Of a stretch of 64,000 nucleotides of DNA, positions 1 through 64,000 are shown in pieces. The position numbers and the translations under genes are program-made. The DNA is taken from the NCBI GenBank assembly GCA_000283575.1, contig AP012044.1, positions 3,286,001 to 3,350,000 of the forward strand, given 5' to 3'. The DNA comes from Oscillibacter valericigenes Sjm18-20. GTDB taxonomy: Bacteria; Bacillota; Clostridia; Oscillospirales; Oscillospiraceae. The notes under the pieces were generated by a model. That model did no database searches and was not told where the DNA came from. It saw only the letters and a program-made list of their open reading frames with translations. Numbering within the stretch: position 1 is the first letter of the stretch; each line of letters starts with the position of its first letter.

Positions 1-43
1 GAAACAACTTCGTTTAATCCGTAGATTCCCCGCTGGAAGGAGC

Positions 44-691
44 ATGGATATGAAACATAAAATAGTGATGAACATCGGTCGTGAATTCGGCAGCGGAGGT
101 CGGGAGATCGGCAAGCTGGCCGCTGAGAAGCTGGGTATCCCCTACTACGACAAGGAGCTGATTATACTGGCGGCAGAGAAATCCGGTCTCAGTCCGGAAT
201 ATCTGACCAGCCTTGACGAGCAGTCCGTCAGCAGCTTTCTCTATTCCTTCTCCGGGGCCAACTTCTCCATGGGCATGCGGCTTAACAGCGTCAATGTACT
301 GCCTCCTGCAGACCAGCTGTTCTTATCCCAGTCCGAGGTCATCCGGGACATTGCCGGAAAAGGCGGCGCGGTGATCGTGGGCCGCTGCGCAGACTATGTG
401 CTTCAGGAAAAATGCAGCCACTTAAACGTTTTTATTCAGGCGCCCATGCGCACTCGCATCCAGCGGGTCATGGAGCGGCACAGTCTGGACCAGAAAGCGG
501 CTGAAGCCCTGATTGCCAAGACCGACAAGAACCGTGCCAATTACTACCTGCATTTCACCGGCGAAAAGTGGGGCGACCGGAAAAACTTCAATTTGATTCT
601 CTCCAGCGCCATCGGCATCGAGTCCACCGTGAATATCATCGTGGACTATTATCATCAGGTGGAGGGGCGTGCGGAAAATCAGGCGTTTTGA
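44..691 (+). CDS. Cytidylate kinase-like family protein
   Basis: A 215-residue protein of the cytidylate kinase-like family, P-loop nucleotide kinases related to CMP kinase but without an assigned substrate. The nucleotide-binding loop GSGGREIG lies near residues 17-24, followed by a PYYDKELI segment typical of the family. An Arg-rich LID-like region (RTRIQRVMERH) sits near residues 134-144. GGAAGG lies just before the start; the in-frame ATG six bases later (position 50) is equally possible. The gene is 13 bases upstream of the acetyltransferase and probably cotranscribed. Family membership is fairly sure; that it phosphorylates CMP is only a family-level guess. Confidence 0.85.
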   Translation: MDMKHKIVMNIGREFGSGGREIGKLAAEKLGIPYYDKELIILAAEKSGLSPEYLTSLDEQSVSSFLYSFSGANFSMGMRLNSVNVLPPADQLFLSQSEVIRDIAGKGGAVIVGRCADYVLQEKCSHLNVFIQAPMRTRIQRVMERHSLDQKAAEALIAKTDKNRANYYLHFTGEKWGDRKNFNLILSSAIGIESTVNIIVDYYHQVEGRAENQAF

Positions 692-704
692 GGAGGACCG
701 CACT

Positions 705-1262
705 ATGCAGCTGGAAACCGGACGTCTGATTCTGCGCCCGTGGCGAGAATCCGACGCAGAGAGCCTATATGCATATGCAAAGGACCCTCAGGTGGGGCCC
801 ATCGCAGGCTGGCCTCCGCACACCAGCGTGGAAGACAGCCGTCAGATCATTCGGAACGTTCTCTCAGCGGCAGAGACCTACGCCGTGACCCTGAAAAGCG
901 AGGGCGACCGGCCTGTGGGCAGCATCGGGCTCATGCTGGGCGGGGCGAGCAACCTGCCTCTGGGGGAAAAAGAGGGCGAGATCGGATATTGGATAGGCGT
1001 ACCCTACTGGGGCCGGGGTCTGATTCCGGAGGCCACTGAAGAACTGACCCGACACGCCTTTGAGGACTTGGAGCTGGAAAATCTCTGGTGCGGATATTTC
1101 GACGGGAACGAAAAATCCAAACGGGCGCAGGCGAAATGCGGCTTCACCTATCATCACACGGTACCAGACGTCCCCTGGCCTCTCATGGGCGACATTCGGA
1201 CCGAGCACATCACCCGCCTGACAAAGGGCCAGTGGCTGGCCCAAAGATCAGCGCACCAATAA
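705..1262 (+). CDS. GNAT family N-acetyltransferase (RimJ/RimL type)
   Basis: A 185-residue acetyltransferase of the GNAT fold, transferring acetyl from acetyl-CoA to an amine of unknown identity. The start LETGRLILRPWRESDAE is the classic first strand of RimJ/RimL-like enzymes. GYWIGVPYWGRGLIPEAT near residues 95-112 contains the acetyl-CoA pyrophosphate loop, and the NEKSKRAQAKCGF segment is the usual late helix. The ORF is open back to 669, but AGGAGG at 691-696 ends eight bases before the ATG at 705, which fixes the start. It follows the kinase-like gene at 13 bases and is closed by a terminator. Confidence 0.88.
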   Translation: MQLETGRLILRPWRESDAESLYAYAKDPQVGPIAGWPPHTSVEDSRQIIRNVLSAAETYAVTLKSEGDRPVGSIGLMLGGASNLPLGEKEGEIGYWIGVPYWGRGLIPEATEELTRHAFEDLELENLWCGYFDGNEKSKRAQAKCGFTYHHTVPDVPWPLMGDIRTEHITRLTKGQWLAQRSAHQ

Positions 1263-1268
1263 AAGAAG

Positions 1269-1298
1269 AAAGGGCAGCGGCAAAGCCGCCGCCCTTTT
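1269..1298 (+). terminator. Intrinsic terminator after the GNAT gene
   Basis: A 13-base stem (AAAGGGCAGCGGC against GCCGCCGCCCTTT, one mismatch) with an AAA loop runs straight into a short T run. It begins a few bases after the acetyltransferase stop. Confidence 0.8.
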
Positions 1299-1392
1299 CA
1301 GACCTTTTCGGTTGCTATTTTTATCAAAACTGGTAAAATAGACGGAATGCAAAAGCCGTTCAGAGGCGGCTGTATTAAAAAAGGGGGCTTCC

Positions 1393-2049
1393 ATGGAAAC
1401 CAAAGAACAGACGGAGGCCGGCGCGGCGCGGCATGAAAAAAGGCCACGGCTCCATCCCATCCAATCTGTGCGGCTAATCCTTCTGGGTATAGCGCTGTGC
1501 GCCATGGTGGGCGTCGCGTGCTTTTTCGCCGGACGGGCCGGAGGCGGCGCGGTGCAGGAGTCCGTAGAGCTGGACGCGGTGGTGCTGGAAAACCGGATCA
1601 GTCAGATCAGCGAGCTGGCCAGCGTCAGCTGGTCCTATACGAATATGGCGCAATTTGAGAGCAGCAATGCGTTTTACGGGATGACCCTTCCGTTTACCAC
1701 CAAAAAATTCATCCTCACCTATGATGGGGAGATCAAGGCGGGCGTGGACCTGGGAAAAGCTCTGGTGGATGTCTCTGGCATGGAGGTGACCGTCCATCTG
1801 CCGGACGCGGAAATTCTGTCTCACCAGATCGATGAGAGCAGCGTAGAGGTGTTTGACGAGACGACATCGATCTTCAATCCGTTCACCGTGGAGGACTTCA
1901 CCGCTTTCCAGGCGGACCAGAAGGCCGCTATGGAGAAAAAGGCCCTTGCAAAGGGACTTCTGGATGAGAGCCGGGAAAAAGCTATTGACAGCGTCTCTCT
2001 CCTTTTGGATGCGTCGCTGCCGGAGGGGTACACGCTCCGCGTTATCTGA
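1393..2049 (+). CDS. DUF4230 domain membrane-anchored protein
   Basis: A 218-residue protein with a basic, Pro-rich cytoplasmic start, one membrane segment at about residues 27-48 (LILLGIALCAMVGVACFFAG) and an outside domain. That domain carries the DUF4230 signature: a Thr-Lys-Lys-Phe strand, YDGEIKAGVDL, and a VHLPDAEILSHQID turn followed by FDETTSIFNPF. The function of DUF4230 is unknown; members are small anchored extracytoplasmic proteins in Firmicutes and Bacteroidetes. The GGGGG stretch about nine bases upstream serves as the ribosome site. It stands alone between two terminators. Confidence 0.85.
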   Translation: METKEQTEAGAARHEKRPRLHPIQSVRLILLGIALCAMVGVACFFAGRAGGGAVQESVELDAVVLENRISQISELASVSWSYTNMAQFESSNAFYGMTLPFTTKKFILTYDGEIKAGVDLGKALVDVSGMEVTVHLPDAEILSHQIDESSVEVFDETTSIFNPFTVEDFTAFQADQKAAMEKKALAKGLLDESREKAIDSVSLLLDASLPEGYTLRVI

Positions 2050-2100
2050 TGCTGCATTACGGGTCGCCACCCTTCGCCCAACGTTGAACCGGCAGCGTAC

Positions 2101-2150
2101 GGAGGAGGGCCGCTGAAAGTCGCGCGGACTTTTCAGCGGCCCTCCTCCTT
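2101..2150. terminator. Bidirectional terminator between convergent genes
   Basis: An inverted repeat of about 21 bases per arm (GGAGGAGGGCCGCTGAAA on the left and its complement on the right) has a short GC-rich loop. It lies between the DUF4230 gene and the end of the sensor kinase gene on the other strand, so it can serve both. Confidence 0.8.
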
Positions 2151-2193
2151 GATTTTCCACAGCGGCGGAAGCAGAAAAATCAACCGTCTCTCT

Positions 2194-5100
2194 TCAGGCC
2201 CTCCGTCCCCCGCCGAGAAATTTTCGGAGGACGTTCAGTAGCTCTTCCTGCCGCACCGGCTTGGAAAGGTGCATGTTCATCCCCGCCGCGTGGGTCTCCT
2301 GTCGGTCGCTTTCAAAAGCGTTGGCCGTCATGGCGATGATGGGAATGTCCACGGCGTCCGGCCTCCCGGAGGCACGGATGGCCTTCGTCGCCTCGATGCC
2401 ATTCATCACCGGCATCCGAATATCCATTAAAATCGCGTCGTAATGCCACGCGTCCGCGTTCAGATAGAAGTCCAGCGCTGCCTGTCCATTCTCCGCGTGG
2501 TCCACCAGCAGTCCCTGACGGCAAAGCATTCTTTTCGCGATCTCCGTATTAACGGGGTGATCCTCCACCAGAAGGACCCGCTTTCCCCTCAGGTCGGCCT
2601 GGGCGGTATTTTCAGGGGGCTTTTCCTCCTTTTCATCAAGCGGGTGGCCTTTGGGTACCGTGATTCGCACGGTGAATTCGCTGCCTTTTCCCAGTTCGCT
2701 TCTGACGGTAACCGTGCCGTCCATCTGTTCTACCAGCTTTTTTACAATGGCCAGACCCAACCCCGTACCCGACTGGGGGTCCTGATAGCCATTGGCCTCC
2801 TGCTCAAAAGGCTCAAACACCCGGTTTAAAAATTCCTGACTCATACCGCAGCCCTGATCCCGGAAAACAATGGTGCTGGTGATCTTATCCTCCCCGAAGG
2901 GGACATGACTCACCGTACAGGTGATCTCCGTACCCGGCTTGGAAAATTTGATGGCATTGTTTAAAATATTGACGTACACCTGTTGGATGCGCAGCCGGTC
3001 AATTACCACACAAGGCGTGGTCACGCCGCTGGTATCCATTCGGAACTGGATGTGTTTTTCCTCCATGCGGGGAGTTATCAAATCCCGGATCGTCCTGAAC
3101 ATTGTCTGGGCGTTCGCATTTTCAGGATGCAGTTCAATGCGCCCCGATTCGATCCGGCTCATGTCAAGTACGTCATTGATAAGCCCCAGCAGATATTCTC
3201 CGGAGACCTGAATCTTATCCAGCATTTCCACCACGTTCGGAACCTTGGCATCCTCCCGCGCCAGTTGGGTCAGTCCCAGAATGGCGTTCATGGGCGTGCG
3301 TATCTCGTGGCTCATGCGGGAAAGGAATTGGCTCTTTGCCTGATTAGCCCGCCGGGCTTCCTCCAACGCGGAGCGCAGCGCCCTGTTCCGGCGGCGTTCC
3401 TTGGCAAAGACGTCCGTGGCGTCGGTCATGGTGCAACAGACCATACTGCTTTCCCTGTCCAGCCAGACAAAGGCGTAGCGCAGCCGCCGGACGTCCCCGG
3501 AGCTGTTCCGGCAGTCGGCATAGACCACATACTCGGCGTTTTTCTCCAATTGATTGCGAATCTCCGTAAAGCGCAGGCGATTCAACGTGTCATTAAGATC
3601 GTCGCCTGCGTAGGAGTCCCGGACGATACCCAGAACGGACGCCTCCGCCTGTGTGATTTCGTGGATAAAATTCTGCCCGGCCTGAGAGGAAAACACCCGG
3701 GCGGTATCTGACGTCAGGTTAATCCGCAGGATCATCAGGTATTCCCGACGAATAACCGTATCTATAATCTGCTCCATGGATTTTTGATCGTCGATGTCGA
3801 AAGAATAAACGTTCGCCTCCACATCACCGGTAGCGGGGTTTCTGGTAATATCCGCGCGTACCATCAGCCAGCGGCAGGCTCCATTCACCCAGCAGCTCCG
3901 GTCAAAGGTCAGCAGCGAGGTCCCCCGCTCATAGGCATCCAGCATCGCCTGCCGGTTGATGCAGGAGCCAAATGCCTCGGCCTGCTCTTCGGTGATCGCA
4001 TGGTTTTTCATTCTCTGGAACATGGCGTCCGCGGTTCCGTCCACTCCCTCCACCAGCTCCGGATACCGGGAAGGTCCGGGGATGCAGGTGTTTTTCGTCA
4101 GATTTATCTGGGCGGACGCCACTGCGTTAGGCAGGAGTGATTGAATGCGCTGGTTCTGCCGCTCATACCGCTCCATCTCCCGATGTCGCTGAGTGCAGAC
4201 CACGCTGGTGCAAAGCACCTTTGCCTGATTTCCCTCCTTGTCGTACAGGGAGGTCATCTTAATCTCAACCCATTGCTCTTCCCCGTTTGGCAAATGCTCT
4301 CTCACCTCACAGGCGGCGTGTTTTCCACCCTGGTCAATGGCCGCAAATGCCTTTTGCAACCTCGGTACATCCTCTTCAAAAGTGATCCCGCGCGCGTACC
4401 AGGACTGCGGATAATCCGACATTTCCTCCGGCAGGCCGAACATTTCACAGGTGCGTCTGCTCTGGCGCACGGTGCGCCGCCCGGGATCATAAATCCAATA
4501 GTCCACATTGGCGTGCTCCATGGCCGCCTGAAGCGTGCTCTCGTTCTGCTCCAGGTGCTCCTGCAGGCGCTTCAGTGCATCCACATTGCTGAATACTCCG
4601 TAGTATGTCCGGCTTCCGTTGTCCTCCTTCTGCGCCAGAGACGCCTGCAAAGACATCCAGATATAGGTTCCGTCCTGCCGCAGCATCCGAAAGGTCTTTT
4701 GAATCGTTTCCACGCCCTGCCTGCAAAGGCGAATCTGTTCCCAGAGAGAGGCCCGGTCGTCAGGGTGGATGTCAAGCAGCAGATTGGCGTTTTCGTCCTC
4801 CGGCGGTTCCCGGTAGCCCAGTAATTGAAAAAATCCGGTGTTGAAATGGATGATTTCAAAATTATTTTCTTCATCTACCTGAAAGGAGCAGATGCCGCCC
4901 GGTACCAGATCCATCACATTTTGAAGCTGCCGCTCCCGTTCCTGCACCTTGCAGATCAACGCCCGCCGTCTGCGGTTGTCCCGCAGCAGGATGGTCAGCA
5001 TTGTGATGAGCAGTACGATGACGCCCGCGCCCACAAAGAGAATATGTCTGTATTGATGGATGGCGTCGCGAACGGGGTCGTTGAGATATTCCGTATCCGC

Positions 5101-6099
5101 AGGAAGACTGCTCCGCAAGATTCCGTAACGGTCCATCACACGTTTATCGAACCGGGAGACCACCGGCATTTTCAAGAGGCCTACGTCTGCCGGAGACTCC
5201 TCACCATCCAGAATCCGACAGGTATACCGTCCCACCTTGAAGGCCATGTCTTCCAGCGAGATTACACACCCGCCCAGAAAGCCGGAGCCAAGGCTTGCGG
5301 CGTTGGCGGAGAAAATGGGAAGTGAAGTCATGGGCGTCAGCATTTCCGCCGCCTGCAAATCGCTGTAGTTATTTCCGCTGCCGTCATGGTTCACCTGGGC
5401 ATAGATCAGGATCGTCTCGTCGCCGTATCCGGCCATCAACTCCCGGATCTCGTCCTGGGTCATCTCCCCCATGTCCAGGCTCTTAAAATCGAGCTGTGGG
5501 AAGGTACTTTCCAGACTGTAAAACGTCCCCAGCATTCCCCATGCAGCATCCGTGCCGTCCCCAATGCAGACCACCTGCTTCGCATCCGGGTACAACTGGG
5601 CCGCCAGAGAGAGGGTCTCCCGGAAAGGCACGGCGCTCTCAGCGCCGCATATCCGTTCGTTCTGTGCGGCGGCTGCGGCCAGCTTAGGCTGGCGGATGTC
5701 CAGAAAGAGAATCGGCAGCCCGGCAAAATAGTGGTCTTGATAGTCCATGGCAAATTGCAGCGCCGCATCGCCGCTGACGATTACCGCGTCGATGGTATGC
5801 AGCAGCTTCCATGTATCCAGTCGGCGGCACAGCTCCTGCGCCGCCGCCCGTTCGCTTTGGTTTCGGGTATCCATAAAGAGATATTTCACGCTGGCTTCGC
5901 TGCTCAGGGCCCTGGTAATGGCATCCAGCTGAATGGGAACGCTTTCAAGTTCATAGGAATAGGAGCTGATGTACAGGACCTGATGGTCAGCGTCCACGGC
6001 GCGGGCAGAGGGAGCACACAGAAAAAACAGTATGGCAAAAAGCGATAAGCTTATCGCCCTTTGCCATACCGATTTGTATTCTCTCCGTTTGCCGCCCAT
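2194..6099 (-). CDS. Hybrid sensor histidine kinase/response regulator with periplasmic-binding-like sensor
   Basis: A 1301-residue membrane sensor. Order of parts: signal-anchor (about 14-34); an extracellular region (about 40-330) resembling the ABC substrate-binding-like sensor of uncharacterised ligand-binding proteins (VLYISSYSYE start); a membrane segment (about 350-372, HILFVGAGVIVLLITML); three or four PAS-like repeats to about residue 905; HisKA with phosphoacceptor His in LSRMSHEIRTPMNA; ATPase domain with N box NILNNAIKFSKPG, G1 DQGCGMS and G2 GTGLGLAIVKKL; a C-terminal receiver whose phosphoacceptor is the Asp of AILMDIRMPVMNG. The ribosome site GGTGGAGAGGT precedes the ATG. No separate regulator or Hpt gene is adjacent, so its output is not visible here. 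A clear promoter lies upstream at 6151-6179. Confidence 0.92.
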   Translation of the reverse strand: MGGKRREYKSVWQRAISLSLFAILFFLCAPSARAVDADHQVLYISSYSYELESVPIQLDAITRALSSEASVKYLFMDTRNQSERAAAQELCRRLDTWKLLHTIDAVIVSGDAALQFAMDYQDHYFAGLPILFLDIRQPKLAAAAAQNERICGAESAVPFRETLSLAAQLYPDAKQVVCIGDGTDAAWGMLGTFYSLESTFPQLDFKSLDMGEMTQDEIRELMAGYGDETILIYAQVNHDGSGNNYSDLQAAEMLTPMTSLPIFSANAASLGSGFLGGCVISLEDMAFKVGRYTCRILDGEESPADVGLLKMPVVSRFDKRVMDRYGILRSSLPADTEYLNDPVRDAIHQYRHILFVGAGVIVLLITMLTILLRDNRRRRALICKVQERERQLQNVMDLVPGGICSFQVDEENNFEIIHFNTGFFQLLGYREPPEDENANLLLDIHPDDRASLWEQIRLCRQGVETIQKTFRMLRQDGTYIWMSLQASLAQKEDNGSRTYYGVFSNVDALKRLQEHLEQNESTLQAAMEHANVDYWIYDPGRRTVRQSRRTCEMFGLPEEMSDYPQSWYARGITFEEDVPRLQKAFAAIDQGGKHAACEVREHLPNGEEQWVEIKMTSLYDKEGNQAKVLCTSVVCTQRHREMERYERQNQRIQSLLPNAVASAQINLTKNTCIPGPSRYPELVEGVDGTADAMFQRMKNHAITEEQAEAFGSCINRQAMLDAYERGTSLLTFDRSCWVNGACRWLMVRADITRNPATGDVEANVYSFDIDDQKSMEQIIDTVIRREYLMILRINLTSDTARVFSSQAGQNFIHEITQAEASVLGIVRDSYAGDDLNDTLNRLRFTEIRNQLEKNAEYVVYADCRNSSGDVRRLRYAFVWLDRESSMVCCTMTDATDVFAKERRRNRALRSALEEARRANQAKSQFLSRMSHEIRTPMNAILGLTQLAREDAKVPNVVEMLDKIQVSGEYLLGLINDVLDMSRIESGRIELHPENANAQTMFRTIRDLITPRMEEKHIQFRMDTSGVTTPCVVIDRLRIQQVYVNILNNAIKFSKPGTEITCTVSHVPFGEDKITSTIVFRDQGCGMSQEFLNRVFEPFEQEANGYQDPQSGTGLGLAIVKKLVEQMDGTVTVRSELGKGSEFTVRITVPKGHPLDEKEEKPPENTAQADLRGKRVLLVEDHPVNTEIAKRMLCRQGLLVDHAENGQAALDFYLNADAWHYDAILMDIRMPVMNGIEATKAIRASGRPDAVDIPIIAMTANAFESDRQETHAAGMNMHLSKPVRQEELLNVLRKFLGGGRRA

Positions 6100-6150
6100 A
6101 CCTCTCCACCTTTCCCCGAATCCATGACCGAATCCGGTAAACTGGTGAAT

Positions 6151-6179
6151 AGTATACTCTTTTCCGGATTATTTGACAA
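6151..6179 (-). promoter_or_regulatory. Sigma-A-type promoter for the hybrid sensor kinase
   Basis: Read on the minus strand: TTGTCA (6174-6179), a 17-base spacer, then TATACT (6151-6156), 52 bases before the sensor kinase ATG. Spacing and both hexamers fit the vegetative consensus. Confidence 0.65.
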
Positions 6180-6213
6180 GCCAAGTTGTTCAAAATAGTC
6201 AAAATCTGGGGAA

Positions 6214-6873
6214 TCAGAGCACGTAAAAATAGACCGCTGTATAGTGGAACAGGGATCCCGCCAGAATCAGCAGATGGAACAGCTCGTGAAAGGTCCACTC
6301 CACGGAAATATTTGGCTTTTTGACGGCGTAGAACACCGCACCCACGGAATAGCACACGCCGCCCAGCGCCACCAGGGTCATGCAGGGCTGTCCCACCGCC
6401 GCAAAATCCCTGGCCACGAACAGCACCGCCCAACCCATGATGAGGTAAATCACAGTGGACAAAATACGGGGCGCATTGATCCAGACGAGTTTCATCAAAA
6501 TTCCCGCCAGCGCCACCGCCCACAGCGCTATGCAGAACCGGGTGCCCGCGGGCTGGGGCAGCATCACCATGGCAAACGGCGTATAGCTTCCGGCAATCAG
6601 CACATAGATCATGCTGTGGTCCATTTTCCGAAGGAACCGCTTCGCCCCGGCGGTAAACTCGTTGCCGGGATAGTAGTGGTAGACCGCGCTGGCGGTATAT
6701 AGTGCCAGCGCTGACAGGCAGAACACCAGCGCGGCCCACAGCGTCGCCGCCGGTACATCCAGCCCCACACCCCGCACCGCCATGACGATGCAGCCAATCA
6801 GCGCGGCCACCGCGCCCAAAGCATGGGTCTCAAAGCTGACACGGTCCTGTGCCTTCGCCACCAAATCACGCAT
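6214..6873 (-). CDS. Hemolysin III family (PAQR-type) membrane protein
   Basis: A 219-residue integral membrane protein with seven predicted hydrophobic helices. It shows the metal-site pattern of the PAQR/hemolysin III family: SFETHALGA near residue 13-21, KMDHSMIYVLIAGSYTP near residue 83-99, and the closing HELFHLLILAGSLFHY near the C-terminus, giving the Ser/His/Asp and HxxxH residues thought to hold zinc. Bacterial members are membrane proteins often named YqfA or Hly III; their biochemical role is unsettled, and the haemolysin name is historical. AAAGGAG lies upstream of the ATG. It is followed on the same strand by the sensor kinase, which has its own promoter. Confidence 0.88.
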   Translation of the reverse strand: MRDLVAKAQDRVSFETHALGAVAALIGCIVMAVRGVGLDVPAATLWAALVFCLSALALYTASAVYHYYPGNEFTAGAKRFLRKMDHSMIYVLIAGSYTPFAMVMLPQPAGTRFCIALWAVALAGILMKLVWINAPRILSTVIYLIMGWAVLFVARDFAAVGQPCMTLVALGGVCYSVGAVFYAVKKPNISVEWTFHELFHLLILAGSLFHYTAVYFYVL

Positions 6874-7016
6874 AAAATTTGACTCCTTTCAGGTATCCGT
6901 CAAATGTAATTTCAATTATTATATTACATCATTCAAAAAATATTTCAAGTGGTTTCGTAAATTTAATTTCGTCGTTTTTAACAAAACCGTACCTGAAAAT
7001 TTTTTTATACGCCTGC

Positions 7017-7045
7017 TTGCAATTTATACTTAGGTCCGATACAAT
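7017..7045 (+). promoter_or_regulatory. Sigma-A-type promoter of the ssnA-ygfK transcript
   Basis: TTGCAA (7017-7022), exactly 17 bases, then TACAAT (7040-7045). Transcription would begin near 7052, just before the structured leader at 7061, leaving a leader of about 170 bases ahead of ssnA. Confidence 0.75.
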
Positions 7046-7060
7046 AAAGTCACAATAGAA

Positions 7061-7164
7061 AAATGATAGCTGGAACGAAGTGCTACTGCGCACGGGCTGA
7101 CACCTATCATTTCTTTTTGACGGGTGTTTCAAACCGGAGAGGGTTTGAAGCGCCTTTTCTTTTT
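7061..7164 (+). ncRNA. Candidate riboswitch: pseudoknotted leader with terminator
   Basis: Stem A pairs AAATGATAG (7061-7069) with CTATCATTT (7104-7112), enclosing a small hairpin GTGC/GCAC (7080-7083 with 7090-7093). ACACC (7100-7104) can pair with GGTGT (7123-7127), forming a pseudoknot across stem A. The same GGTGT is the 5' foot of a 13-pair terminator hairpin (7123-7135 with 7142-7154, two G-U pairs) followed by a T-rich run (7155-7164). Pseudoknot and terminator therefore exclude each other, the logic of an ON switch acting on transcription. Downstream are two purine-catabolism genes. It does not match the purine, preQ1, fluoride, ZTP, THF or guanidine class sequences I know. The structure is seen; the ligand is unknown, with a purine or purine breakdown product the natural guess. 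Confidence 0.65.
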
Positions 7165-7222
7165 CACAGAGCGGGAAAACTGGAAATTTTGAAACAAGAC
7201 AGGAAGACAGGAGGTTTTTGAA

Positions 7223-8566
7223 ATGATTTTACTGGCAAACGGAAAGGTTATCACCCGGGACGCGGAGGGTACCGGCTACTATCCCGACGGCGGCGTGGTC
7301 ACCGACGGGGGAAAAATCGTGGATGTGGGCAACACCGCGGAACTGAAGGCGCACTATCCAAAGGCGGAATTTGTGGACGCCAAAGGCGGCGTCATCATGC
7401 CCGGCCTCATCAACGCCCACACCCACATCTATTCCGCTCTGGCCCGCGGCCTGAGCATTGCGGGCAATAACCCCACCAATTTTTACGAGGTGCTGGACGG
7501 AACCTGGTGGGCCATCGACCGCCACCTGGATCTGGAGGCCACAAAGGCCTCCGCGCAGGCTCTGGTAATCGACTCCATCAAGCAGGGCGTCACCACCATT
7601 TTCGACCACCACGCCTCCTTCTGTGAGATTCCCGGCTCCCTGATGAAAATTGCGGAGGTCACAAAGGAATTCGGCATGCGGACCTGCCTTTGCTACGAGG
7701 TCTCCGACCGGGACGGCGAGGAAAAATCCCTCCAGTCCGTGCAGGAGAACAAGGACTTTATCGACTACTGTGAGAAAAATCCCAGTGATATGCTCAAGGC
7801 CCTTTTCGGCGGCCACGCCCTGTTCACCATCTCCGACAAAACCTTTGACCAGATGGTGGCCGCCAACAACGGCCGGGTGGGCTTCCACATCCATGTGTCC
7901 GAGGGCATGAACGACGTGTACGACAGCTTGCAAAACTACGGCCGCCGCCCTGTCCAGCGCTTGCAGGACCACGATGTTCTGGGACCAAAGACACTCCTTG
8001 GCCACTGCATCCACGTGAACACCGCCGAGATGGAGATTATCAAAGCCACCGACACCATGTGCGTCAATAACCCCGAGAGCAATATGGGCAACGCCGTGGG
8101 TATCTCCCCCATCTTGCAACTGCACAAGAAGGGAATTCTGGTGGGGATGGGCACCGATGCCTATACCAACGACATGCTGGAATCCATCAAAGTGGCCCTC
8201 TGCTCCCAGCGGAACAACGCATGCCTTCCCAACGTGGGCTGGTGCGAGGTCACCGACATGCTGTTCCGTAACAACGCCAAAATCGCCAACCGCTCCTTTG
8301 AGACACCCCTGGGCGTTCTGCGCCCCGGCGCGGCGGCAGACATCATCGTCATGGACTACAAGCCGTACACGCCGTTTTCCGACGAGAATATCGACGGTCA
8401 CATGATCTTCGGCATGACGGGCCGCCAGTGCCAGACTACCATGATTAACGGCAAAATTCTGATGCGCGACCGTGTGCTGACGGAGGTGGACGAAGAAGCG
8501 GTCAACGCCCATGTGCTGGAGAGCGCGAAGCGCCTATGGGGTCAGCTGAACCACAAGAAATATTAA
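7223..8566 (+). CDS. ssnA: Amidohydrolase SsnA (putative aminohydrolase of purine catabolism)
   Basis: A 447-residue metal-dependent hydrolase of the amidohydrolase superfamily (TIM barrel with flanking beta sandwich). Metal ligands visible: HxH in INAHTHIYSAL (His66, His68), a third His in GFHIHVSEG, a fourth in LLGHCIHVN and the barrel Asp in VGMGTDAY. Length and motifs fit SsnA, which is encoded with YgfK and selenium-dependent molybdenum hydroxylases in bacteria that degrade purines. Related enzymes deaminate guanine-like rings; the substrate of SsnA itself is not firmly established. AGGAGG (7210-7215) precedes the ATG. The gene lies 92 bases upstream of ygfK and behind the candidate riboswitch. 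Confidence 0.88.
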   Translation: MILLANGKVITRDAEGTGYYPDGGVVTDGGKIVDVGNTAELKAHYPKAEFVDAKGGVIMPGLINAHTHIYSALARGLSIAGNNPTNFYEVLDGTWWAIDRHLDLEATKASAQALVIDSIKQGVTTIFDHHASFCEIPGSLMKIAEVTKEFGMRTCLCYEVSDRDGEEKSLQSVQENKDFIDYCEKNPSDMLKALFGGHALFTISDKTFDQMVAANNGRVGFHIHVSEGMNDVYDSLQNYGRRPVQRLQDHDVLGPKTLLGHCIHVNTAEMEIIKATDTMCVNNPESNMGNAVGISPILQLHKKGILVGMGTDAYTNDMLESIKVALCSQRNNACLPNVGWCEVTDMLFRNNAKIANRSFETPLGVLRPGAAADIIVMDYKPYTPFSDENIDGHMIFGMTGRQCQTTMINGKILMRDRVLTEVDEEAVNAHVLESAKRLWGQLNHKKY

Positions 8567-8658
8567 GAGACGGAAAGCGTGGAATCGCCTGCCATGCGGC
8601 GGGAAAAGCCCGGTTCACCTTACAAATCGTGAGAGAATTTAAACGGAGGTAAGTAGGT

Positions 8659-11607
8659 ATGAGCGAATTGATGACCCCGATCCCCTTTCGGGAATTAATG
8701 ACCTGGATCACCGCGGAGCACCAGATGGAAAGCTCCGTATTCGGCGTTCACCGGCCCTATCCAGCCGGGACGAAAACGCTTCCCATTTTCGGAGAGAAAA
8801 TTGAGACGCCCTTCGGCCCCGCTGCAGGACCCGCCACTCAGCTGGCTCAGAACATCATCGCCGGGTATTACGGCGGCGCACGGTTTTTTGAGCTGAAAAC
8901 CGTTCAGAAGATGGACGGCCCGGAGCTGGCCGCCTGCGTCCACAAGCCCTGCATTCTGGCAAACGACGAGTGCTATAACTGCGAGTGGTCCACGGAGCTG
9001 TACGTCTCTCAGGCATTTGAGGAGTATGTAAAGGCATGGTGCGCCTGCAAAATGCTGGCCCATGTATACGGTTTGGGCGACCCGGACGGGTTTGTCTTCA
9101 ACATGTCGGTGGGCTATGATCTGGAAGGAATCAAGGGCGAGAAAATCGACACCTTCCTCAACGGTATGATCGACGCGTCCGGCACCGCCATTTTTGAGGA
9201 GTGCATCTCCGTTCTGCGTGAGATGTTTCCCGGCGAGGAGGCGTTCATTTCCACCATCACGCCCCACGTCTCCCGCAGCGTCACCGTCTCCACCCTGCAC
9301 GGTTGCCCGCCGGACGAGATCGAGCGCATTGCCAGCTATCTCATTCAAGAAAAGCATCTACACACCTTTGTAAAGTGCAACCCCACCATTCTGGGCTATA
9401 AGACCGCTCGGTCGGTGCTGGACTCCATGGGGTATGATTATGTGGCCTTTGACGAGCACCATTTCAACGAGGACCTGCAATACGCGGATGCGGTCCCCAT
9501 GTTCCGGCGGCTGATGGATTTGGCGGCAAAAAACGGTCTGGAATTCGGGCTGAAGCTCTCCAACACCTTCCCGGTGGACGTGAAGCGGCAGGAGCTGCCC
9601 TCCGAAGAGATGTACATGGCGGGCAAGTCTCTCTTTCCCCTGACCACTCTCATGGCGGCCCGCATTTCCAGGGAATTCGGCGGGCGGCTGCGCCTGTCCT
9701 ATGCCGGCGGCGCGGACTTTTTTAACATTGACAAGCTGTTCGCCTGCAATATCTGGCCCATCACCATGGCCACCACGGAACTAAAGCCCGGCGGTTATCA
9801 GCGCTTCAAACAGATCGGCGAAAAGCTGGAAAAGCTTTGCTACGAGCCGTTTACGTCCGTGGACGTGGACGGGATCGAAGCTTTATCGCTGGCGGCACGG
9901 AGCGACAAATACCATGTGAAGGCCGTCAAGCCCCTGCCCAGGCGAAAGCTGTATGAGAAGGTCCCCCTTCTGGACTGCTTTACCGCACCCTGCGAGGGCG
10001 GCTGTCCCATCCATCAGGATATTCCGGAGTATATCGAGCTGTGTCGTCAGGGGCGGTATGAGGACGCCCTGCGGCTCATCACCGAGAAGAACCCCCTGCC
10101 CTTTATCACCGGCACCATCTGCGCCCACCCCTGCATGAGCAAATGCACCCGGAATTTTTACGATGACCCGGTTCAGATCCGGGCAACGAAGCTGGTGGCC
10201 GCGGAAAAGGGCTATAACGCCTTGATGCGCGGCCTCAAAGCCCCTGTCCATGCCGAAAACGGCGTGAAAGCAGCCATCGTGGGCGGCGGTCCCTCCGGTC
10301 TGGCGGCGGCGTATTTTCTCGGGCGGGCTGGCATTCCCTGCACAATTTTTGAGAAGGCCGATTGTCTGGGCGGTGTGATCCGGCAGGTCATCCCCGGCTT
10401 CCGCATCAGTGACGAGGCCATCGATAAGGATATCGCGCTGGTCCTGAAAATGGGCGCGGAGGTCCGGTGTGGTGCGCCCGCGCCCTCCGTGGCGGAGCTG
10501 AAAGCCCAGGGCTACACGCACATCTACTTTGCCGTGGGCGCCTGGAAGTCCGGAGCGCTGGCAATCAGCGGCAACGTGGTTCCGGTCATCGGCTGGCTGA
10601 AAGACCTCAAGGCCGGAAAGGACGTCTCTTTGGGAAATGTGGCCGTGGTAGGCGGCGGAAACACCGCCATGGACGCGGCCCGGGCCGCCCTGCGGGCGGG
10701 AGCCAAATCCTCCACTCTGGTCTATCGCCGGACGAAGAAATACATGCCCGCTGACGCAGAGGAGCTGGAACTGGCCATTGCCGACGGCGTTCGGTTCCTT
10801 GAACTGGTCTCCCCTGTGGAGCAAAGGGACGGGGCTCTGCTGTGCAAGCGGATGAAGCTGGGCGAGCCGGATGCCTCCGGACGGCGCGCACCGGTGGAGA
10901 CCGGTGACACCGTGGAAATCAACTGCGACACGGTGGTCTCCGCTGTAGGCGAGAAGGTGGATACGCAGCTGTTTTCCGACAACGGCATCGTGGTGGACAC
11001 CAGCGGCACCCCCGACTTTAAGACAAATCTGGACGGCGTATACTGCGGCGGAGACGCCATGCGCGGCCCCGCCACGGTGGTGGAGGGCATTGCGGACGCC
11101 CAGGGCTTTGCCAACGAGGTGCTGAAGGCCGTCCATCCGGTGGACTTCCCCGTCGGCTCCTCCACCTCACGGGCGGATGCGGTGGCAAAGCGGGGTATCC
11201 TCTGTGAATCCGCGAAGTGTGAGGGCGAACGGTGTCTGAGCTGCAACGTGGTGTGTGAAAGTTGCGCGGACGTATGTCCCAACCGCGCCAACGTATCCAT
11301 CGAATTACCCGATGGGCGGCGCGAAATTCTGCACGTGGACCGCATGTGCAACGAGTGCGGCAACTGCGCGGTGTTCTGTCCCTATGACTCCGCGCCCTAC
11401 CGGGATAAGTTTACTCTGTTCCACAGCAGGGAAGATTTTGACGGGACTCCCAATTCCGGTTTTCTCCCGCTGGGCGGGCGCAAGGTATTGGTCCGGCTGG
11501 ACCGAACTATCTACGAGGCCGATTTGGACGGGAAGAACGATCTGCCCGCGGGCATCGAATGCATAATCCTGACCGTGTACAGTAAATACGGATATCTGAT
11601 GGGTTAA
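8659..11607 (+). CDS. ygfK: Putative selenate reductase/oxidoreductase subunit YgfK
   Basis: A 982-residue flavin and iron-sulfur oxidoreductase. Residues about 1-430 are the dihydroorotate-dehydrogenase-like barrel typical of YgfK. Next comes a glutamate-synthase small-subunit-like part: cysteine-rich CFTAPCEGGCPIHQDIPEY (about 436-454), an FAD motif AAIVGGGPSGLAAAYFLG (about 540-560) and an NAD(P)H motif VAVVGGGNTAMDAARAA (about 655-672). The C-terminus has clustered cysteines (CEGERCLSC..CESCADVCP and CNECGNCAVFCPYD) able to hold [4Fe-4S] clusters. YgfK is linked by context to Se/Mo-dependent purine oxidation; the selenate reductase name rests on thin evidence. GGAGG precedes the ATG. No molybdenum hydroxylase gene is in this window. 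Confidence 0.9.
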   Translation: MSELMTPIPFRELMTWITAEHQMESSVFGVHRPYPAGTKTLPIFGEKIETPFGPAAGPATQLAQNIIAGYYGGARFFELKTVQKMDGPELAACVHKPCILANDECYNCEWSTELYVSQAFEEYVKAWCACKMLAHVYGLGDPDGFVFNMSVGYDLEGIKGEKIDTFLNGMIDASGTAIFEECISVLREMFPGEEAFISTITPHVSRSVTVSTLHGCPPDEIERIASYLIQEKHLHTFVKCNPTILGYKTARSVLDSMGYDYVAFDEHHFNEDLQYADAVPMFRRLMDLAAKNGLEFGLKLSNTFPVDVKRQELPSEEMYMAGKSLFPLTTLMAARISREFGGRLRLSYAGGADFFNIDKLFACNIWPITMATTELKPGGYQRFKQIGEKLEKLCYEPFTSVDVDGIEALSLAARSDKYHVKAVKPLPRRKLYEKVPLLDCFTAPCEGGCPIHQDIPEYIELCRQGRYEDALRLITEKNPLPFITGTICAHPCMSKCTRNFYDDPVQIRATKLVAAEKGYNALMRGLKAPVHAENGVKAAIVGGGPSGLAAAYFLGRAGIPCTIFEKADCLGGVIRQVIPGFRISDEAIDKDIALVLKMGAEVRCGAPAPSVAELKAQGYTHIYFAVGAWKSGALAISGNVVPVIGWLKDLKAGKDVSLGNVAVVGGGNTAMDAARAALRAGAKSSTLVYRRTKKYMPADAEELELAIADGVRFLELVSPVEQRDGALLCKRMKLGEPDASGRRAPVETGDTVEINCDTVVSAVGEKVDTQLFSDNGIVVDTSGTPDFKTNLDGVYCGGDAMRGPATVVEGIADAQGFANEVLKAVHPVDFPVGSSTSRADAVAKRGILCESAKCEGERCLSCNVVCESCADVCPNRANVSIELPDGRREILHVDRMCNECGNCAVFCPYDSAPYRDKFTLFHSREDFDGTPNSGFLPLGGRKVLVRLDRTIYEADLDGKNDLPAGIECIILTVYSKYGYLMG

Positions 11608-11661
11608 ATTTTCTGCCGGTCGCTTTTCACCGAGATGGAAGCCCCTTTTCGATTTGCATAA

Positions 11662-11700
11662 AATCCGCCAAATGCATAAGAGCATTTGGCGGATTTTTTT
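11662..11700 (+). terminator. Terminator of ssnA-ygfK
   Basis: A perfect 14-base stem AATCCGCCAAATGC / GCATTTGGCGGATT with a six-base loop, ending in seven T residues, 55 bases after the ygfK stop. Confidence 0.9.
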
Positions 11701-11870
11701 AACTAGGCCTACCTCAGGTATTCTTGGCTGGAATCCTAGCTGGTTTCCGGGGGAATCCCGTTTTCCATATGCTCCACATCAAAACCCCGATTTTATACTG
11801 CCTCTTTTTTCAACTCAGCACGGTGAACGGCAGTTTCATTGCGAAAAGCAGGCGGTTTCCCTTGATCGGT

Positions 11871-11914
11871 AAAAAAGCAACGTGATGTGCTTAAAGCACG
11901 TCACGTTGCTTTTT
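11871..11914 (-). terminator. Terminator of the str operon
   Basis: An inverted repeat (AAAAAGCAACGTGATGTGC against GCACGTCACGTTGCTTTTT, one mismatch, TTAAA loop) lies 53 bases past the tuf stop on the minus strand and has T runs on both sides, so it can also stop plus-strand read-through. The 170 bases between this and the ygfK terminator hold no recognisable gene. Confidence 0.85.
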
Positions 11915-11966
11915 TGAGTGTTCAAATCTTCCGAATGCACGCCAGATGGCGGCTCTTCAAAGATTC

Positions 11967-13172
11967 TTACTTCTCCTCGATCTCAATAACAGCGCCAGAA
12001 CCAACGGTACGTCCACCCTCACGGATAGCGAAACGCAGGCCCTTCTCAATCGCGATCGGGGTAATCAGCTCCACGTTCATCTCGACGTTATCGCCGGGCA
12101 TGCACATCTCAACGCCCTCGGGCAGAGTGATGACGCCGGTAACGTCGGTGGTGCGGAAATAGAACTGAGGACGATAGTTGTTGAAGAACGGAGTATGACG
12201 ACCACCCTCGTCCTTGCTCAGAACGTAGACCTGGCCCTTGAACTTGGTGTGGGGATGAATGGAACCGGGCTTCGCCAAAACCTGGCCACGCTCTACGCCG
12301 CTGCGGTCAATGCCGCGCAGCAGAACGCCGATGTTATCGCCGGCTTCGGCGTAATCCAGCAGCTTGTGGAACATTTCGATGCCGGTAACGACGGTCTTCT
12401 TCTTCTCCTCGGCCAAACCGACGATCTCGACTTCCTCGCTCATCTTCAGGATACCGCGCTCTACACGACCGGTAGCGACAGTGCCGCGGCCGGAGATGGT
12501 GAACACGTCCTCGACGGGCATCAGGAAAGGCATATCCTCTTTGCGGTCGGGAGTGGGGATATAGTCGTCAACCGCATCCATCAGCTCTTTGATGCAGGCA
12601 TACTCGGGGGCATTGGGATCGGTGGAGTCAGAGGTCAGCGCATTCAACGCAGAGCCCTTGATAATGGGGATATCGTCACCGGGATAGTCGTACTTGCTCA
12701 GCAGTTCACGGACTTCCATCTCGACCAGCTCAATGAGCTCGGGATCATCGACCTGATCGCACTTGTTCAGGAAAACGATCATTGCAGGCACACCCACCTG
12801 GTGGGCCAGCAGGATGTGCTCGCGGGTCTGGGCCATGGGGCCGTCGGAAGCGGCGATGACAAGGATAGCACCGTCCATCTGAGCAGCACCGGTAATCATG
12901 TTCTTGATATAGTCGGCGTGGCCCGGGCAATCCACATGGGCATAGTGGCGCTTGTCGGTCTCGTACTCGACGTGGGCAGTATTGATGGTGATGCCGCGCT
13001 CCTTCTCCTCGGGAGCCTTATCAATGGAATCGTAAGCCTCGAACTGGGCCTTGCCCTGCAGGGACAGCCACTTGGTAATGGCGGCGGTCAGGGTGGTCTT
13101 GCCATGGTCAACGTGACCGATGGTACCAATGTTCACATGGGGTTTGGTTCTCTCAAATTTCTGCTTAGCCAT
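11967..13172 (-). CDS. tuf: Elongation factor Tu
   Basis: A 401-residue translation GTPase that delivers aminoacyl-tRNA to the ribosome. All G motifs are intact: GHVDHGKT (P-loop, about 19-26), the RGITI switch region, DCPGH and NKCD. Domains 2 and 3 follow, with the kirromycin/tRNA-facing segments [13 protein letters not shown] and [14 protein letters not shown]. It is the last gene of the L7Ae-rpsL-rpsG-fusA-tuf operon. GACAGGAGGATC precedes the ATG. A gap of about 100 bases to fusA contains a small palindrome (TTTTACTGTAAAA) that may be a processing or attenuation site. Confidence 0.98.
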
Positions 13173-13273
13173 TTGATGATCCTCCTGTCAATTTCAATAA
13201 TCCTTGCGGGCAGCGCAGTTTTTATTTAGCACTGCTCATTTTACAGTAAAATGCGGGGAAAATCAATCCCCAA

Positions 13274-15382
13274 TTATTCCGTTTTATTCCCGTTTCGGGT
13301 GGCCACGATCTTGTCCCGGATATTCTTCGGGATCTCAATATAGTGGCTGGGCTCCATGGTGAACTGGCCACGGCCTTGGGTACGAGAGCGAAGATCGGTG
13401 GCATAGCCAAACATCTCGGCCAGAGGCACATGCGCGTCAATCTGCTGAGCGCCGGGACGGGCCTCCAGCTGAAGGATCTGGCCGCGGCGACTGTTCAAAT
13501 CGCCGATGACGTCGCCCATATACTCGTCGGGGACGATGACACAGACCTTCATAATGGGCTCCAGCAGCGTGGCGTCAGCCTTGCGGCAGGCTTCCTTGAA
13601 AGCCATGGAACCGGCGATCTTAAACGCCATTTCAGAGGAATCGACCTCGTGGAAAGAGCCGTCGTACAGCGTAACCTTGACGTCCACCACAGGGAATCCG
13701 GCGACAACGCCGGCGTTCATGGCGCCCTGGATACCAGCGTCAACCGCAGGGATATACTCCTTGGGGATGGCGCCGCCCACGACAGCGTTGACGAACTCGT
13801 AACCCTTACCGGACTCGTTGGGCTCCACACGGATCTTGACGTGACCGTACTGACCCTTACCGCCGGACTGGCGGGCATACTTGGTGTCCTGCTCCACCTT
13901 CTTCTTAATGGTCTCCTTGTAAGCGACCTGAGGCGCGCCCACATTGGCTTCCACCTTAAATTCGCGGAGCATACGATCCACGATGATATCCAGATGCAGC
14001 TCGCCCATGCCGGCGATGATGGTCTGGCCAGTCTCTTCGTCGGTCCAGGTCTTGAAGGTGGGGTCCTCCTCCGCCAGTTTGATCAGAGCCATGGTCATTT
14101 TCTCCTGACCAGCCTTGGTCTTGGGCTCAATGGCCACGCGGATGACAGGGTCGGGGAACTCCATAGACTCCAAAACAATGGGGGCTTTTTCATCGCACAG
14201 GGTATCGCCGGTAGTAGTGTTCTTGAGGCCGACGGCGGCTTCGATATCGCCGGCATAGACCTCTTCGATATCCTCCCGGTGATTGGCGTGCATCTGCAAA
14301 ATGCGGCCAATGCGCTCCTTTTGGCCCTTGGTGCTGTTCAGCACGGAAGAACCAGTGGTCAGATGGCCGGAGTACACCCGGAAGAAGCTCAGACGGCCCA
14401 CATAGGGGTCGGTCATGATCTTGAACGCCAGCGCGGAGAAGGGCTCATCGTCGCTGGCCTTGCGCTCCTCCTCCTCGTCGGTCTTGGGGTTCACGCCCTT
14501 GATGGCGGGAACGTCCAAAGGAGAGGGCATATAGTCCACAATGGCATCCAGCAGCTTCTGTACGCCCTTATTCTTATAGGACGTGCCGCAGGTGACGGGA
14601 ACCATCTCGTTGCTGACGGTGGCTCTGCGGATCGCCGCGCGGATCTTTTCCGTGGGTATGTCCTCACCAGCCAGATACGCCTCCATAATGGACTCGTCCA
14701 CCATGGAAACAGCATCCATCAGCTTCTCACGGTACTCCTTAGCCCGGTCCAGCATGTCCGCGGGGATCTCCTCCACGCGCATATCCTTGCCCAGGTCATC
14801 GTAGTACACATCGGCATCCATCTCCACCAGATCAATGATGCCCTTGAATGTCTCTTCGCTTCCGATGGGAAGCTGAATGGGAACAGCGTTGCATTTCAGA
14901 CGCTCATCAATCATCCGCAGGACGTTATAATAGTCCGCGCCCATGATATCCATCTTGTTGACGTAGATCATGCGGGGGACCTTGTAGGTATCAGCCTGAC
15001 GCCACACGGTCTCGGACTGGGGCTCCACACCGCCCTTGGCGCACAGCACCGTCACAGAGCCGTCCAGCACACGCAGCGAGCGCTCCACTTCCACGGTAAA
15101 GTCCACGTGGCCCGGGGTGTCAATGATATTGATGCGGGTATCGGGAAACTGGTCCTTGGACCCCTTCCAGTGGCAGGTAGTGGCGGCGGACGTGATGGTG
15201 ATGCCGCGCTCCTGCTCCTGCGCCATCCAGTCCATGGTGGCAGTACCGTCATGGGTCTCACCGATCTTGTAGTTCACGCCGGTGTAGAACAGGATACGCT
15301 CGGTAGTGGTCGTCTTGCCCGCATCAATGTGGGCCATGATGCCGATATTGCGGGTATTTTCAAGCGAGTTTTTTCTCGGCAT
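13274..15382 (-). CDS. fusA: Elongation factor G
   Basis: A 702-residue translocation GTPase. Domain I shows [15 protein letters not shown] (P-loop, near 17), [19 protein letters not shown] and NKMD. Domain II onward follows the normal order ([12 protein letters not shown] in domain [19 protein letters not shown] in domain IV). Full length, with no inserts. GGAGAAAGACT precedes the ATG. It lies 11 bases downstream of rpsG and is translationally close to it, as usual in the str operon. Confidence 0.98.
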
Positions 15383-15393
15383 AGTCTTTCTCC

Positions 15394-15864
15394 TTAATAG
15401 CGGAAGTGCGCGAACGCCTTGTTAGCCTCGGCAGCCTTATGGACTTCCTCGCGCTTCTTTACAGCGGCGCCGGTATTGTTGGACGCGTCCATGATCTCGC
15501 TGGCCAGACGCTCCGCCATGGTGCGCTCACCGCGGGTGCGGGCATAAGCGGTCAGCCACCGCAGACCCAGGGTCTGACGGCGGGCGGGACGAACCTCCAG
15601 GGGGACCTGATAGGTCGCACCGCCGACACGGCGGGCTTTGACTTCAAGGCTTGGCATGATGTTCTCCATAGCCTGAGCAAACACTTCAACGGGGTCCTTT
15701 TCAGTCTTCTCCTTGATCTGATCGAAGGCTGTGTAGACCACCTTCTGAGCCACACCCTTTTTGCCGTCCAGCATTACACTGTTGACCAGTTTAGTCACCA
15801 GAATGGAACCATAGACGGGATCGGGCAGAACCTCTCTTTTGGGAACGTTACCTCTTCTCGGCAC
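15394..15864 (-). CDS. rpsG: 30S ribosomal protein S7
   Basis: A primary assembly protein of the 30S head. Taking the upstream ATG at 15882 would add six residues, but the codons ATGAAGGAGGGAAG contain the Shine-Dalgarno sequence itself. The GTG at 15864, seven bases after AAGGAGGG, gives [16 protein letters not shown], the conserved S7 start, and the standard 156 residues. Family blocks [16 protein letters not shown] and [12 protein letters not shown] at the end are present. It is the third gene of the str operon. Confidence 0.95.
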
Positions 15865-15991
15865 GATACTTCCCTCCTTCATAATAATATGATGTCATAG
15901 GTACTCAAAAGGCAATTTTGCCTTCCGTGAATGCCTGCCAAAGAGGTAAACTATATATAAACCTATTCGGCAAAGCTTTCAGATTTTGTCC

Positions 15992-16408
15992 TTACTTGGA
16001 CTTGGGCCGCTTGGCGCCGTACTTGGAACGGGCCTGCATACGGCCGGACACACCCTGGGTATCCAGAGTACCACGGATAATGTGGTAACGGACGCCGGGC
16101 AGATCCTTCACACGGCCGCCGCGGATCATGACGACGGAGTGCTCCTGCAGGGAGTGACCCACACCGGGGATATAAGCGGTGACCTCATAGCCGTTGGTCA
16201 GGCGAACACGGGCGATCTTACGCAGAGCGGAGTTGGGCTTCTTGGGGGTAGCCGTTCTCACAGCGGTGCAGACGCCTCTCTTCTGAGGGGAGGGCAGATT
16301 GGTGTCCTCGTTCTTCAGGGTGTTCAGGCCAAACTGAAGCGCGGGGGAAGCGGACTTGTAGGTGGCCTGCTCCCGTCCTTTACGGACCAGCTGGTTAAAA
16401 GTAGGCAT
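15992..16408 (-). CDS. rpsL: 30S ribosomal protein S12
   Basis: A 138-residue decoding-centre protein. The start is the ATG at 16408 ([13 protein letters not shown]), with AAAGGAGAAC just upstream; an open frame continues 14 codons further up but has no ribosome site. The segment [17 protein letters not shown] contains the position-42-type lysine (E. coli numbering) that when mutated gives streptomycin resistance; here it is the wild-type Lys. [24 protein letters not shown] is the second conserved block. The 127 bases to rpsG contain only a small hairpin (AAGGCAATTTTGCCTT). Confidence 0.96.
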
Positions 16409-16510
16409 ATTGTTCTCCTTTCTACTAAATATTCCGGCTGTAAAACACACAGCCTTTATTTTTTGCGGAAAGCCGGAAGGCTATTCCGAAAAAACCGAAG
16501 TTTCCCATCC

Positions 16511-16777
16511 TTATTTCAAAAGGACGGCCACGGCGGCGCCCACGCTGATACGGCAGGCGGCGCCCAGTTGCGCCATTGTATAGTCTCCCTCCACGGGGAT
16601 ATTGTTTTCTTTGCAGCTTTTCGCAAGGGATTCCAGCAGCACCGGGTCCGCGTCGCAAGCCAGAAAAGCCTTGGATGCCTGGCTCTGGGCGATGGCCCTG
16701 CGGGACTGCTTCACGCCGACCACCTTGGATTTTACGGTTAATTCCTCCAGCACGCGGTACTTCCCCCACATTCGCAT
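16511..16777 (-). CDS. L7Ae-family kink-turn RNA-binding protein (YbxF-like)
   Basis: A small protein of up to 88 residues of the L7Ae/L30e family, the YbxF type that in Firmicutes sits just ahead of rpsL and binds kink-turn RNA. Family features: VGVKQSRRAIAQSQASKAFLA, DADPVLLESLAKSCKENNIPV and the closing GAACRISVGAAVAVLL. The start is uncertain: the ATG at 16777 has no ribosome site, while the GTG at 16753 lies after GGGGGAAG and gives a length (80) closer to the family. It is the first gene of the str operon here; rpoB and rpoC, usual upstream neighbours, are absent and an IS relic starts right after the promoter. Confidence 0.85.
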   Translation of the reverse strand: MRMWGKYRVLEELTVKSKVVGVKQSRRAIAQSQASKAFLACDADPVLLESLAKSCKENNIPVEGDYTMAQLGAACRISVGAAVAVLLK

Positions 16778-16810
16778 GGCAAAATTCGCGGAATATCCGC
16801 GCAGATTGAG

Positions 16811-16839
16811 ATTATACCATGATTTTTAATAGCAGTCAA
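16811..16839 (-). promoter_or_regulatory. Strong promoter of the str operon
   Basis: On the minus strand TTGACT (16834-16839), a 17-base spacer and a perfect TATAAT (16811-16816), with a TGG extended element just before it. It is the only visible promoter ahead of the L7Ae-rpsL-rpsG-fusA-tuf operon. Confidence 0.85.
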
Positions 16840-16849
16840 GCATTTGTTT

Positions 16850-17215
16850 CCAATATTCCGTCAAAGCCGATGGCAGAAGTAAGTGCAGGCCGTAAAGCGC
16901 ACGGCAAGGCCCTCTTCGACGATGATACAGCGCCAAAAGCCGACGGAAAGCGGTGTGTAACACATCCAAAAGGAATTGGCTCGCCGGAAAAAGGACAGGC
17001 CTCATACTGTGACGTACCCAAACTGCGGTCGCTTTGTAAAAAGTAACCGTAAGCAGCAGTCTGCCTACTAAGCCCATATACCTGTGGTGCCAACGGCTTT
17101 GCCACGGAGACCGCAGTAACAGCCCGGAAATGTTCATGACAGTGCGGTATTTAACGATGTCCATGACAAAGCGGCCGCCGTATTTTCCAAGATAGAAACG
17201 ATTGTCGCCCCCTAT
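16850..17215 (+). pseudogene. Decayed IS1182-type transposase fragment
   Basis: The plus strand translates, with stops and at least two frame changes, to pieces that line up in order with the transposase at 36450: AEVSAGRKAHGK (for DEVNADRETHGK), VTYPNCGRFVKSNRKQQSAY then a stop (for VTDPDCGLFVKGEHKRQFAY), CANGFATETAVT (for CDENGFVLETVVT), and after a one-base insertion GNVHDSAVFNDVHDKAAAVF. Only the middle third of a transposase is left and neither end repeat is present. It abuts the str operon promoter, marking where accessory DNA begins. Confidence 0.75.
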
Positions 17216-17274
17216 AGCCGAGGTATGCTTGCTCAGTATGGTCGCCGGCTTGCCGACGGCCACACGGGCAGATC

Positions 17275-17306
17275 AGCCCCCGGCTCATTTAAAGCCGGGG
17301 GCTTTT
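17275..17306 (+). terminator. Intrinsic terminator in the IS relic flank
   Basis: AGCCCCCGGCT (17275-17285) pairs perfectly with AGCCGGGGGCT (17293-17303), loop CATTTAA, followed by TTTT. It precedes the small gene at 17345. Confidence 0.75.
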
Positions 17307-17344
17307 GTTATATCCGAACTCAAAAAACACAGGAGGAAAAGAAA

Positions 17345-17620
17345 ATAAAAAAGCTCGGAGTTTCCAAAGCCCGAGAGTTCCTGAAGTGGGAGCTCGGCAT
17401 CAGCACCGCCAATCTGGAAATGCCGCCCATGATGAATCAGAGTCCCAAATATCTCTGGTATGAACTGCGGTCCGGTAATCTTCTGGTGGAATTGGGCAGC
17501 ACTGCGGAACTGGATAACATCTCGATCCGGCTGAACATGAGCTTCAACGATGGTCGGGGCGGAATCACCCGCTACTTTTACAACGACATATTGGAGGAAG
17601 CTCCGGAGCGTATGGTGTAG
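17345..17620 (+). CDS. Hypothetical protein with an ATA at the expected start
   Basis: About 91 residues of protein-like sequence starting KKLGVSKAREFLKWELG and containing ANLEMPPMMNQSPKYLWYEL, LLVELGSTAELDNISI and a closing YFYNDILEEAPERMV. I do not recognise a named domain; the composition suggests a small soluble alpha/beta protein of mobile-element type. A perfect AGGAGG (17331-17336) lies eight bases before an in-frame ATA (17345), exactly where an ATG should be. The open frame runs back to 17225 through the terminator and IS relic, which cannot be coding. Either the ATG has mutated to ATA and the gene is silent, or ATA is used at low efficiency. Confidence 0.5.
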   Translation: MKKLGVSKAREFLKWELGISTANLEMPPMMNQSPKYLWYELRSGNLLVELGSTAELDNISIRLNMSFNDGRGGITRYFYNDILEEAPERMV

Positions 17621-17693
17621 ATCAGCGTCAACAATTTACGAGCCAGCGCTACCGTTACTCGCTTGGCTCCTTTCCGCTGTTTGACGCGGCCTC

Positions 17694-18389
17694 CTAATAA
17701 TGGAACGCCATAGAAAGAAAGCTGCGCTGGTGTATAGACAAGCTTCCGTTCAAAGCAACCAATATCTCATCGATTCGATTCCGGGTCTGCGTCTTTAAGC
17801 ACTTGTTCAGTGCTTCCCGGTCAATACTGCCGTTTTGGATTAAGTGACGAATGATGTTCCGTCCGGATGCGCCGAACGCGTCTGAGAGAAATGCAGTGAA
17901 CCGAAAGCCGGAGCTTTGCAGGAATTTGTCAATGCGGTTTTTCTGCGCTGTAATGTCATGCACAACGCTCTTGCGATAGCGAGTCAGATGCCGCAGCTCC
18001 CGAAACGCCTTATCCGGAATGAAGCTGCCCTTCAGCAAACCGGCACGCAGCAACGTGGCAATCCACTGCGCATCCCGCATATCTGTCTTGCGCCCCGGCA
18101 CATTCTTCATATGGCGGGCATTCACTACGGGAATGTTGATCTCACCGCCGAAGCAGGTTTCCAGCATTTCGCAAATAGGCTGCCAATAGATGCCGGTGCT
18201 TTCCATGGCAACATGATGGCAATCTGTTTCCAGAACCCAATCGCGGAGCTTCTGCATTTCCGGAATGAGCGTACTGAATGAACGAATTTCGATCTCCGGG
18301 TCTGTTCCGAGTTCTCCCTTTGCCAGACAGGCGACGATCGTGTCACGGTGTACATCCAGCCCCATGGCACAGTTCAGTATGTCTTGCAT
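17694..18389 (-). pseudogene. IS110-family transposase, C-terminally truncated
   Basis: The 231-residue frame covers the N-terminal DEDD (RuvC-like) half of an IS110 transposase: AMGLDVHRDTIVAC with the first Asp near residue 11, MESTGIYWQP with the Glu near 62, and TDMRDAQWIATLLRAG with the paired Asp residues near 102. The sequence ends abruptly after SIHQRSFLSMAFHY. The second half (Transposase_20 domain with the catalytic serine) is missing, so it should be inactive. The start is fixed by AGGAGGGATCGC. IS110 elements have no long inverted repeats and none are seen. The leader upstream (18390-18690) is structured. Confidence 0.85.
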
Positions 18390-18690
18390 GCGATCCCTCC
18401 TGTAGAAAATGCAGGCTGGGAATTGCCCGGGTGGGTATCCGAACTTTGCTACTCGTGCTCTTCACTTGCGTGACGCAACATACTGCTGTTCTCTTGGGCA
18501 ATTCGTCCACGTTGAACAAACGGGGTGAAAATCCACCAAGGTGCAACCGGACTTCACCTGCTGTTCCCATCTTAGCAGATTGCTGAGATCTCCGCACGAT
18601 CTTTATTTTCATTCCCAGCTGTGATGGCTTTTCATGAGGCGTTGAAAAGTGAATATTGAAACGGAAACGAGCCATATACATCATCTTTCA
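18390..18690 (-). ncRNA. Structured IS110 leader, candidate bridge RNA region
   Basis: About 300 non-coding bases lie ahead of the truncated IS110 transposase. Pairings seen: a long-range stem GAATTGCCC (18420-18428) with GGGCAATTC (18496-18504) enclosing a hairpin TTGCG/CGCAA (18466-18478); GGTGAA (18524-18529) with TTCACC (18553-18558) enclosing CACC/GGTG (18534-18543); and AGCAGATTGCT near 18575. IS110 elements are known to encode a bridge RNA with two internal loops in such a leader (established for IS621 and relatives). The pairing of this RNA with target and donor is inference only. Confidence 0.45.
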
Positions 18691-18714
18691 GATATCTAAA
18701 GTGAGGTAATGTAT

Positions 18715-18900
18715 ATGGATAAACTAATAAATAGCAATGCTTCCCCAAAACGTGCATATTGCCTTTACGGCGTTTCCACGCTTGGGCAGGTGGAAAAGGA
18801 CGATATCCCCATGCAAAAGCAGTGCTGCCGCAAATTTGCGGAAACGCAGGGTTGGACGGGAAGCATACACGGTGTGGGACGGGGGAAAAGATGGAGATAA
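18715..18900 (+). pseudogene. Serine recombinase (resolvase) N-terminal fragment
   Basis: About 45 residues resemble the start of large serine recombinases: AYCLYGVSTLGQVEKDDIPMQKQ then CCRKFAETQGW. Homologues read YxRVSTLGQ; here the Arg codon before Val-Ser is missing, and that Arg is needed for catalysis. After ETQGW the sequence becomes unrelated and stops at 18900. GAGGT sits ahead of the ATG. It is a dead remnant lying between the IS110 leader and an IS3 copy. Confidence 0.7.
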
Positions 18901-18988
18901 CATCAAAATTTTACCTATCGTCATTATATACTCGCCTGTTTACGTCATTGCTTATATCATCTTTTCTGTTTGGAAACGGATGATTCTC

Positions 18989-19718
18989 ATGATGTACCGG
19001 AACACGATGCTCTTAACCTGTGCCATGGGCATCTGCTCCGTCCGGATTCGATAAAGTTTATCTTTCTTCAACGTAGCAAAAAAGCTCTCCATCCTGGCGT
19101 TGTCGTAGCAGTGTTCCGTACCGCTCATGCTTTGAACCGCGCCGTATTGCGCCAGCACCTTCCGAAATGAGGAGCTGGTAAATTGGCTGCCGCGGTCGCT
19201 GTGCAGGGTCATTCCATAGGTTCCCTGCGCCTGGCAGGCAGACCGAAACGCCCGGATACACAGCTCCTTCTTCATGTTGTCATCCATGGCAAGACCGACG
19301 ATCTCTCTGTTATAACAGTCCAGAACTGCTGCCAAATACAGCTTGCCGTCCTGACACTGGATCTGCGTGATATCTGTCAGCCACTTCCGGTTGGGGGCGT
19401 CTGCGGTAAAATCCCGGTGGATCAGGTTCTCCGCCTTCTGCGCAGGGGTGCCGAGGAGCGCGATGGCAGGCCTTCACGGTTCATGGCCCGCCGTACGCTG
19501 CTGCGGCTTACCGCGATACCGCGCTGCATAAGCGCCAGGAGAATTCGGCCAACGCCATAATTGTCATTGTCCGGATTTTCGTTATAAATCTCCTGCCACG
19601 GTTTTGGCTTGCCAGCCGACTGCAAAGAGCGGTAGTACCCGGATTCACTTACTTTCACAACCCGACACATGGTATGAATGCAGAACCGCTCACGGCGCAG
19701 CGTGATGTACTCATACAA
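18989..19718 (-). pseudogene. IS3 orfB (DDE integrase), frameshifted and truncated
   Basis: The frame from 19718 gives the HTH_21-like start (YITLRRERFCIHTMCRVVKVSESGYYRSLQ) and ends in a run of arginines at 19422. The integrase core continues in the -1 frame: KWLTDITQIQCQDGKLYLAAVLDCYNREIVGL with the first Asp, LHSDRGSQFTSSSFRKVL with the second, and RMESFFATLKKDKLYR with the Glu. The product is lost after FRYIM. The same internal shift is present in the second copy. Seven codons (LLLVKIR region) are also deleted after KPKPWQ. Confidence 0.8.
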
Positions 19719-19729
19719 CCGCTCCGGCT

Positions 19730-20029
19730 TTACCGTTTCCGGCCTTTGGCGAAAAAACCCAGCGCATCCTTGAGAATCTCATTGGCTTTCCGCAGCTCGG
19801 CGATTTCCTTTATTAGTCGACGTTCGTTCTCGGAAAGCGGCGCGTCGCGGCGAATGGCGCTGCCGACGAAGGCGTGATCTCCGAAGGCCTTTCGCTTTTG
19901 CCGCCACTCCGCCAGAGAGTAGTACGGAATGCCCAGTTGTGCCGCCGCCTGCTTCACGCCGATTTCATCGGACAGCTTGACCGCTTCTTCTTTGAATTCC
20001 TTGTCATATTTGCGCATTGCAAACACCAC
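19730..20029 (-). CDS. IS3-family transposase OrfA (helix-turn-helix)
   Basis: A 99-residue protein: KYDKEFKEEAVKLSDEIGVKQ followed by AAAQLGIPYYSLAEWRQKRK is the classic IS3 OrfA helix-turn-helix, and ENERRLIKEIAELRKANEIL is the leucine-zipper segment that mediates assembly with OrfB. It ends KDALGFFAKGRKR 12 bases before orfB begins. It looks intact, though its partner is not. Confidence 0.85.
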   Translation of the reverse strand: MVFAMRKYDKEFKEEAVKLSDEIGVKQAAAQLGIPYYSLAEWRQKRKAFGDHAFVGSAIRRDAPLSENERRLIKEIAELRKANEILKDALGFFAKGRKR

Positions 20030-20096
20030 CTTATTCTTTCTTTGATTCTATCACTTTTGGGGTGTTTGCCCTCTGCACTTCTATGATATCCCTCCA

Positions 20097-20149
20097 ATAT
20101 TCTTAGGCATATAAAATTCTTTGTACTCTTTCTTAAAATCAAAAGCCAT
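20097..20149 (-). pseudogene. GyrI-like effector-binding protein, first 18 codons only
   Basis: An ATG at 20149, preceded by TTAGGGGTTT, opens MAFDFKKEYKEFYMPKN, the typical first residues of stand-alone GyrI-like small-molecule-binding proteins in Firmicutes. The frame then enters the IS3 end near 20096 and stops. The rest of the gene is not found on the other side of the element. It would have been the third gene of a minus-strand set with the MerR regulator and the BtrH-like gene. Confidence 0.55.
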
Positions 20150-20199
20150 ACTAAAACCCCTAAGTTTTATTTATTATCATTGGGCTTAAATCAGGAATG

Positions 20200-21254
20200 T
20201 TATCTTCCCAAAAGAACAAACCCGTCCGTCATGATCTTCATTACTCCTGTGAACAGTCCCGGCAGTTCATTCGTCCCGTCGCTTTCCCCGGTCAGATAGT
20301 TCACGATGACATTCGTGATTTCGGAGATGATTACGGCCCCTTCTTTAAAACGGCCGGATGCCTCAAGCCACGCTTCATTTCCATATTCTCTTCCTATATC
20401 GTTGAGGACGCGACTCATTTTATCAAAGCCGCCGCCAAAGTTTACTTCGTCCGGCTCCTTGATTCTACGCAGCGCGTTTGGGATAGTCGGTACCGTACCA
20501 AAAAACGCAACCTTGTTGGCAAGTAGCTTATTGTAATTCTCTTTCGTTAGCTCGCATTTGAGCTTGGGAATCTCATTTATAAATTTCTGAAATCCCTTTT
20601 TCCCAACAAAACCAACCGGCGGATTCAGAAACATTTCACTTTTTTTGCCAGCGCTTCCTTTGCAATCCGGTATTTGTCCTTCGTGGCGTTCATCCTGATT
20701 GTGCAGACGGTATTCGGCTTCGATAGGTCCGGATAGCTGCAGTCCCATGCGTGACGCAGTTCATCGTAGGGCAGTGTCTGCATCTCTTCCCGCCCACAGT
20801 CAAGCAGGTAAATACACTGCGCATCATCGTCGTAGCCTACCATCAAAACGTAGTGAAAGGGAATATGCTCTCCATGATACAGTTTAGAAAGATATGGCAG
20901 ATAGTACATATCCAGAGCACCCAAAACGGGCGGATACCCGGTATCAATTTCAGCCTTGGCTTTCTTGATTGCCTGTTCAAATGTTTTATACGTGTAATGC
21001 TTGTATTTGAATCCTACAATGGGCGCAAGGAATTCGTACATCTGTTTCGTACGGCCGTCCCCAAGTGCAATCATACGTTTTAATTCAGCTTTTGGTGTTT
21101 TCATATAGCAGAACGAGCCAAATCCGGAGAGCACAAAAAAGAAGCTTGAAGGGAGAGTTTGCCCAGTACGTTGAATATATAAATCTTCTATGCCGTTCCA
21201 CATACACGCGTAATTGTCTAAATGGTGCTTTAACGCGATTATCTTCTCTGGCAT
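20200..21254 (-). pseudogene. BtrH-like (BtrH_N/DUF4872) protein split by an A-tract frameshift
   Basis: Two overlapping frames make one protein of about 350 residues. The first part shows the cysteine-peptidase-like fold of butirosin protein BtrH: a nucleophile Cys in DNYACMWNGIEDL, the His in IPFHYVLMVGYDDD and the Asp in IYLLDCGREE. BtrH-type proteins move acyl groups from a carrier protein. After residue about 204 the frame slips at GCAAAAAAAGTGAAATG (A7 at 20640-20646); with one more A the second part, FLNPPVGFVGKKGFQKF onward (DUF4872), joins cleanly. The start is the ATG at 21254 (MPEKIIALKHH), preceded by AGGAGG. It could be a pseudogene, a slippage-expressed or phase-variable gene, or a sequence error. 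Confidence 0.7.
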
Positions 21255-21327
21255 AAATAGAAGCCTCCTGTTTCCTAACAATCTAACAGCAGGAGCATAT
21301 ACCCTCGCATCGTGCGAGAGTCAAGAA

Positions 21328-22143
21328 CTATTTTTTGATAGGGTAGCAGATTTCGGTGATGATATAGTTTTCTGGGTTTCGTTCGTTATCCGGCGAGATA
21401 TAGTAGACGTTGAACGCCTTTCCCGAAAACCTGTAACCATTTTCAATAATCCAATGATAAATGTGCCTGCTGATTTCGCCTATCCGGCTGTATATGCCCT
21501 GAAACGCCACAACAGCCGCTTCGGTTTCAGGCATCTCCAAAAATCTCAGTCCTTCAATGTCCTGCCCAGCCTGCTCGATGACCCTGAAAACCTCGGTATC
21601 GATGCATTTTCTCTCAAAATCCACGCTATGCATTATCGCCATGCAATATGGTGCGTCCGCAAGCCTTATTCCATTTGTCTTGCACGCCCTGTCCAGACGT
21701 TCCCATAGCAGACCTTCTTCGCTGAATTCTCGGATAACGCCGCGCAAACCGACAACCCTGCGTGCGGGAAATCGCTTAACACTGACGGACAACATGTATT
21801 CGTTTTGCGTATCGAGTTCGCTAAGAGCCTGCCGCATCTGCGCGATCTGCTTTTCCGTTATGGAAAGGCTTTCTTCTTTTTCTCTTATTTTGCTTTCCAG
21901 AAAGGTTCTGATCCGATCATCCAACGTGCCATCCATCAAAATTTCGGATATTTCATCCAGACCAAATCCAAGGCTTTTTAACACCTGGATATGATTTGCC
22001 CGGACAATCTGCTTTTCGCCATAAAACCGGTAGTTGTTCATACGGTCTATCTGTTCCGGCTTGAGCAATCCTATTTTATCGTAGTTTCGGAGCATATGGA
22101 TACTAATTCCAGTCAAAACTGAGAATTCACCGATTTTCAGCAT
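21328..22143 (-). CDS. MerR-family regulator with GyrI-like effector domain
   Basis: 271 residues: a winged-helix MerR domain (LKIGEFSVLTGISIHMLRNYDKIGLLKP, then NNYRFYGEKQI, residues 1-70), a coiled-coil dimer helix (about 78-115, LESKIREKEESLSITEKQI) and a C-terminal GyrI-like ligand domain starting VKRFPARRVVGLRGV (BmrR-like). Such regulators sense drug-like compounds and activate nearby genes by untwisting a 19-base promoter spacer. It is probably cotranscribed with, or controls, the BtrH-like gene 73 bases downstream. A second, broken copy lies at 32556-33007. The start is only 52 bases from the left end of an IS91-like unit. Confidence 0.88.
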   Translation of the reverse strand: MLKIGEFSVLTGISIHMLRNYDKIGLLKPEQIDRMNNYRFYGEKQIVRANHIQVLKSLGFGLDEISEILMDGTLDDRIRTFLESKIREKEESLSITEKQIAQMRQALSELDTQNEYMLSVSVKRFPARRVVGLRGVIREFSEEGLLWERLDRACKTNGIRLADAPYCMAIMHSVDFERKCIDTEVFRVIEQAGQDIEGLRFLEMPETEAAVVAFQGIYSRIGEISRHIYHWIIENGYRFSGKAFNVYYISPDNERNPENYIITEICYPIKK

Positions 22144-22326
22144 AGTTCACCGTATTTTCCCTGTGTTATATAAAACAAGCTTATTCGCACATCATAAACA
22201 TTGCACGAAACCGCTGGCGCGGTGGTATCTAAACCCGGAATTTTCCTTCTATTGAACCTGCTGCAGTTGCGGCAGGTTTTCTCTTTATCCCGTAAAATGG
22301 AAGCATCACTTTTAAGGAGATATTCC

Positions 22327-23142
22327 ATGACAAATGAAGAAGTCTTTTCTCAAGCCTACGATGAGGTGCGGCTGCGAGGCCTGTCGCCCAAAACAGTTGC
22401 GTCGTATCTGGGACGGCTCAAGCTGTTCCTAAAGTATTTCAACGATCGTCCCATTGAAGAAATGGGTGAAATCGAGATTCTCGAGTACCTGCTGTATCTA
22501 TTGGATTCCGGACACAGCGCGGGATCAGTCAATGTTTGCAACAGCGCGCTGCGCTTTGTTTTCGGAGCTGTTCTGGGAAAAAGCCTAAACTATCAGCTAA
22601 TCCATCGACGGCGCGAACACCGGGAGTTCCCGGCATTGATGAGCAAAAAAGAGCTTGCGCATTTCTTTTCCAGCATGGACAACCTCCGTGACAGAGCTAT
22701 GTTTGAAACCGCATACGGCGCGGGATTGCGCCTGTCCGAAATAACTTACCTCCGCGTTCAGGACATTGACAGCCAGCAGATGAGAATCTTCGTCCACCAC
22801 GGAAAAGGCGGCAAAGACAGATATACGCTGCTCTCACAGCGTAATTTAAAGGTGCTACGTGAGTATTGCAGGCCAAATCATCCGGAGGGGTATTTGTTTT
22901 ATCTCAGAAAGCAGCGGCAAAAAGTATTGACGCCGCGCTCGGTGGCAAATGCCTTTCGTAACTGCTGCAAAAATGCTGGCCTGCCGGATACTTACACGGT
23001 GCATACGCTGCGCCACTGCTTTGCGACGCACCTCTTGGAATCCGGTGCAGAAGTCTGCCAAATCAAAGAAATGCTTGGTCATACATTCATTCAGACGACT
23101 GCATTTTACCTTCACATCGGCAACATGAACAAGCAGATTTAA
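22327..23142 (+). CDS. Tyrosine recombinase of the IS91-like unit
   Basis: A 271-residue XerC/D-like recombinase. The SAM-like N-terminal domain begins NEEVFSQAYDEVRLRGLSPKT. Catalytic residues: Arg in YGAGLRLSEI, Lys of the beta hairpin in HGKGGKD, His-x-x-Arg in HTLRHCFATHLLESGAE, His in LGHTFIQTT and the nucleophile Tyr in AFYLHI. The frame is open further upstream, but the ATG at 22327 follows AAGGAGA and gives the same start as the other copies. It ends at a stop where copy 2 continues 23 more residues (HIGNMNKQI then stop), so this copy is slightly short but keeps all active residues. Confidence 0.88.
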   Translation: MTNEEVFSQAYDEVRLRGLSPKTVASYLGRLKLFLKYFNDRPIEEMGEIEILEYLLYLLDSGHSAGSVNVCNSALRFVFGAVLGKSLNYQLIHRRREHREFPALMSKKELAHFFSSMDNLRDRAMFETAYGAGLRLSEITYLRVQDIDSQQMRIFVHHGKGGKDRYTLLSQRNLKVLREYCRPNHPEGYLFYLRKQRQKVLTPRSVANAFRNCCKNAGLPDTYTVHTLRHCFATHLLESGAEVCQIKEMLGHTFIQTTAFYLHIGNMNKQI

Positions 23143-23197
23143 AGCCCGTTGGACTCACTGCCTAAAAAGCGGGGCCGCAAACCGAGGGTGTCATCAA

Positions 23198-24292
23198 ATG
23201 CCTGAGGTACAAGATATCTTTGAGGAATACGGTGAGGCATACCGCCAAAACCACCGGCTGCCTATGGCTCAACGCAAGGCAATGAACGCCATTCTCAATT
23301 GCCGCACGGCCAAACTTGGAGGCCACATGGATCACTGTCCGGAGTGTGGATACCAAAGACCATCCTACAACTCCTGCCGTAACCGGCACTGTCCGAAATG
23401 CCAGACACTCTCCAAAGAACGCTGGATTGACGCGCAAAAGGGAAACCTGCTCCATGTGGGCTACTTTCATGTGGTATTCACCGTACCGCAGGAGCTGAAT
23501 CCATGGATTTACCGGAACCAGCAGGGCGGTTACAATCTGCTTTTCCGCTGTGTAGCTGAGACGATACAGGAGTTGTCTGCTGACAAAAAATATCTTGGCG
23601 CCGCCACCGGCCACACCGCTGTGCTCCATACCTGGGGGCAGAATCTCAGTTTTCATCCTCACATTCACTGTATTGTTCCGGGCGGTGGCCTCACCAAGCT
23701 GGGCAAATGGCTTCCGTCCAGGAAAAAGTTCTTCTTGCCGGTGAAGGTCCTGTCCAGGAAATTTCGAGGCAAGTTTTTGGTGCTGCTTAAGCAGCAGTTT
23801 CCCAACATAGAACCATCTCTGCTGAATGAGTGTTATCATAAAGAATGGGTGGTCTACTGCAAGCCGCCTTTCAAAGATGCAGCCTGCGTGGTGGAGTATC
23901 TGGGGCGCTACACCCACAGGGTGGCAATCGCCAACAACCGTATTTTAAGTACAGAGAACGGGCAGGTCTCTTTCAAATGGCGAGACTACCGGGACGGCAG
24001 CCGCTGGAAAGAGATGACGTTGGGAGCGGAAGAATTTATTCGGCGCTTCCTGATGCACGTCCTGCCAACCGGGTTCATGAAAATTCGGCACTATGGTTTT
24101 CTGTCCAGTCGCGGCAAGCAGAAGAAGCTGCACACCTGCAAGGTACAGACGGGCACATCACTGAAAAAAAGAGAAAAGCTCTCCACGGAGGCCCTCATCC
24201 AAAAGATCCTCGGCAGAAAGCCCTCTCAATGCCCAAACTGTGGCTTTTGCGGTCTGCTTCGAACCGGACTCGCACCACCCACAGCCTGCTAA
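23198..24292 (+). CDS. IS91-family HUH transposase
   Basis: 364 residues. The N-terminal zinc-binding domain has CxxC sets in DHCPECGYQRP and CRNRHCPKCQ (about residues 43-70). The Y2/HUH core shows HPHIHCIVPGGGL (the HUH pair, near residue 150) and the tyrosine helix VVEYLGRYTHRVAI (near 230). The C-terminus has a second CxxC pair (CPNCGFCG). It nicks and rejoins single strands for rolling-circle transposition. It starts 55 bases after the recombinase stop, and in copy 2 the two genes overlap. This is the only one of three copies that is uninterrupted. Confidence 0.88.
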   Translation: MPEVQDIFEEYGEAYRQNHRLPMAQRKAMNAILNCRTAKLGGHMDHCPECGYQRPSYNSCRNRHCPKCQTLSKERWIDAQKGNLLHVGYFHVVFTVPQELNPWIYRNQQGGYNLLFRCVAETIQELSADKKYLGAATGHTAVLHTWGQNLSFHPHIHCIVPGGGLTKLGKWLPSRKKFFLPVKVLSRKFRGKFLVLLKQQFPNIEPSLLNECYHKEWVVYCKPPFKDAACVVEYLGRYTHRVAIANNRILSTENGQVSFKWRDYRDGSRWKEMTLGAEEFIRRFLMHVLPTGFMKIRHYGFLSSRGKQKKLHTCKVQTGTSLKKREKLSTEALIQKILGRKPSQCPNCGFCGLLRTGLAPPTAC

Positions 24293-24562
24293 ATTACAAA
24301 GCCTTTTTAAGTCTGCTCCAAGGGCAGGCTGGCTTTGCTGCACCCATTCTACCATAGAAAGAAAAGAATTGATATGACTTTTTCCGGAAACTGTGCTTTT
24401 CAGGTATCTGCGCAGCTGTAATTTCAAGAAATAAAAGCGAATGCTTTTCCCATAGCTGCCAGCAAACCGCCCGCGGTTTCGTGCTATGGAATTATCCAAA
24501 CAAGGGCGACGCAGTTTCTGCTGTGTCGTTCTTTTTTTCGCCCATGCTCAGATAATTCTCTA

Positions 24563-24942
24563 CTCATAACGAGCAACTCAAATTTAATGCCGAGCTACCA
24601 GATATGCTCATTATGAGATTCATAGTAATAAAATAGAATAAAGAGCATTATTGAACTGAGAATAATAAAGCAAAAATAAGCAGCTACTTAACCGTATAAA
24701 AATTCCTCGACTTGGAAAGGCCTTAAGTCCAGCAGGCTCCGCCTATAAACAAACTGCGAAATTCAAATTCTTTCAAATTAATTGGGATTTATGCAAAAAC
24801 TATGAACTATAACCGTAAGTTCTTGCCATATCTAGTTTTTTATTGCATTCTTCTGATCTTAACTTGTTGGGCCTTATCAAGTAATACACGGCTGTGTTAC
24901 TACTATGATTGCCTAAAAAAAACAAAGAAGTTTTTATCTTAC
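24563..24942. other. AT-rich gap between two IS91-like units
   Basis: About 380 bases of AT-rich DNA between the end of IS91-like copy 1 and the small membrane protein gene. I see no convincing gene, RNA or terminator; the short minus-strand frame through it has no ribosome site. Confidence 0.5.
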
Positions 24943-25164
24943 TTAATCCTTTTTTGTATAGAAAATAACTAGTGAAAAAATGATTACAGAAACCGTGAGA
25001 ATCAATGCAATAGTACAAGGTGATTCACCAGCATAGTCCCACGCATTTGTAAGCCACTCTCCGTGTATCTTTTCTAAAGACTGAATGACCTTAAACATAT
25101 ATATTTCCAAAGACAAAAATAACCCGCCTAAGATTATCCCAATTGCACCAGTAGATTTTTTCAT
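24943..25164 (-). CDS. Small membrane protein with two helices
   Basis: 73 residues. Two hydrophobic segments (about 6-28, GAIGIILGGLFLSLEIYMF, and about 50-69, TIALILTVSVIIFSLVIFY) flank an outside loop with an acidic Trp-rich stretch (HGEWLTNAWDYAGES). The C-terminus is a short basic tail. AAAAGGGGA stands ahead of the ATG. No family recognised. It is the only gene trapped between the two IS91-like units and is much more AT-rich than the chromosome-like genes, suggesting transfer. Confidence 0.6.
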   Translation of the reverse strand: MKKSTGAIGIILGGLFLSLEIYMFKVIQSLEKIHGEWLTNAWDYAGESPCTIALILTVSVIIFSLVIFYTKKD

Positions 25165-25360
25165 AATAATCCCCTTTTTAATGCCAATTTATCTTTAAGA
25201 TAAAAAAGCCTTACATTTTTCGAACAGTAAACATTGCACTAAACCGCTGGCGCGGTGGTATCTAAACCCGGAATTTTTCTTCTATCGAACCTGCTGCAGT
25301 TGCGGCAGGTTTTCTCTTTGCCCTTTACAATGGAAACATCACTTTTAAGGAGATGATTCC

Positions 25361-26248
25361 ATGACAAACGAAGAAGTCTTTTCTCGAGCCTACGATGAGG
25401 TGCGGCTGCGAGGTTTATCACCCGAAACAGTTGAGTCATATCTGGGACGGCTCAAGCTGTTCCTAAAGTATTTCAATGACCAACCCATTGAAGAAATGAA
25501 TGAAATCGAGATTCGCGAGTACCTGCTGTATCTATTGGATTCCGGACACAGCGCGGGATCAGTCAATGTTTACAATAGCGCACTGCGTTTCATTTTCGGT
25601 GCAGTCATGGGGCAAAACCTAAACTATCAGCTAATCCATCGACGGCGCGAACACCGGGAGTTCCCAGCATTGATGAGCAAAAAAGAGCTTGCGCATTTCT
25701 TTTCCAGCATGGACAACCTCCGTGACAGAGCTATGTTTGAAACCGCATACGGCGCGGGATTGCGCCTGTCCGAAATAACTTACCTCCGCGTTCAGGACAT
25801 TGATAGCCAGCAGATGAGAATCTTCGTCCACCACGGAAAAGGCAGCAAAGACAGATATACACTGCTCTCACATCGCAATGTGGAGGTGCTGCGGGACTAT
25901 TGGAGAGAATACCGCCCAAATCATCCGGAGGGTTATTTGTTTTATCCCAGAAAGCAGCGGCAAAAAGTATTGATGACGCGCTCGGTGGCAAATGCCTTTC
26001 GCAACTGCTGCAAAAAAGCCGGCCTGCCGGATACTTACACAGTTCATACGCTGCGCCACTGCTTTGCAACGCATCTTCTGGAATCCGGTGCAGAAGTCTG
26101 CCAAATCAAAGAAATGCTTGGTCATACGTTCATTCAGACAACAGCATTTTATCTTCATATCGGCAACATGAACAAGCAGATTCAAAGCCCGTTGGACACG
26201 CTGCCTAAAAAACGGGGCCGCAAACCGAGGGTGTCATCAAATGCCTGA
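25361..26248 (+). CDS. Tyrosine recombinase of the IS91-like unit, copy 2
   Basis: 295 residues, the full-length form of this recombinase: same catalytic set as copy 1 (Arg in GLRLSEI, HTLRHCFATHLLESG, LGHTFIQTTAFYLHI) plus a basic tail (LDTLPKKRGRKPRVSSNA). Its stop overlaps the transposase start by eight bases, pointing to coupled translation. AAGGAGATGATTCC precedes the ATG. Confidence 0.88.
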   Translation: MTNEEVFSRAYDEVRLRGLSPETVESYLGRLKLFLKYFNDQPIEEMNEIEIREYLLYLLDSGHSAGSVNVYNSALRFIFGAVMGQNLNYQLIHRRREHREFPALMSKKELAHFFSSMDNLRDRAMFETAYGAGLRLSEITYLRVQDIDSQQMRIFVHHGKGSKDRYTLLSHRNVEVLRDYWREYRPNHPEGYLFYPRKQRQKVLMTRSVANAFRNCCKKAGLPDTYTVHTLRHCFATHLLESGAEVCQIKEMLGHTFIQTTAFYLHIGNMNKQIQSPLDTLPKKRGRKPRVSSNA

Positions 26249-27334
26249 GGTACAAGATATCTTTGAGGAACACGGTGAAGCATACTGCCAAAACCACCGG
26301 CTGTCCATGGCTCAACATAAAGCGATGAACGCCATTCTCAATTGCCGCACGGCCAAACTTGGAGGCCACATGGATCACTGCCCGGAGTGTGGATACCAAA
26401 GGCCATCCTACAACTCGTGCCGTAACCGGCACTGTCCGAAATGCCAGACACTCTCCAAAGAACGCTGGATTGACGCGCAAAAGGGAAACCTGCTCAACGT
26501 GGGCTATTTCCATGTGGTATTCACCGTACCGCAGGAACTGAATTTATGGATTTACCGGAACCAGCAGGACTGTTATAATCTGCTTTTTCGCTGTGTAGCT
26601 GAGACGATACAGGAGTTGTCTGCTGACAAAAAATATCTTGGCGCCGCCACCGGCCACACCGCTGTGCTCCATACGTGGGGTCAAAACCTCTGCTTCCACC
26701 CACATATACACTGCATTGTTCCGGGCGGTGGCCTCACCAAGCTGGGCAAATGGCTTCCGTCCAGGAAAAAGTTCTTCCTGCCGGTGAAGGTCCTGTCCAG
26801 GAAATTTCGAGGCAAATTTTTGGCGCTGCTTAAGCAGCAGTTTCCTAACATAGACCCGTCACTGCTCAGCGAGTGCTATTCCAAAGAATGGGTGGTCTAC
26901 TGCAAGCCGCCTTTCAAAGATGCAGCCTGCGTGGTGGAGTATCTTGGACGCTACACCCACAGGGTGGCGATCGCCAATAACCGTATTCTAAGTACAGAGA
27001 ACAGGCAGGTCTCTTTCAAATGGCGAGACTACCGGAACGGCAGCCGCTGGAAAGAGATGACGTTGGGAGCGGAAGAATTTATTCGGCGCTTCCTGATGCA
27101 CGTCCTGCCAACCGGGTTCATGAAATTCGGCACTATGGTTTTCTGTCCAGCCGTGGCAAGCAGAAGAAACTGCACATCTGCAAGGTACAGACGGGCACAT
27201 CACTGAAAAAAAGAGAAAAGCTCTCCACGGAGGCCCTCATCCAAAAGATCCTCGGCAGAAAGCCCTCTCAATGCCCAAACTGTGGCTTTTGCGGTCTGCT
27301 TCGAACCGGACTCGCACCACCCACAGCCTGCTAA
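26241..27334 (+). pseudogene. IS91-family HUH transposase, frameshifted
   Basis: Matches the copy 1 transposase through the zinc domain, the HUH motif (HPHIHCIVPGGGL) and the Tyr helix. At 27120 the four A of TTCATGAAAATTCGG in copy 1 are three here, shifting the frame so that HYGFLSSRGKQKKLH onward is read only in another frame (27130-27334). The C-terminal CxxC pair is therefore lost from the main product. Confidence 0.85.
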
Positions 27335-27603
27335 ATTACAAAGCCTTTTTAAGTCTGCTCCAAGGGCAGGCTGGCTTTGCTGCACCCATTTTACCATAGA
27401 AAGAAAAGAATTGATATGACTTTTTCCGGAAACTGTGCTTTTCAGGTATCTGCGCAGCTGTAATTTCAAGAAATAAAAGCGATGCTTTTCCCATAGCTGC
27501 CAGCAAACCGCCCGCGGTTTCGTGCTATGGAATTATCCAAACAAGGGCGACGCAGTTTCTGCTGTGTCGTTCTTTTTTGCACCCATGCTCGGATAATTCG
27601 CTA

Positions 27604-29935
27604 TTCAAAATGCGAAGTTCAGAGAAATTGTCGGGAAGTCCGCATCCCATGGTATCCCAGACTTGCCATGTGTTGCTGCCCGATTGATCCGGTAGAAGAT
27701 AGAGGTACCGGGCGGAGAGTCCACTTTCGTTGGAAGTATCACTGTTCCGGTCCCACTCCACGTCAAAGACGGCCAGCACGGCCACCATCTGTGTGGCGTA
27801 GTCATGGCCCCAGCCGTTGGTCTGAGCAAGATCGCCGTCCGTATACAGGCTGACCACACGGGCGGTCTCCGCGTCGTCGATGTCCAGATGCCGCACATCA
27901 CAGCGAAGGCAGGCACTGTCTTGGTTGTAATGCCGCTCCATCCACTCGCTGGCGGCAGGCGCGGCAGATATCCGCTGCTCCTCCGTTGCGGTGGGTGTCG
28001 GCGTATTATAGTATCCCAAGAACGAATATCCGGCTTTCCAGGCGGCACCCATGCTGTTGTCGTTTGCATGGTAGTTCATGGACTGAATGGCATCCTGATA
28101 GAGGGACTGCTCTTCGTCGGTACCGCAGGTGCGGTAGTAGCAGAGTTTTCCACTAACCGTGGCTTTGTCGGCAGCGGACAGGGTTCCAAGCCGCTCCGCA
28201 AAGCGGAAGGAAGTCGTATAAAAATCAATCAGCAGATCTTCTTTGGTCAGATCCGTCATGGAGACGATCCCGGCATCCAGCGCGATGCTGCGAACCTCGC
28301 TGTCAAAAAGCTCCGTGCCGGGGGAACCGTCGTTGAACATCTCCTCTTTCAGAAAGGCCCTTTTTCCGTCCCGCACCGAGAAAAACAGCCAGTGGCAGTT
28401 GGGATAGTCCGGCATATGCCAGCCGTCCTCCGTGAGATAGGCCCCGCCCGCCAGCACGACCTGCTCCGGGTGAGCAGCATGGAACTCATAGTTCAGATTG
28501 TAAACTTCAATCGCAGCATCACCGAAAGGATAGTCCTGTATGTAGGTCAGATGCTCTACCCGCCAGTCGTCATACCCGGCCTGAGAGAGCAGGGTGTCGG
28601 ATTTTGCGCGGTTGCAGGCGTTCAGCACCGCATCCTTCGCGGCGGCCAGCACATCGTCCGGTACGTCGGGGGAACCCACCACATGGTCGGCGGTTACGCG
28701 CCAGTCCTTGTAAAGCCGCAGCTCCGTACCGGTAAAGAACAGGTAGCGGAAGGCATCGGCCATATTTTCATCCTTCTGATAATAGCCCGAAACCGGGAGA
28801 TCGTGGACCTCCTCATTATAACTGCCGAAGCAGATATACGGCTCCCAGCCCGAATAGGCCTGCTCCGTCATCGCCGCAAGGTCCACGGCACAGATGCCGC
28901 CATCACGGGCGAAGTACAGGCTCGGAAGATCGGCGGCATCATAGGGCGGGCTGATAAGTTCTGTCACGCCGTCGCCGTCCCAGTCCGCGATCGTGTCGGT
29001 GCCGCCGATGGTGGCGGCCAGCAGGCGAAGGGTACCGTCAACGTCAAAATAGTAGTAGCGGTGAGCGGTATACTCGGATTGGGCCGGCTGAGAGGGTATC
29101 AGAGGCTCCCCGTCCTTCTGCCCGCAGTACGTGACGACGAAGCCATCGCAGCCCAGCACGCCGTTAAAGAGCTCCACGGAGTAGTCGTACTCGTAGTGTA
29201 ACGCCGGGCAGGTGAGAAAGTCGTAGAATTGAGCGGTACCTAGGTCTTCACTGATTTCGGCAGTCGTCCCGTAGGTAAAACAGGTGGTGCCGTCGGAATT
29301 CCGACGGCATAAAACGGTGTATTTCCCGGATTGAACCATACCTTGTAGAATCGGTTTCGCGCCGGAGGTAATTGCCAGCGCCGCGGCGGCGTGGTCGGCC
29401 GCGCTGACCGTCACGGCTTCCGGCTGACCGGGCGTCACATCTTTCAGGCTGACCACTCCATCGGGATCACTGTCGGGCAGGACCAGCGCATTCATCGGCT
29501 CGGTGTACGCCAGCGGCATGGCGGAGCTTTTTGACCCGGTAAAGGTGCAGACCGCCACTAAAATTACCGCGGAGAGTACAAAAAGCAGGGCGATGGAGAC
29601 CGTCTGGCGGTTTTCCGCGATGCGAGTGATGCGGTCTTTTAACTGCCGCCTTCCGGCTGTCATCGTGGTGGCCGACAGCAGAGGATTGCCGGGCCGGGTG
29701 CGCACAAGACTCAGCAGCGTCCGGCCATACGGAATGCGCTCCTCCGGGCCCAGGCGCTTCAGTACGCTCTCATCGCAGGCCAGTTCACAGTCGGTTTTGG
29801 AGATGATGGCAGCCGCAGAAGCACAATGCCCCAAATGGCATACTGCGCCCGGCGTGAAATGGAACGTCGAAAAGCCATACGCAGGATCAAAAGCGCCGTA
29901 ATCAGTACCGAAGACGAAATCAGAATATCCTTCAT
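27604..29935 (-). pseudogene. BlaR1/M56-type peptidase-sensor, internally deleted
   Basis: The true start is the ATG at 29935, overlapping the BlaI stop (ATGA): MKDILISSSVLITALLILRM, the first membrane helix of M56 sensors. After about 44 residues the frame breaks near 29815 and continues in another frame with SKTDCELACDESVLKRLG, the region just after the metallopeptidase site. Around 190 residues, including the HExxH helix, are gone. The rest is a membrane helix (IALLFVLSAVILVAVCTF) and a large outside sensor region of about 600 residues of unknown type. The 3' end was replaced by IS91-like copy 2, which supplies the last codons. An intact 817-residue reading would be misleading. Confidence 0.75.
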
Positions 29936-30225
29936 GACTGCCCGTCCCTCGCTTTCTCCAAAATCTGAAGCAGCTCATCCAGTTCCGGTTTGAAAAGTGC
30001 CCGGCTCTGTATCATGGAATTTACCATTAATCCCAGACTGCCGCCAAAAACCTTGCCCAGAAAGCTCTCGGCCTCCGCCTGATCCGCATGGCTCTTTTGA
30101 ACAGCGGGATAATACTCTTTGGCGCGCTTTCCGCTCTCATAGCGAACTGCCCCGTTGTTCTCCAGGCGGGAGAGCATGGTAATGATCGTATTTTTCGACC
30201 ATCCGTGGTTGCTTAATTGTTTATG
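29932..30225 (-). pseudogene. BlaI/MecI-family repressor, N-terminus lost
   Basis: Homology begins at HGWSKNTIITMLSRLENNGAV, the recognition helix and wing of BlaI/MecI repressors, and runs through the dimer domain (ESFLGKVFGGSLGLMV) to the stop. The first 25 or so residues, normally the first helices of the winged helix, are replaced by unrelated codons from the end region of the DegV gene. It overlaps the M56 gene by four bases, the normal arrangement of a BlaI-BlaR1 pair. Probably inactive. Confidence 0.7.
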
Positions 30226-30266
30226 AGTAATGAACCTAGTATATGAGAGCCATGTTAAGCTGTAAT

Positions 30267-31172
30267 TTAGCAATTATGCCCAAAAGTTTCTTGAACAAGT
30301 GAATCGGCTACAAAGCCGATTCCTACAGCACCAGGACCAGAATGTGCTCCTACGATAATACCCAGTTCACTTTTATATATCGGGCCGCTAAAATTGGCTG
30401 TTTTTCGAAGAAAACTGATGGCATAGTCTGTATCCGCTTGAAATCCTGCGTTTTGTATCGTGATAGTTAGTTTGTCTATGTCAATAATTCTTGAAATTGC
30501 GATATCAATCATTCTTTTAAGGGAACTTCTTCTTCCTATTACTGCTTTTACCGGGCGAACAACACCGTCAACAAATTCACAAATTGGTTTAATTTGTGCT
30601 AGTTTTCCAACAAAGGCAGTCGCACCTCCAATTCTGCCCCCAGATTCCATATATTTCAAGCTATTAACAACGAAAAGCGTATTTATATTTGAAATTGTTT
30701 TATCGATTGTTTTAATAACATCCTGATAGGAGTCGTTTCGTTCAATCATTTTGGCAATTGCTATTTCTAATGCTGCCTGTCCACAAGCACAAGTATTTGA
30801 ATCGAACACTTTAATTTGTACATCACTATTTTTTTCCATAAAAATGTCTTTTGCTAAATTAGCTGTCTGGAAGCTAGATGACAATTTAGAAGAAATCGTC
30901 GTCACAATAAATTTTTTTGCACCCCTGGCATATCTTTCTTCAAAAACAGTCAGCCAATCATAAATGTTGGGAGCAGATGTTTTGGGGATATCATTGGGAT
31001 AGTCTTCCATATGTTTATAAAATTCAGCGGAATCGCAATCCACATTTTCCCGGTAATAATCAGTATTATTAAATTTAAAATAGAACGGAACCTCGCTAAT
31101 GCCATGCTGCTTAATAAAATTTCGTGGTAATCCTCCCGAAGAGTCGACAATTTGACAAGTAAACCTATCCAT
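30267..31172 (-). CDS. DegV-family fatty-acid-binding protein
   Basis: 301 residues. DegV proteins bind one long-chain fatty acid in a cleft between two domains and in some Firmicutes serve as fatty-acid kinase partners (FakB). Seen here: the early IVDSSGGLP turn, KTSAPNIYDW, the conserved ISSKLSSSFQTA, YMESGGRIGGATAFVG, and the late GIIVGAHSGPGAVGIGF block that lines the lipid head. AT-rich codon use differs from the core genes, suggesting transfer. A poor ribosome site (AAGGTG) precedes the ATG. It stands alone between broken genes. Confidence 0.88.
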   Translation of the reverse strand: MDRFTCQIVDSSGGLPRNFIKQHGISEVPFYFKFNNTDYYRENVDCDSAEFYKHMEDYPNDIPKTSAPNIYDWLTVFEERYARGAKKFIVTTISSKLSSSFQTANLAKDIFMEKNSDVQIKVFDSNTCACGQAALEIAIAKMIERNDSYQDVIKTIDKTISNINTLFVVNSLKYMESGGRIGGATAFVGKLAQIKPICEFVDGVVRPVKAVIGRRSSLKRMIDIAISRIIDIDKLTITIQNAGFQADTDYAISFLRKTANFSGPIYKSELGIIVGAHSGPGAVGIGFVADSLVQETFGHNC

Positions 31173-31210
31173 TTATTCACCTTATAAAACTTTCTATTTT
31201 TAATTATAAC

Positions 31211-31275
31211 CACGGATCTGATAATCCCATCTACCCGTTGGCAAGTTCGCTTAGATGCTTTTACCCTCAGTATAA
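31211..31275 (-). other. Possible degenerate 23S rRNA 3'-region fragment
   Basis: On the minus strand the sequence reads CTGAGGGTAAAAGCATCTAA then GCGAACTTGCC and further GGGTAGATGGGATTATC. This resembles, with gaps, the late 23S rRNA segment around CTGAAAGCATCTAAGCG..AACTTGCC..AGATGAGATT. The match is short and imperfect, so this is a tentative reading; it lies just ahead of the DegV gene and is not a working rRNA. Confidence 0.25.
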
Positions 31276-31352
31276 TTAAATTTCCCTGCCTTAATTGAAA
31301 GATGCCCTGCTTATACTTAATCAACTTAACTCGCTTGCCCATTATAATTATA

Positions 31353-32555
31353 GCACAAAACCGCTGGCGCGGTAGTATCTAAACTCCAGCCTCTTCTTCT
31401 ATTGAACCTGCTGAATGCGGCAGGTTTTCTCTTTATTCCGTACAATGAAAGCATCACTTTTAGGAGATGATTCCATGACGAACGAAGAAGTCTTTATTAG
31501 AGCCTATGATGAGGTGCAACTGCGCGGGCTTGTCACCCGGAACAGTTGAATGGTATCTGGGACGGCTTAAACTATTTCTTAAGTATTTCAATGACCGCCT
31601 CATTGAAGAAATGGGTGAAATCGAGATTCGAGAGTACCTACTGTATTTGTTGGATTTCGGATACAGTACGAGATCAGTCAATGTTTGCAACAGTGCCTTG
31701 CGATTTATCTTTGCCGCTGTAGTGGGGTGGAACCTAAACTATCAACTAATCTATAGGCGGTGTAAATATTGAGAGTTTCCTGCGTTGATGAGCAAAAAAG
31801 AGCTTGCTCATTTCTTTTTAAGCATAGACATCCTTCGTGACAGAGCCATGTTTAAAACTGTATACGGTGCATGGCTGCACCTATCCGAAATAACCCACCT
31901 TCGCGTTCAAGACATTGACAGCGAAGATGAAAATTTTCGTCCATCACGAAAAAGGTGACAAAGGCAAATACACGCAGCTCTCCCAGCGCAATCTGAAGGT
32001 GCTGCGTGAGTATTGGAGGGAATACAGGCAAAATATCCGGAGGGCTATTTGTTTTATCCCAGAAAACAAAGGCAAAAAGTATTGACGCCGCGCTTGGTGG
32101 CAAATGCCTTTCGCAACTGCTGCAAAAATGCTGGTTTGCCGGATACTTACACGGTGCATACGCTGCGCCACTGCTTTGCGACGCATCTTCTGGAATCCGA
32201 TGCGGAAGTATGCCAAATTAAAGAATTGCTTGGTCATACGTTCATTCAGACGACTGCATTTTATCTTCACATCGGCAACATGAACAAGCAGATTCAAAGC
32301 CCGTTGGACACGCTAACTAAAAAATGTATGCACAAACCGAAGATATCGTCAAATGCTTGAGGCGCAGGATATTTTAGAACAGTACGGCGAAGATTACCGC
32401 CAAAGTCACCGACTGTCCATGGTTCAAAACAAGGCGATGAATGCCATTCTCAACTGTCGTACCGCACGTTTGGGCGGTCATTTGGGCAGTTGTCTTGAGT
32501 GTGGATACCAAAGGCCATCTTACAATACCTGCCGTAATCGTCACTGTCAAAATTC
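31353..32555 (+). mobile_element. IS91-like unit, copy 3, heavily decayed
   Basis: The same left end (CCGCTGGCGCGGTAGTATCTAA) and hairpin are followed by recombinase pieces: an early frame shift near 31530, a stop after YRRCKY (31770) and another shift near 32010. The catalytic tail HTLRHCFATHLLES is still readable in 32013-32360. The transposase opens at 32353 (MLEAQDILEQYGEDYRQ), reaches the zinc domain at CRNRHCQN and is cut at about 32555, where a MerR gene fragment begins on the other strand. The right end is lost. It is the oldest of the three copies by divergence. Confidence 0.75.
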
Positions 32556-33007
32556 GAAAATCTCAGCCCTTCAACCGCTGGATCGACCCGCTCTACAACT
32601 CGGAAGGCCTCTATGTCGATATGCTTTTTCTCAAAGTCCATGCTGTGCGTGATTGCTATACAATATGGTACGTCCGCAAGCCGGACTCCATGTGTCCTGC
32701 ACACCCTGTCCAGGCGTTCCCATAGCAGACCTTCTTCGCTGAACTCCCAAATAACATCGCGCAAACCGACAACCCTGCGTGCGGGAAATCGTTTAATGTT
32801 GACTGACAGCGTGTATTCGTTCTGCACATCGAGCTCGCTAAGAGCCTGCCGCATCTGCGCGATCTGTTTTTCCGTTATAGAAAGGCTTTCTTCCTTTTCT
32901 CTTATCTTGCCTTCCAGAAAAATCCCGATTCTGTTATCCATCGTGTCGTTCATCAACATTTCGGATATTTCATTCAGGCCAAATCCAAGGCTTTTTAACA
33001 CCTGAAT
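32556..33007 (-). pseudogene. MerR/GyrI-type regulator fragment
   Basis: Collinear with residues about 50-200 of the regulator at 21328-22143 (KSLGFGLNEISEMLMNDTMD, the SLSITEKQIAQMRQALSELD coiled coil, VKRFPARRVVGLRDV-like segment, up to EGLRF). The DNA-binding domain and the end of the ligand domain are both missing. It is fused at its 3' side to the IS91-like transposase fragment. Confidence 0.8.
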
Positions 33008-33124
33008 ATGATTCTTCGTATACTTTCATACGGCTACTCTTTTCAAATTTTTACACCTTCGGAACGTCTTTGGAAAATTCTTGGGATACTGTCAATTATT
33101 TTATATGGAAATGCCCTGCCAAAA

Positions 33125-33142
33125 ACGGTACAGTGATACCGT
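33125..33142 (+). promoter_or_regulatory. Inverted repeat ahead of the GH18 gene
   Basis: ACGGTA (33125-33130), six bases, TACCGT (33137-33142), then an overlapping direct repeat ACCGT. It lies 25 bases before the GH18 start, within the likely promoter-leader region, so it could be an operator; no regulator is assigned. Confidence 0.35.
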
Positions 33143-33166
33143 ACCGTGAAAAGGGGAGGGATAAAC

Positions 33167-34756
33167 TTGATTAAAAAAGGAGTTTGTTCCTTGCTGGCTC
33201 TGGTATTGGCTCTGGCTTTTCTTCTTCCAGCTGGTGCCCTGGATTATAAATTCAACATGTCGTACCTATACTTCGGGGATTCATCGGATTATACAAAGCT
33301 CGTGAGCAGAACACAGAATTCGCTGAACGAAGTGGCGCCCGCCTACTTTTCTTTGAACTCACAGGGGGAACTCGTGCTGACACCCGCGGTAAACCTTGAC
33401 TTCGTTTCAAAAATGCATCAAAAAGGAATTCTTGTGGTGCCCTATCTCACGAACGACTGGGTCCGAAATATCGGCATTGCTGCGCTGAATAATATGGGTG
33501 CGCTTACAACTGACCTCGCCGCTGCTGTCTTAAAATACAACCTTGATGGTGTCAATATCGATATTGAGAATGTGACGGAGGCACAGCGAAGCGATTATGT
33601 TGCATTCGTTCGCTTACTGCGGGCAAAGCTTCCCGCCGGAAAACGCATCATTGTCGCAGTTCCTGCCAATCCCTATGGCCTGGCGACAGGCTGGACTGGC
33701 TCCTACGATTACGCCGGGCTTGCCGAATACTGCGACTATCTCATGCTCATGGCCTATGACGAGAGCTACTCCGGCAGCAAGCCGGGTCCGGTCGCAAGCA
33801 TATCCTTTGTTGACCGGTCCATTCAATACGCCCTGCGTCAGGTTGCAAAGGAGAAGATCGTTTTAGGTCTTCCCTTCTACGGACGCATCTGGTCAAGCGG
33901 AGGCGGCTGTGCCAATGGCGACGGCGTCAGTAATGAGATGGTTGAATCCCTGATTGCAAATTATGGCGGGACGGTGACTTTTGATAAAGTCAGTCAGACA
34001 GCCTACGCAACCATCACGGTTAAAGCTTCTAATATAAAACCTGTAATCTACGGGCGAACGCTTTCCACCGGTACTTATATTATCTGGTACGCGAATGAGC
34101 AGGCGCTCAAGGCGGAACTGACCCTTGTGACGAAATATGGTCTCAAAGGAACCGGCAGCTGGAGTCTCGGTCAGGAAACGGCACAGACATGGGATTACTA
34201 CAAGCTTTGGCTCAACGGCTGCACCTTCTCCGACATCCAGCAGATCTGGGCCAGAGACGCTATTCTGACGGCCTATATGAACGGCTGGCTGGAAGGTGTT
34301 TCCCCTACCATGTTCTCCCCAAATGCCTCGCTTACCCGCGCCCAAGCGGCGACCATCCTTGTGAGGATGACCGGTCTGATGCCGATGAAAAGCAGTTTTA
34401 CCTTTGATGACTGCAGCGGACATTGGGCCCAGGCTTATATTGATACTGCAAAAAAATATGGGATTGTATCGGGCACCGGAGGAAATGATTTCAAACCAGA
34501 TAGATCAGTCACACGCGCAGAAATGGCCGTAATGCTCAACAATATCCTTGGTTACAGCGGCACTTCGCAGCCATTCAGCGATGTCTCGAAAACCCGATAT
34601 TTCTGGGCTTACGACGCCATCAGTGCGCTTGAAGCGCAAGGTATCTTAAGTGGATACTCCGACAGGAGTTTCAGGCCACAAAACAGAATAACCCGAGCCG
34701 AAACGGCCGCGCTCATTACAAGGATAGATCTCTCTCAACTGCAGATTCACGGATAG
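33167..34756 (+). CDS. Secreted GH18-family glycosidase with three SLH domains
   Basis: About 529 residues. A signal peptide (KKGVCSLLALVLALAFLLPAGA) is followed by a glycoside hydrolase 18 barrel: YNLDGVNIDIENV gives the DxxDxDxE-type motif with the catalytic Glu, and YCDYLMLMAYDESYSGS and GLPFYGRIWSSGG are later barrel strands, as in YaaH/SleL-like cortex or peptidoglycan enzymes. After residue about 360 come three S-layer homology repeats (WARDAILTAYMNGWLEGV, GHWAQAYIDTAKKYGIVSG, YFWAYDAISALEAQGILSG) that dock the enzyme on the cell wall. GGGGAGGG at 33153-33160 lies six bases before a TTG at 33167, which I take as the start; the GTG at 33146 has no such site. It may turn over peptidoglycan or glycans. 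Confidence 0.85.
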   Translation: MIKKGVCSLLALVLALAFLLPAGALDYKFNMSYLYFGDSSDYTKLVSRTQNSLNEVAPAYFSLNSQGELVLTPAVNLDFVSKMHQKGILVVPYLTNDWVRNIGIAALNNMGALTTDLAAAVLKYNLDGVNIDIENVTEAQRSDYVAFVRLLRAKLPAGKRIIVAVPANPYGLATGWTGSYDYAGLAEYCDYLMLMAYDESYSGSKPGPVASISFVDRSIQYALRQVAKEKIVLGLPFYGRIWSSGGGCANGDGVSNEMVESLIANYGGTVTFDKVSQTAYATITVKASNIKPVIYGRTLSTGTYIIWYANEQALKAELTLVTKYGLKGTGSWSLGQETAQTWDYYKLWLNGCTFSDIQQIWARDAILTAYMNGWLEGVSPTMFSPNASLTRAQAATILVRMTGLMPMKSSFTFDDCSGHWAQAYIDTAKKYGIVSGTGGNDFKPDRSVTRAEMAVMLNNILGYSGTSQPFSDVSKTRYFWAYDAISALEAQGILSGYSDRSFRPQNRITRAETAALITRIDLSQLQIHG

Positions 34757-34789
34757 ATCACCCGGCAGAAAACTGCCAAGTGATTTTTT
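34757..34789 (+). terminator. Terminator of the GH18 gene
   Basis: ATCAC/GTGAT outer stem, a CC/AA internal loop, GGCAG/CTGCC inner stem with AAAA loop, then six T residues, directly after the stop codon. Confidence 0.75.
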
Positions 34790-34992
34790 GAGCCGGTTTT
34801 GCTGGGCAAAGCCCACTTCCTATTTGGAGACCGTCTAAATCTTTACGCCTATTATAACAGACCGGCAATCGGCAAGTTGCTTGTGCACAGAATAAACAAA
34901 CCCACTATTTTTTAATTTCTGGTACTGTCTCGCTATTCGCAGGTTGGAGCAGTCAAGAACCGTGCAGAATGTGAACACCCGAAATCTGCGGC

Positions 34993-35837
34993 TTATGCGG
35001 CCAGGCCTCTGGCGGCCTGACAATACATGGCCGGCGGCAGGCCGCCGGGGTTGGCAGTGTAGATTCGCCGGCGGTTATAGTAGGTCATGATGTACCGGAA
35101 CACGATGCTCTTCACCTGTGCCATGGGAATCCGCTCCGTCCTGATTCGATAGAGTTTTTCTTTCTTCAACGTAGCAAAAAAACTCTCCATTCTGGCGTTG
35201 TCGTAGCAGTGTTCCGTACCGCTCATGCTTTGAACCGCACTGTATTGCGCCAGCACCTTCCGAAATGAGGAACTGGTAAATTGGCTGCCGCGGTCGCTGT
35301 GCAGGGTCATTCCATAGGCTCCCTGCGCCTGGCAGGCAGACCGAAACGCCCGGATACACAGCTCCTCCTTCATGTTGTCATCCATGGCAAGACCGACGAT
35401 CTCTCCGTTATAACAGTCCAGAACTGCCGCCAGGTACAGCTTGCCGTCCTGACACTGGATCTGCGTGATATCTGTCAGCCACTTCCGGTTAGGGGTGTCT
35501 GCGGTAAAATCCCGGTGAATCAGGTTCTCCGCCTTCTGCGCAGGGGTGCCGAGGAGCGCGATGGCAGGCCTTCACGCTTCATGGCCCGCCGTACGCTGCT
35601 GCGGCTTACCGCAATACCGCGCTGCATAAGCGCCAGAAGAATTCGGCCAACGCCATAATTGTCATTGTCCGGATTTTCATTATAAATCTCTCGTATTTTG
35701 ACCAGAAGCAGCTGCCACGGTTTTGGCTTGCCAGCCGACTGCAAAGAGCGGTAGTACCCGGATTCACTGACTTTCACAACCCGGCACATGGCATGAACGC
35801 AGAACCGCTCACGGCGCAGCGTGATGTACTCATACAA
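34993..35837 (-). pseudogene. IS3 orfB integrase in two frames
   Basis: The first frame (35837-35520) holds the HTH_21 region and ends in an arginine run (PLRRRRRT). The integrase core is in the -1 frame and can be read from about 35560 (GTPAQKAENLIHRDFTADTP) through DITQIQCQDGKLY, LHSDRGSQFTSSSFRKVL and RMESFFATLKKEKLYR to the stop at 34993, so all three catalytic acids are present. Copy 1 has the shift in the same place. It is either a fixed mutation inherited by both copies or a site of -1 frameshifting. Confidence 0.75.
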
Positions 35838-35848
35838 CCGCTCCGGCT

Positions 35849-36148
35849 TTACCGTTTCCGATCTTTGGCGAAAAAAACCAGCGCATCCTTGAGAATCTCA
35901 TTGGCTTTCCGCAGCTCGGCGATTTCCTTTATCAGCCGGCGCTTGTTCTCGGAAAGCGGCGCGTCGCGGCGAATGCCACTGCCGACGAAGGCGTGGTCTC
36001 CGAAGGTCTTTCGCTTTTGCCGCCACTCGGCCAGAGAGTAGTACGGAATGCCCAGCTGTGCCGCCGCCTGCTTCACGCCGATTTCATTGGACAGCTTGAC
36101 CGCTTCTTCTTTGAATTCCTTGTCATATTTGCGCATTGCAAACACCAC
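35849..36148 (-). CDS. IS3-family transposase OrfA, copy 2
   Basis: 99 residues, differing from copy 1 at a few sites (SNEIGVKQ for SDEIGVKQ; ENKRRLIKE for ENERRLIKE; DALVFFAKDRKR end). The helix-turn-helix (AAAQLGIPYYSLAEWRQKRK) and zipper are kept. It stops 12 bases before orfB. Confidence 0.85.
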   Translation of the reverse strand: MVFAMRKYDKEFKEEAVKLSNEIGVKQAAAQLGIPYYSLAEWRQKRKTFGDHAFVGSGIRRDAPLSENKRRLIKEIAELRKANEILKDALVFFAKDRKR

Positions 36149-36279
36149 CTTGTTCTTCCTTTGATTCTATCACTTTTTGGGGTGTTTGTCCTCTGCACTT
36201 CTATGATATCCCTCCATTATTAGATAAACAACAAACCCGAACCGTCCCCAATTGGGAACCTGTTCGAATTATGCTGTTT

Positions 36280-36326
36280 TGGTGGAAACTGAGAGACTCG
36301 AACTCTCAACCTCCTGCGTGTGAAGC
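36280..36326 (-). tRNA. 3' half of a tRNA-Val(CAC), likely old attachment site
   Basis: Read on the minus strand the 47 bases give an anticodon loop TTCACAC (anticodon CAC after T33), the 3' anticodon strand GCAGG, variable AGGTT, T arm GAGAG-TTCGAGT-CTCTC, acceptor strand AGTTTCC, discriminator A and encoded CCA. The 5' half is absent: the bases upstream cannot form the anticodon stem (needs CCTGC), the D arm or the acceptor. A 3' tRNA half ending in CCA is what integrases leave at an attachment site. Confidence 0.7.
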
Positions 36327-36338
36327 GAAACAAGTAAA

Positions 36339-37977
36339 CCAAGAGGCCTTGGAATCTCAGTGTTTCCAAGGCCTCAGCCTGTCGAAAAAGTCCAGCTCCC
36401 GCTGGGCTTTTTCGTTCATATCTGGTAAAATAGATATGGGTGATGAGGGATGCTGAGACGCGGGAAACTGGATCGTGGCGTGGTGGAAATAGTGGATACG
36501 GAAAGCCTGATGCTGCGGGATCATTTGCTTCGCAAGATTGATACGGCGGTGGACTGGGAGCGGCTGTATGAGATGGTGGAACCGCTTTACAGTGAGGATA
36601 ACGGCCGGCCCGGCGTGGACCCCGTGGTGCTGGTGAAGATGGTCCTCATCCAGCATCTGTACGGGCTGCCCTCCCTGCGCCGGACGGCGGAGGAGGTCTA
36701 CTTGAACGCCGCCTACCGCTGGTTTCTGGGCTACACGCTTCAGGAGGAGACGCCGCACTTTTCCACGGTGAGCTTTCATTTCCGTCGCCGCTTCACGGAA
36801 GACACGGTCAACCAAATCTTTGCGTGGATTTTAGAAGAAGTCGCCCAAGCGGGGTATCTCTCGCTCAAAGCCGTGTTCATTGACGGCACCCACATCAAGG
36901 CCAGTGCCAATACGAAAAAGCAGGTGAAGGCGGTTATCCCGGAAACCTCCAAACGCTATGCGAAGGAACTGATGGACGAGGTGAACGCCGATCGGGAGAC
37001 CCACGGGAAGACATCTTTTGGAAATGACGGGGAGCCGCCCGCGTCGCCGGAAAAGCGCCAGGACAACACCTCCCGAAAGAAGCTGGCCCGACGAAAAAAA
37101 GAGAAAAGCCGGACGGTAACCAGGAGTGTGACGGACCCGGACTGTGGCTTGTTCGTCAAGGGGGAGCACAAGCGGCAGTTTGCCTACGAGGCCCACACTG
37201 CCTGTGATGAAAACGGCTTTGTTCTGGAAACCGTGGTGACACCCGGCAATGTCCATGACAGCGCAGCCTTCGACGACGTGTATGACAAGGTGACGGAGGC
37301 TTTTCCGGAAATTAAAACGGTTGTAGCCGATTCCGCCTACAAGACGCCCCATATCTGCAAGAAGGTTTTTGACGACGACCGGTGCTGTCCACCGCTTACA
37401 AGCGTCCACAGACGATGAAGGGCGGGCATGAATGGTGGGCGTATGTCTATGACGAATACTATGACTGCGTGATTTGCCCGGAATATCTGGTTCTGCGTTA
37501 TGCCACAACCAACCGGGAGGGCTACCGGGAGTACAAAAGCGACCCGAGAGTCTGCGCCATTGTCCCACCCGTCACCTGTGCACCCATGCCAGGGACTGTG
37601 TCAAGACGGTGCAGCGGCATATCTGGAAGGATTACGAGGATGTGGCGGACGACGCACGTTACACGCCCGAATACCAAGCGCTGTACGCCAAGCGAAAAGA
37701 GACCATAGAACGGGTTTTTGCAGATGCGAAGGAGAAACACGCGATGCGTTACACGCAGTACCGAGGCCTCGCCCAGGTGGCCAACTGGGTGAAGCTTAAG
37801 TTTGTTGCCATGAATCTGAAAAAGCTGGCAAAGTGGAAGTGGAGGGCTTCTTTGTCTCTCCATGCATTCCTGATTTTTGGGTTGAAACACACGAAGAACC
37901 CGGTATACGCTGCAGCGTATACCGGGTTTTTCGACAGACTGAGGCCTTGGAAACTCAGTGTTTCCAAGGCCTCTTGG
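36339..37977 (+). mobile_element. IS1182-type element with 51-bp terminal repeats
   Basis: Left repeat 36339-36389 and right repeat 37927-37977 are inverted copies differing at a few bases. Each contains its own palindrome (GAGGCCTTGGAA and TTCCAAGGCCTC) and ends in TGTCGAAAAA on the inside. Just inside the right end is a hairpin ACCCGGTATACGCTGCAGCG with its complement. No target duplication is obvious. The single transposase gene is broken. Confidence 0.85.
36450..37965 (+). pseudogene. IS1182-type DDE transposase with two frameshifts
   Basis: The first 310 residues are in one frame: DUF772-like N-terminal domain (GRPGVDPVVLVKMVLIQHLY, SLRRTAEEVYLNAAYRWFLG), first catalytic Asp in KAVFIDGTHIKASAN, second in VVADSAYKTPHI. 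Near 37380 the frame changes (HEWWAYVYDEYYDCVICPEY is read in +2) and changes again near 37580 (RHIWKDYEDVADDARYTPEY, then the catalytic Glu in KRKETIERVFADAKEKHAMR). The ends of the element are good, so it may still be mobilised by a related transposase. A relic of the same family is at 16850. Confidence 0.85.
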
Positions 37978-38324
37978 TTTTTTCTGTTCATGTAAGCACA
38001 GATGAATTTTACATATTGTCGTATTTTTGTCGTACACTTCATCAACTACTGAGACTGAGTAAAGATGAACTATTAGCTGTGCGGACCATGAGATTGTTGA
38101 CCATGCCATAAATCAGGTTGAAAGTAATCTATTACTTGCAAATCATTCTTATTAATTCTTGCTTTTAGCAATTTCCCTCACGAATCGCTTTTTTCAGTTT
38201 TCTTTATTCTATATCATTTTTTATATTTCCATGCCGCGGTTGACAAATGGTTGACATTAAACGGTTAACACGAATTCTATAGCGCTAAAGCTAATGTAAC
38301 TTGACGTGATATTTGATAGCGAAG
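37978..38324. other. AT-rich gap between IS1182 and the aminotransferase gene
   Basis: About 350 AT-rich bases. A short plus-strand frame (ending LRLSKDELLAVRTMRLLTMP) may be a gene tail but has no recognised family. The direct repeat TTGACAAATGG / TTGACATTAAACGG at 38240-38265 is noted without a role. No terminator with a clear hairpin is seen after the aminotransferase stop. Confidence 0.4.
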
Positions 38325-39515
38325 TTATTTCATATTGGGATATGCCTCTGCTACATAGGTACTGATTCTTTGAACGGCTTCCTTCAAATTTTCATCCGAG
38401 TTGGCAAATACAAGACGAAGATAGCCTTCGCCCATTTTTCCGAAAGCAGAGCCGGGAACCACCACTACATGGATTTTTTCCAACAACTCTTCGGCGAATT
38501 CCTGAGAACTTTTACCAAACGCTTTAATATTAGCAAACGCATAAAAACTTCCGGCAGACTTTTTGCAGCTAAAGCCAGGAATTGCATTGATGCCGTCGAT
38601 CAGAATATCTCTGCGGCGAGTATAGTCTGCCACCATTTGAGTAACACACTCTGTGCTCTTCAGTGCTTCGGTTGCTGCAACCTGAGAAAATGTTGACACA
38701 CAGGATGCAACGCCCTCCTGCAGTTGAGCCATTTTTGTGATATATCCGGTTTCTGGAGCCAACAAATAGCCAACGCGCCATCCAGTCATGGCATAGGTCT
38801 TCGAAAAACTGTTTAGTACAAACACATGATCGCGGATTTCAGGAACCTCTGCAATGCTAAACGGCCTGCTGCCATCATATACAATGGCGTCATAAGGCTC
38901 GTCCGAAAGAACCCAAAGATCGTGTTTTCTGACAATTTCCGCAATCGCCAGAACATCTTCCTTGCTCAGAACCGCACCGGTGGGATTGCAGGGAGAATTC
39001 AGAAGAATTGCTCTCGTATTAGGCGTCAGGGCTTTTTCGACATCTGCCGCCTGCATACGGTAATCAAATTCTTCATATGTGGGAACCGGGGCGGCGACAG
39101 CTCCGATCATTTCGGCCTGGCCGTAGTAGTTAGGAAAACAAGGGTCCGGAACAAGAATTTCATCTCCAGCGTTCAGCAGGGCCATCATGGAGAGCATCAG
39201 GCCTTCCATGGCACCTACCGAAATAAGGACATGATCCTTCGTATAACCATTCCAATATGGCTGATATTTTTTTGCGATTGCTTCACGAAGCTGAGGCATG
39301 CCGGCATTGGGACAATAATGTGTTTGACCGTCGTCGATGGCCTGCTTGGCAGCCTGCTTAATATAATTTGGCGTGTCAAAATTTGGCTCACCGACGGTCA
39401 ATTTAATCATGTCGTCATATTTGACAGCATATTCTGCTGCAAGATTGAACATTTTACGGATTCCGGAAGCGGGATAGTTTTTTGCCCGAGTCGAAAAACG
39501 AAGCTCTTTTTCCAT
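38325..39515 (-). CDS. PLP-dependent aminotransferase, class I/II
   Basis: 396 residues, fold type I aminotransferase. The signature is VLNSFSKTYAMTGWRVGYL with the PLP Lys (about 240), the PLP-phosphate and ring contacts in LNSPCNPTGA and SDEPYDAIVYD, and the C-terminal Arg in GYLRLVFANS binding the substrate carboxylate. Close in type to AspC/PatA-like enzymes; the amino donor cannot be read from sequence. AAAGGAGCATC precedes the ATG. It is the last gene of the nifJ-abfD-symporter set but is separated from the symporter by a terminator-like hairpin, so its level may be lower. Confidence 0.9.
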   Translation of the reverse strand: MEKELRFSTRAKNYPASGIRKMFNLAAEYAVKYDDMIKLTVGEPNFDTPNYIKQAAKQAIDDGQTHYCPNAGMPQLREAIAKKYQPYWNGYTKDHVLISVGAMEGLMLSMMALLNAGDEILVPDPCFPNYYGQAEMIGAVAAPVPTYEEFDYRMQAADVEKALTPNTRAILLNSPCNPTGAVLSKEDVLAIAEIVRKHDLWVLSDEPYDAIVYDGSRPFSIAEVPEIRDHVFVLNSFSKTYAMTGWRVGYLLAPETGYITKMAQLQEGVASCVSTFSQVAATEALKSTECVTQMVADYTRRRDILIDGINAIPGFSCKKSAGSFYAFANIKAFGKSSQEFAEELLEKIHVVVVPGSAFGKMGEGYLRLVFANSDENLKEAVQRISTYVAEAYPNMK

Positions 39516-39545
39516 AAATTGATGCTCCTTTCTGAATCGTTACTG

Positions 39546-39618
39546 CGAGAAAAGCCGGGGGAAAGACTCAGTCCGGCAGCGAAAGGACCAGCCGATAGAT
39601 CTTTTCCCCGGTGTTCTC
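39546..39618 (-). terminator. Terminator or attenuator between symporter and aminotransferase genes
   Basis: On the minus strand CCGGGGAAAAGA (39600-39611) pairs with TCTTTCCCCCGG (39555-39566, one mismatch), extended by GAGAA ends, with an inner CGGC/GCCG hairpin and GGCTTTTCTC after it. It lies 50 bases past the symporter stop and just ahead of the aminotransferase ribosome site. Confidence 0.6.
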
Positions 39619-39663
39619 TCACAGTAAACTTAAAACATCGTTAAAATAGTACGGTGACCAAAC

Positions 39664-41097
39664 TTATTCCTTGACCATGTTCGTATCTGCCATCTTCAAT
39701 TCTGGAATCTGTGAAACAATTTCTTCAGCGGTGGCTTCCCATTTTCCGGACTTCAGTCTCTTCAGATAGTCGTTGATAAGGGCGCCAATCTGCTTTCTCA
39801 TTGCGAAGCAGACCACCAGGTTGCACACGGCGCAGACACCGAAGAAAAAGTCGAACAGGTTCCACAGCGTACTCAGCGCGCCCAGTGCACCAACAATTGC
39901 GAAAATGCAGCCCAGAATGCGATAGGGCATGATAAGCTTCTTTCCACCCAGAATATTCACACAAATTTCACCGTAGTAAACATTGACCAGAGCAGTGGTA
40001 AAGGCAAAGAAGGCAATAATGATGGAGATAAAGACCGTGCCGGCCACAGGGCTGTTGAGCGCAACACCGAAAGCTTTGCTGGTCAGGGCCGCGCCAGTCT
40101 CACCGCTGTCCCATACGCCTGTGCTCAGAACTACCAGGGCGGTCATGGTACAAACGACAATGGTATCCACGAACACCTCAGCAATCCCCCACAGGCCCTG
40201 CTTGACCGGGTGATTCACCGCGGCGGAGGAGTGGGCCAGAGGCGCCATGCCGGTGCCCGCCTCGTTGGAATACACACCGCGGGCCAAACCCCAGCGGATA
40301 GCCAGCAGAACGGTAGAACCCGCAAAGCCTCCGGTGGCGGCCACGGGTGTGAAGGCGTCCTCAAAGATCATGCCGAACACGCCGGGAATGTTACCAGCGA
40401 AGCGAACCAGTACGTACAGGCTGACGGCCGTGTAGGCCAAGGCCATAAAGGGAACCACCAGCTCGGCAAACTTGCTGATGCCCTTGATGCCGCCCAGCAG
40501 AACGATCGCCATCAAAACGGCAGAGACAACGCCGACGATCCAGGGGTTGAGATCAAAGGAGGTGCGGATGGCGGCAGTCAGGGAGTTGATCTGGACGGCG
40601 GGAGCGAACACCATGGCGCAGCCCAAAATAATGGTCCACAAGATACCCAGCCACTTCCAGCTTTTGCCCAGGCCGCGCTTGACATACCAGTAGAAACCGC
40701 CGTGCCACAGACCGGTCTCCGGATCTCTCTCCCGATAGGCCAGACCTAGAGTGATTTCGGAGAATTTCACAATAAAGCCCAGCAGGGCGACAAACCACAT
40801 CCAGAAGATGGCGCCGGGGCCGCCGGTGGCAATGGCCACAGAAACGCCCGCGATATTACCCACGCCCAACGTGGAAGCCAGCGCCGTACAGCACGCCTGA
40901 AACGGGGAAATGTCTCCGGCTCCTTCCGTTTTTTCAAAAATCTTGCCAAATGTATTCTTTAAAGCGTGACCGAACATTGTAAACTGGAAGAACTTAAACT
41001 TAAGCGACAGAAATACCGCAACCGCAAAAGTCAGAATCAGGAGCGGCCAGCCCCAAATCCAGTTGGAAATTGCCATCAGGATGTTGATAATAAACAT
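39664..41097 (-). CDS. Sodium:alanine/glycine symporter (AGCS family)
   Basis: A 477-residue membrane transporter with about 11 helices. AGCS marks: FQFTMFGHALKNTFGK, the GVGNIAGVSVAIATGGPGAIFWMW segment that binds substrate and sodium, and YSNEAGTGMAPLAHSSA. It imports a small neutral amino acid with Na+. AGGAGGGAAC precedes the ATG. It lies about 100 bases downstream of abfD and would feed the aminotransferase or the dehydratase pathway. Confidence 0.92.
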   Translation of the reverse strand: MFIINILMAISNWIWGWPLLILTFAVAVFLSLKFKFFQFTMFGHALKNTFGKIFEKTEGAGDISPFQACCTALASTLGVGNIAGVSVAIATGGPGAIFWMWFVALLGFIVKFSEITLGLAYRERDPETGLWHGGFYWYVKRGLGKSWKWLGILWTIILGCAMVFAPAVQINSLTAAIRTSFDLNPWIVGVVSAVLMAIVLLGGIKGISKFAELVVPFMALAYTAVSLYVLVRFAGNIPGVFGMIFEDAFTPVAATGGFAGSTVLLAIRWGLARGVYSNEAGTGMAPLAHSSAAVNHPVKQGLWGIAEVFVDTIVVCTMTALVVLSTGVWDSGETGAALTSKAFGVALNSPVAGTVFISIIIAFFAFTTALVNVYYGEICVNILGGKKLIMPYRILGCIFAIVGALGALSTLWNLFDFFFGVCAVCNLVVCFAMRKQIGALINDYLKRLKSGKWEATAEEIVSQIPELKMADTNMVKE

Positions 41098-41198
41098 GTA
41101 TGTTCCCTCCTATTTAACTCTTATTGGTTCCCTCTTTCATAAGTAGCTGGTACCATTTTTTTAAACTGTCATCATCACCTCGTTATCCCGTGCAATGT

Positions 41199-42674
41199 CT
41201 AGTCCTTGATACCAGCAACATCCTTGGCAAACTGCTTTTTGCCCTGGATGTTGCCCTGACGGGCAATCATGATGCGTTGGGCCTGCGGAGAGCCCGCGCC
41301 GTGCATGGACTCCGTACGGTAACCGACAGCGGCGGCACCCAGGCACATATTCTCCAGAAAACGCATGACACGCTGACGGTCTTCAGTGGAGACGCCCTCG
41401 TGAGCCGCAAAATACTTATTGCAGATTTCGCTGATGGTCTCGCCATTGTTGCCGACTACCGTATCGGACTCGAAGTCCTTCTGGGACGGCAGGGTAACCA
41501 TCAAGCCGCCAGCAATATCCTCAGCAAGGCGTACGATCTCATAGGGAAAACGGGTGACGTTCTGCTTGCAGACGTTGGCCAGCAGCAAGTCGATTTGGTA
41601 GTTACCCGCCTTGGTGGGGCAGCCCTCACAAGAGCAGGCAATGCCGCAGGAATACAGCGTCTCGTTGAGATGGGTCATCTCGATGAGCTTGTCCTTTACC
41701 GCGGAGGCCTTCTCCACACCGTTGTACTCTGCGGCAAGGGCTGCCGCGCCGATGACCACGTCACCCACGCCCACCTTGCAGCCGCCGTAACTCTGGCGAT
41801 GATAGCCCGCAAAGCGTTCCACCATCATTCCGGCGAATTCACACTCACCATTCAGGAAGATGTACTCGTTGGGAATGAACACATGATCAAGAACCACCAG
41901 GGCTTCCTGACCGCCAAACTTAGCGTTGCCAACATCGATAGAGCAGCCTTCCAGCTTGCGGGTATCGCAGCTTTGACGGCCATAAATCATGTACATGCCT
42001 TCGGCATCCGTCGGGCAGGCAAAAGAAACTGCCCAGTCCTTGTCAGCCTCACTCATGGAAATGGTAGGCATAAAAATATGCCAGTGGGAGTTGACGGAGC
42101 CGGTCTGGTGGCACTTCGCACCGCAGACAACGATGCCGTCCGGGCGGCGCTCCACCACATGCACATACATATCGGGGTCAGCCTGATCGTGAGGAGCTTT
42201 GGAACGGTCACCCTTCGGATCGGTCATAGCGCCGTCCACCGTCAGGTCATTGTCCTGCACCATAGTAAGGAACTTCTTAAAGTTCTCGTGATAGTGGGTA
42301 CCGTGGGCCTCGTCAGTTTCAAACGTAGTGGAGAACACCGCATTGAAGCTGTCCATGCCCACGCAGCGCTGGAAACAAGAGGCGGTCTTCTGGCCTAGTA
42401 AACGCTGCATCTTTACCTTGTTGATCAGGTCCTCTGTAGACTGATGCAGATGAGTAAAGCGGTTGATGGTGTGGCCCGTCAGGCTGGACTTCACGGTCAT
42501 AAGATCCGCATACTTGGGATCCTGTGCCAGTGCGTAGGTCATAGCGACGCAATTAATGGACGGACGAATCATAGGATCATCCACCCAGTTTTCAATTTTC
42601 TTGCCGAACATATACACGCGGGTATTCAGCTTGCGCAGGCTTTCGATGTACTCTTTCGCTGTCATTAATGCCAT
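41199..42674 (-). CDS. abfD: 4-Hydroxybutyryl-CoA dehydratase/vinylacetyl-CoA isomerase-type enzyme
   Basis: 491 residues of the 4-hydroxyphenylacetate 3-hydroxylase/AbfD fold. AbfD uses FAD and a [4Fe-4S] cluster to convert 4-hydroxybutyryl-CoA to crotonyl-CoA. The cluster ligands of the clostridial enzyme (Cys99, Cys103, His292, Cys299) all have counterparts: ASCFQRCVGMD and ERFAGYHRQSYGGCKVG. This separates it from the flavin hydroxylases, which lack them. The start is the ATG at 42674 (MALMTAKEYIESLRK) after AAGGAGGGAG. It begins 13 bases after nifJ, clearly the same transcript. Substrate identity is inferred from the ligands; a related hydroxyacyl-CoA is possible. Confidence 0.88.
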   Translation of the reverse strand: MALMTAKEYIESLRKLNTRVYMFGKKIENWVDDPMIRPSINCVAMTYALAQDPKYADLMTVKSSLTGHTINRFTHLHQSTEDLINKVKMQRLLGQKTASCFQRCVGMDSFNAVFSTTFETDEAHGTHYHENFKKFLTMVQDNDLTVDGAMTDPKGDRSKAPHDQADPDMYVHVVERRPDGIVVCGAKCHQTGSVNSHWHIFMPTISMSEADKDWAVSFACPTDAEGMYMIYGRQSCDTRKLEGCSIDVGNAKFGGQEALVVLDHVFIPNEYIFLNGECEFAGMMVERFAGYHRQSYGGCKVGVGDVVIGAAALAAEYNGVEKASAVKDKLIEMTHLNETLYSCGIACSCEGCPTKAGNYQIDLLLANVCKQNVTRFPYEIVRLAEDIAGGLMVTLPSQKDFESDTVVGNNGETISEICNKYFAAHEGVSTEDRQRVMRFLENMCLGAAAVGYRTESMHGAGSPQAQRIMIARQGNIQGKKQFAKDVAGIKD

Positions 42675-42687
42675 GCTTTCTCCCTCC

Positions 42688-45600
42688 TTAGTCCTTTGCC
42701 ATATTCTGATAGCTCTCCAGCCGCTCTTTGGCATCCTTGGCAGCCTTAGCATACAGGCTATCGGCCTTTTCAGGGAATGAAAGCTTCAGCGATGCGTACC
42801 GGTTCTCACCCAGCAGAAACTGCTGGAAATCACCCGTGGGTGTTTTGGAGTCCAGAACAAAGGGAGTTTTTCCCTCTTCTTTCAGCTGGGGATTGTAGCG
42901 GTACAAATGCCAGTAGCCTGCTTCCACCGCCTTCTTTTCTTCCAGCTGGCTCAGGCCCATGCTGGCCTTCATGCCGTGCTCGATGCAGGGGCAGTAGCAA
43001 ATGACCAGAGAGGGACCGGGATAGGCTTCAGCCTCACGAATGGCACGCAGAGTCTGTGCAGGGTCGGCGCCCATGGCCACCTGAGCAACGTATACATAAC
43101 CATAGCTCATAGCCATCAAGCCGAGATCCTTTTTCTTGGTCACCTTGCCGCCGGCAGAGAACTTGGCGATGGCGCCTGCCGCAGTGGATTTAGAAGACTG
43201 TCCGCCGGTATTGGAATAAACTTCTGTATCCAGAACCAATACGTTAATATCTTTTCCAGAGGCCAGCACGTGGTCTAAACCGCCATAGCCAATGTCGTAA
43301 GCCCATCCATCACCGCCAAAGGCCCATACGCTCTTCTTGGTCAGATATTCTTTGTTTTGACGGATAAAGGCGGCTTCCTCACTACTATCCTGTTCCAAGG
43401 CAACCAACAGGGCATCACTAACAGCGCGGGACTCCTCTGCGATATCGCACTTTTCCAGGTATGCCGCGCATACTTCAGCTGCAACGCCGCGGTCTAAGAG
43501 CTGCTGAACATTGGCCCGAAGCTGCTGCTTTACAGCATCCTGACCCAGCAGATAACCATAGGCATACTCTGCGTTGTCTTCGAACAGGGACATTGCCCAC
43601 GCGGGACCGCACCCCTTCTCATCGGTACAGTAGGGAGAAGACGGCGTGGAACCACCATAAGCGGAGGAGCAGCCGGAAGCATTGGTAATATACATCCGGT
43701 CACCGAACAGCTGGGTTACAAGCTTAATGTAGGGTGTCTCACCGCAGCCAGCGCAAGCTCCGGAGAACTCAAAATAGGGTTTTGCAAACTGGGAGTTCTT
43801 GACCGTCTTGGCGTTGACAGCGTCCTTCTTAATCTTCACTTTTTCCACAGCGTAAGTCCAGTTATCGGCTTCCCTCAGCTGACTTTCAAGCGGCTGCATC
43901 ACCAAGGCAGTATCCTTTGCAAGGCAGACGTTCACGCAACTGCCACAGCCCGTGCAGTCATAGGGAGAGATTTGCAGGCGGTACTGATATTGGCTCAAAT
44001 TGGCACCCGCGGCCTTTTTGGTTGCAAAACCGGCGGGAGCTGCTTTGTTTTCCTCATCGCTCAGCAAAATCGGACGAATTGCAGCATGGGGGCAAACCAA
44101 CGCGCACTGGTTGCACTGGATGCACTTGTCCATCTGCCATGCAGGAACTTCAACGGCTGCACCGCGTTTTTCATACTTAGAGGTACCTGCGGGCCAGGTA
44201 CCATCTTCCAAACCGTACTTCTTCATAACGGAGATAGGAAGAACATCGCCTTCCTGCCGATTCATTACAGAAACAACGTCCTGAATAAAGGCGGGAACAT
44301 TGTTTTCGGCAGGCACATCCTGTACCGTCAACCAAGAAGCAGGGATTTGAATTTTCTGCAGCTCGTCAATGCCATGTTCAATGGAGGCGTTGTTCATATT
44401 CACCACGGCCTGTCCCTTTTTCTTATAATAGGTCTTATAGATTGCTTCCTTCATTTCATTGACGGCCTGATCAACGGGAATGACGCCGGTCAGTTTGAAG
44501 AACGCCGCCTGCAAAATAGTGTTGGTACGATTACCAAGTCCCAGTTTGCGGGCAATGTCGATGGCGTTGATGGTGTAGAAACTGGCATGCTTTTCAGCTA
44601 GGGCCCGTTTCATGGAGGCGGGCAAGTTTCTCTCAAGGCCATCCAAATCCCAACTGCAGTTCAACAGAAATGTGCCGCCATCCTTTAAATCCTTCACCAT
44701 ATCATACTTGTTAACATAGGAAGGCGTGTGACAGGCCACAAAATCCGCGTTATGTACCAGATAGGGGGATCGAATGGGATCCTTGCCGAAGCGCAGGTGA
44801 GACTGAGTCAATCCGCCGGACTTTTTGGAGTCATACACAAAGTAAGCCTGGCAATATAGATCGGTGGCATGGCCGATGATCTTAATCGAGTTCTTATTTG
44901 CACCCACTGTGCCGTCGGAACCCATACCCCAGATCTCCACATTGGTCTGTCCGTCCGGAGAAGTTTCTATCTCCTGAGAGACCGGCAGTGAAGTGAAGGT
45001 CACATCATCCACAATACCGATGGTAAAGTTGTTCTTGGGCGTCTTTTGCCTCAAGTTGTCATATACAGCCAAAATCTGGCCCGGTGTGGTATCCTTTGAG
45101 CTGAGCCCATAGCGGCCACCCACAATTTCCATTGGAATTCCCTGTTCTTTGTAAATGGTGCAAATATCCTGATACAGAGGCTCTCCCATAGCGCCGGGTT
45201 CCTTCGTGCGATCCAGAACGGCCAACCGTCTTACGGTTGCCGGCAGGCTGCCAAGGAAATGCTTGGTGGAAAAGGGGCGATACAAATGCACATTTAGCAG
45301 GCCAACTTTCTCACCCTTGGCCAGCAGATAATCCACCGTCTCCTTAACCGTTTCCGCAGCAGAGCCCATCAGAACAATGACGCGCTCTGCATCAGGAGCG
45401 CCATAATAGTCAAACAAGTGATGAATGCGGCCGGTAATCTTTCCAACTTCCTGCATGTAATGCTCCACGGCGTCTGGGATCGTGGAGATTTTGTCATTGC
45501 AGGCCTCGCGGCACTGGAAGAAAATATCGGGATTAACTGTGGTACCGCGGGTTGCGGGATGTTCAGGATTCAGAGAATGCTTGCGGTAGGCTTTCAGTGC

Positions 45601-46194
45601 ATCCATATCCACTAAAGGCCGCAGATCCTCATAGTCCAGTGCCTCAATCTTTTGGATCTCATGAGAGGTACGGAAACCGTCAAAGAAATGTAAAACCGGC
45701 ATCCGGCAATGAATGGCAGACAGATGAGCTACCGCTCCCAGATCCATCACTTCCTGAGGTGAGGAAGACGCCAGCAAGGAAAAGCCCGTGCTACGCACGC
45801 CCATAACATCAGAATGATCACCAAAAATAGACAAAGCATGGGCGGAAAGCGTACGTGCAGACACATGGAATACGCCCGGCAGCATTTCACCAGCAATTTT
45901 GTACATATTCGGGATCATCAGCAGCAGTCCCTGAGAAGCCGTATAGGTCGTGGTCAGAGCGCCGGATTGCAGCGCACCATGGACTGTTCCAGCCGCACCG
46001 CCTTCGGACTGCATTTCCACAACATGGACAGGCTGGCCAAACAGGTTTTTCTTTCCATTTGCCGCCCATTCATCCACGTACTCCGCCATCGGAGACGACG
46101 GGGTGATCGGGAAAATGCCCGCGACCTCTGTAAATGCATAAGAAACATATGCAGCAGCCTGATTGCCATCCATAATTTCAATTTTTTTTGCCAT
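42688..46194 (-). CDS. nifJ: Pyruvate:ferredoxin (flavodoxin) oxidoreductase
   Basis: A 1168-residue single-chain enzyme that oxidises pyruvate or a related 2-oxoacid to acyl-CoA, CO2 and reduced ferredoxin. Domains in order: FPITPSSPMAEYVDEWA (domain I, TPP side), gamma-type domain, two ferredoxin clusters (CIQCNQCALVCPHAA near 690; CTGCGSCVNVCLAKD near 750), CAGCGETPYIKLVTQLFG and the TPP-Mg site GDGWAYDIGYGGLDHVL with TEVYSNTGGQSSKST. The start is the ATG at 46194 (MAKKIEIMDGNQAAAY) after AAAGGGGGC; an open frame above it is the promoter region. It is the first gene of the operon. Confidence 0.96.
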   Translation of the reverse strand: MAKKIEIMDGNQAAAYVSYAFTEVAGIFPITPSSPMAEYVDEWAANGKKNLFGQPVHVVEMQSEGGAAGTVHGALQSGALTTTYTASQGLLLMIPNMYKIAGEMLPGVFHVSARTLSAHALSIFGDHSDVMGVRSTGFSLLASSSPQEVMDLGAVAHLSAIHCRMPVLHFFDGFRTSHEIQKIEALDYEDLRPLVDMDALKAYRKHSLNPEHPATRGTTVNPDIFFQCREACNDKISTIPDAVEHYMQEVGKITGRIHHLFDYYGAPDAERVIVLMGSAAETVKETVDYLLAKGEKVGLLNVHLYRPFSTKHFLGSLPATVRRLAVLDRTKEPGAMGEPLYQDICTIYKEQGIPMEIVGGRYGLSSKDTTPGQILAVYDNLRQKTPKNNFTIGIVDDVTFTSLPVSQEIETSPDGQTNVEIWGMGSDGTVGANKNSIKIIGHATDLYCQAYFVYDSKKSGGLTQSHLRFGKDPIRSPYLVHNADFVACHTPSYVNKYDMVKDLKDGGTFLLNCSWDLDGLERNLPASMKRALAEKHASFYTINAIDIARKLGLGNRTNTILQAAFFKLTGVIPVDQAVNEMKEAIYKTYYKKKGQAVVNMNNASIEHGIDELQKIQIPASWLTVQDVPAENNVPAFIQDVVSVMNRQEGDVLPISVMKKYGLEDGTWPAGTSKYEKRGAAVEVPAWQMDKCIQCNQCALVCPHAAIRPILLSDEENKAAPAGFATKKAAGANLSQYQYRLQISPYDCTGCGSCVNVCLAKDTALVMQPLESQLREADNWTYAVEKVKIKKDAVNAKTVKNSQFAKPYFEFSGACAGCGETPYIKLVTQLFGDRMYITNASGCSSAYGGSTPSSPYCTDEKGCGPAWAMSLFEDNAEYAYGYLLGQDAVKQQLRANVQQLLDRGVAAEVCAAYLEKCDIAEESRAVSDALLVALEQDSSEEAAFIRQNKEYLTKKSVWAFGGDGWAYDIGYGGLDHVLASGKDINVLVLDTEVYSNTGGQSSKSTAAGAIAKFSAGGKVTKKKDLGLMAMSYGYVYVAQVAMGADPAQTLRAIREAEAYPGPSLVICYCPCIEHGMKASMGLSQLEEKKAVEAGYWHLYRYNPQLKEEGKTPFVLDSKTPTGDFQQFLLGENRYASLKLSFPEKADSLYAKAAKDAKERLESYQNMAKD

Positions 46195-46219
46195 ACATAG
46201 TGCCCCCTTTTTGTTCCCG

Positions 46220-46282
46220 ATAAGATTGTATGCAATTTTCTTATCTGAATGCAATCTTATACAATTCCATTCTATATGTCAA
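46220..46282 (-). promoter_or_regulatory. nifJ operon promoter with overlapping inverted repeat
   Basis: On the minus strand TTGACA (46277-46282) and TATAAG (46256-46261) are spaced 15 bases, tight but usable. An inverted repeat ATAAGATTG (46220-46228) / CAATCTTAT (46252-46260) covers the -10 box and the start site, and ATTGTATGCAAT lies within it. The layout suggests a repressor site; the GntR-type protein at 47264 is the nearest candidate. Confidence 0.5.
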
Positions 46283-46387
46283 TGCAATTGTTAAGTTTCT
46301 ATAAAATTCACAAAACGTCAGGATCATTATTGTGCAAATAGTCATGGCTGTTAAAAAGCAGACCTGCAGTAAGCCATCTTTATGCCG

Positions 46388-46449
46388 GCCAACGCAAAGC
46401 AGTCTGAGCTCAAAATTCCAGTTTTGAGCTCAGACTGCTTTGCGTTGGC
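46388..46449. repeat. Perfect 28-bp inverted repeat
   Basis: Left arm 46388-46415 (starts GCCAACGCAAAGCAGTCTGA) and right arm 46422-46449 are exact complements with a six-base loop TTCCAG. No T run follows it. It is too perfect for an ordinary terminator and may be a fused pair of element ends or a foldback remnant. Confidence 0.7.
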
Positions 46450-47263
46450 TCTAGTATGTAGTAGAATTATAATTGACCAAGAAAAGAAGCTGCTATATAC
46501 TATTGTTTGGGAAATTAAGCACTATTTAATGGTAAGCTTGATTTTTAGGTGCAGTTCACGAAAGCCAGATGTCCGGCACCGCAAAGCCCCAGATTGAGTG
46601 TCAGACGTTGATTCTTCAGAAACGCAAAGTAGCCTAAGCACTCTTTTTGCCTATCAGCACTGGTGTGGATGTGCGCTGTCCATGTGTGAGCTGCTTAAAA
46701 GATGAAACAAGGAAAACCTTGAATACTTCATCGCAGGCCTAGACAACCAAGGTCGTGTCTTTAACTACGGTCATGTACTTGTGCCCTTTTTGTAGTTGGT
46801 CATATTAATTTCAAAATTCAACCACCCTTCAAGCTGTGATACAGCAGTGCTTTTAAGCTCTTTGTTTTCGCGTTTGTAGAGCTTTCATCAGAGTACCAGT
46901 CAATCTGTAGATATCCCAGGCAACATTTTTAGAGCAGTTTTCTACAATTCGGTAGACTAGTTCTGTGAACCCTTTGGTAAAGTACAAACCATACGATGCC
47001 CAGTACATATAACATGCCAGCAAGTGTACATACCACGCGCTCGTAGGATTGGGCGTTGAGGTAAATGATTGTTACTACTCGACCTGGGGTGCCGATTATC
47101 AATTTGGCGGTATGCACTCGGTTCTTCTGCTTTTTTTGAAACAGGTAACATATAGAAGGAAACCCTATGCTACCAAGTCTTATTCAGTTTTTCTGTCCAC
47201 ACAGACCCACGAAAAAAGCCTAAGCTATTAACAAATTAATTTGGAAGAAGCAAAGGAGCAAAT
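46450..47263. other. Non-coding stretch ahead of the GntR gene
   Basis: About 800 bases with no ORF supported by a ribosome site. Short protein-like runs on the minus strand (for example LIIGTPGRVVTIIYLNAQSYE near 47050-47110) suggest decayed genes, but no family is recognisable. AAAGGAGCAA at 47250 is the GntR ribosome site. Confidence 0.45.
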
Positions 47264-47911
47264 ATGAGAACACAAAGCGCCATTGCGTATGAGCAAATAA
47301 AAGAGATGATTTTTCAAATGGAACTACTTCCTGGAACACGAATTTCGGAAGTACAAATTGCAAAGAAGCTTTCCATTAGCAGAACGCCGATCCATGATGC
47401 ACTCCGTAGTTTAGCGGCCGAAGGACTAGTGAGAATAGAGCCAAATCGGGGCGCAACGGTTTCCAAATTTACAGACAGAGAGACAAAAGAAATAGGTGCT
47501 GTGCGTCTGTCTTTGGATATCTTATCGGAACAACTGGCATCTTATTACGGCAGTGCGTCTGACTTTGACCATTTGGACAATTTGGCTGAAGAATGTGAAA
47601 AAGCAGCTTCTCTGGGAGACATCTATGGTCGAATCAGAACCGATTGTGATTTTCACCTAGCTATTTCAGAAGTCACAAAAAATGCTCTATTGATTGAGCA
47701 ACAGCATACAATCTATCAGCAAATATATCTGATTCAAATTTCCAAGTATACTGATGTGCAGCACAGCATACTTCAAATTGGTCATCACAAACCTATGGTT
47801 TCTGCAATGCGCATAGGCGATTTTGAGCAAATTCAATTACTGACATATCAGCACCTCATTGGCTTTTATCATATTGATTCATATCTTCCAAAGTGTTTTT
47901 CAACTCTGTAA
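47264..47911 (+). CDS. GntR-family regulator with FCD effector domain (FadR subfamily)
   Basis: 215 residues. The winged helix (about 5-70) shows AYEQIKEMIFQMELLPGTRIS, EVQIAKKLSISRTPIHDALR and LAAEGLVRIEPNRGA, the GntR consensus. The rest is a helical FCD domain with the DCDFHLAISEVTKN metal/ligand His region and a later IGHHKPMVSAMRIGD. FCD regulators sense small organic acids. It faces away from the nifJ operon, separated by about 1 kb of relic DNA, and is the likely repressor of the inverted repeat at its promoter. A hairpin terminator follows. AT-rich compared with the operon. Confidence 0.88.
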   Translation: MRTQSAIAYEQIKEMIFQMELLPGTRISEVQIAKKLSISRTPIHDALRSLAAEGLVRIEPNRGATVSKFTDRETKEIGAVRLSLDILSEQLASYYGSASDFDHLDNLAEECEKAASLGDIYGRIRTDCDFHLAISEVTKNALLIEQQHTIYQQIYLIQISKYTDVQHSILQIGHHKPMVSAMRIGDFEQIQLLTYQHLIGFYHIDSYLPKCFSTL

Positions 47912-48004
47912 AAATCTGACTCCTGATGCCGGACACACAGAAACAAAATAGAGTAATAATCAGGAAGCTGCGTGTTGAAAAAGCGACTGTCATCTTGCAA
48001 AATG

Positions 48005-48036
48005 CCATAGATAAAATACAGTTTTATCTATGGTTT
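48005..48036 (+). terminator. Terminator of the GntR gene
   Basis: A perfect 12-base stem CCATAGATAAAA / TTTTATCTATGG with a TACAG loop, followed by TTT. Confidence 0.75.
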
Positions 48037-48230
48037 TCGCTAACCTTTGGGGTGAAAAAATAATCAAAGTGCCAAAGACTTTTAAAAGCGGATACTATGA
48101 ATGGTTAGAGAACGGCAGTATCGAGACGGGAGATATTGAAGATGAGAAATATCTTTTATTTATCCCAATTGAGTTGCACATAAAAGCCCTCCCCCCGGTT
48201 CACCTCAACTCGCCGGGGGCCTCCCTTTAG
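48030..48230 (+). CDS. Short hypothetical ORF, doubtful
   Basis: 66 codons reading KVPKTFKSGYYEWLENGSIE and EDEKYLLFIPIEL, protein-like in the middle. It starts inside the GntR terminator and has no ribosome site; its last 18 codons run through a GC-rich hairpin (CCCCCGG/CCGGGGG). It may be the tail of a lost gene. Confidence 0.2.
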   Translation: MVFANLWGEKIIKVPKTFKSGYYEWLENGSIETGDIEDEKYLLFIPIELHIKALPPVHLNSPGASL

Positions 48231-48292
48231 GACAAATAGTCAGAAGAGTCAACGTTAAAATTGAAAATTAGGAAGTTATTAATGAAGCATCA

Positions 48293-48330
48293 TAAAGAGG
48301 CGCAAGGTTTTAAAACCTTGCGCCTCTTTA
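48293..48330. terminator. Palindromic terminator
   Basis: A perfect 38-base palindrome (TAAAGAGGCGCAAGGTTTT and its complement). It can act on both strands; on the minus strand it follows the IS256 relic. Confidence 0.65.
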
Positions 48331-48447
48331 CTGTATCCATAATCATGCAAGCGAGCGTGAAATCCGGTTGTGACTTTAGTGATTTACCGTACACTGCATG
48401 AGGCCACGTCAAGAGAAGTTCGCAATTTGGGGGCTCCGGGCAGTGAA

Positions 48448-49517
48448 TTAGGCTGCGTTTAGCAGCAGTGTCTGAATGGATTTTGGGTTCAAATACGCTC
48501 TGGAAATAGACCAGTCTCCGGCATATTCCATGAGGTAGGTCGTCACCAGCCGGAGATAGGAATCCCGATTGGGAAAGATTCCAACGACGTTGGTCCTGCG
48601 GCGAAATTCCTTGTTGAGCCGCTCCAGAATGTTGGTGGAAGAGATTTTGCGGGCGTCCAGTTCCGGAAACGCATAGAATGCCAGTGAATCCTCCAGCCCC
48701 TCCTCCAAAATCTCAATTGCCTTTGGAAATCGCTTTTCATACCGTTCCGCGAGCTGCCTTGCCCGCTGGCGGGCAAACTCCGCAGAGGGTGCCTGCCAGA
48801 TTTCTTTCAGCTGTGCCGCGAAAATATCTTTCTCCTTCTGGGGTAAATGAGCCAGAGTGTTCCGCATAAAATGTACCTTACACCGCTGCCAGGAAGTACC
48901 GGGAAAACTCCTCCCGGATGGCGGCAATCAGCCCCTTATTGGCGTCGGAAACCACCAGCGATGGAGTTTCCAGCCTTCGCTGCTTTAAGCTTTGAAACAG
49001 CTGAAAGTAACTTTCTTTGGATTCCTCCATCATCGGCTCCACGGCTAGAACCGCCCTCTGCCCCTGCGCATTGACGCCGCAGGCAACCAGCACCGCCATG
49101 CTGACGACGCGGCTGTCCACGCGGACTTTCTCGTACAGTGCATCCGTCCATATGACAGGATACGGCCCTGCCAGGGACCGGCTGCGGAAGTCTTGCACCT
49201 GCTCGTTCAGGCCTTTTGTCATCTCGCTGACCTGACTTCGGGAAAGATTCTCGATGCCCAGACTGCGGGCCAACTTCTCCATTTTTCGGGTGGATACGCC
49301 CTGTACGAACGCCTCCTGAATCACCTGAATCAGCGCCGCCTCGCTGCGCTTACGCTCTCACAAAAAACGGGATATATCCACGGCTGCGCAGCTTTGGCAC
49401 CATAATCCCATGCGGGTATCCAGCCGCCGGGGGCGGTAACCGCAGCGGTAATCGCTGCGGGACAGGCTGTGTACATTCTTCTCCGCGCCAACGATGCCGG
49501 AGACCTCCGCCTCGCTG
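48448..49517 (-). pseudogene. IS256-family transposase relic
   Basis: Pieces in three frames give an almost complete IS256 mutator-type transposase. 49517-49370 encodes EAEVSGIVGAEKNVHSLSRS, YRPRRLDTRMG and, shifted, VPKLRSRGYIPFFVR. 49360-48890 gives IQEAFVQGVSTRKMEKLARS with DDE Asp residues in PVIWTDALYEKVR and LVVSDANKGLIAA. 48927-48448 gives CKVHFMRNTLAHLPQKEK, RISSTNILERLNKEFRRRT-like segments with the Glu, and VTTYLMEYAGDW. Shifts lie near 49400, 49365 and 48890. The 5' end is fused to an IS3 fragment on the other strand. Inactive. Confidence 0.8.
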
Positions 49518-49733
49518 AAGAAGGAAAAGCTCTATCGAATCCGGACGGAGCAGATGCCCATGGCACAGGTTAAGAGCATCGTGTTCCGGTACATCATGAC
49601 TTACTATAACCGCCGGCGAATCTACACCGCTAACCCCGGCGGCCTGCCGCCGGCCGCGTATCGTCAGGCCGCCAGAGGCCTGGCCGCATAAGCCGCAGAT
49701 TTTGGGCGTTCACATTCTGCACGGTTCTTGACT
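49518..49733 (+). pseudogene. IS3 orfB C-terminal fragment with right element end
   Basis: LKKEKLYRIRTEQMPMAQVK through IYTANPGGLPPAAYRQAARG matches the last 58 codons of the IS3 orfB at 34993. Beyond the stop the match continues to the element end TTGACT at 49733. The rest of the element is missing, replaced by IS256 sequence. Confidence 0.85.
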
Positions 49734-50009
49734 TCTTTAAAAGAACTATCCTCACAAATTAGAATTGCACATTGAACAGTTGAGCAAAACGGTAGCCGTG
49801 GTTCAGGCGGTGTACGGGCCCCACCTGCCAAAAGCGGGTAATCGCATGATTATATCACAGAAGATCCAGAACGCAAACGCGGACAGTATTTGTAACGTGA
49901 GAAACGAGCAAATATCAGAGCCTGCGGTACACGGGCTGATCGCTACGCCGAATAACGTCGCCGTACCTGCGTATTCCAGCGGACTTGAACACGGCATTTG
50001 GAAAATACT

Positions 50010-50739
50010 TCAACGGTGTGCCGGAAACATTTGAACAGATAGCGGCGAGAGAGTGGTGCGTCCGCAGGACGCCGTTTGGACGGGCGTCAGCCCGGCCGGG
50101 TGCCTTTTCAAACTGGCGCTCGTCCAGCGTTTCCTCATGGATTCTCCGGTAATATTGAACTTATAAGCTTTATGGACGAGCCGGTCCAGGATGGCGTTCG
50201 TCAGGGTCGGGGCCGGAAACATATCGTACCATTTATCATGGAGAAGCTGCCCCGCAATCACGGTGGTGGTCCTGCCATACCGGAGCTCGGTCAGTTCCAT
50301 CATCCCCTGCGTATCCTCCGGCGAAAAAGCCCGCAGGCCCCAGTCGTCTGGGATCAGAAGTGGAACGGAGGCCAGCTTCTTTCGCTGTTCCATGTAGCTG
50401 CCGTCCATTTTAGCCGCAGAGAGCAGGAGAAGCAAGTCCGGAACCAACATATCTTACCTGGATACATTGGTGGCAGGTGCTATTCCCCAGCGCGCAGGCG
50501 AGGTATGTTTTGCCCACGCCGGAGGGTCCTGAAAAAATCACATTTTGCTTATTTCGCATATAATTGCCGTCGCAGAGCCGGAGGAAGTCCTCTTTGGCAA
50601 TTCCATGCTTCTCAGCGTATTCCACATCCTCGGCCACGGCGGGCACCCCTAATTCCGTCTGCCAGACGTAGCGCTGGATTCGCCGCGCATGCTTTGCCGT
50701 CCATTCGGCGTCCACCAGCATGCCGAGCCGTCGGGGCAT
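50010..50739 (-). pseudogene. IS21 helper ATPase (istB) relic
   Basis: The 50739 frame gives the IstB N-terminus and Walker A (GPSGVGKTYLACALGN near residue 70). After a frame change near 50445 the other frame gives PLLIPDDWGLRAFSPEDTQG with the Walker B Asp-Asp, and ELRYGRTTTVIAGQLLHDKW with the sensor region, ending in LDRLVHKAYKFNITGESMRK. IstB loads the IstA transposase on target DNA. The break makes it non-functional. The 270 bases between it and the IS3 fragment (49741-50009) hold no recognised gene. Confidence 0.75.
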
Positions 50740-50769
50740 AATAATCGCTTTCTTATGGTCGTTTTGCAG

Positions 50770-51050
50770 TTATCCGGCACCAAAATTCTCGGAACACCGC
50801 CGAATTACATAAAAGCGTTCACATGGGCAGAGATCCAGGAATGGCTTTCACGGGTCCGTATATCCGCATGCGATGTAAACTCGGTCTGCGCCTGTGAAAT
50901 TATATAATACGTTGCCGGATGCACATGATGTTCCTCTCACCATTTGGATACCGCTATACCATTGCTCCGGAAGTTCAAAATATTATCATGCCACTCCTGA
51001 AGTTTTACCTGGTGCTTTATTTCATTAACTTTCATCCGCCGCAACACACC
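50770..51050 (-). pseudogene. IS21 transposase (istA) internal fragment
   Basis: The minus strand reads ESHSWISAHVNAFM, a stop, then FGGVPRILVPDNCKT, the DDE core of IstA around its second Asp. Only this patch remains, directly upstream of the istB relic as in intact IS21 elements. Confidence 0.65.
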
Positions 51051-51182
51051 TCCCGAAATTTGTAGGACCAAGTAGCGCTACTTGTCCCTACATTATCTTC
51101 GTCCTCTTGTCTGGTTTTCAATCCGTTCTCAGATTTGACGGTTACGATATAACTATATTTCTGAGGCTTTGCGCATGACTGT

Positions 51183-51236
51183 GATTATATAATAAAGGAG
51201 TTGAAAAAAATTTTTCAACTCCTTTATTATATAATC
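51183..51236. terminator. 54-base AT-rich palindrome, terminator of the aro-tct cluster
   Basis: Arms of 26 bases (51183-51208 and 51211-51236) are exact complements with AA at the centre; both sides of the axis are A/T runs. It ends 12 bases past the aroD stop and can stop transcription from either side. Confidence 0.75.
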
Positions 51237-51247
51237 TGATTTCATTT

Positions 51248-52009
51248 TTACAGGTACTTGTGAATAATCTCCAACACCATATTAAGCTGCTCAACAGGAA
51301 TCTGACCAGGGGCCGAAACCTGGCCCATAGCGCCGAACGTCATGGCCGAGCCAAACACCTCGCCGCAGATGCGGCTGATTACACCGGTAGCGGACATAGA
51401 CATCGTGATAATCGGCCGATCAGCATATTTTGTATACATTTGTTCCGTCGCAGAAAGGAGAGTCAAAACGTCTTTCTTGCACTTGGGCATGACAGCAATT
51501 TTGGGAATATCTGCCCCAAGATCCTGCATTTTGCGCAGACGATAAATCAGATCGTCTTCGTCTGGCGTTTTGTCAAAATCGTGATTAGATCCGACAACAA
51601 CCAGTCCCGCGTTATGGATGTTCTTAATGTTTTCCCGTACTACGTCGTCTCCGGAAAAAATCTCCACGTCCACCGCATCCACGCATCCTGATTTAGCTGC
51701 TAGAAGGTTGAGCGCGGTGTACTCCGCCATGCCAATTTCCTTCTCTCCGCCCTCTTTTTTCGTGCGGAATGTAAACAACAGCGGAGTCTCTCCCAAGGCG
51801 ATGCGCAGCTTGGTCAGGGTCTCACTTACCCGCTCGGGTACAAAGACATCCTCAAAAAAGTCAATGCGCCATTCCACTGCGTGTAGGGGAATCTCCCGCA
51901 GACTCTCGGCCTTGGCAACGATGGCCTCTGTGGTAGCAGCAACAATGGGAACGATCACTTTGGTGGCGCCTTCGCCGATTGTCAAATTTCGTAATTGAAC
52001 CGTTTTCAT
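51248..52009 (-). CDS. aroD: 3-Dehydroquinate dehydratase, type I
   Basis: 253 residues, Schiff-base aldolase-type barrel converting 3-dehydroquinate to 3-dehydroshikimate. Active residues: AVEWRIDFFED (Glu, Arg, Asp), the general base His in VVGSNHDFDKTPDED, the imine Lys in DIPKIAVMPKC and the closing GAMGQVSAPGQIPVEQL. The ATG at 52009 follows TTCAGGAGTGTG; the upstream ATG at 52033 is less likely. It ends a minus-strand run of transporter and dehydrogenase genes. Without other shikimate pathway genes nearby, a catabolic role is plausible. Confidence 0.93.
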   Translation of the reverse strand: MKTVQLRNLTIGEGATKVIVPIVAATTEAIVAKAESLREIPLHAVEWRIDFFEDVFVPERVSETLTKLRIALGETPLLFTFRTKKEGGEKEIGMAEYTALNLLAAKSGCVDAVDVEIFSGDDVVRENIKNIHNAGLVVVGSNHDFDKTPDEDDLIYRLRKMQDLGADIPKIAVMPKCKKDVLTLLSATEQMYTKYADRPIITMSMSATGVISRICGEVFGSAMTFGAMGQVSAPGQIPVEQLNMVLEIIHKYL

Positions 52010-52052
52010 GAACTCACACTCCTGAAGTCGCATTTAAAATGAAGCATTTAAG

Positions 52053-52913
52053 TCAGCGGGATTCTCTGACCGCATCAAACATAATCTGGGCGGGAGCATC
52101 TACACCGGTCCAAATTTTGATCTGCTCCAAGCCCTGGTAAATCACCATGCCAAGTCCATTGAGAATCCTGCATCTCGCCGCTTCCGCATCCTGCAAAAAC
52201 CGGGTCTTTTCTGGATCATAAACAGCGTCATAGCAAAGCTGATGCGGCTGGAATCTGTCTTTTTTCATGGGACTTTCCCCCAAATGGGGGGCCATACCAA
52301 TGCCGCTCATATTCAGCAGAACATCCGCCTGTCGAATATATTCATACATGCGCTCCTCATCTGTCAGCCGTACGGGAACACACAACCCGGGAAAAAGCCG
52401 GTTGATATCCTCCGCCAGGTGTTCGCACCGCTGAGACGCGGAGGAGATGACAATCTGCTTTGCTCCGCGGCAGGCCAGCTCGAAGCAAACCGCACGTGCA
52501 GCACCACCGGCACCAAAGCTGAAGAAGGTCTTTCCCTTGATGTCCAGACCACCATCTACTTCAAGAGACCGGACACATCCTATCCCATCGGTATTGTATC
52601 CAATCAGTTTTCCGTCCCGTACCGCAACAGTGTTGCAGGCACCCATCTTAGTTACCAAATCGTCTCTCTCGTCCAAATACTTCAGGATCGTCTCCTTATA
52701 GGGCTTGGTAATGGCAAATCCGGCAAAGTTCATGGCCCGGATCCCCTCCACCACAGCCGGAAGGCGATCTTCGGTGGACACCTCAATGGGAAGGTAAAAA
52801 TAATCCAGCCCCGCTTGTTCGTACACACGATTTTGCAATTTATACGACACAGACTGGCGCAGCGGTGTGCCCAACAGGCCAATCATTTTCGTATCGACAG
52901 TGATATAGTGCAT
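52053..52913 (-). CDS. aroE: Shikimate/quinate dehydrogenase (AroE/YdiB family)
   Basis: 286 residues. Substrate side: GTPLRQSVSYKLQN with the paired Ser residues, ITKPYKETILKYLD with the catalytic Lys, GACNTVAVRDGKLIGYNTDG with the Asn and Asp. Nucleotide side: SFGAGGAARAVCFELACRGA. After the next strand the usual NRT motif that selects NADP is replaced by SSASQR, so cofactor preference may differ. The end QGLEQIKIWTGVDAP is the family close. GAGGGTAAC precedes the ATG. It lies 36 bases after tctA and 43 before aroD. Reaction in this setting is probably oxidation of shikimate or quinate. Confidence 0.9.
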   Translation of the reverse strand: MHYITVDTKMIGLLGTPLRQSVSYKLQNRVYEQAGLDYFYLPIEVSTEDRLPAVVEGIRAMNFAGFAITKPYKETILKYLDERDDLVTKMGACNTVAVRDGKLIGYNTDGIGCVRSLEVDGGLDIKGKTFFSFGAGGAARAVCFELACRGAKQIVISSASQRCEHLAEDINRLFPGLCVPVRLTDEERMYEYIRQADVLLNMSGIGMAPHLGESPMKKDRFQPHQLCYDAVYDPEKTRFLQDAEAARCRILNGLGMVIYQGLEQIKIWTGVDAPAQIMFDAVRESR

Positions 52914-52949
52914 ATTGTTACCCTCTTTGTCAAAGTCTCTTTGAGAATA

Positions 52950-54470
52950 TCATACTTTGTTCTTTCTGGCAAACAGTTTCTCATCCCGACTTACCTTCCA
53001 ATTCTTATACCACCCGGTCTGTGTAACGGATAGAATTACAATCAGGAGAAAGAGTACGATAGAAATCGGGCTAGTGAAAATACTGGCCAGCATACCGGGA
53101 ATGGAACCCTCCAGCATAACACCACGCCGGTAGTTGGTCTCAAACAAAGTGGTCAAAATAATACCCAGCACAATCGGTGCAATGGGATAGTTATACCTCT
53201 TAAGAAAATAGCCGATGATGCCGAAGGCAAACATCCAGAAAATGTCGAACACGCTGTTGCGGATGGCATAGGCGCCAATCACGGACAGAATCATAATTAT
53301 CGGCATCAGAATTGCCTTGGGAACCTCCACGATCTTTGTAAAGACCTTAATGCCTGTTAGTCCGAACAGCAGTAGGAAAATTGATGCCAGGAACAGGCAG
53401 GAGACAATCAGCCAGAACAAATCGGGCGTGTTGGTAATCAGGTTAGGGCCGGGCCGCAGGCCATGAATTGTCAAAGCGCTGATGATAACAGCCGTGACGG
53501 CATCGCCTGGGATGCCCATTGTCAGCATAGGGATAAATGCGCCACCGATGGCAGCATTGTTTGCGGTTTCGGGAGCAATGATGCCCTCCACATTGCCCTC
53601 TCCGAACGGAACCTCCGGATTTTTTGCTCCACGCTTGGCCTGGTCATAGCTCAGCAGGGCAGCAATATCGCCACCGGCACCAGGCAGGGCCCCAACCAGT
53701 ACGCCGATAACGGCAGAGCGGATTGTCAGGGGCAGATGCTTCACAGACTCGCTCCAAGAGGGGATGATTTTATCGACCTTCTGCTTCACGGGATTTGTGG
53801 ACATGTCGGACAGCTGAATCAAAGCCTCCGAGGCACCGAACAGGCCAATCATGGCCACGACATAATCCACGCCGGAGTTGAGGTACACAATGCCGAAAGT
53901 AAATCGCTTCACAGCTGTCTGGGCGTCCACGCCGACACAACCCAGAAAGATCCCCATGGCACCGGCAATTAAGCCGAACTTCACGGAACGTGCGCACAGG
54001 GAGCCGACCATCATCAGGCCCATAATAGCCAGCATCAGATAGTCCACGGAATGAAAATTCATAGCCATCTTTGCAACCAGCGGCGCGCAAGTGGCCAACA
54101 CTACCACGCCCAGCAGAGTACCGATCACAGACTGGGTCGTTGAGATGCCCATCGCTTGACCCGCCTTTCCCTGTTGAGCCAATTTATAGCCGTCCAAAGA
54201 GGTGGCCACCGCTGCAGGGGCGCCGGGGATGTTGAGCAGGATTGCCGACCTTGAGCCGCCGAACACGGCACCAACAAATACGCCGATCATGACGGCCAAC
54301 GCGGTATGGGTCTCCCACCCGAAGGTAAATGAAACCAGGAGTGATACCGCCATGGTACCAGAAAGGCCGGGAATTGCGCCGACGTATACGCCTGCGCAGG
54401 TGCCCAATGCTACGAGCAGAATCAACATCGGCTCGCGGAAAACAACTGCAAGATAATACCATGCACTCAT
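52950..54470 (-). CDS. tctA: Tripartite tricarboxylate transporter, large permease TctA
   Basis: A 506-residue membrane protein with about 11-12 helices. TctA signature GVYVGAIPGLSGTMAVSLLV near residue 27-46 and its repeat GVLVGALPGAGGDIAALLSYDQAKR near 255-279; these paired Gly/Pro loops bind the carried acid. GGAGGTATAG precedes the ATG, 16 bases after tctB. With TctB and TctC it forms a secondary, binding-protein-dependent importer for carboxylic acids. Confidence 0.95.
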   Translation of the reverse strand: MSAWYYLAVVFREPMLILLVALGTCAGVYVGAIPGLSGTMAVSLLVSFTFGWETHTALAVMIGVFVGAVFGGSRSAILLNIPGAPAAVATSLDGYKLAQQGKAGQAMGISTTQSVIGTLLGVVVLATCAPLVAKMAMNFHSVDYLMLAIMGLMMVGSLCARSVKFGLIAGAMGIFLGCVGVDAQTAVKRFTFGIVYLNSGVDYVVAMIGLFGASEALIQLSDMSTNPVKQKVDKIIPSWSESVKHLPLTIRSAVIGVLVGALPGAGGDIAALLSYDQAKRGAKNPEVPFGEGNVEGIIAPETANNAAIGGAFIPMLTMGIPGDAVTAVIISALTIHGLRPGPNLITNTPDLFWLIVSCLFLASIFLLLFGLTGIKVFTKIVEVPKAILMPIIMILSVIGAYAIRNSVFDIFWMFAFGIIGYFLKRYNYPIAPIVLGIILTTLFETNYRRGVMLEGSIPGMLASIFTSPISIVLFLLIVILSVTQTGWYKNWKVSRDEKLFARKNKV

Positions 54471-54486
54471 ATACTATACCTCCGAA

Positions 54487-55029
54487 TCACGGAAATACGA
54501 CACCGAACAGCATGCGGAATACCAGAATGATAAACACCATCACAATTGCTGTCCAGATAATATTCATGAGAAATCCCTTTTTTGCTAAATAGCACATACT
54601 GCCATACAGGAATAACGGCGTGACAATATAGAAGCTCAGGCCAAAATAGAGTGCAGCGCAATATGCGAAAATAGCACCCAGCATTACAACGACCTGAAGA
54701 GGAAAGGCATACTGAAGACCCTTGCGGGCCTTCTCTTTCCATCCTTTCAGGTTACTAAGCGGGGATGTGAGTTTCCGGTTTTCAATGATGGCTAAGAAAG
54801 ACAGGATCACCCACAGACTGGTTACGAACAAAGGCAGGGCTCCGGCAGAGGCAATGCGAGGGGTATCCATCTGCAACCAGAGATTCAGCGCCAAACCAAA
54901 AGCAATCAGCCCTATTCCAAAGAGGGCTAAGGTAAAAATCTTTTCACCTGGCTCCAGAATGGGTTTCGTTTCCCTAATCTGCTGTTCAGCTTCTGTTCCA
55001 TTCAGAGTATCTTTGTTTTTGTCATCCAT
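54487..55029 (-). CDS. tctB: Tripartite tricarboxylate transporter, small permease TctB
   Basis: 180 residues with four membrane helices (first EKIFTLALFGIGLIAFGLAL, last TAIVMVFIILVFRMLFGVVF) after a polar 30-residue start. The ATG at 55029 (MDDKNKDTLNG) follows GAGGTG by nine bases; the GTG at 55041 is part of that site and is not the start. Confidence 0.88.
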   Translation of the reverse strand: MDDKNKDTLNGTEAEQQIRETKPILEPGEKIFTLALFGIGLIAFGLALNLWLQMDTPRIASAGALPLFVTSLWVILSFLAIIENRKLTSPLSNLKGWKEKARKGLQYAFPLQVVVMLGAIFAYCAALYFGLSFYIVTPLFLYGSMCYLAKKGFLMNIIWTAIVMVFIILVFRMLFGVVFP

Positions 55030-55076
55030 TGCCCATTTCACCTCAAATTAAGTCCAAACAAAGGTCAGTGGTATGA

Positions 55077-55107
55077 GCAGTGCGCGGCCAATACAGCCGC
55101 GCACTGC
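55077..55107 (-). other. Stable hairpin between tctC and tctB
   Basis: GCAGTGCGCGGC (55077-55088) and GCCGCGCACTGC (55096-55107) form a perfect 12-pair stem with a seven-base loop and no T run. Such stems after binding-protein genes protect the upstream message and lower downstream expression. Confidence 0.65.
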
Positions 55108-55117
55108 TCGCGGTCTA

Positions 55118-56149
55118 TCAGTCTTTTAGCGCACCGCTGTTGGTCAGCGCAGTAATAGTGTTCTGCTGCCAATTAGAAATATATGAGGCAGCCTCATCTC
55201 CAGTGTAGCCCAAGAAGTTGATGTTGAAGTTGCTCAGTACATCAGCATAGGAGGAATCCTTTCCGGCAGCCTCAAAGGCTTTGCTCAGAGCTTCTTCAAT
55301 GGCGGGATCAGTTCCCTTTTTCACAAATACGCCATAGAAAGGACCCCAAGGCAGGTACTTAGTAAAGTCGGGATACTCAGCAGTGATCAGGGGTACATCA
55401 GGCATAGCAGAGACAGTGTCAACGGCCAGCATACATAGGAACTTAATGCTGCCGGACTTATAGTCTTCAATACCAGACTGTACCTTGCAAACAGTGAAGT
55501 CGCACTCACCGCTCATAACGGCAGTCTTGGCGGAAGCATCACTGTCATAGGGAATCTGATTGAACGTTGCGCCGGTCACGTCAGTGATGAAAGCGCCGAC
55601 TTCCCAAGGTAAACCGCCTTTACCGGTAGTGGAGAGCTTCACCGTGCCGGGAGCAGCCTTTGCAGCATTAATGATGTCAGTGAAACTGGTATACTTGGAG
55701 TCTTTACTCACGATGATACCTACGACTTCGTCGCCGATTAGATAAACGCAATCAAAGTCGGAATAGGTCAGTTCGCTGATACCCAAGGTCTTGTACAAAG
55801 CGGGGTTTTCAGCGCCCATCAGCAAGTTGTAACCGTCGGCTGCTGCGTCATAAACATACTGGGTTGCCACGGAACCAGTAGCGCCGGTCATATTTTGAAT
55901 AACGATGGACTGTCCCAACTGTTTTTCAGCCAGAGCAGCCAGAGGCCGCATCAGGGAGTCGGTGCCGCCGCCAGCACCCCACTGGACGATACCGTTGATG
56001 TTCTGAGTGGGATAATTTGCAGTATTGGTTGAAGAGCTGGAAGCATTGCTTCCGGAGGAACTCTGCGAGGAAGCGGGGGTAGTGTCTCCACATGCAGTAA
56101 GTGCAAAAAGGGTACTGGCTGCCAGAAGTGTTGCAAGAATCTTTTTCAT
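55118..56149 (-). CDS. tctC: Tripartite tricarboxylate transporter, substrate-binding lipoprotein TctC
   Basis: 343 residues. A lipoprotein signal (KKILATLLAASTLFALTACG) ends in a lipobox with Cys20, then a Ser/Thr-rich linker (SSQSSSGSNASSSSTNTAN). The Bug/TctC domain shows WGAGGGTDSLMRPLA, QNMTGATGSVATQYVYDAAADG and LSTTGKGGLPWEVGAFI, which hold the carboxylate of the ligand. It collects substrate outside the cell for TctAB. AGGAGGACC precedes the ATG; a promoter lies at 56200-56228. The ligand is not determinable from sequence; the aroE-aroD neighbours suggest quinate or shikimate. Confidence 0.93.
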   Translation of the reverse strand: MKKILATLLAASTLFALTACGDTTPASSQSSSGSNASSSSTNTANYPTQNINGIVQWGAGGGTDSLMRPLAALAEKQLGQSIVIQNMTGATGSVATQYVYDAAADGYNLLMGAENPALYKTLGISELTYSDFDCVYLIGDEVVGIIVSKDSKYTSFTDIINAAKAAPGTVKLSTTGKGGLPWEVGAFITDVTGATFNQIPYDSDASAKTAVMSGECDFTVCKVQSGIEDYKSGSIKFLCMLAVDTVSAMPDVPLITAEYPDFTKYLPWGPFYGVFVKKGTDPAIEEALSKAFEAAGKDSSYADVLSNFNINFLGYTGDEAASYISNWQQNTITALTNSGALKD

Positions 56150-56199
56150 AAATGGTCCTCCTTTTTATTTTTGTCATTATTCACAAACTCAATAAAACC

Positions 56200-56228
56200 A
56201 CTATATCAGTTCCTGTACAGCGCGTCAA
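56200..56228 (-). promoter_or_regulatory. Promoter of the tctCBA-aroED operon
   Basis: On the minus strand TTGACG (56223-56228), 17 bases, TATAGT (56200-56205), about 50 bases before the tctC start. The 340 bases between this and the LysR gene are AT-rich without genes and could hold activator sites. Confidence 0.7.
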
Positions 56229-56568
56229 ATTGTTTGTTTTTATTTTGTAATATGCGTATCACTATTATTCTATAAAAAATTTGCATAACAGGCTCTCGGA
56301 ATAGTCAGGAAAAGCAGGATAAAAAAGCAAAGGCAATTGCAAAAGCTGGTATTTGCAAACGGGTGAAAACGATCACACCAATTTTATTTAATTCAACGAA
56401 AATATTCATAATTGATTTGCAGTCTTCTGACTCTATCTTAGGTAAAAAAATTGCTTGAGTCCTGCTTATTATATCGTTCGTTTGCTTGTCCGAGAATTAG
56501 CCAAATATCTTTAGTTATTCTTTGAAGTCAGAGCTTTTTTCGTGGCTCCGCTGCAAAGATTTCATTTT

Positions 56569-57501
56569 TCAGATAGTCAGGTCCTGTTTAGAAGCTATCA
56601 TCTCGGCACGATAAGAATCCAGCATCTGTCCATTCTCAACAATGAAATCCCGAAACCGGGAAACTGCAGGAGACAGATACCTAACATCTTTCCACATCAG
56701 ATAAATCTCCCTCTTTGGAACCTCATTTTGAATGTGAAGAGCTTTTACATGATAATGGTTTATCCCTAGAGGTGCGGGAACTAGTGCAACACCATAGTTT
56801 GCGGCAACAAAACTGTAAATCATAGTATCGTGCGCAGTTTCAGAAACGATCCGAGGTGTGATTCCGATGATTTTAAAAATGCTGTCGATATAGTCCCGGA
56901 TGTCGCACTCCCGACTGTAGGTAATGAACTGCTCCTGTCGGATCTGTCGTAGATCCACAGATTCCTCCTGTGCGAGGGGATGATCATTAGACACTAGCAA
57001 CACCAGTTCATGCTCGCCCAACTTGTGTGTCATCAGCGGCTCTTTAGAAAGGCACCGGGTTCCCATTCCAAGATCGATGCTTCCCTTGAACAGGCTTTCA
57101 AAAATTGCAGCATTGGAAGACTGCTGAAACTGGAACATAATCTGAATTCCCTGATTAAGCTTATAGAACTGGGCCACCAGATAAGGGACAAAAGCCTCCA
57201 GAGAACTTACGTAAGACAATGCCACGGTACCTTGATCGGGATCAATGAAATCGTCGAGCTTAGCTCGCCCCTCATCCAGAATATTCAAAGAATGATTCAC
57301 ATACTCAAGAAACAGTCCTCCGTACTTTGTCATTGTCACTTGCCGGTTGCTTCGATCAAACAAGGACACGCCCAACTCTGCTTCCAAATCATTAATAGAG
57401 TGGCTCAAGCTGGGCTGTGTTACCATCAGCTTGATCGCCGCTTTGGTAAAATGCTTTACCTCGGCCAACGTACGAAAGTAGTATAGTTGTTGAAGATTCA
57501 C
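56569..57501 (-). CDS. LysR-family transcriptional regulator
   Basis: 310 residues. The N-terminal winged helix reads LQQLYYFRTLAEVKHFTKAA then LMVTQPSLSHSINDLEAELG and LFDRSNRQVTMTKYG; the rest is the two-lobed ligand domain (GTVALSYVSSLEAFVPYLVA first strand). LysR proteins respond to a pathway intermediate and usually activate adjacent genes, here likely tctCBA-aroED. It starts at a GTG (57501) after GGGGGGAATGA. Same strand as, and between, the TIM-barrel gene and the transporter. Confidence 0.9.
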   Translation of the reverse strand: MNLQQLYYFRTLAEVKHFTKAAIKLMVTQPSLSHSINDLEAELGVSLFDRSNRQVTMTKYGGLFLEYVNHSLNILDEGRAKLDDFIDPDQGTVALSYVSSLEAFVPYLVAQFYKLNQGIQIMFQFQQSSNAAIFESLFKGSIDLGMGTRCLSKEPLMTHKLGEHELVLLVSNDHPLAQEESVDLRQIRQEQFITYSRECDIRDYIDSIFKIIGITPRIVSETAHDTMIYSFVAANYGVALVPAPLGINHYHVKALHIQNEVPKREIYLMWKDVRYLSPAVSRFRDFIVENGQMLDSYRAEMIASKQDLTI

Positions 57502-57564
57502 ATGCTCATTCCCCCCCTAAGATGCCGCACCTGGCTAGTAAGAACTCTGCGTGTGAGTTCCGAA

Positions 57565-58386
57565 TCAGTCGATGCCGTGAGCAGCAAAATAGGCCTTGGC
57601 TGTCTCCAAGCAACGTTTTGCATGCCATTCCTTACCGTGGGCATTCACCATCTCGGCATTGGGCAGCTCAATAGAGCAGGGGTTGCTGGGAAGAGCTTTC
57701 AGCATCCCAGCAATATCAGCACCACCCTCGCCGCAGTAAAGGCGGGCCTCCCGTGCCACCCGGATCATCTCGGGATCGCCTAAAGCAGGGATGGGGCCAG
57801 GGCAGTCGCACAGGTGGATGAAGCCATATTTCTCCACAGAAACCGCGGCAAGTTCCGCGGGCGTCACCCGGGAGCGGTGAGCATGCACGGTATCCACCAT
57901 GATCTTCAGGTTAGGTGCTTTTACCTCATTCAAAATAGCCACCGCTTCTTTGAGATTCGTCACGCCGCCGGAGAACGTGACGAACTCCAAGTTGACCGTT
58001 AAGTTGAACTTTGCTGCCTTTTCACAGATTTTTCCGCAGCCGTCCACATTAAACGCGTGATCTTTTGCCCAGATACTGGAAAGCACATCGGTAGCACCCA
58101 ACTCGGCACCCTTTTCAAAGGCGGCGTCGAAATTATTGTCCAAGTCCTCCCGAACCCGGGCCAGTTCAATGTCCATCAACTTCATGTCATAATCTTTCAG
58201 TGCTTGTTTAGTTGCTTTGAATAGCTCGGGGTCCTGCTCCATGATAAATTCAGGCTCGCCCTTAAGATACATAGGGATGGTACGCAGACTGACAAAATCA
58301 TAGCCTGCTTCTTTTGCAATGCGAATCTGATCCATCGGATTTGTGCCGGGGATCGTTAAATAGGCCAAAGAAAATTTTCTGGGCAT
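57565..58386 (-). CDS. Sugar-phosphate isomerase/epimerase-like TIM-barrel protein
   Basis: 273 residues of the xylose-isomerase-like (AP endonuclease 2) barrel. Metal-site residues fit the family: Glu in NLEFVTFSGG, Asp-x-x-His in MVDTVHAHRSR, His-x-x-Asp in GFIHLCDCPGP and Glu in CSIELPNAEMVNAHG. Members include IolE, hydroxypyruvate isomerase and 3-dehydroshikimate dehydratase. The last would fit the aroE-aroD setting, turning 3-dehydroshikimate into protocatechuate; that is inference. The ATG at 58386 lies six bases after TTGGAGG; the ATG at 58392 abuts it. Confidence 0.85.
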   Translation of the reverse strand: MPRKFSLAYLTIPGTNPMDQIRIAKEAGYDFVSLRTIPMYLKGEPEFIMEQDPELFKATKQALKDYDMKLMDIELARVREDLDNNFDAAFEKGAELGATDVLSSIWAKDHAFNVDGCGKICEKAAKFNLTVNLEFVTFSGGVTNLKEAVAILNEVKAPNLKIMVDTVHAHRSRVTPAELAAVSVEKYGFIHLCDCPGPIPALGDPEMIRVAREARLYCGEGGADIAGMLKALPSNPCSIELPNAEMVNAHGKEWHAKRCLETAKAYFAAHGID

Positions 58387-58773
58387 AGACATCCTCCAAT
58401 ATAATTAAATAATTAGAAAATTGAAATTTTTCGCGGAAGGTTTCCGTTATAAACGACAATTTTACAACCAATTTTCCACTTACATTTATACATCTTATCT
58501 TACAAAAGTGGCTTCGTCTACTGCAAATTCTTCATCATCTTATTAAAACCGCACATAAATACTATAATTCGCCTATAAAATTTGTAGCAATAATATAATT
58601 TCACTTTAATAATTGTATGCTTACACAATTGGTTTTCTGTTTTCATCAAAACCGATGGCACTTTTTTGCCTACTCACGTCCTGCACAATGCAGCTATTCC
58701 GTCCAATTTATGATCATCCACGACCGTCAGGGGAGGCATCATGCGGCTGTCAACAACTCCAATCCGACCGGTC
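58387..58773. other. Gap between the TIM-barrel and VWA genes
   Basis: About 380 bases. The half next to the TIM-barrel gene (58400-58620) is very AT-rich, as expected for its promoter region, though no consensus pair stands out. The rest holds no supported gene or clear terminator for the VWA gene. Confidence 0.4.
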
Positions 58774-59961
58774 TCAACGTACCAGCAACTTCCTCATACC
58801 CGCCTCCAAACCGTCCACCGTTAAAGGGAACATGGGAAAAAGCTCGGCAATGGCATCGTAACTGTGGGACCACTCTTCGCCCCAGTTGGGCCGGTCGCTG
58901 GGGTTAAGCCAGATAATATGGGGATAACGCCGGCGAAGCAAGTGCAGCCAATCAAGCCCACAGCGGGGGCCCTCTTCTCCGTGCCCGCAGTAGTGGCCCT
59001 CCAATTCCCGGCGGTCCATCTGAGCGTCTCCGACAAAAATCACTTTCCAGTCTTCTGAAAAATTGGAGAGCGCCCAGTCGGTGGGAACAGAGTCCCTGGG
59101 GTCGATAATGGGATTTTTATACAGGCGGGTATAAATACAGTTGTGAAAATAATAGATCTTCAATTCCTTGAAATGTCCGGACTTGCTCACCGCCCGAAAC
59201 AGCGCAGAGCACAGCGAACTGTAATATTCCATGGAGCCGCCTGAGTCCATCAGCAACAATATTTTAACTGTGTTTTCCCGAGGACGCTTGTAGCGCACCT
59301 TCAACATACCGCCCTGCTGGGCGGTGTCCTGAATGGTATTGTCCACATCAAACTGGGTACGAGGGAGATCCACCAGCCCGGAGAATTGCCGCAGCTTCCT
59401 CAGGGCCACCTGGAACTGGCGGATATCCAGGGTGCTATCCTCACGAAAGTCCCGGAATCTTCGTTCCCCCGCCACGCGGAAAGCGCGCTTGTACACGGCC
59501 TCGCTGCCTACCCGGATGCCCTTGGGGCTCATGCCCATATTCCCAAAAGTTGACATTCCATGGGTGCCAATCCAGTAATTGCCGCAGTGATGCTGTTCTC
59601 GCTGCTCGTTTTTCCGCTCCTTCAAAAGTGCTTCGATCTCGTTGTGGCTGAGCTGATCGCTCAGCTCAGCCTGCTGCTCATCATATTCCCCCAGGGGAGC
59701 ATTGGACTTTTCCAGCCAGTCCAAAAGCGCCTGAGATATCTCCTGATGGAAGGGAATGTCTTTAAAGTAGTCCAGAAAACAGCGGTCAAAGCAGTCAAAG
59801 TCGGCTTCGCTCTTCACCAGCAGACAGCGGCACAGGTAATAAAAGCCGGTAAAGCTGGAGTTGTGCAGCCCCTTGTTTAGGGCCTCCATCAGGCTCACCC
59901 ACTCAGTGAGCGAGACCTTCAGGCCTCTTTTTCGCAGCAGGTAGAGAAACTCTTCGAACAT
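58774..59961 (-). CDS. CoxE-like protein with von Willebrand factor A domain
   Basis: 395 residues. The N-terminal helical part (FEEFLYLLRKRGLKVSLTEW) and the C-terminal VWA domain with the metal-ion motif KILLLMDSGGSMEYYSSLC (DxGxS) and later VIFVGDAQMDRREL are typical of CoxE/YehP-type proteins that work with a MoxR ATPase as a chaperone in metal-cofactor or complex maturation. The start is the ATG at 59961 after GGTGAGGTT, three bases after the MoxR stop; the open frame above overlaps MoxR and is not used. The pair is one transcription unit. Confidence 0.88.
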   Translation of the reverse strand: MFEEFLYLLRKRGLKVSLTEWVSLMEALNKGLHNSSFTGFYYLCRCLLVKSEADFDCFDRCFLDYFKDIPFHQEISQALLDWLEKSNAPLGEYDEQQAELSDQLSHNEIEALLKERKNEQREQHHCGNYWIGTHGMSTFGNMGMSPKGIRVGSEAVYKRAFRVAGERRFRDFREDSTLDIRQFQVALRKLRQFSGLVDLPRTQFDVDNTIQDTAQQGGMLKVRYKRPRENTVKILLLMDSGGSMEYYSSLCSALFRAVSKSGHFKELKIYYFHNCIYTRLYKNPIIDPRDSVPTDWALSNFSEDWKVIFVGDAQMDRRELEGHYCGHGEEGPRCGLDWLHLLRRRYPHIIWLNPSDRPNWGEEWSHSYDAIAELFPMFPLTVDGLEAGMRKLLVR

Positions 59962-59965
59962 AACC

Positions 59966-60775
59966 TCACCGCCAGTTGCGCCGCAGAGCGTCCATGTCCT
60001 CATTCTTTTTCAGCACAACGCCCAGATAGGGCACCTCGCTTACAATTCGGCCGGGATCCACACCCTCGTGAATCAGGGCCTCAATCCAGTCGATCATTTC
60101 GCTGGTGGAGGGCTTCTTCTTGATCTGAGGCAGCTGACGGATTTTGTAAAAGGCCTCCAGCACCTGGGTGAGCAGCTTCTCATCCAAACTGGGGAAATGA
60201 ACCCGGACAATCTGAGCCATCAGCTCCTTGTCGGGAAACTCGATATAGTGGAACACGCACCGGCGCAGGAAGGCGTCGGGTAGTTCCTTTTCCGCGTTGG
60301 AGGTGATGATCACCACGGGCCGGTGATTGGCTTTGACGGTGCGCCCCGTCTCCGGGATGTAGAACTCCATTCGGTCCAACTCCCAAAGCAGGTCGTTGGG
60401 AAACTCCAAATCCGCTTTGTCAATTTCATCGATCAGCAAAATTACCTGTTCCCGGTCGGTGAAGGCCTCGCCCAGCTTGCCCAGCTTAACGTACTTTTCA
60501 ATGTTGTCCACACCTTCGCCGCCAAACTGGCTGTCATACAGCCGCTGGACTACATCATAGACATACAGTCCGTCCTGAGCCTTGGTAGTGGACTTGATGT
60601 TCCAGACAATCAATTTCTTCTCCAGGGTGGCTGCAATAGCCTCGGCCAGCATGGTTTTGCCCGTGCCCGGTTCCCCCTTGATGAGCAGTGGCTTCTGGAG
60701 CACCATGGCAATGTTCACCGCACGCATCAGCTCCTCCGAGGCCACATAATTCTGGCTTCCCTTGAATTTGTCCAT
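59966..60775 (-). CDS. MoxR-family AAA+ ATPase
   Basis: 269 residues. Walker A GEPGTGKTMLAEAIAA (about 36-51), Walker B VILLIDEIDKAD (about 110-121), sensor 1 VVIITSNAEKELPDAF, Arg finger FLRRCVFHYI and the C-terminal lid. MoxR ATPases act with VWA proteins to remodel enzymes during cofactor insertion. GGGAAGATCA precedes the ATG. It lies directly upstream of the VWA gene and after the terminator of the aldehyde dehydrogenase gene, so a separate promoter is expected between 60776 and 60966, though I cannot pick one with confidence. Confidence 0.92.
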   Translation of the reverse strand: MDKFKGSQNYVASEELMRAVNIAMVLQKPLLIKGEPGTGKTMLAEAIAATLEKKLIVWNIKSTTKAQDGLYVYDVVQRLYDSQFGGEGVDNIEKYVKLGKLGEAFTDREQVILLIDEIDKADLEFPNDLLWELDRMEFYIPETGRTVKANHRPVVIITSNAEKELPDAFLRRCVFHYIEFPDKELMAQIVRVHFPSLDEKLLTQVLEAFYKIRQLPQIKKKPSTSEMIDWIEALIHEGVDPGRIVSEVPYLGVVLKKNEDMDALRRNWR

Positions 60776-60802
60776 CTTGATCTTCCCTTTCCTGACGATG
60801 TG

Positions 60803-60845
60803 AAAAATGCCACCACGGAAGGTTTTGGCGCCTTTCGTGGTGGCA
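60803..60845 (-). terminator. Terminator of the aldehyde dehydrogenase gene
   Basis: TGCCACCACGGAAGG (60808 onward) pairs with CCTTTCGTGGTGGCA (to 60845), and on the minus strand the hairpin is followed by TTTTT. Confidence 0.75.
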
Positions 60846-60966
60846 TTGAATCGATAGGCCCCGTCAGCCTGTCCCGCAGTACGGGCTTGGAATCAGCGCC
60901 TTACCCGTGTGACAAGTGTTCCGTTCCGCTTTGGTACGGCGAAGTGGCCTGATGCGGTGTAGTCGC

Positions 60967-62403
60967 TTATTCCTCGTCCATACCCTCTTTGAAGAAGTCA
61001 CCGAACAGCTCCTTGTTGGAGGGCATATCCTCGGGCAGAGGGCGAGCCACCCAGGTGGTGTTCATATAGTGCTTCAAAGTGATGTTCTCAGAGACAATGT
61101 TGCCGCCCCAAGTGCCGCAGCCCATGGAAGACGTGGGAGGCATGCCATTGGTGGAGGAGCCGGAGTTGCCGCGGTTGTTGGGCTGACGCACCATGATGCG
61201 GGAAACGGGAGCAGCCATGCCCAGACGATGAATGTGCTCGTCGTTCCAGGAGTAGATGCCGCAGGAGTGACCCTTGCCGCCCACTTCGAAGAGGGCACGC
61301 ATCATATCCAACGCGTTTTCAAACTCACCCTCGTACTTGAACAGGGCCAGCAGAGTGGTCAGCTTTTCGCTGGAGAAGTAATGATCCTTGCCGATGTCGT
61401 TCTTTCCGCCGCCGGTAACGGCGATGAACTTGCGGTCGGCGGGGATGGTGAAGCCGGCGGCCTCAGCCAGCTTCTGGGCACTGATAGCCACGGTGTTAGG
61501 CAGACGGTGACCAATCTCGTCCCACATGACAGCCTTGAGCTTCTCGGCCTCTTCCTCGTTGGCCAGATAAGCGCCTTCCTTAACCAGGGCCTTGACGAAG
61601 CCGTCGTAGACGGACTCATGGATCAGCAGGTTGCCATCACAGGAGCAGCCGGAGCCAAAGTCGGAGCACTTGGAGATACGGGTGTTCATAGCAGCCTCAG
61701 CCTGACGCTCGGGAGTGTTGGCGGTGTCGTCGATAATCACCGTGGCGTTACCGGCACCGGAACCGTAAGCGGGAGTGCCGGAGGAGTAGGCGGACTTGAC
61801 CATGGGGCGGCCACCTGTGGCGATCACCAGATTGACCTTCTGCATCAGCACCTGAGTCAGGGAGATGGAGGGCTCGGCAATACCCTGGATAATATCCGCG
61901 GGGGCGCCCTCACGGACCAGAGTCTCACGGATGATGTTGATGCACTTGTTGGTCACGTTCTTCGCACGGGGATGGGGAGAGCAGATCAGTACGTCGCGGG
62001 CCTTGATGGCGTAAATCACCTGGCCGGCAGGAGTCAGGCAGGGATTGGTGGTGGGGACCAGAGTGGCAATGACACCCACGGGCTTGGCGTATTTTACCAG
62101 GCCCTTCTCAGGAATTTCCTCGATGATACCAACGCTCTTCTGACGCAGGCAGTCACGAAGAATCAGCTTGATCTTGTTGCGCTTGTTGCGCTTGGTCACC
62201 TTGTCGCCCAGCCTGGTCTCGTCAACAGCCTCGTCGCAGATGGGAGCCCATACCTTCATATCGCAAACGGCGGCGGCGACAGCCTGACAGAGACGGTCAA
62301 TCCGCTCCTGATCGTATGTGGCAATAATGTCGGCGGCAGCCTTGGCGCGGACTACCATTGCATCCAGCATCTGGATCTGTTCCGCAGTTACTTCTTTAGC
62401 CAT
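60967..62403 (-). CDS. CoA-acylating aldehyde dehydrogenase
   Basis: 478 residues of the acylating ALDH class (EutE/SucD/sulfoacetaldehyde dehydrogenase type), converting an aldehyde, CoA and NAD(P)+ to acyl-CoA. GVIATLVPTTNPCLTPAG (about 110-127) is the class signature for the nucleotide site, GGRPMVKSAYSSGTPAYGSG the next, and the catalytic Cys lies in SDFGSGCSCDGN (Cys253 or, less likely, Cys255). The sequence recalls enzymes annotated as sulfoacetaldehyde dehydrogenase (acylating), but succinate semialdehyde or acetaldehyde cannot be excluded. AAAGGAGAATG precedes the ATG. It lies downstream of the TPP enzyme on the same strand, with a terminator between them. Confidence 0.88.
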   Translation of the reverse strand: MAKEVTAEQIQMLDAMVVRAKAAADIIATYDQERIDRLCQAVAAAVCDMKVWAPICDEAVDETRLGDKVTKRNKRNKIKLILRDCLRQKSVGIIEEIPEKGLVKYAKPVGVIATLVPTTNPCLTPAGQVIYAIKARDVLICSPHPRAKNVTNKCINIIRETLVREGAPADIIQGIAEPSISLTQVLMQKVNLVIATGGRPMVKSAYSSGTPAYGSGAGNATVIIDDTANTPERQAEAAMNTRISKCSDFGSGCSCDGNLLIHESVYDGFVKALVKEGAYLANEEEAEKLKAVMWDEIGHRLPNTVAISAQKLAEAAGFTIPADRKFIAVTGGGKNDIGKDHYFSSEKLTTLLALFKYEGEFENALDMMRALFEVGGKGHSCGIYSWNDEHIHRLGMAAPVSRIMVRQPNNRGNSGSSTNGMPPTSSMGCGTWGGNIVSENITLKHYMNTTWVARPLPEDMPSNKELFGDFFKEGMDEE

Positions 62404-62437
62404 AATTACATTCTCCTTTTTTGGTTATATAAGATTG

Positions 62438-62581
62438 CAGGTATTCCCTATTAAAGACTCGGAACAGGCGTTTGTGCGGACAGTCTATCTCTCCTGGTCG
62501 AAGAATCTGCCGCTCTCGGCGGCTGCGCAGCGGGTAAAGCAATATATTCTTGAGCATTATGCTACTCCGCTGGCCCCTTGA
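62438..62581 (+). pseudogene. LysR-family regulator, C-terminal remnant
   Basis: The plus strand encodes KDSEQAFVRTVYLSWSKNLP then LSAAAQRVKQYILEHY and a stop. This is the usual last strand and helix of LysR ligand domains (R-T-x-Y-L-x-W-x-K, then a helix ending near EHY). The 5' portion would overlap the aldehyde dehydrogenase start and is absent, so a rearrangement joined the two. Confidence 0.6.
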
Positions 62582-62619
62582 CCCACGGGGTCCGGATAAG
62601 CACTGTCTTGAAAAACGAG

Positions 62620-62653
62620 GGCGGGACGAGTATCTGTATGATACTGTCCCGCC
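62620..62653. terminator. Bidirectional terminator after the TPP enzyme gene
   Basis: GGCGGGAC (62620-62627) pairs with GTCCCGCC (62646-62653), with an inner AGTATC/GATACT stem. T-rich tracts follow on both strands (ATTTTT on plus, CGTTTTTC on minus). Confidence 0.8.
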
Positions 62654-62677
62654 GTATTTTTGCGAGAAATGCGGCAA

Positions 62678-64000
62678 TTACTTTGCGTTGTGGGATTTGG
62701 AGTGGCTGGGGGCCACATAGCGCCCATTTTCCTTGCGGACCAGTTTGCCGTCTCGAACCAGACCATTGGGGCTATAAATATCGTTGATGTTCCAGCAGCC
62801 GGGAGTGGGTACGACGATGTTCTCCATGGGGGCCTCCACCAGGAAGGGCCTGCCGGCTTTGTTGGCGGCCAGAGCCTGCTCCAAAGCTCCCTTGAACTCG
62901 TCAGCGGTGCTGACACATATGGCCTCTACGCCGTAAGCCTTGGCCACGTCTGCCCAGCGGGGGCTGTAAGCCTTTCCGTCGGGAGTTTGAAACACAGTTC
63001 CAAACTTAGTCTTATAGTTGGCATTCTCCAATCCGGCGATCGTGCCGAAAGCGGAGTTATTCATTATCACCCAAGTACAGGCAATCCCCTGCTCCACGGC
63101 TGTAGCCAGACACGTGGGATTGACGCCGAATCCACCGTCTCCGGTAAGTGTCAGGCAGAAGCGGTCGGGAGCTGCCAGCTTACCGCCCAGAACGGCAGAA
63201 GCACCAAAACCCATAGTAGCCAGACCAGAGGAGTGGTGGATGCTGCCGGGAACGGTGATGTCAAACTGTTGTGCCACGCCGTTTTTGTTCCAGCCCACAT
63301 CGGTAAAGATGATGCTGTCCTCGGGAAACACCGCCTTGACGTCCTTCAGGATACGCTGCGGAGTCATGGGAAAACGGCTGTCGTTGGAGATGGCCTCATT
63401 GGATTTCTTAAATGCAGCCTTTGCATCAGCGATCTTTTTCCGCAGCTCTGGGTGGCTCTTGCCTTGGGGGCAAAGCTTTTTGACCGCCTCCAGGATTTGG
63501 GACAGGCCCAGCTTCAAATCGCCCACCGCGCCGATCTCCACGGGATAATTGCGGCCAATTTCAGAGGGATCAATGTCGATCTGGAGGAAAGAGGTCTTGT
63601 CGGGATCGAAGGTAACGCCTTGATACCAGCTGGAGCTGTCCGCTTCGGCAAAGCGGGTGCCCAAGCCCAAAATCACATCGGCATTGACTGTGAGAGTGTG
63701 GGTGAATTCCATCCCCCAGAAGCCGGTCTGGCCGATCATCAGGGGGTGACGGTCGGACAGACAGCCCTGTCCCATCAGAGTACGGGAGACGGGGATGTCC
63801 AAGAACTCGGCCAGAGCGGCCAACTCGTCAGAAGCCTGGGCAAGCAGAATGCCGCCGCCTGCATGAAGAACCGGGTTCTTCGCCTCAACCAGCTTGGCGG
63901 CAATAGCCTTGGCAGCAGCCGGGTCCAGAGCGGGCCGCATGGTGATGTGGCTATCCTTGTAGGTTCTGGGCCACAGATCATCATCGATTTCCCGTGAAAA
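62678..64000 (-). CDS. Thiamine pyrophosphate-dependent enzyme (acetolactate synthase-like), partial
   Basis: The reading frame is open to the window edge, so the N-terminal part with the TPP-activating Glu is missing; about 440 residues are seen. The middle domain begins RPALDPAAAKAIAAKLVEAK with GGGILLAQASDELAALA. The TPP-binding domain shows SSGLATMGFGASAVLGGKL and the motif LTGDGGFGVNPTCLATAVEQ ending in NNSAF. Related enzymes include acetolactate synthase, glyoxylate carboligase, oxoacid decarboxylases and sulfoacetaldehyde acetyltransferase. Upstream of an acylating aldehyde dehydrogenase, an oxoacid decarboxylase giving an aldehyde is a sensible guess, unproved. The apparent ATG at 63940 is internal. 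Confidence 0.85.
   Translation of the reverse strand, partial: FSREIDDDLWPRTYKDSHITMRPALDPAAAKAIAAKLVEAKNPVLHAGGGILLAQASDELAALAEFLDIPVSRTLMGQGCLSDRHPLMIGQTGFWGMEFTHTLTVNADVILGLGTRFAEADSSSWYQGVTFDPDKTSFLQIDIDPSEIGRNYPVEIGAVGDLKLGLSQILEAVKKLCPQGKSHPELRKKIADAKAAFKKSNEAISNDSRFPMTPQRILKDVKAVFPEDSIIFTDVGWNKNGVAQQFDITVPGSIHHSSGLATMGFGASAVLGGKLAAPDRFCLTLTGDGGFGVNPTCLATAVEQGIACTWVIMNNSAFGTIAGLENANYKTKFGTVFQTPDGKAYSPRWADVAKAYGVEAICVSTADEFKGALEQALAANKAGRPFLVEAPMENIVVPTPGCWNINDIYSPNGLVRDGKLVRKENGRYVAPSHSKSHNAK

Follow-up and report, generated by a model that had tools for sequence, protein, structure and literature searches.

A 64,000-nucleotide stretch of DNA (hereafter the window) was analysed; its source genome is 4.47 Mb in size and is assembled in two contigs. 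At the locus of interest, an RNA leader lies between a divergent ORF on the minus strand (6214-6873), which is presumably hemolysin III-like, and the ssnA gene (7223-8566, plus strand), and the next gene is ygfK (8659-11607, plus strand). The ssnA product was assigned as a putative aminohydrolase SsnA by TIGR03314 (543.6 bits, cut-off 455.5) and NF005540 (619.5 bits, cut-off 444), and the ygfK product matched TIGR03315 (1279.3 bits, cut-off 835.3), a model named putative selenate reductase subunit YgfK. Since the best match of this SsnA among 80 loci (records of the own genome possibly being excluded) is the SsnA of Oscillibacter ruminantium with 92% identity, the source is, judging from protein similarity, an Oscillibacter-type bacterium. 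The sigma-70-like promoter of the initial annotation (7017-7045, plus strand) is present, with TTGCAA and TACAAT hexamers spaced by 17 nucleotides and 9 of 12 positions matching the consensus. Taken alone, this promoter-like pair is weak, as the region 6880-7230 has two such sites, the second on the minus strand, against a shuffle mean of 0.9.

It was found by cmscan that the sole gathering-level Rfam match in the whole window is RF03031, the ssnA RNA (7060-7108, plus strand; 51.2 bits, cut-off 37.3, E 3.6e-11). The alignment spans the whole model (positions 1-48) at full length with no non-standard pairs, and the match lies upstream of the gene whose product scores over the SsnA model cut-off at 7223-8566. 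The ssnA RNA motif is said to have been originally described by Weinberg et al. in 2017. The initial annotation had taken the leader to fit no known class and proposed an undescribed aptamer, to be checked by an Infernal search against Rfam in which a strong hit to a known family would remove the novelty. The RF03031 match above the gathering threshold is that hit, and an undescribed aptamer class was accordingly rejected. The region 6900-7350 gave five more matches at E<=10, which were taken as chance; FuFi-1 scored 21.7 bits against a gathering threshold of 59.6, and the other four were weaker. On the other hand, comparison with relatives supports the annotation's broader idea of a conserved cis-regulatory attenuation leader that precedes genes of purine degradation, adopts states that exclude each other, and probably allows read-through when induced. 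By the same comparison, which established the family membership, the helices, the base sharing, and the gene association, the leader is a real and well-conserved attenuator of an already catalogued family.

For the comparison, 183 of 187 loci carried the core pattern, and the four loci dropped for want of the motif (L109, L110, L185, and L187) are all weak Rfam matches. Removal of 32 duplicates over the compared stretch left 151 non-redundant leaders. The core pattern is slightly wider than the Rfam cut-off, cmscan of eight loci giving seven RF03031 matches and none for L085. Clustering at 85%, with leaders of too little sequence skipped, provided 73 representatives, of which 72 were aligned (L061, lacking upstream sequence, was omitted). 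The alignment of window-type leaders contains 45 of 46 leaders, again without L061, and 44 of them are distinct; here the window replaces its own copy, L019.

The Rfam core, which is absent from the structure drawn in the initial annotation, consists of two helices on the plus strand, defined by the Rfam structure line and by pair counts in relatives. In P1, UAGCU (7067-7071) pairs with GGCUG (7095-7099), and in P2, GUGC (7080-7083) pairs with GCAC (7090-7093). The internal loop of the core is CUGNAACGNAG/GGG. With few exceptions, the 72 representatives keep [A/G]GCUGNAA[C/G]GNAGUGC-loop-GCACGGGC[U/C]; about a dozen core columns show no change, while the surrounding terminators often differ in sequence. 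In these representatives, 96.6% of the P1 and P2 cells are paired, a level reached by 6 of 500 shuffles (in all shuffle tests here, leaders were counted as independent despite their relatedness). There are 12 double-change cells, with both sides of the pair altered (0/500 shuffles), in three pairs (141/500), and pair types occur in ordinary number (405/500). In the 44 distinct window-type leaders, pairing is 100%, with eight double-change cells (0/500), all in one pair (435/500).

Three further helices lie on the plus strand around and downstream of this core. P0, which is stem A of the initial annotation, is present as claimed: AAATGATAG (7061-7069) forms nine of nine pairs with CTATCATTT (7104-7112). 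In the antiterminator, ACACCUAUC (7100-7108) forms eight of nine pairs with 7119-7127 in the window, and the latter strand overlaps the foot of the terminator. The intrinsic terminator hairpin, also correctly recognised from the outset, extends from 7122 to 7155 with 14 pairs and a loop of six, and is accompanied by a T-rich tail at 7155-7164 in the sequence; one terminator was detected against a shuffle mean of 0.2. Over the 44 distinct relatives, 93.2% of the P0 cells, 99.0% of the antiterminator cells, and 99.8% of the terminator cells (13 pairs counted) are paired, versus only 26-57% when these helices are shifted by one to three columns. Compensatory changes among homologues, on which the initial annotation had staked both of its pairings, were found for stem A, and for the other pairing not above shuffle level. 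In the 44 leaders, P0 has 18 double-change cells (0/500 shuffles) in four pairs (34/500), with pair types at 138/500, and the terminator has 10 (0/500) in three pairs (22/500), with pair types at 165/500. The antiterminator is a nearly invariant helix whose covariation in the same 44 distinct leaders is not above shuffles (54/500). In one leader, L072, P0 and the antiterminator change jointly (GACAG/CUGUC/GACAGGUGU).

How are these helices related to each other? P0 and P1 share bases 7067-7069 and are thus mutually exclusive. Where position 7068 changes from A to G, the P1 partner changes from U to C in eight of nine leaders, whereas the P0 partner leaves a G-U pair in all nine, which argues for P1 as a genuine helix with P0 as competitor. 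P1 is retained by every window-type leader. Stem A lies outside the family core and shares bases with P1. As a candidate member of the core it was rejected: a stem at the P0 position was detected at p<=0.05 in only 17 of 73 representatives by a low-power test, versus 96.6% paired cells for P1 and P2. By class, the detections comprise 15 of 46 separate-terminator leaders, 0 of 5 adjacent or short-tailed ones, 1 of 19 direct ones, and 1 of 3 lacking a terminator. The claimed pseudoknot between ACACC (7100-7104) and GGTGT (7123-7127) stands as a complementarity but not as a separate element alongside stem A. The pairing continues into 7105-7108/7119-7122, where the window has a single A-C mismatch, and since it runs on in this way, the resulting longer helix competes with stem A; base 7104 had in fact been assigned to both pairings at once. 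In this extension, 172 of 176 cells are paired, and the terminator stem needs only base 7122 of those. At the terminator foot of the window, GGUGU needs two wobbles to pair with GCGCC but none to pair with ACACC, and is thus suited to a two-way contest. Bases are shared between P0 and P1, between P0 and the antiterminator, and between the antiterminator and the terminator, and in relatives the core itself overlaps the terminator, as in an expression platform.

Among the 73 representatives, 51 have a terminator independent of the core, 19 have one only by way of the core or bases touching it (the direct leaders), and in three none was found. For 17 of the 19 direct leaders, at most 1 of 60 spacer shuffles matches the stability of the terminator; L180 (6/60) and L027 (14/60) are weak cases. 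L018 and L181 were counted among the separate terminators, yet the core-using folds are far more stable in both. In several direct leaders (L085, L089, L091, L107, and L116), the 3′ arm of the terminator is complementary to the conserved strand near GUGCUUCGCGCACGGGC. Since the terminator found in 19 of 73 representatives involves the core or adjoining bases, termination should be blocked once the core is stabilised, as expected of an ON switch. In the 51 separate leaders, of which five have tails too short for the test, pairing of the tail with the 5′ arm of the terminator beats shuffles (p<=0.05) in 28 of the 46 testable; the remaining 18 of 46 did not reach significance.

The explanation I favour, and consider reasonably probable, is that RF03031 ssnA RNA acts as a transcription-attenuation ON switch for ssnA-ygfK and most likely binds directly a small molecule from the pathway of reductive urate breakdown. 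That its polarity is ON, that it binds directly, and which ligand it binds are inferences. Without the signal, the leader would settle into P0, P2, and the intrinsic terminator, and transcription would stop. During synthesis, P1, P2, and the antiterminator (7100-7108/7119-7127) could form before the 3′ arm of the terminator exists. The signal would then stabilise the P1/P2 core and keep the tail ACACCUAUC out of P0, and the antiterminator formed by the freed tail would hold the foot of the terminator so that RNA polymerase reads through. The signal would most likely be a compound of this pathway, in the first place urate or yanthine (2,8-dioxopurine), binding the RNA directly.

Predicted folds of the growing chain in the window have P0 in the minimum at 7112-7118, P1, P2, and the antiterminator together at 7127 and again at 7150, and a mixed fold at 7137. 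At 7158 and 7164, the minimum contains P0 and the terminator (-39.0 kcal/mol). When the states were forced, the OFF state had -35.7, the ON state -23.8, and the state of P1, P2, and the terminator -28.2 kcal/mol. The ON state is thus 12 kcal/mol above the OFF state, and the combination of P1, P2, and the terminator is also better than ON. By these calculated energies, the window-type core alone does not exclude the terminator, and it is the antiterminator that must do so. Since the ON state is unfavoured at equilibrium and the core is compatible with the terminator, kinetic control, that is, the order of synthesis together with a stabilising signal, would be needed. In 45 relatives, the minima of full-length leaders contain the terminator in 44 and P0 in 38, and those of truncated leaders contain the antiterminator in 27 and P1 in 21.

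The stability of P0 together with the terminator, and the good conservation of P0 in window-type leaders, would also suit an OFF switch, in which P0 belongs to the bound state and a tail kept in P0 by the ligand leaves no antiterminator to oppose terminator formation. An OFF switch is also known for xanthine, the NMT1 riboswitch (PMC7373994). However, P0 shares bases with P1 of the family, a P0-position stem reaches p<=0.05 in 15 of 46 separate-terminator leaders and in 1 of 19 direct ones, and the terminators of the 19 direct leaders use the core's own neighbourhood. Moreover, ssnA is named elsewhere as urate-induced (PMC12990295), and an OFF switch is accordingly quite unlikely. Far less credible is the model of the initial annotation, in which stem A and the ACACC/GGTGT pseudoknot would form together in the bound state of a new aptamer class. 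Both pairings exist and are conserved in close relatives, but the locus matches RF03031, the second pairing runs on through 7105-7108/7119-7122 in competition with stem A, and P1, kept by all window-type leaders, takes up stem A bases. Little credence of the same low order is given to a constitutive attenuator without a specific signal. It would agree with the fact that regulation here is read from sequence comparison and folds, but the invariance of about a dozen core columns amid differing terminators is something that a plain terminator does not need.

The main rival is a mechanism in which the core hairpin would be recognised by an antitermination protein instead of a small molecule, in the manner of LicT/BglG at RAT sites. 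A RAT is a short conserved hairpin that overlaps the 5′ strand of a terminator, and its binding leads to read-through. The layout of the ssnA RNA, a short conserved hairpin overlapping a terminator, is RAT-like, but no CAT_RBD domain was found in the window's own genome (0/1; controls matched in 4 of 14). In favour of this rival, too, the genome encodes a single protein with an ANTAR domain (G000:C1:732850-732993, 54.1 bits, cut-off 27.3); the target RNA of ANTAR proteins consists of two hairpins. A protein-dependent mechanism is unlikely, though it deserves the most weight among the alternatives to a directly binding ON switch.

What might the signal of such an ON switch be? In vitro, the joint action of YgfK and SsnA on yanthine, a step of the reductive urate pathway, yields ureidomethyl-hydantoin (PMC12507026). 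A commentary lists ssnA and ygfK among the urate-induced genes common to distant gut bacteria (PMC12990295). The hydantoinase HyuA uses the product of SsnA in this pathway (PMC12507026 and PMC12990295). With yanthine as the substrate of SsnA and YgfK, the gene functions point to urate or yanthine as the likeliest signal. The enzymes encoded downstream of ssnA RNA have thus been placed biochemically in anaerobic urate degradation (PMC12507026), which gives a shortlist of urate, yanthine, xanthine, and ureidomethyl-hydantoin. The gene content does not narrow it, and the full urate pathway is not established, since the models of XdhD and diaminopropionate lyase gave only below-cut-off matches in the window's genome. 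A D-hydantoinase over the cut-off (555.3 bits) is encoded far from ssnA-ygfK (G000:C1:2530471-2531820); no RF03031 match accompanies it, the window's being the only one in the genome. Among the open-access papers searched, none on the ligand or mechanism of ssnA RNA was found.

With respect to known systems, the locus does not differ from RF03031 in the core; the Rfam model covers none or only part of P0, the antiterminator, and the terminator, whose description here comes from relatives. Purine riboswitches (guanine, adenine, and 2′-dG; RF00167) control purine-related genes through terminators, and so would the ssnA RNA. Unlike them, the ssnA RNA core has no three-way junction, and RF00167 gave no match at E<=10 in 6900-7350. 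RAT antiterminators resemble it in layout, and their CAT_RBD protein is absent from the window's genome. The nearest in biology is the NMT1 riboswitch, like the ssnA RNA a small hairpin with a conserved internal bulge in purine-degradation biology, which binds xanthine and uric acid and turns genes OFF, likely at translation (PMC7373994). In contrast, the ssnA RNA has a transcription terminator and its indicated logic is ON; the NMT1 model gave no match at E<=10 in 6900-7350. Tentatively, it is possible that ssnA RNAs in general are ON riboswitches for yanthine or urate, with a core of about 32 nucleotides that switches on the reductive urate pathway and is unrelated to the NMT1 and purine classes. 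They might oppose the terminator in several ways, with core strands inside the terminator, with a tail antiterminator and P0 competition, or with a tail antiterminator alone. If this is true, a yanthine riboswitch would be a new ligand class, yanthine having been placed in the urate pathway only recently, and a validated ssnA RNA would lend itself at once to sensing metabolites related to uric acid. The direct leaders, with strands common to core and terminator, would be the cleanest test constructs, with ON as the expected sign. The interest of the locus thus lies in a testable ligand and the variety of terminator arrangements rather than in a new class.

RF03031 was found in 26 of 60 relatives, all of them within the 37 genomes of the same genus (own included). 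All searches of more than 40 genomes, this one included, used stricter filters and may have lost weak matches. In wider searches it was found at the family level in 78 of 300 genomes (71 above the cut-off), in 9 of 295 genomes of the order (all of the same family, own included), and in 4 of 398 genomes of the phylum. Two of the last four are over the cut-off, one being the window's own genome, and 2 of 9 genomes in the family of the other strong match carry RF03031. The ssnA gene itself is over the cut-off in 70 of 299 phylum genomes (own included), and the sequence covered at the best 20 of these 70 ssnA loci has no such motif. The gene is thus distributed more widely than the RNA, which seems to regulate it in a restricted lineage. 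An SsnA-like coding sequence, defined by a tblastn match within 1300 bases downstream and not necessarily the immediately next gene, follows 148 of the 151 leaders. This count is biased by 59 leaders that were found via the SsnA protein; of the 92 found via the RNA, 89 have SsnA. The three exceptions are L027 before a D-hydantoinase, L178 before an NfnA-like gene, and L182 at a contig end. In L027, the downstream tblastn match to SsnA is the hydantoinase itself (28.9 bits).

In genome G022, L027 (G022:C24:14153-14198) precedes the D-hydantoinase gene and L020 precedes ssnA; the two genes, which lie near one another, are encoded on opposite strands and have separate ssnA RNAs. An NCS2 permease gene (xanthine-permease-like, below the model cut-off) lies between them. 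L178 (G982:C126:4571-4618) is the second ssnA RNA of its genome and precedes not ssnA but an NfnA-like gene and then a GltA-like NADPH-dependent oxidoreductase gene. At two of the eight loci scanned, a 6S RNA (RF00013, above the cut-off) was found a short distance upstream of the ssnA RNA (L085:3639-3837 and L116:1065-1261).
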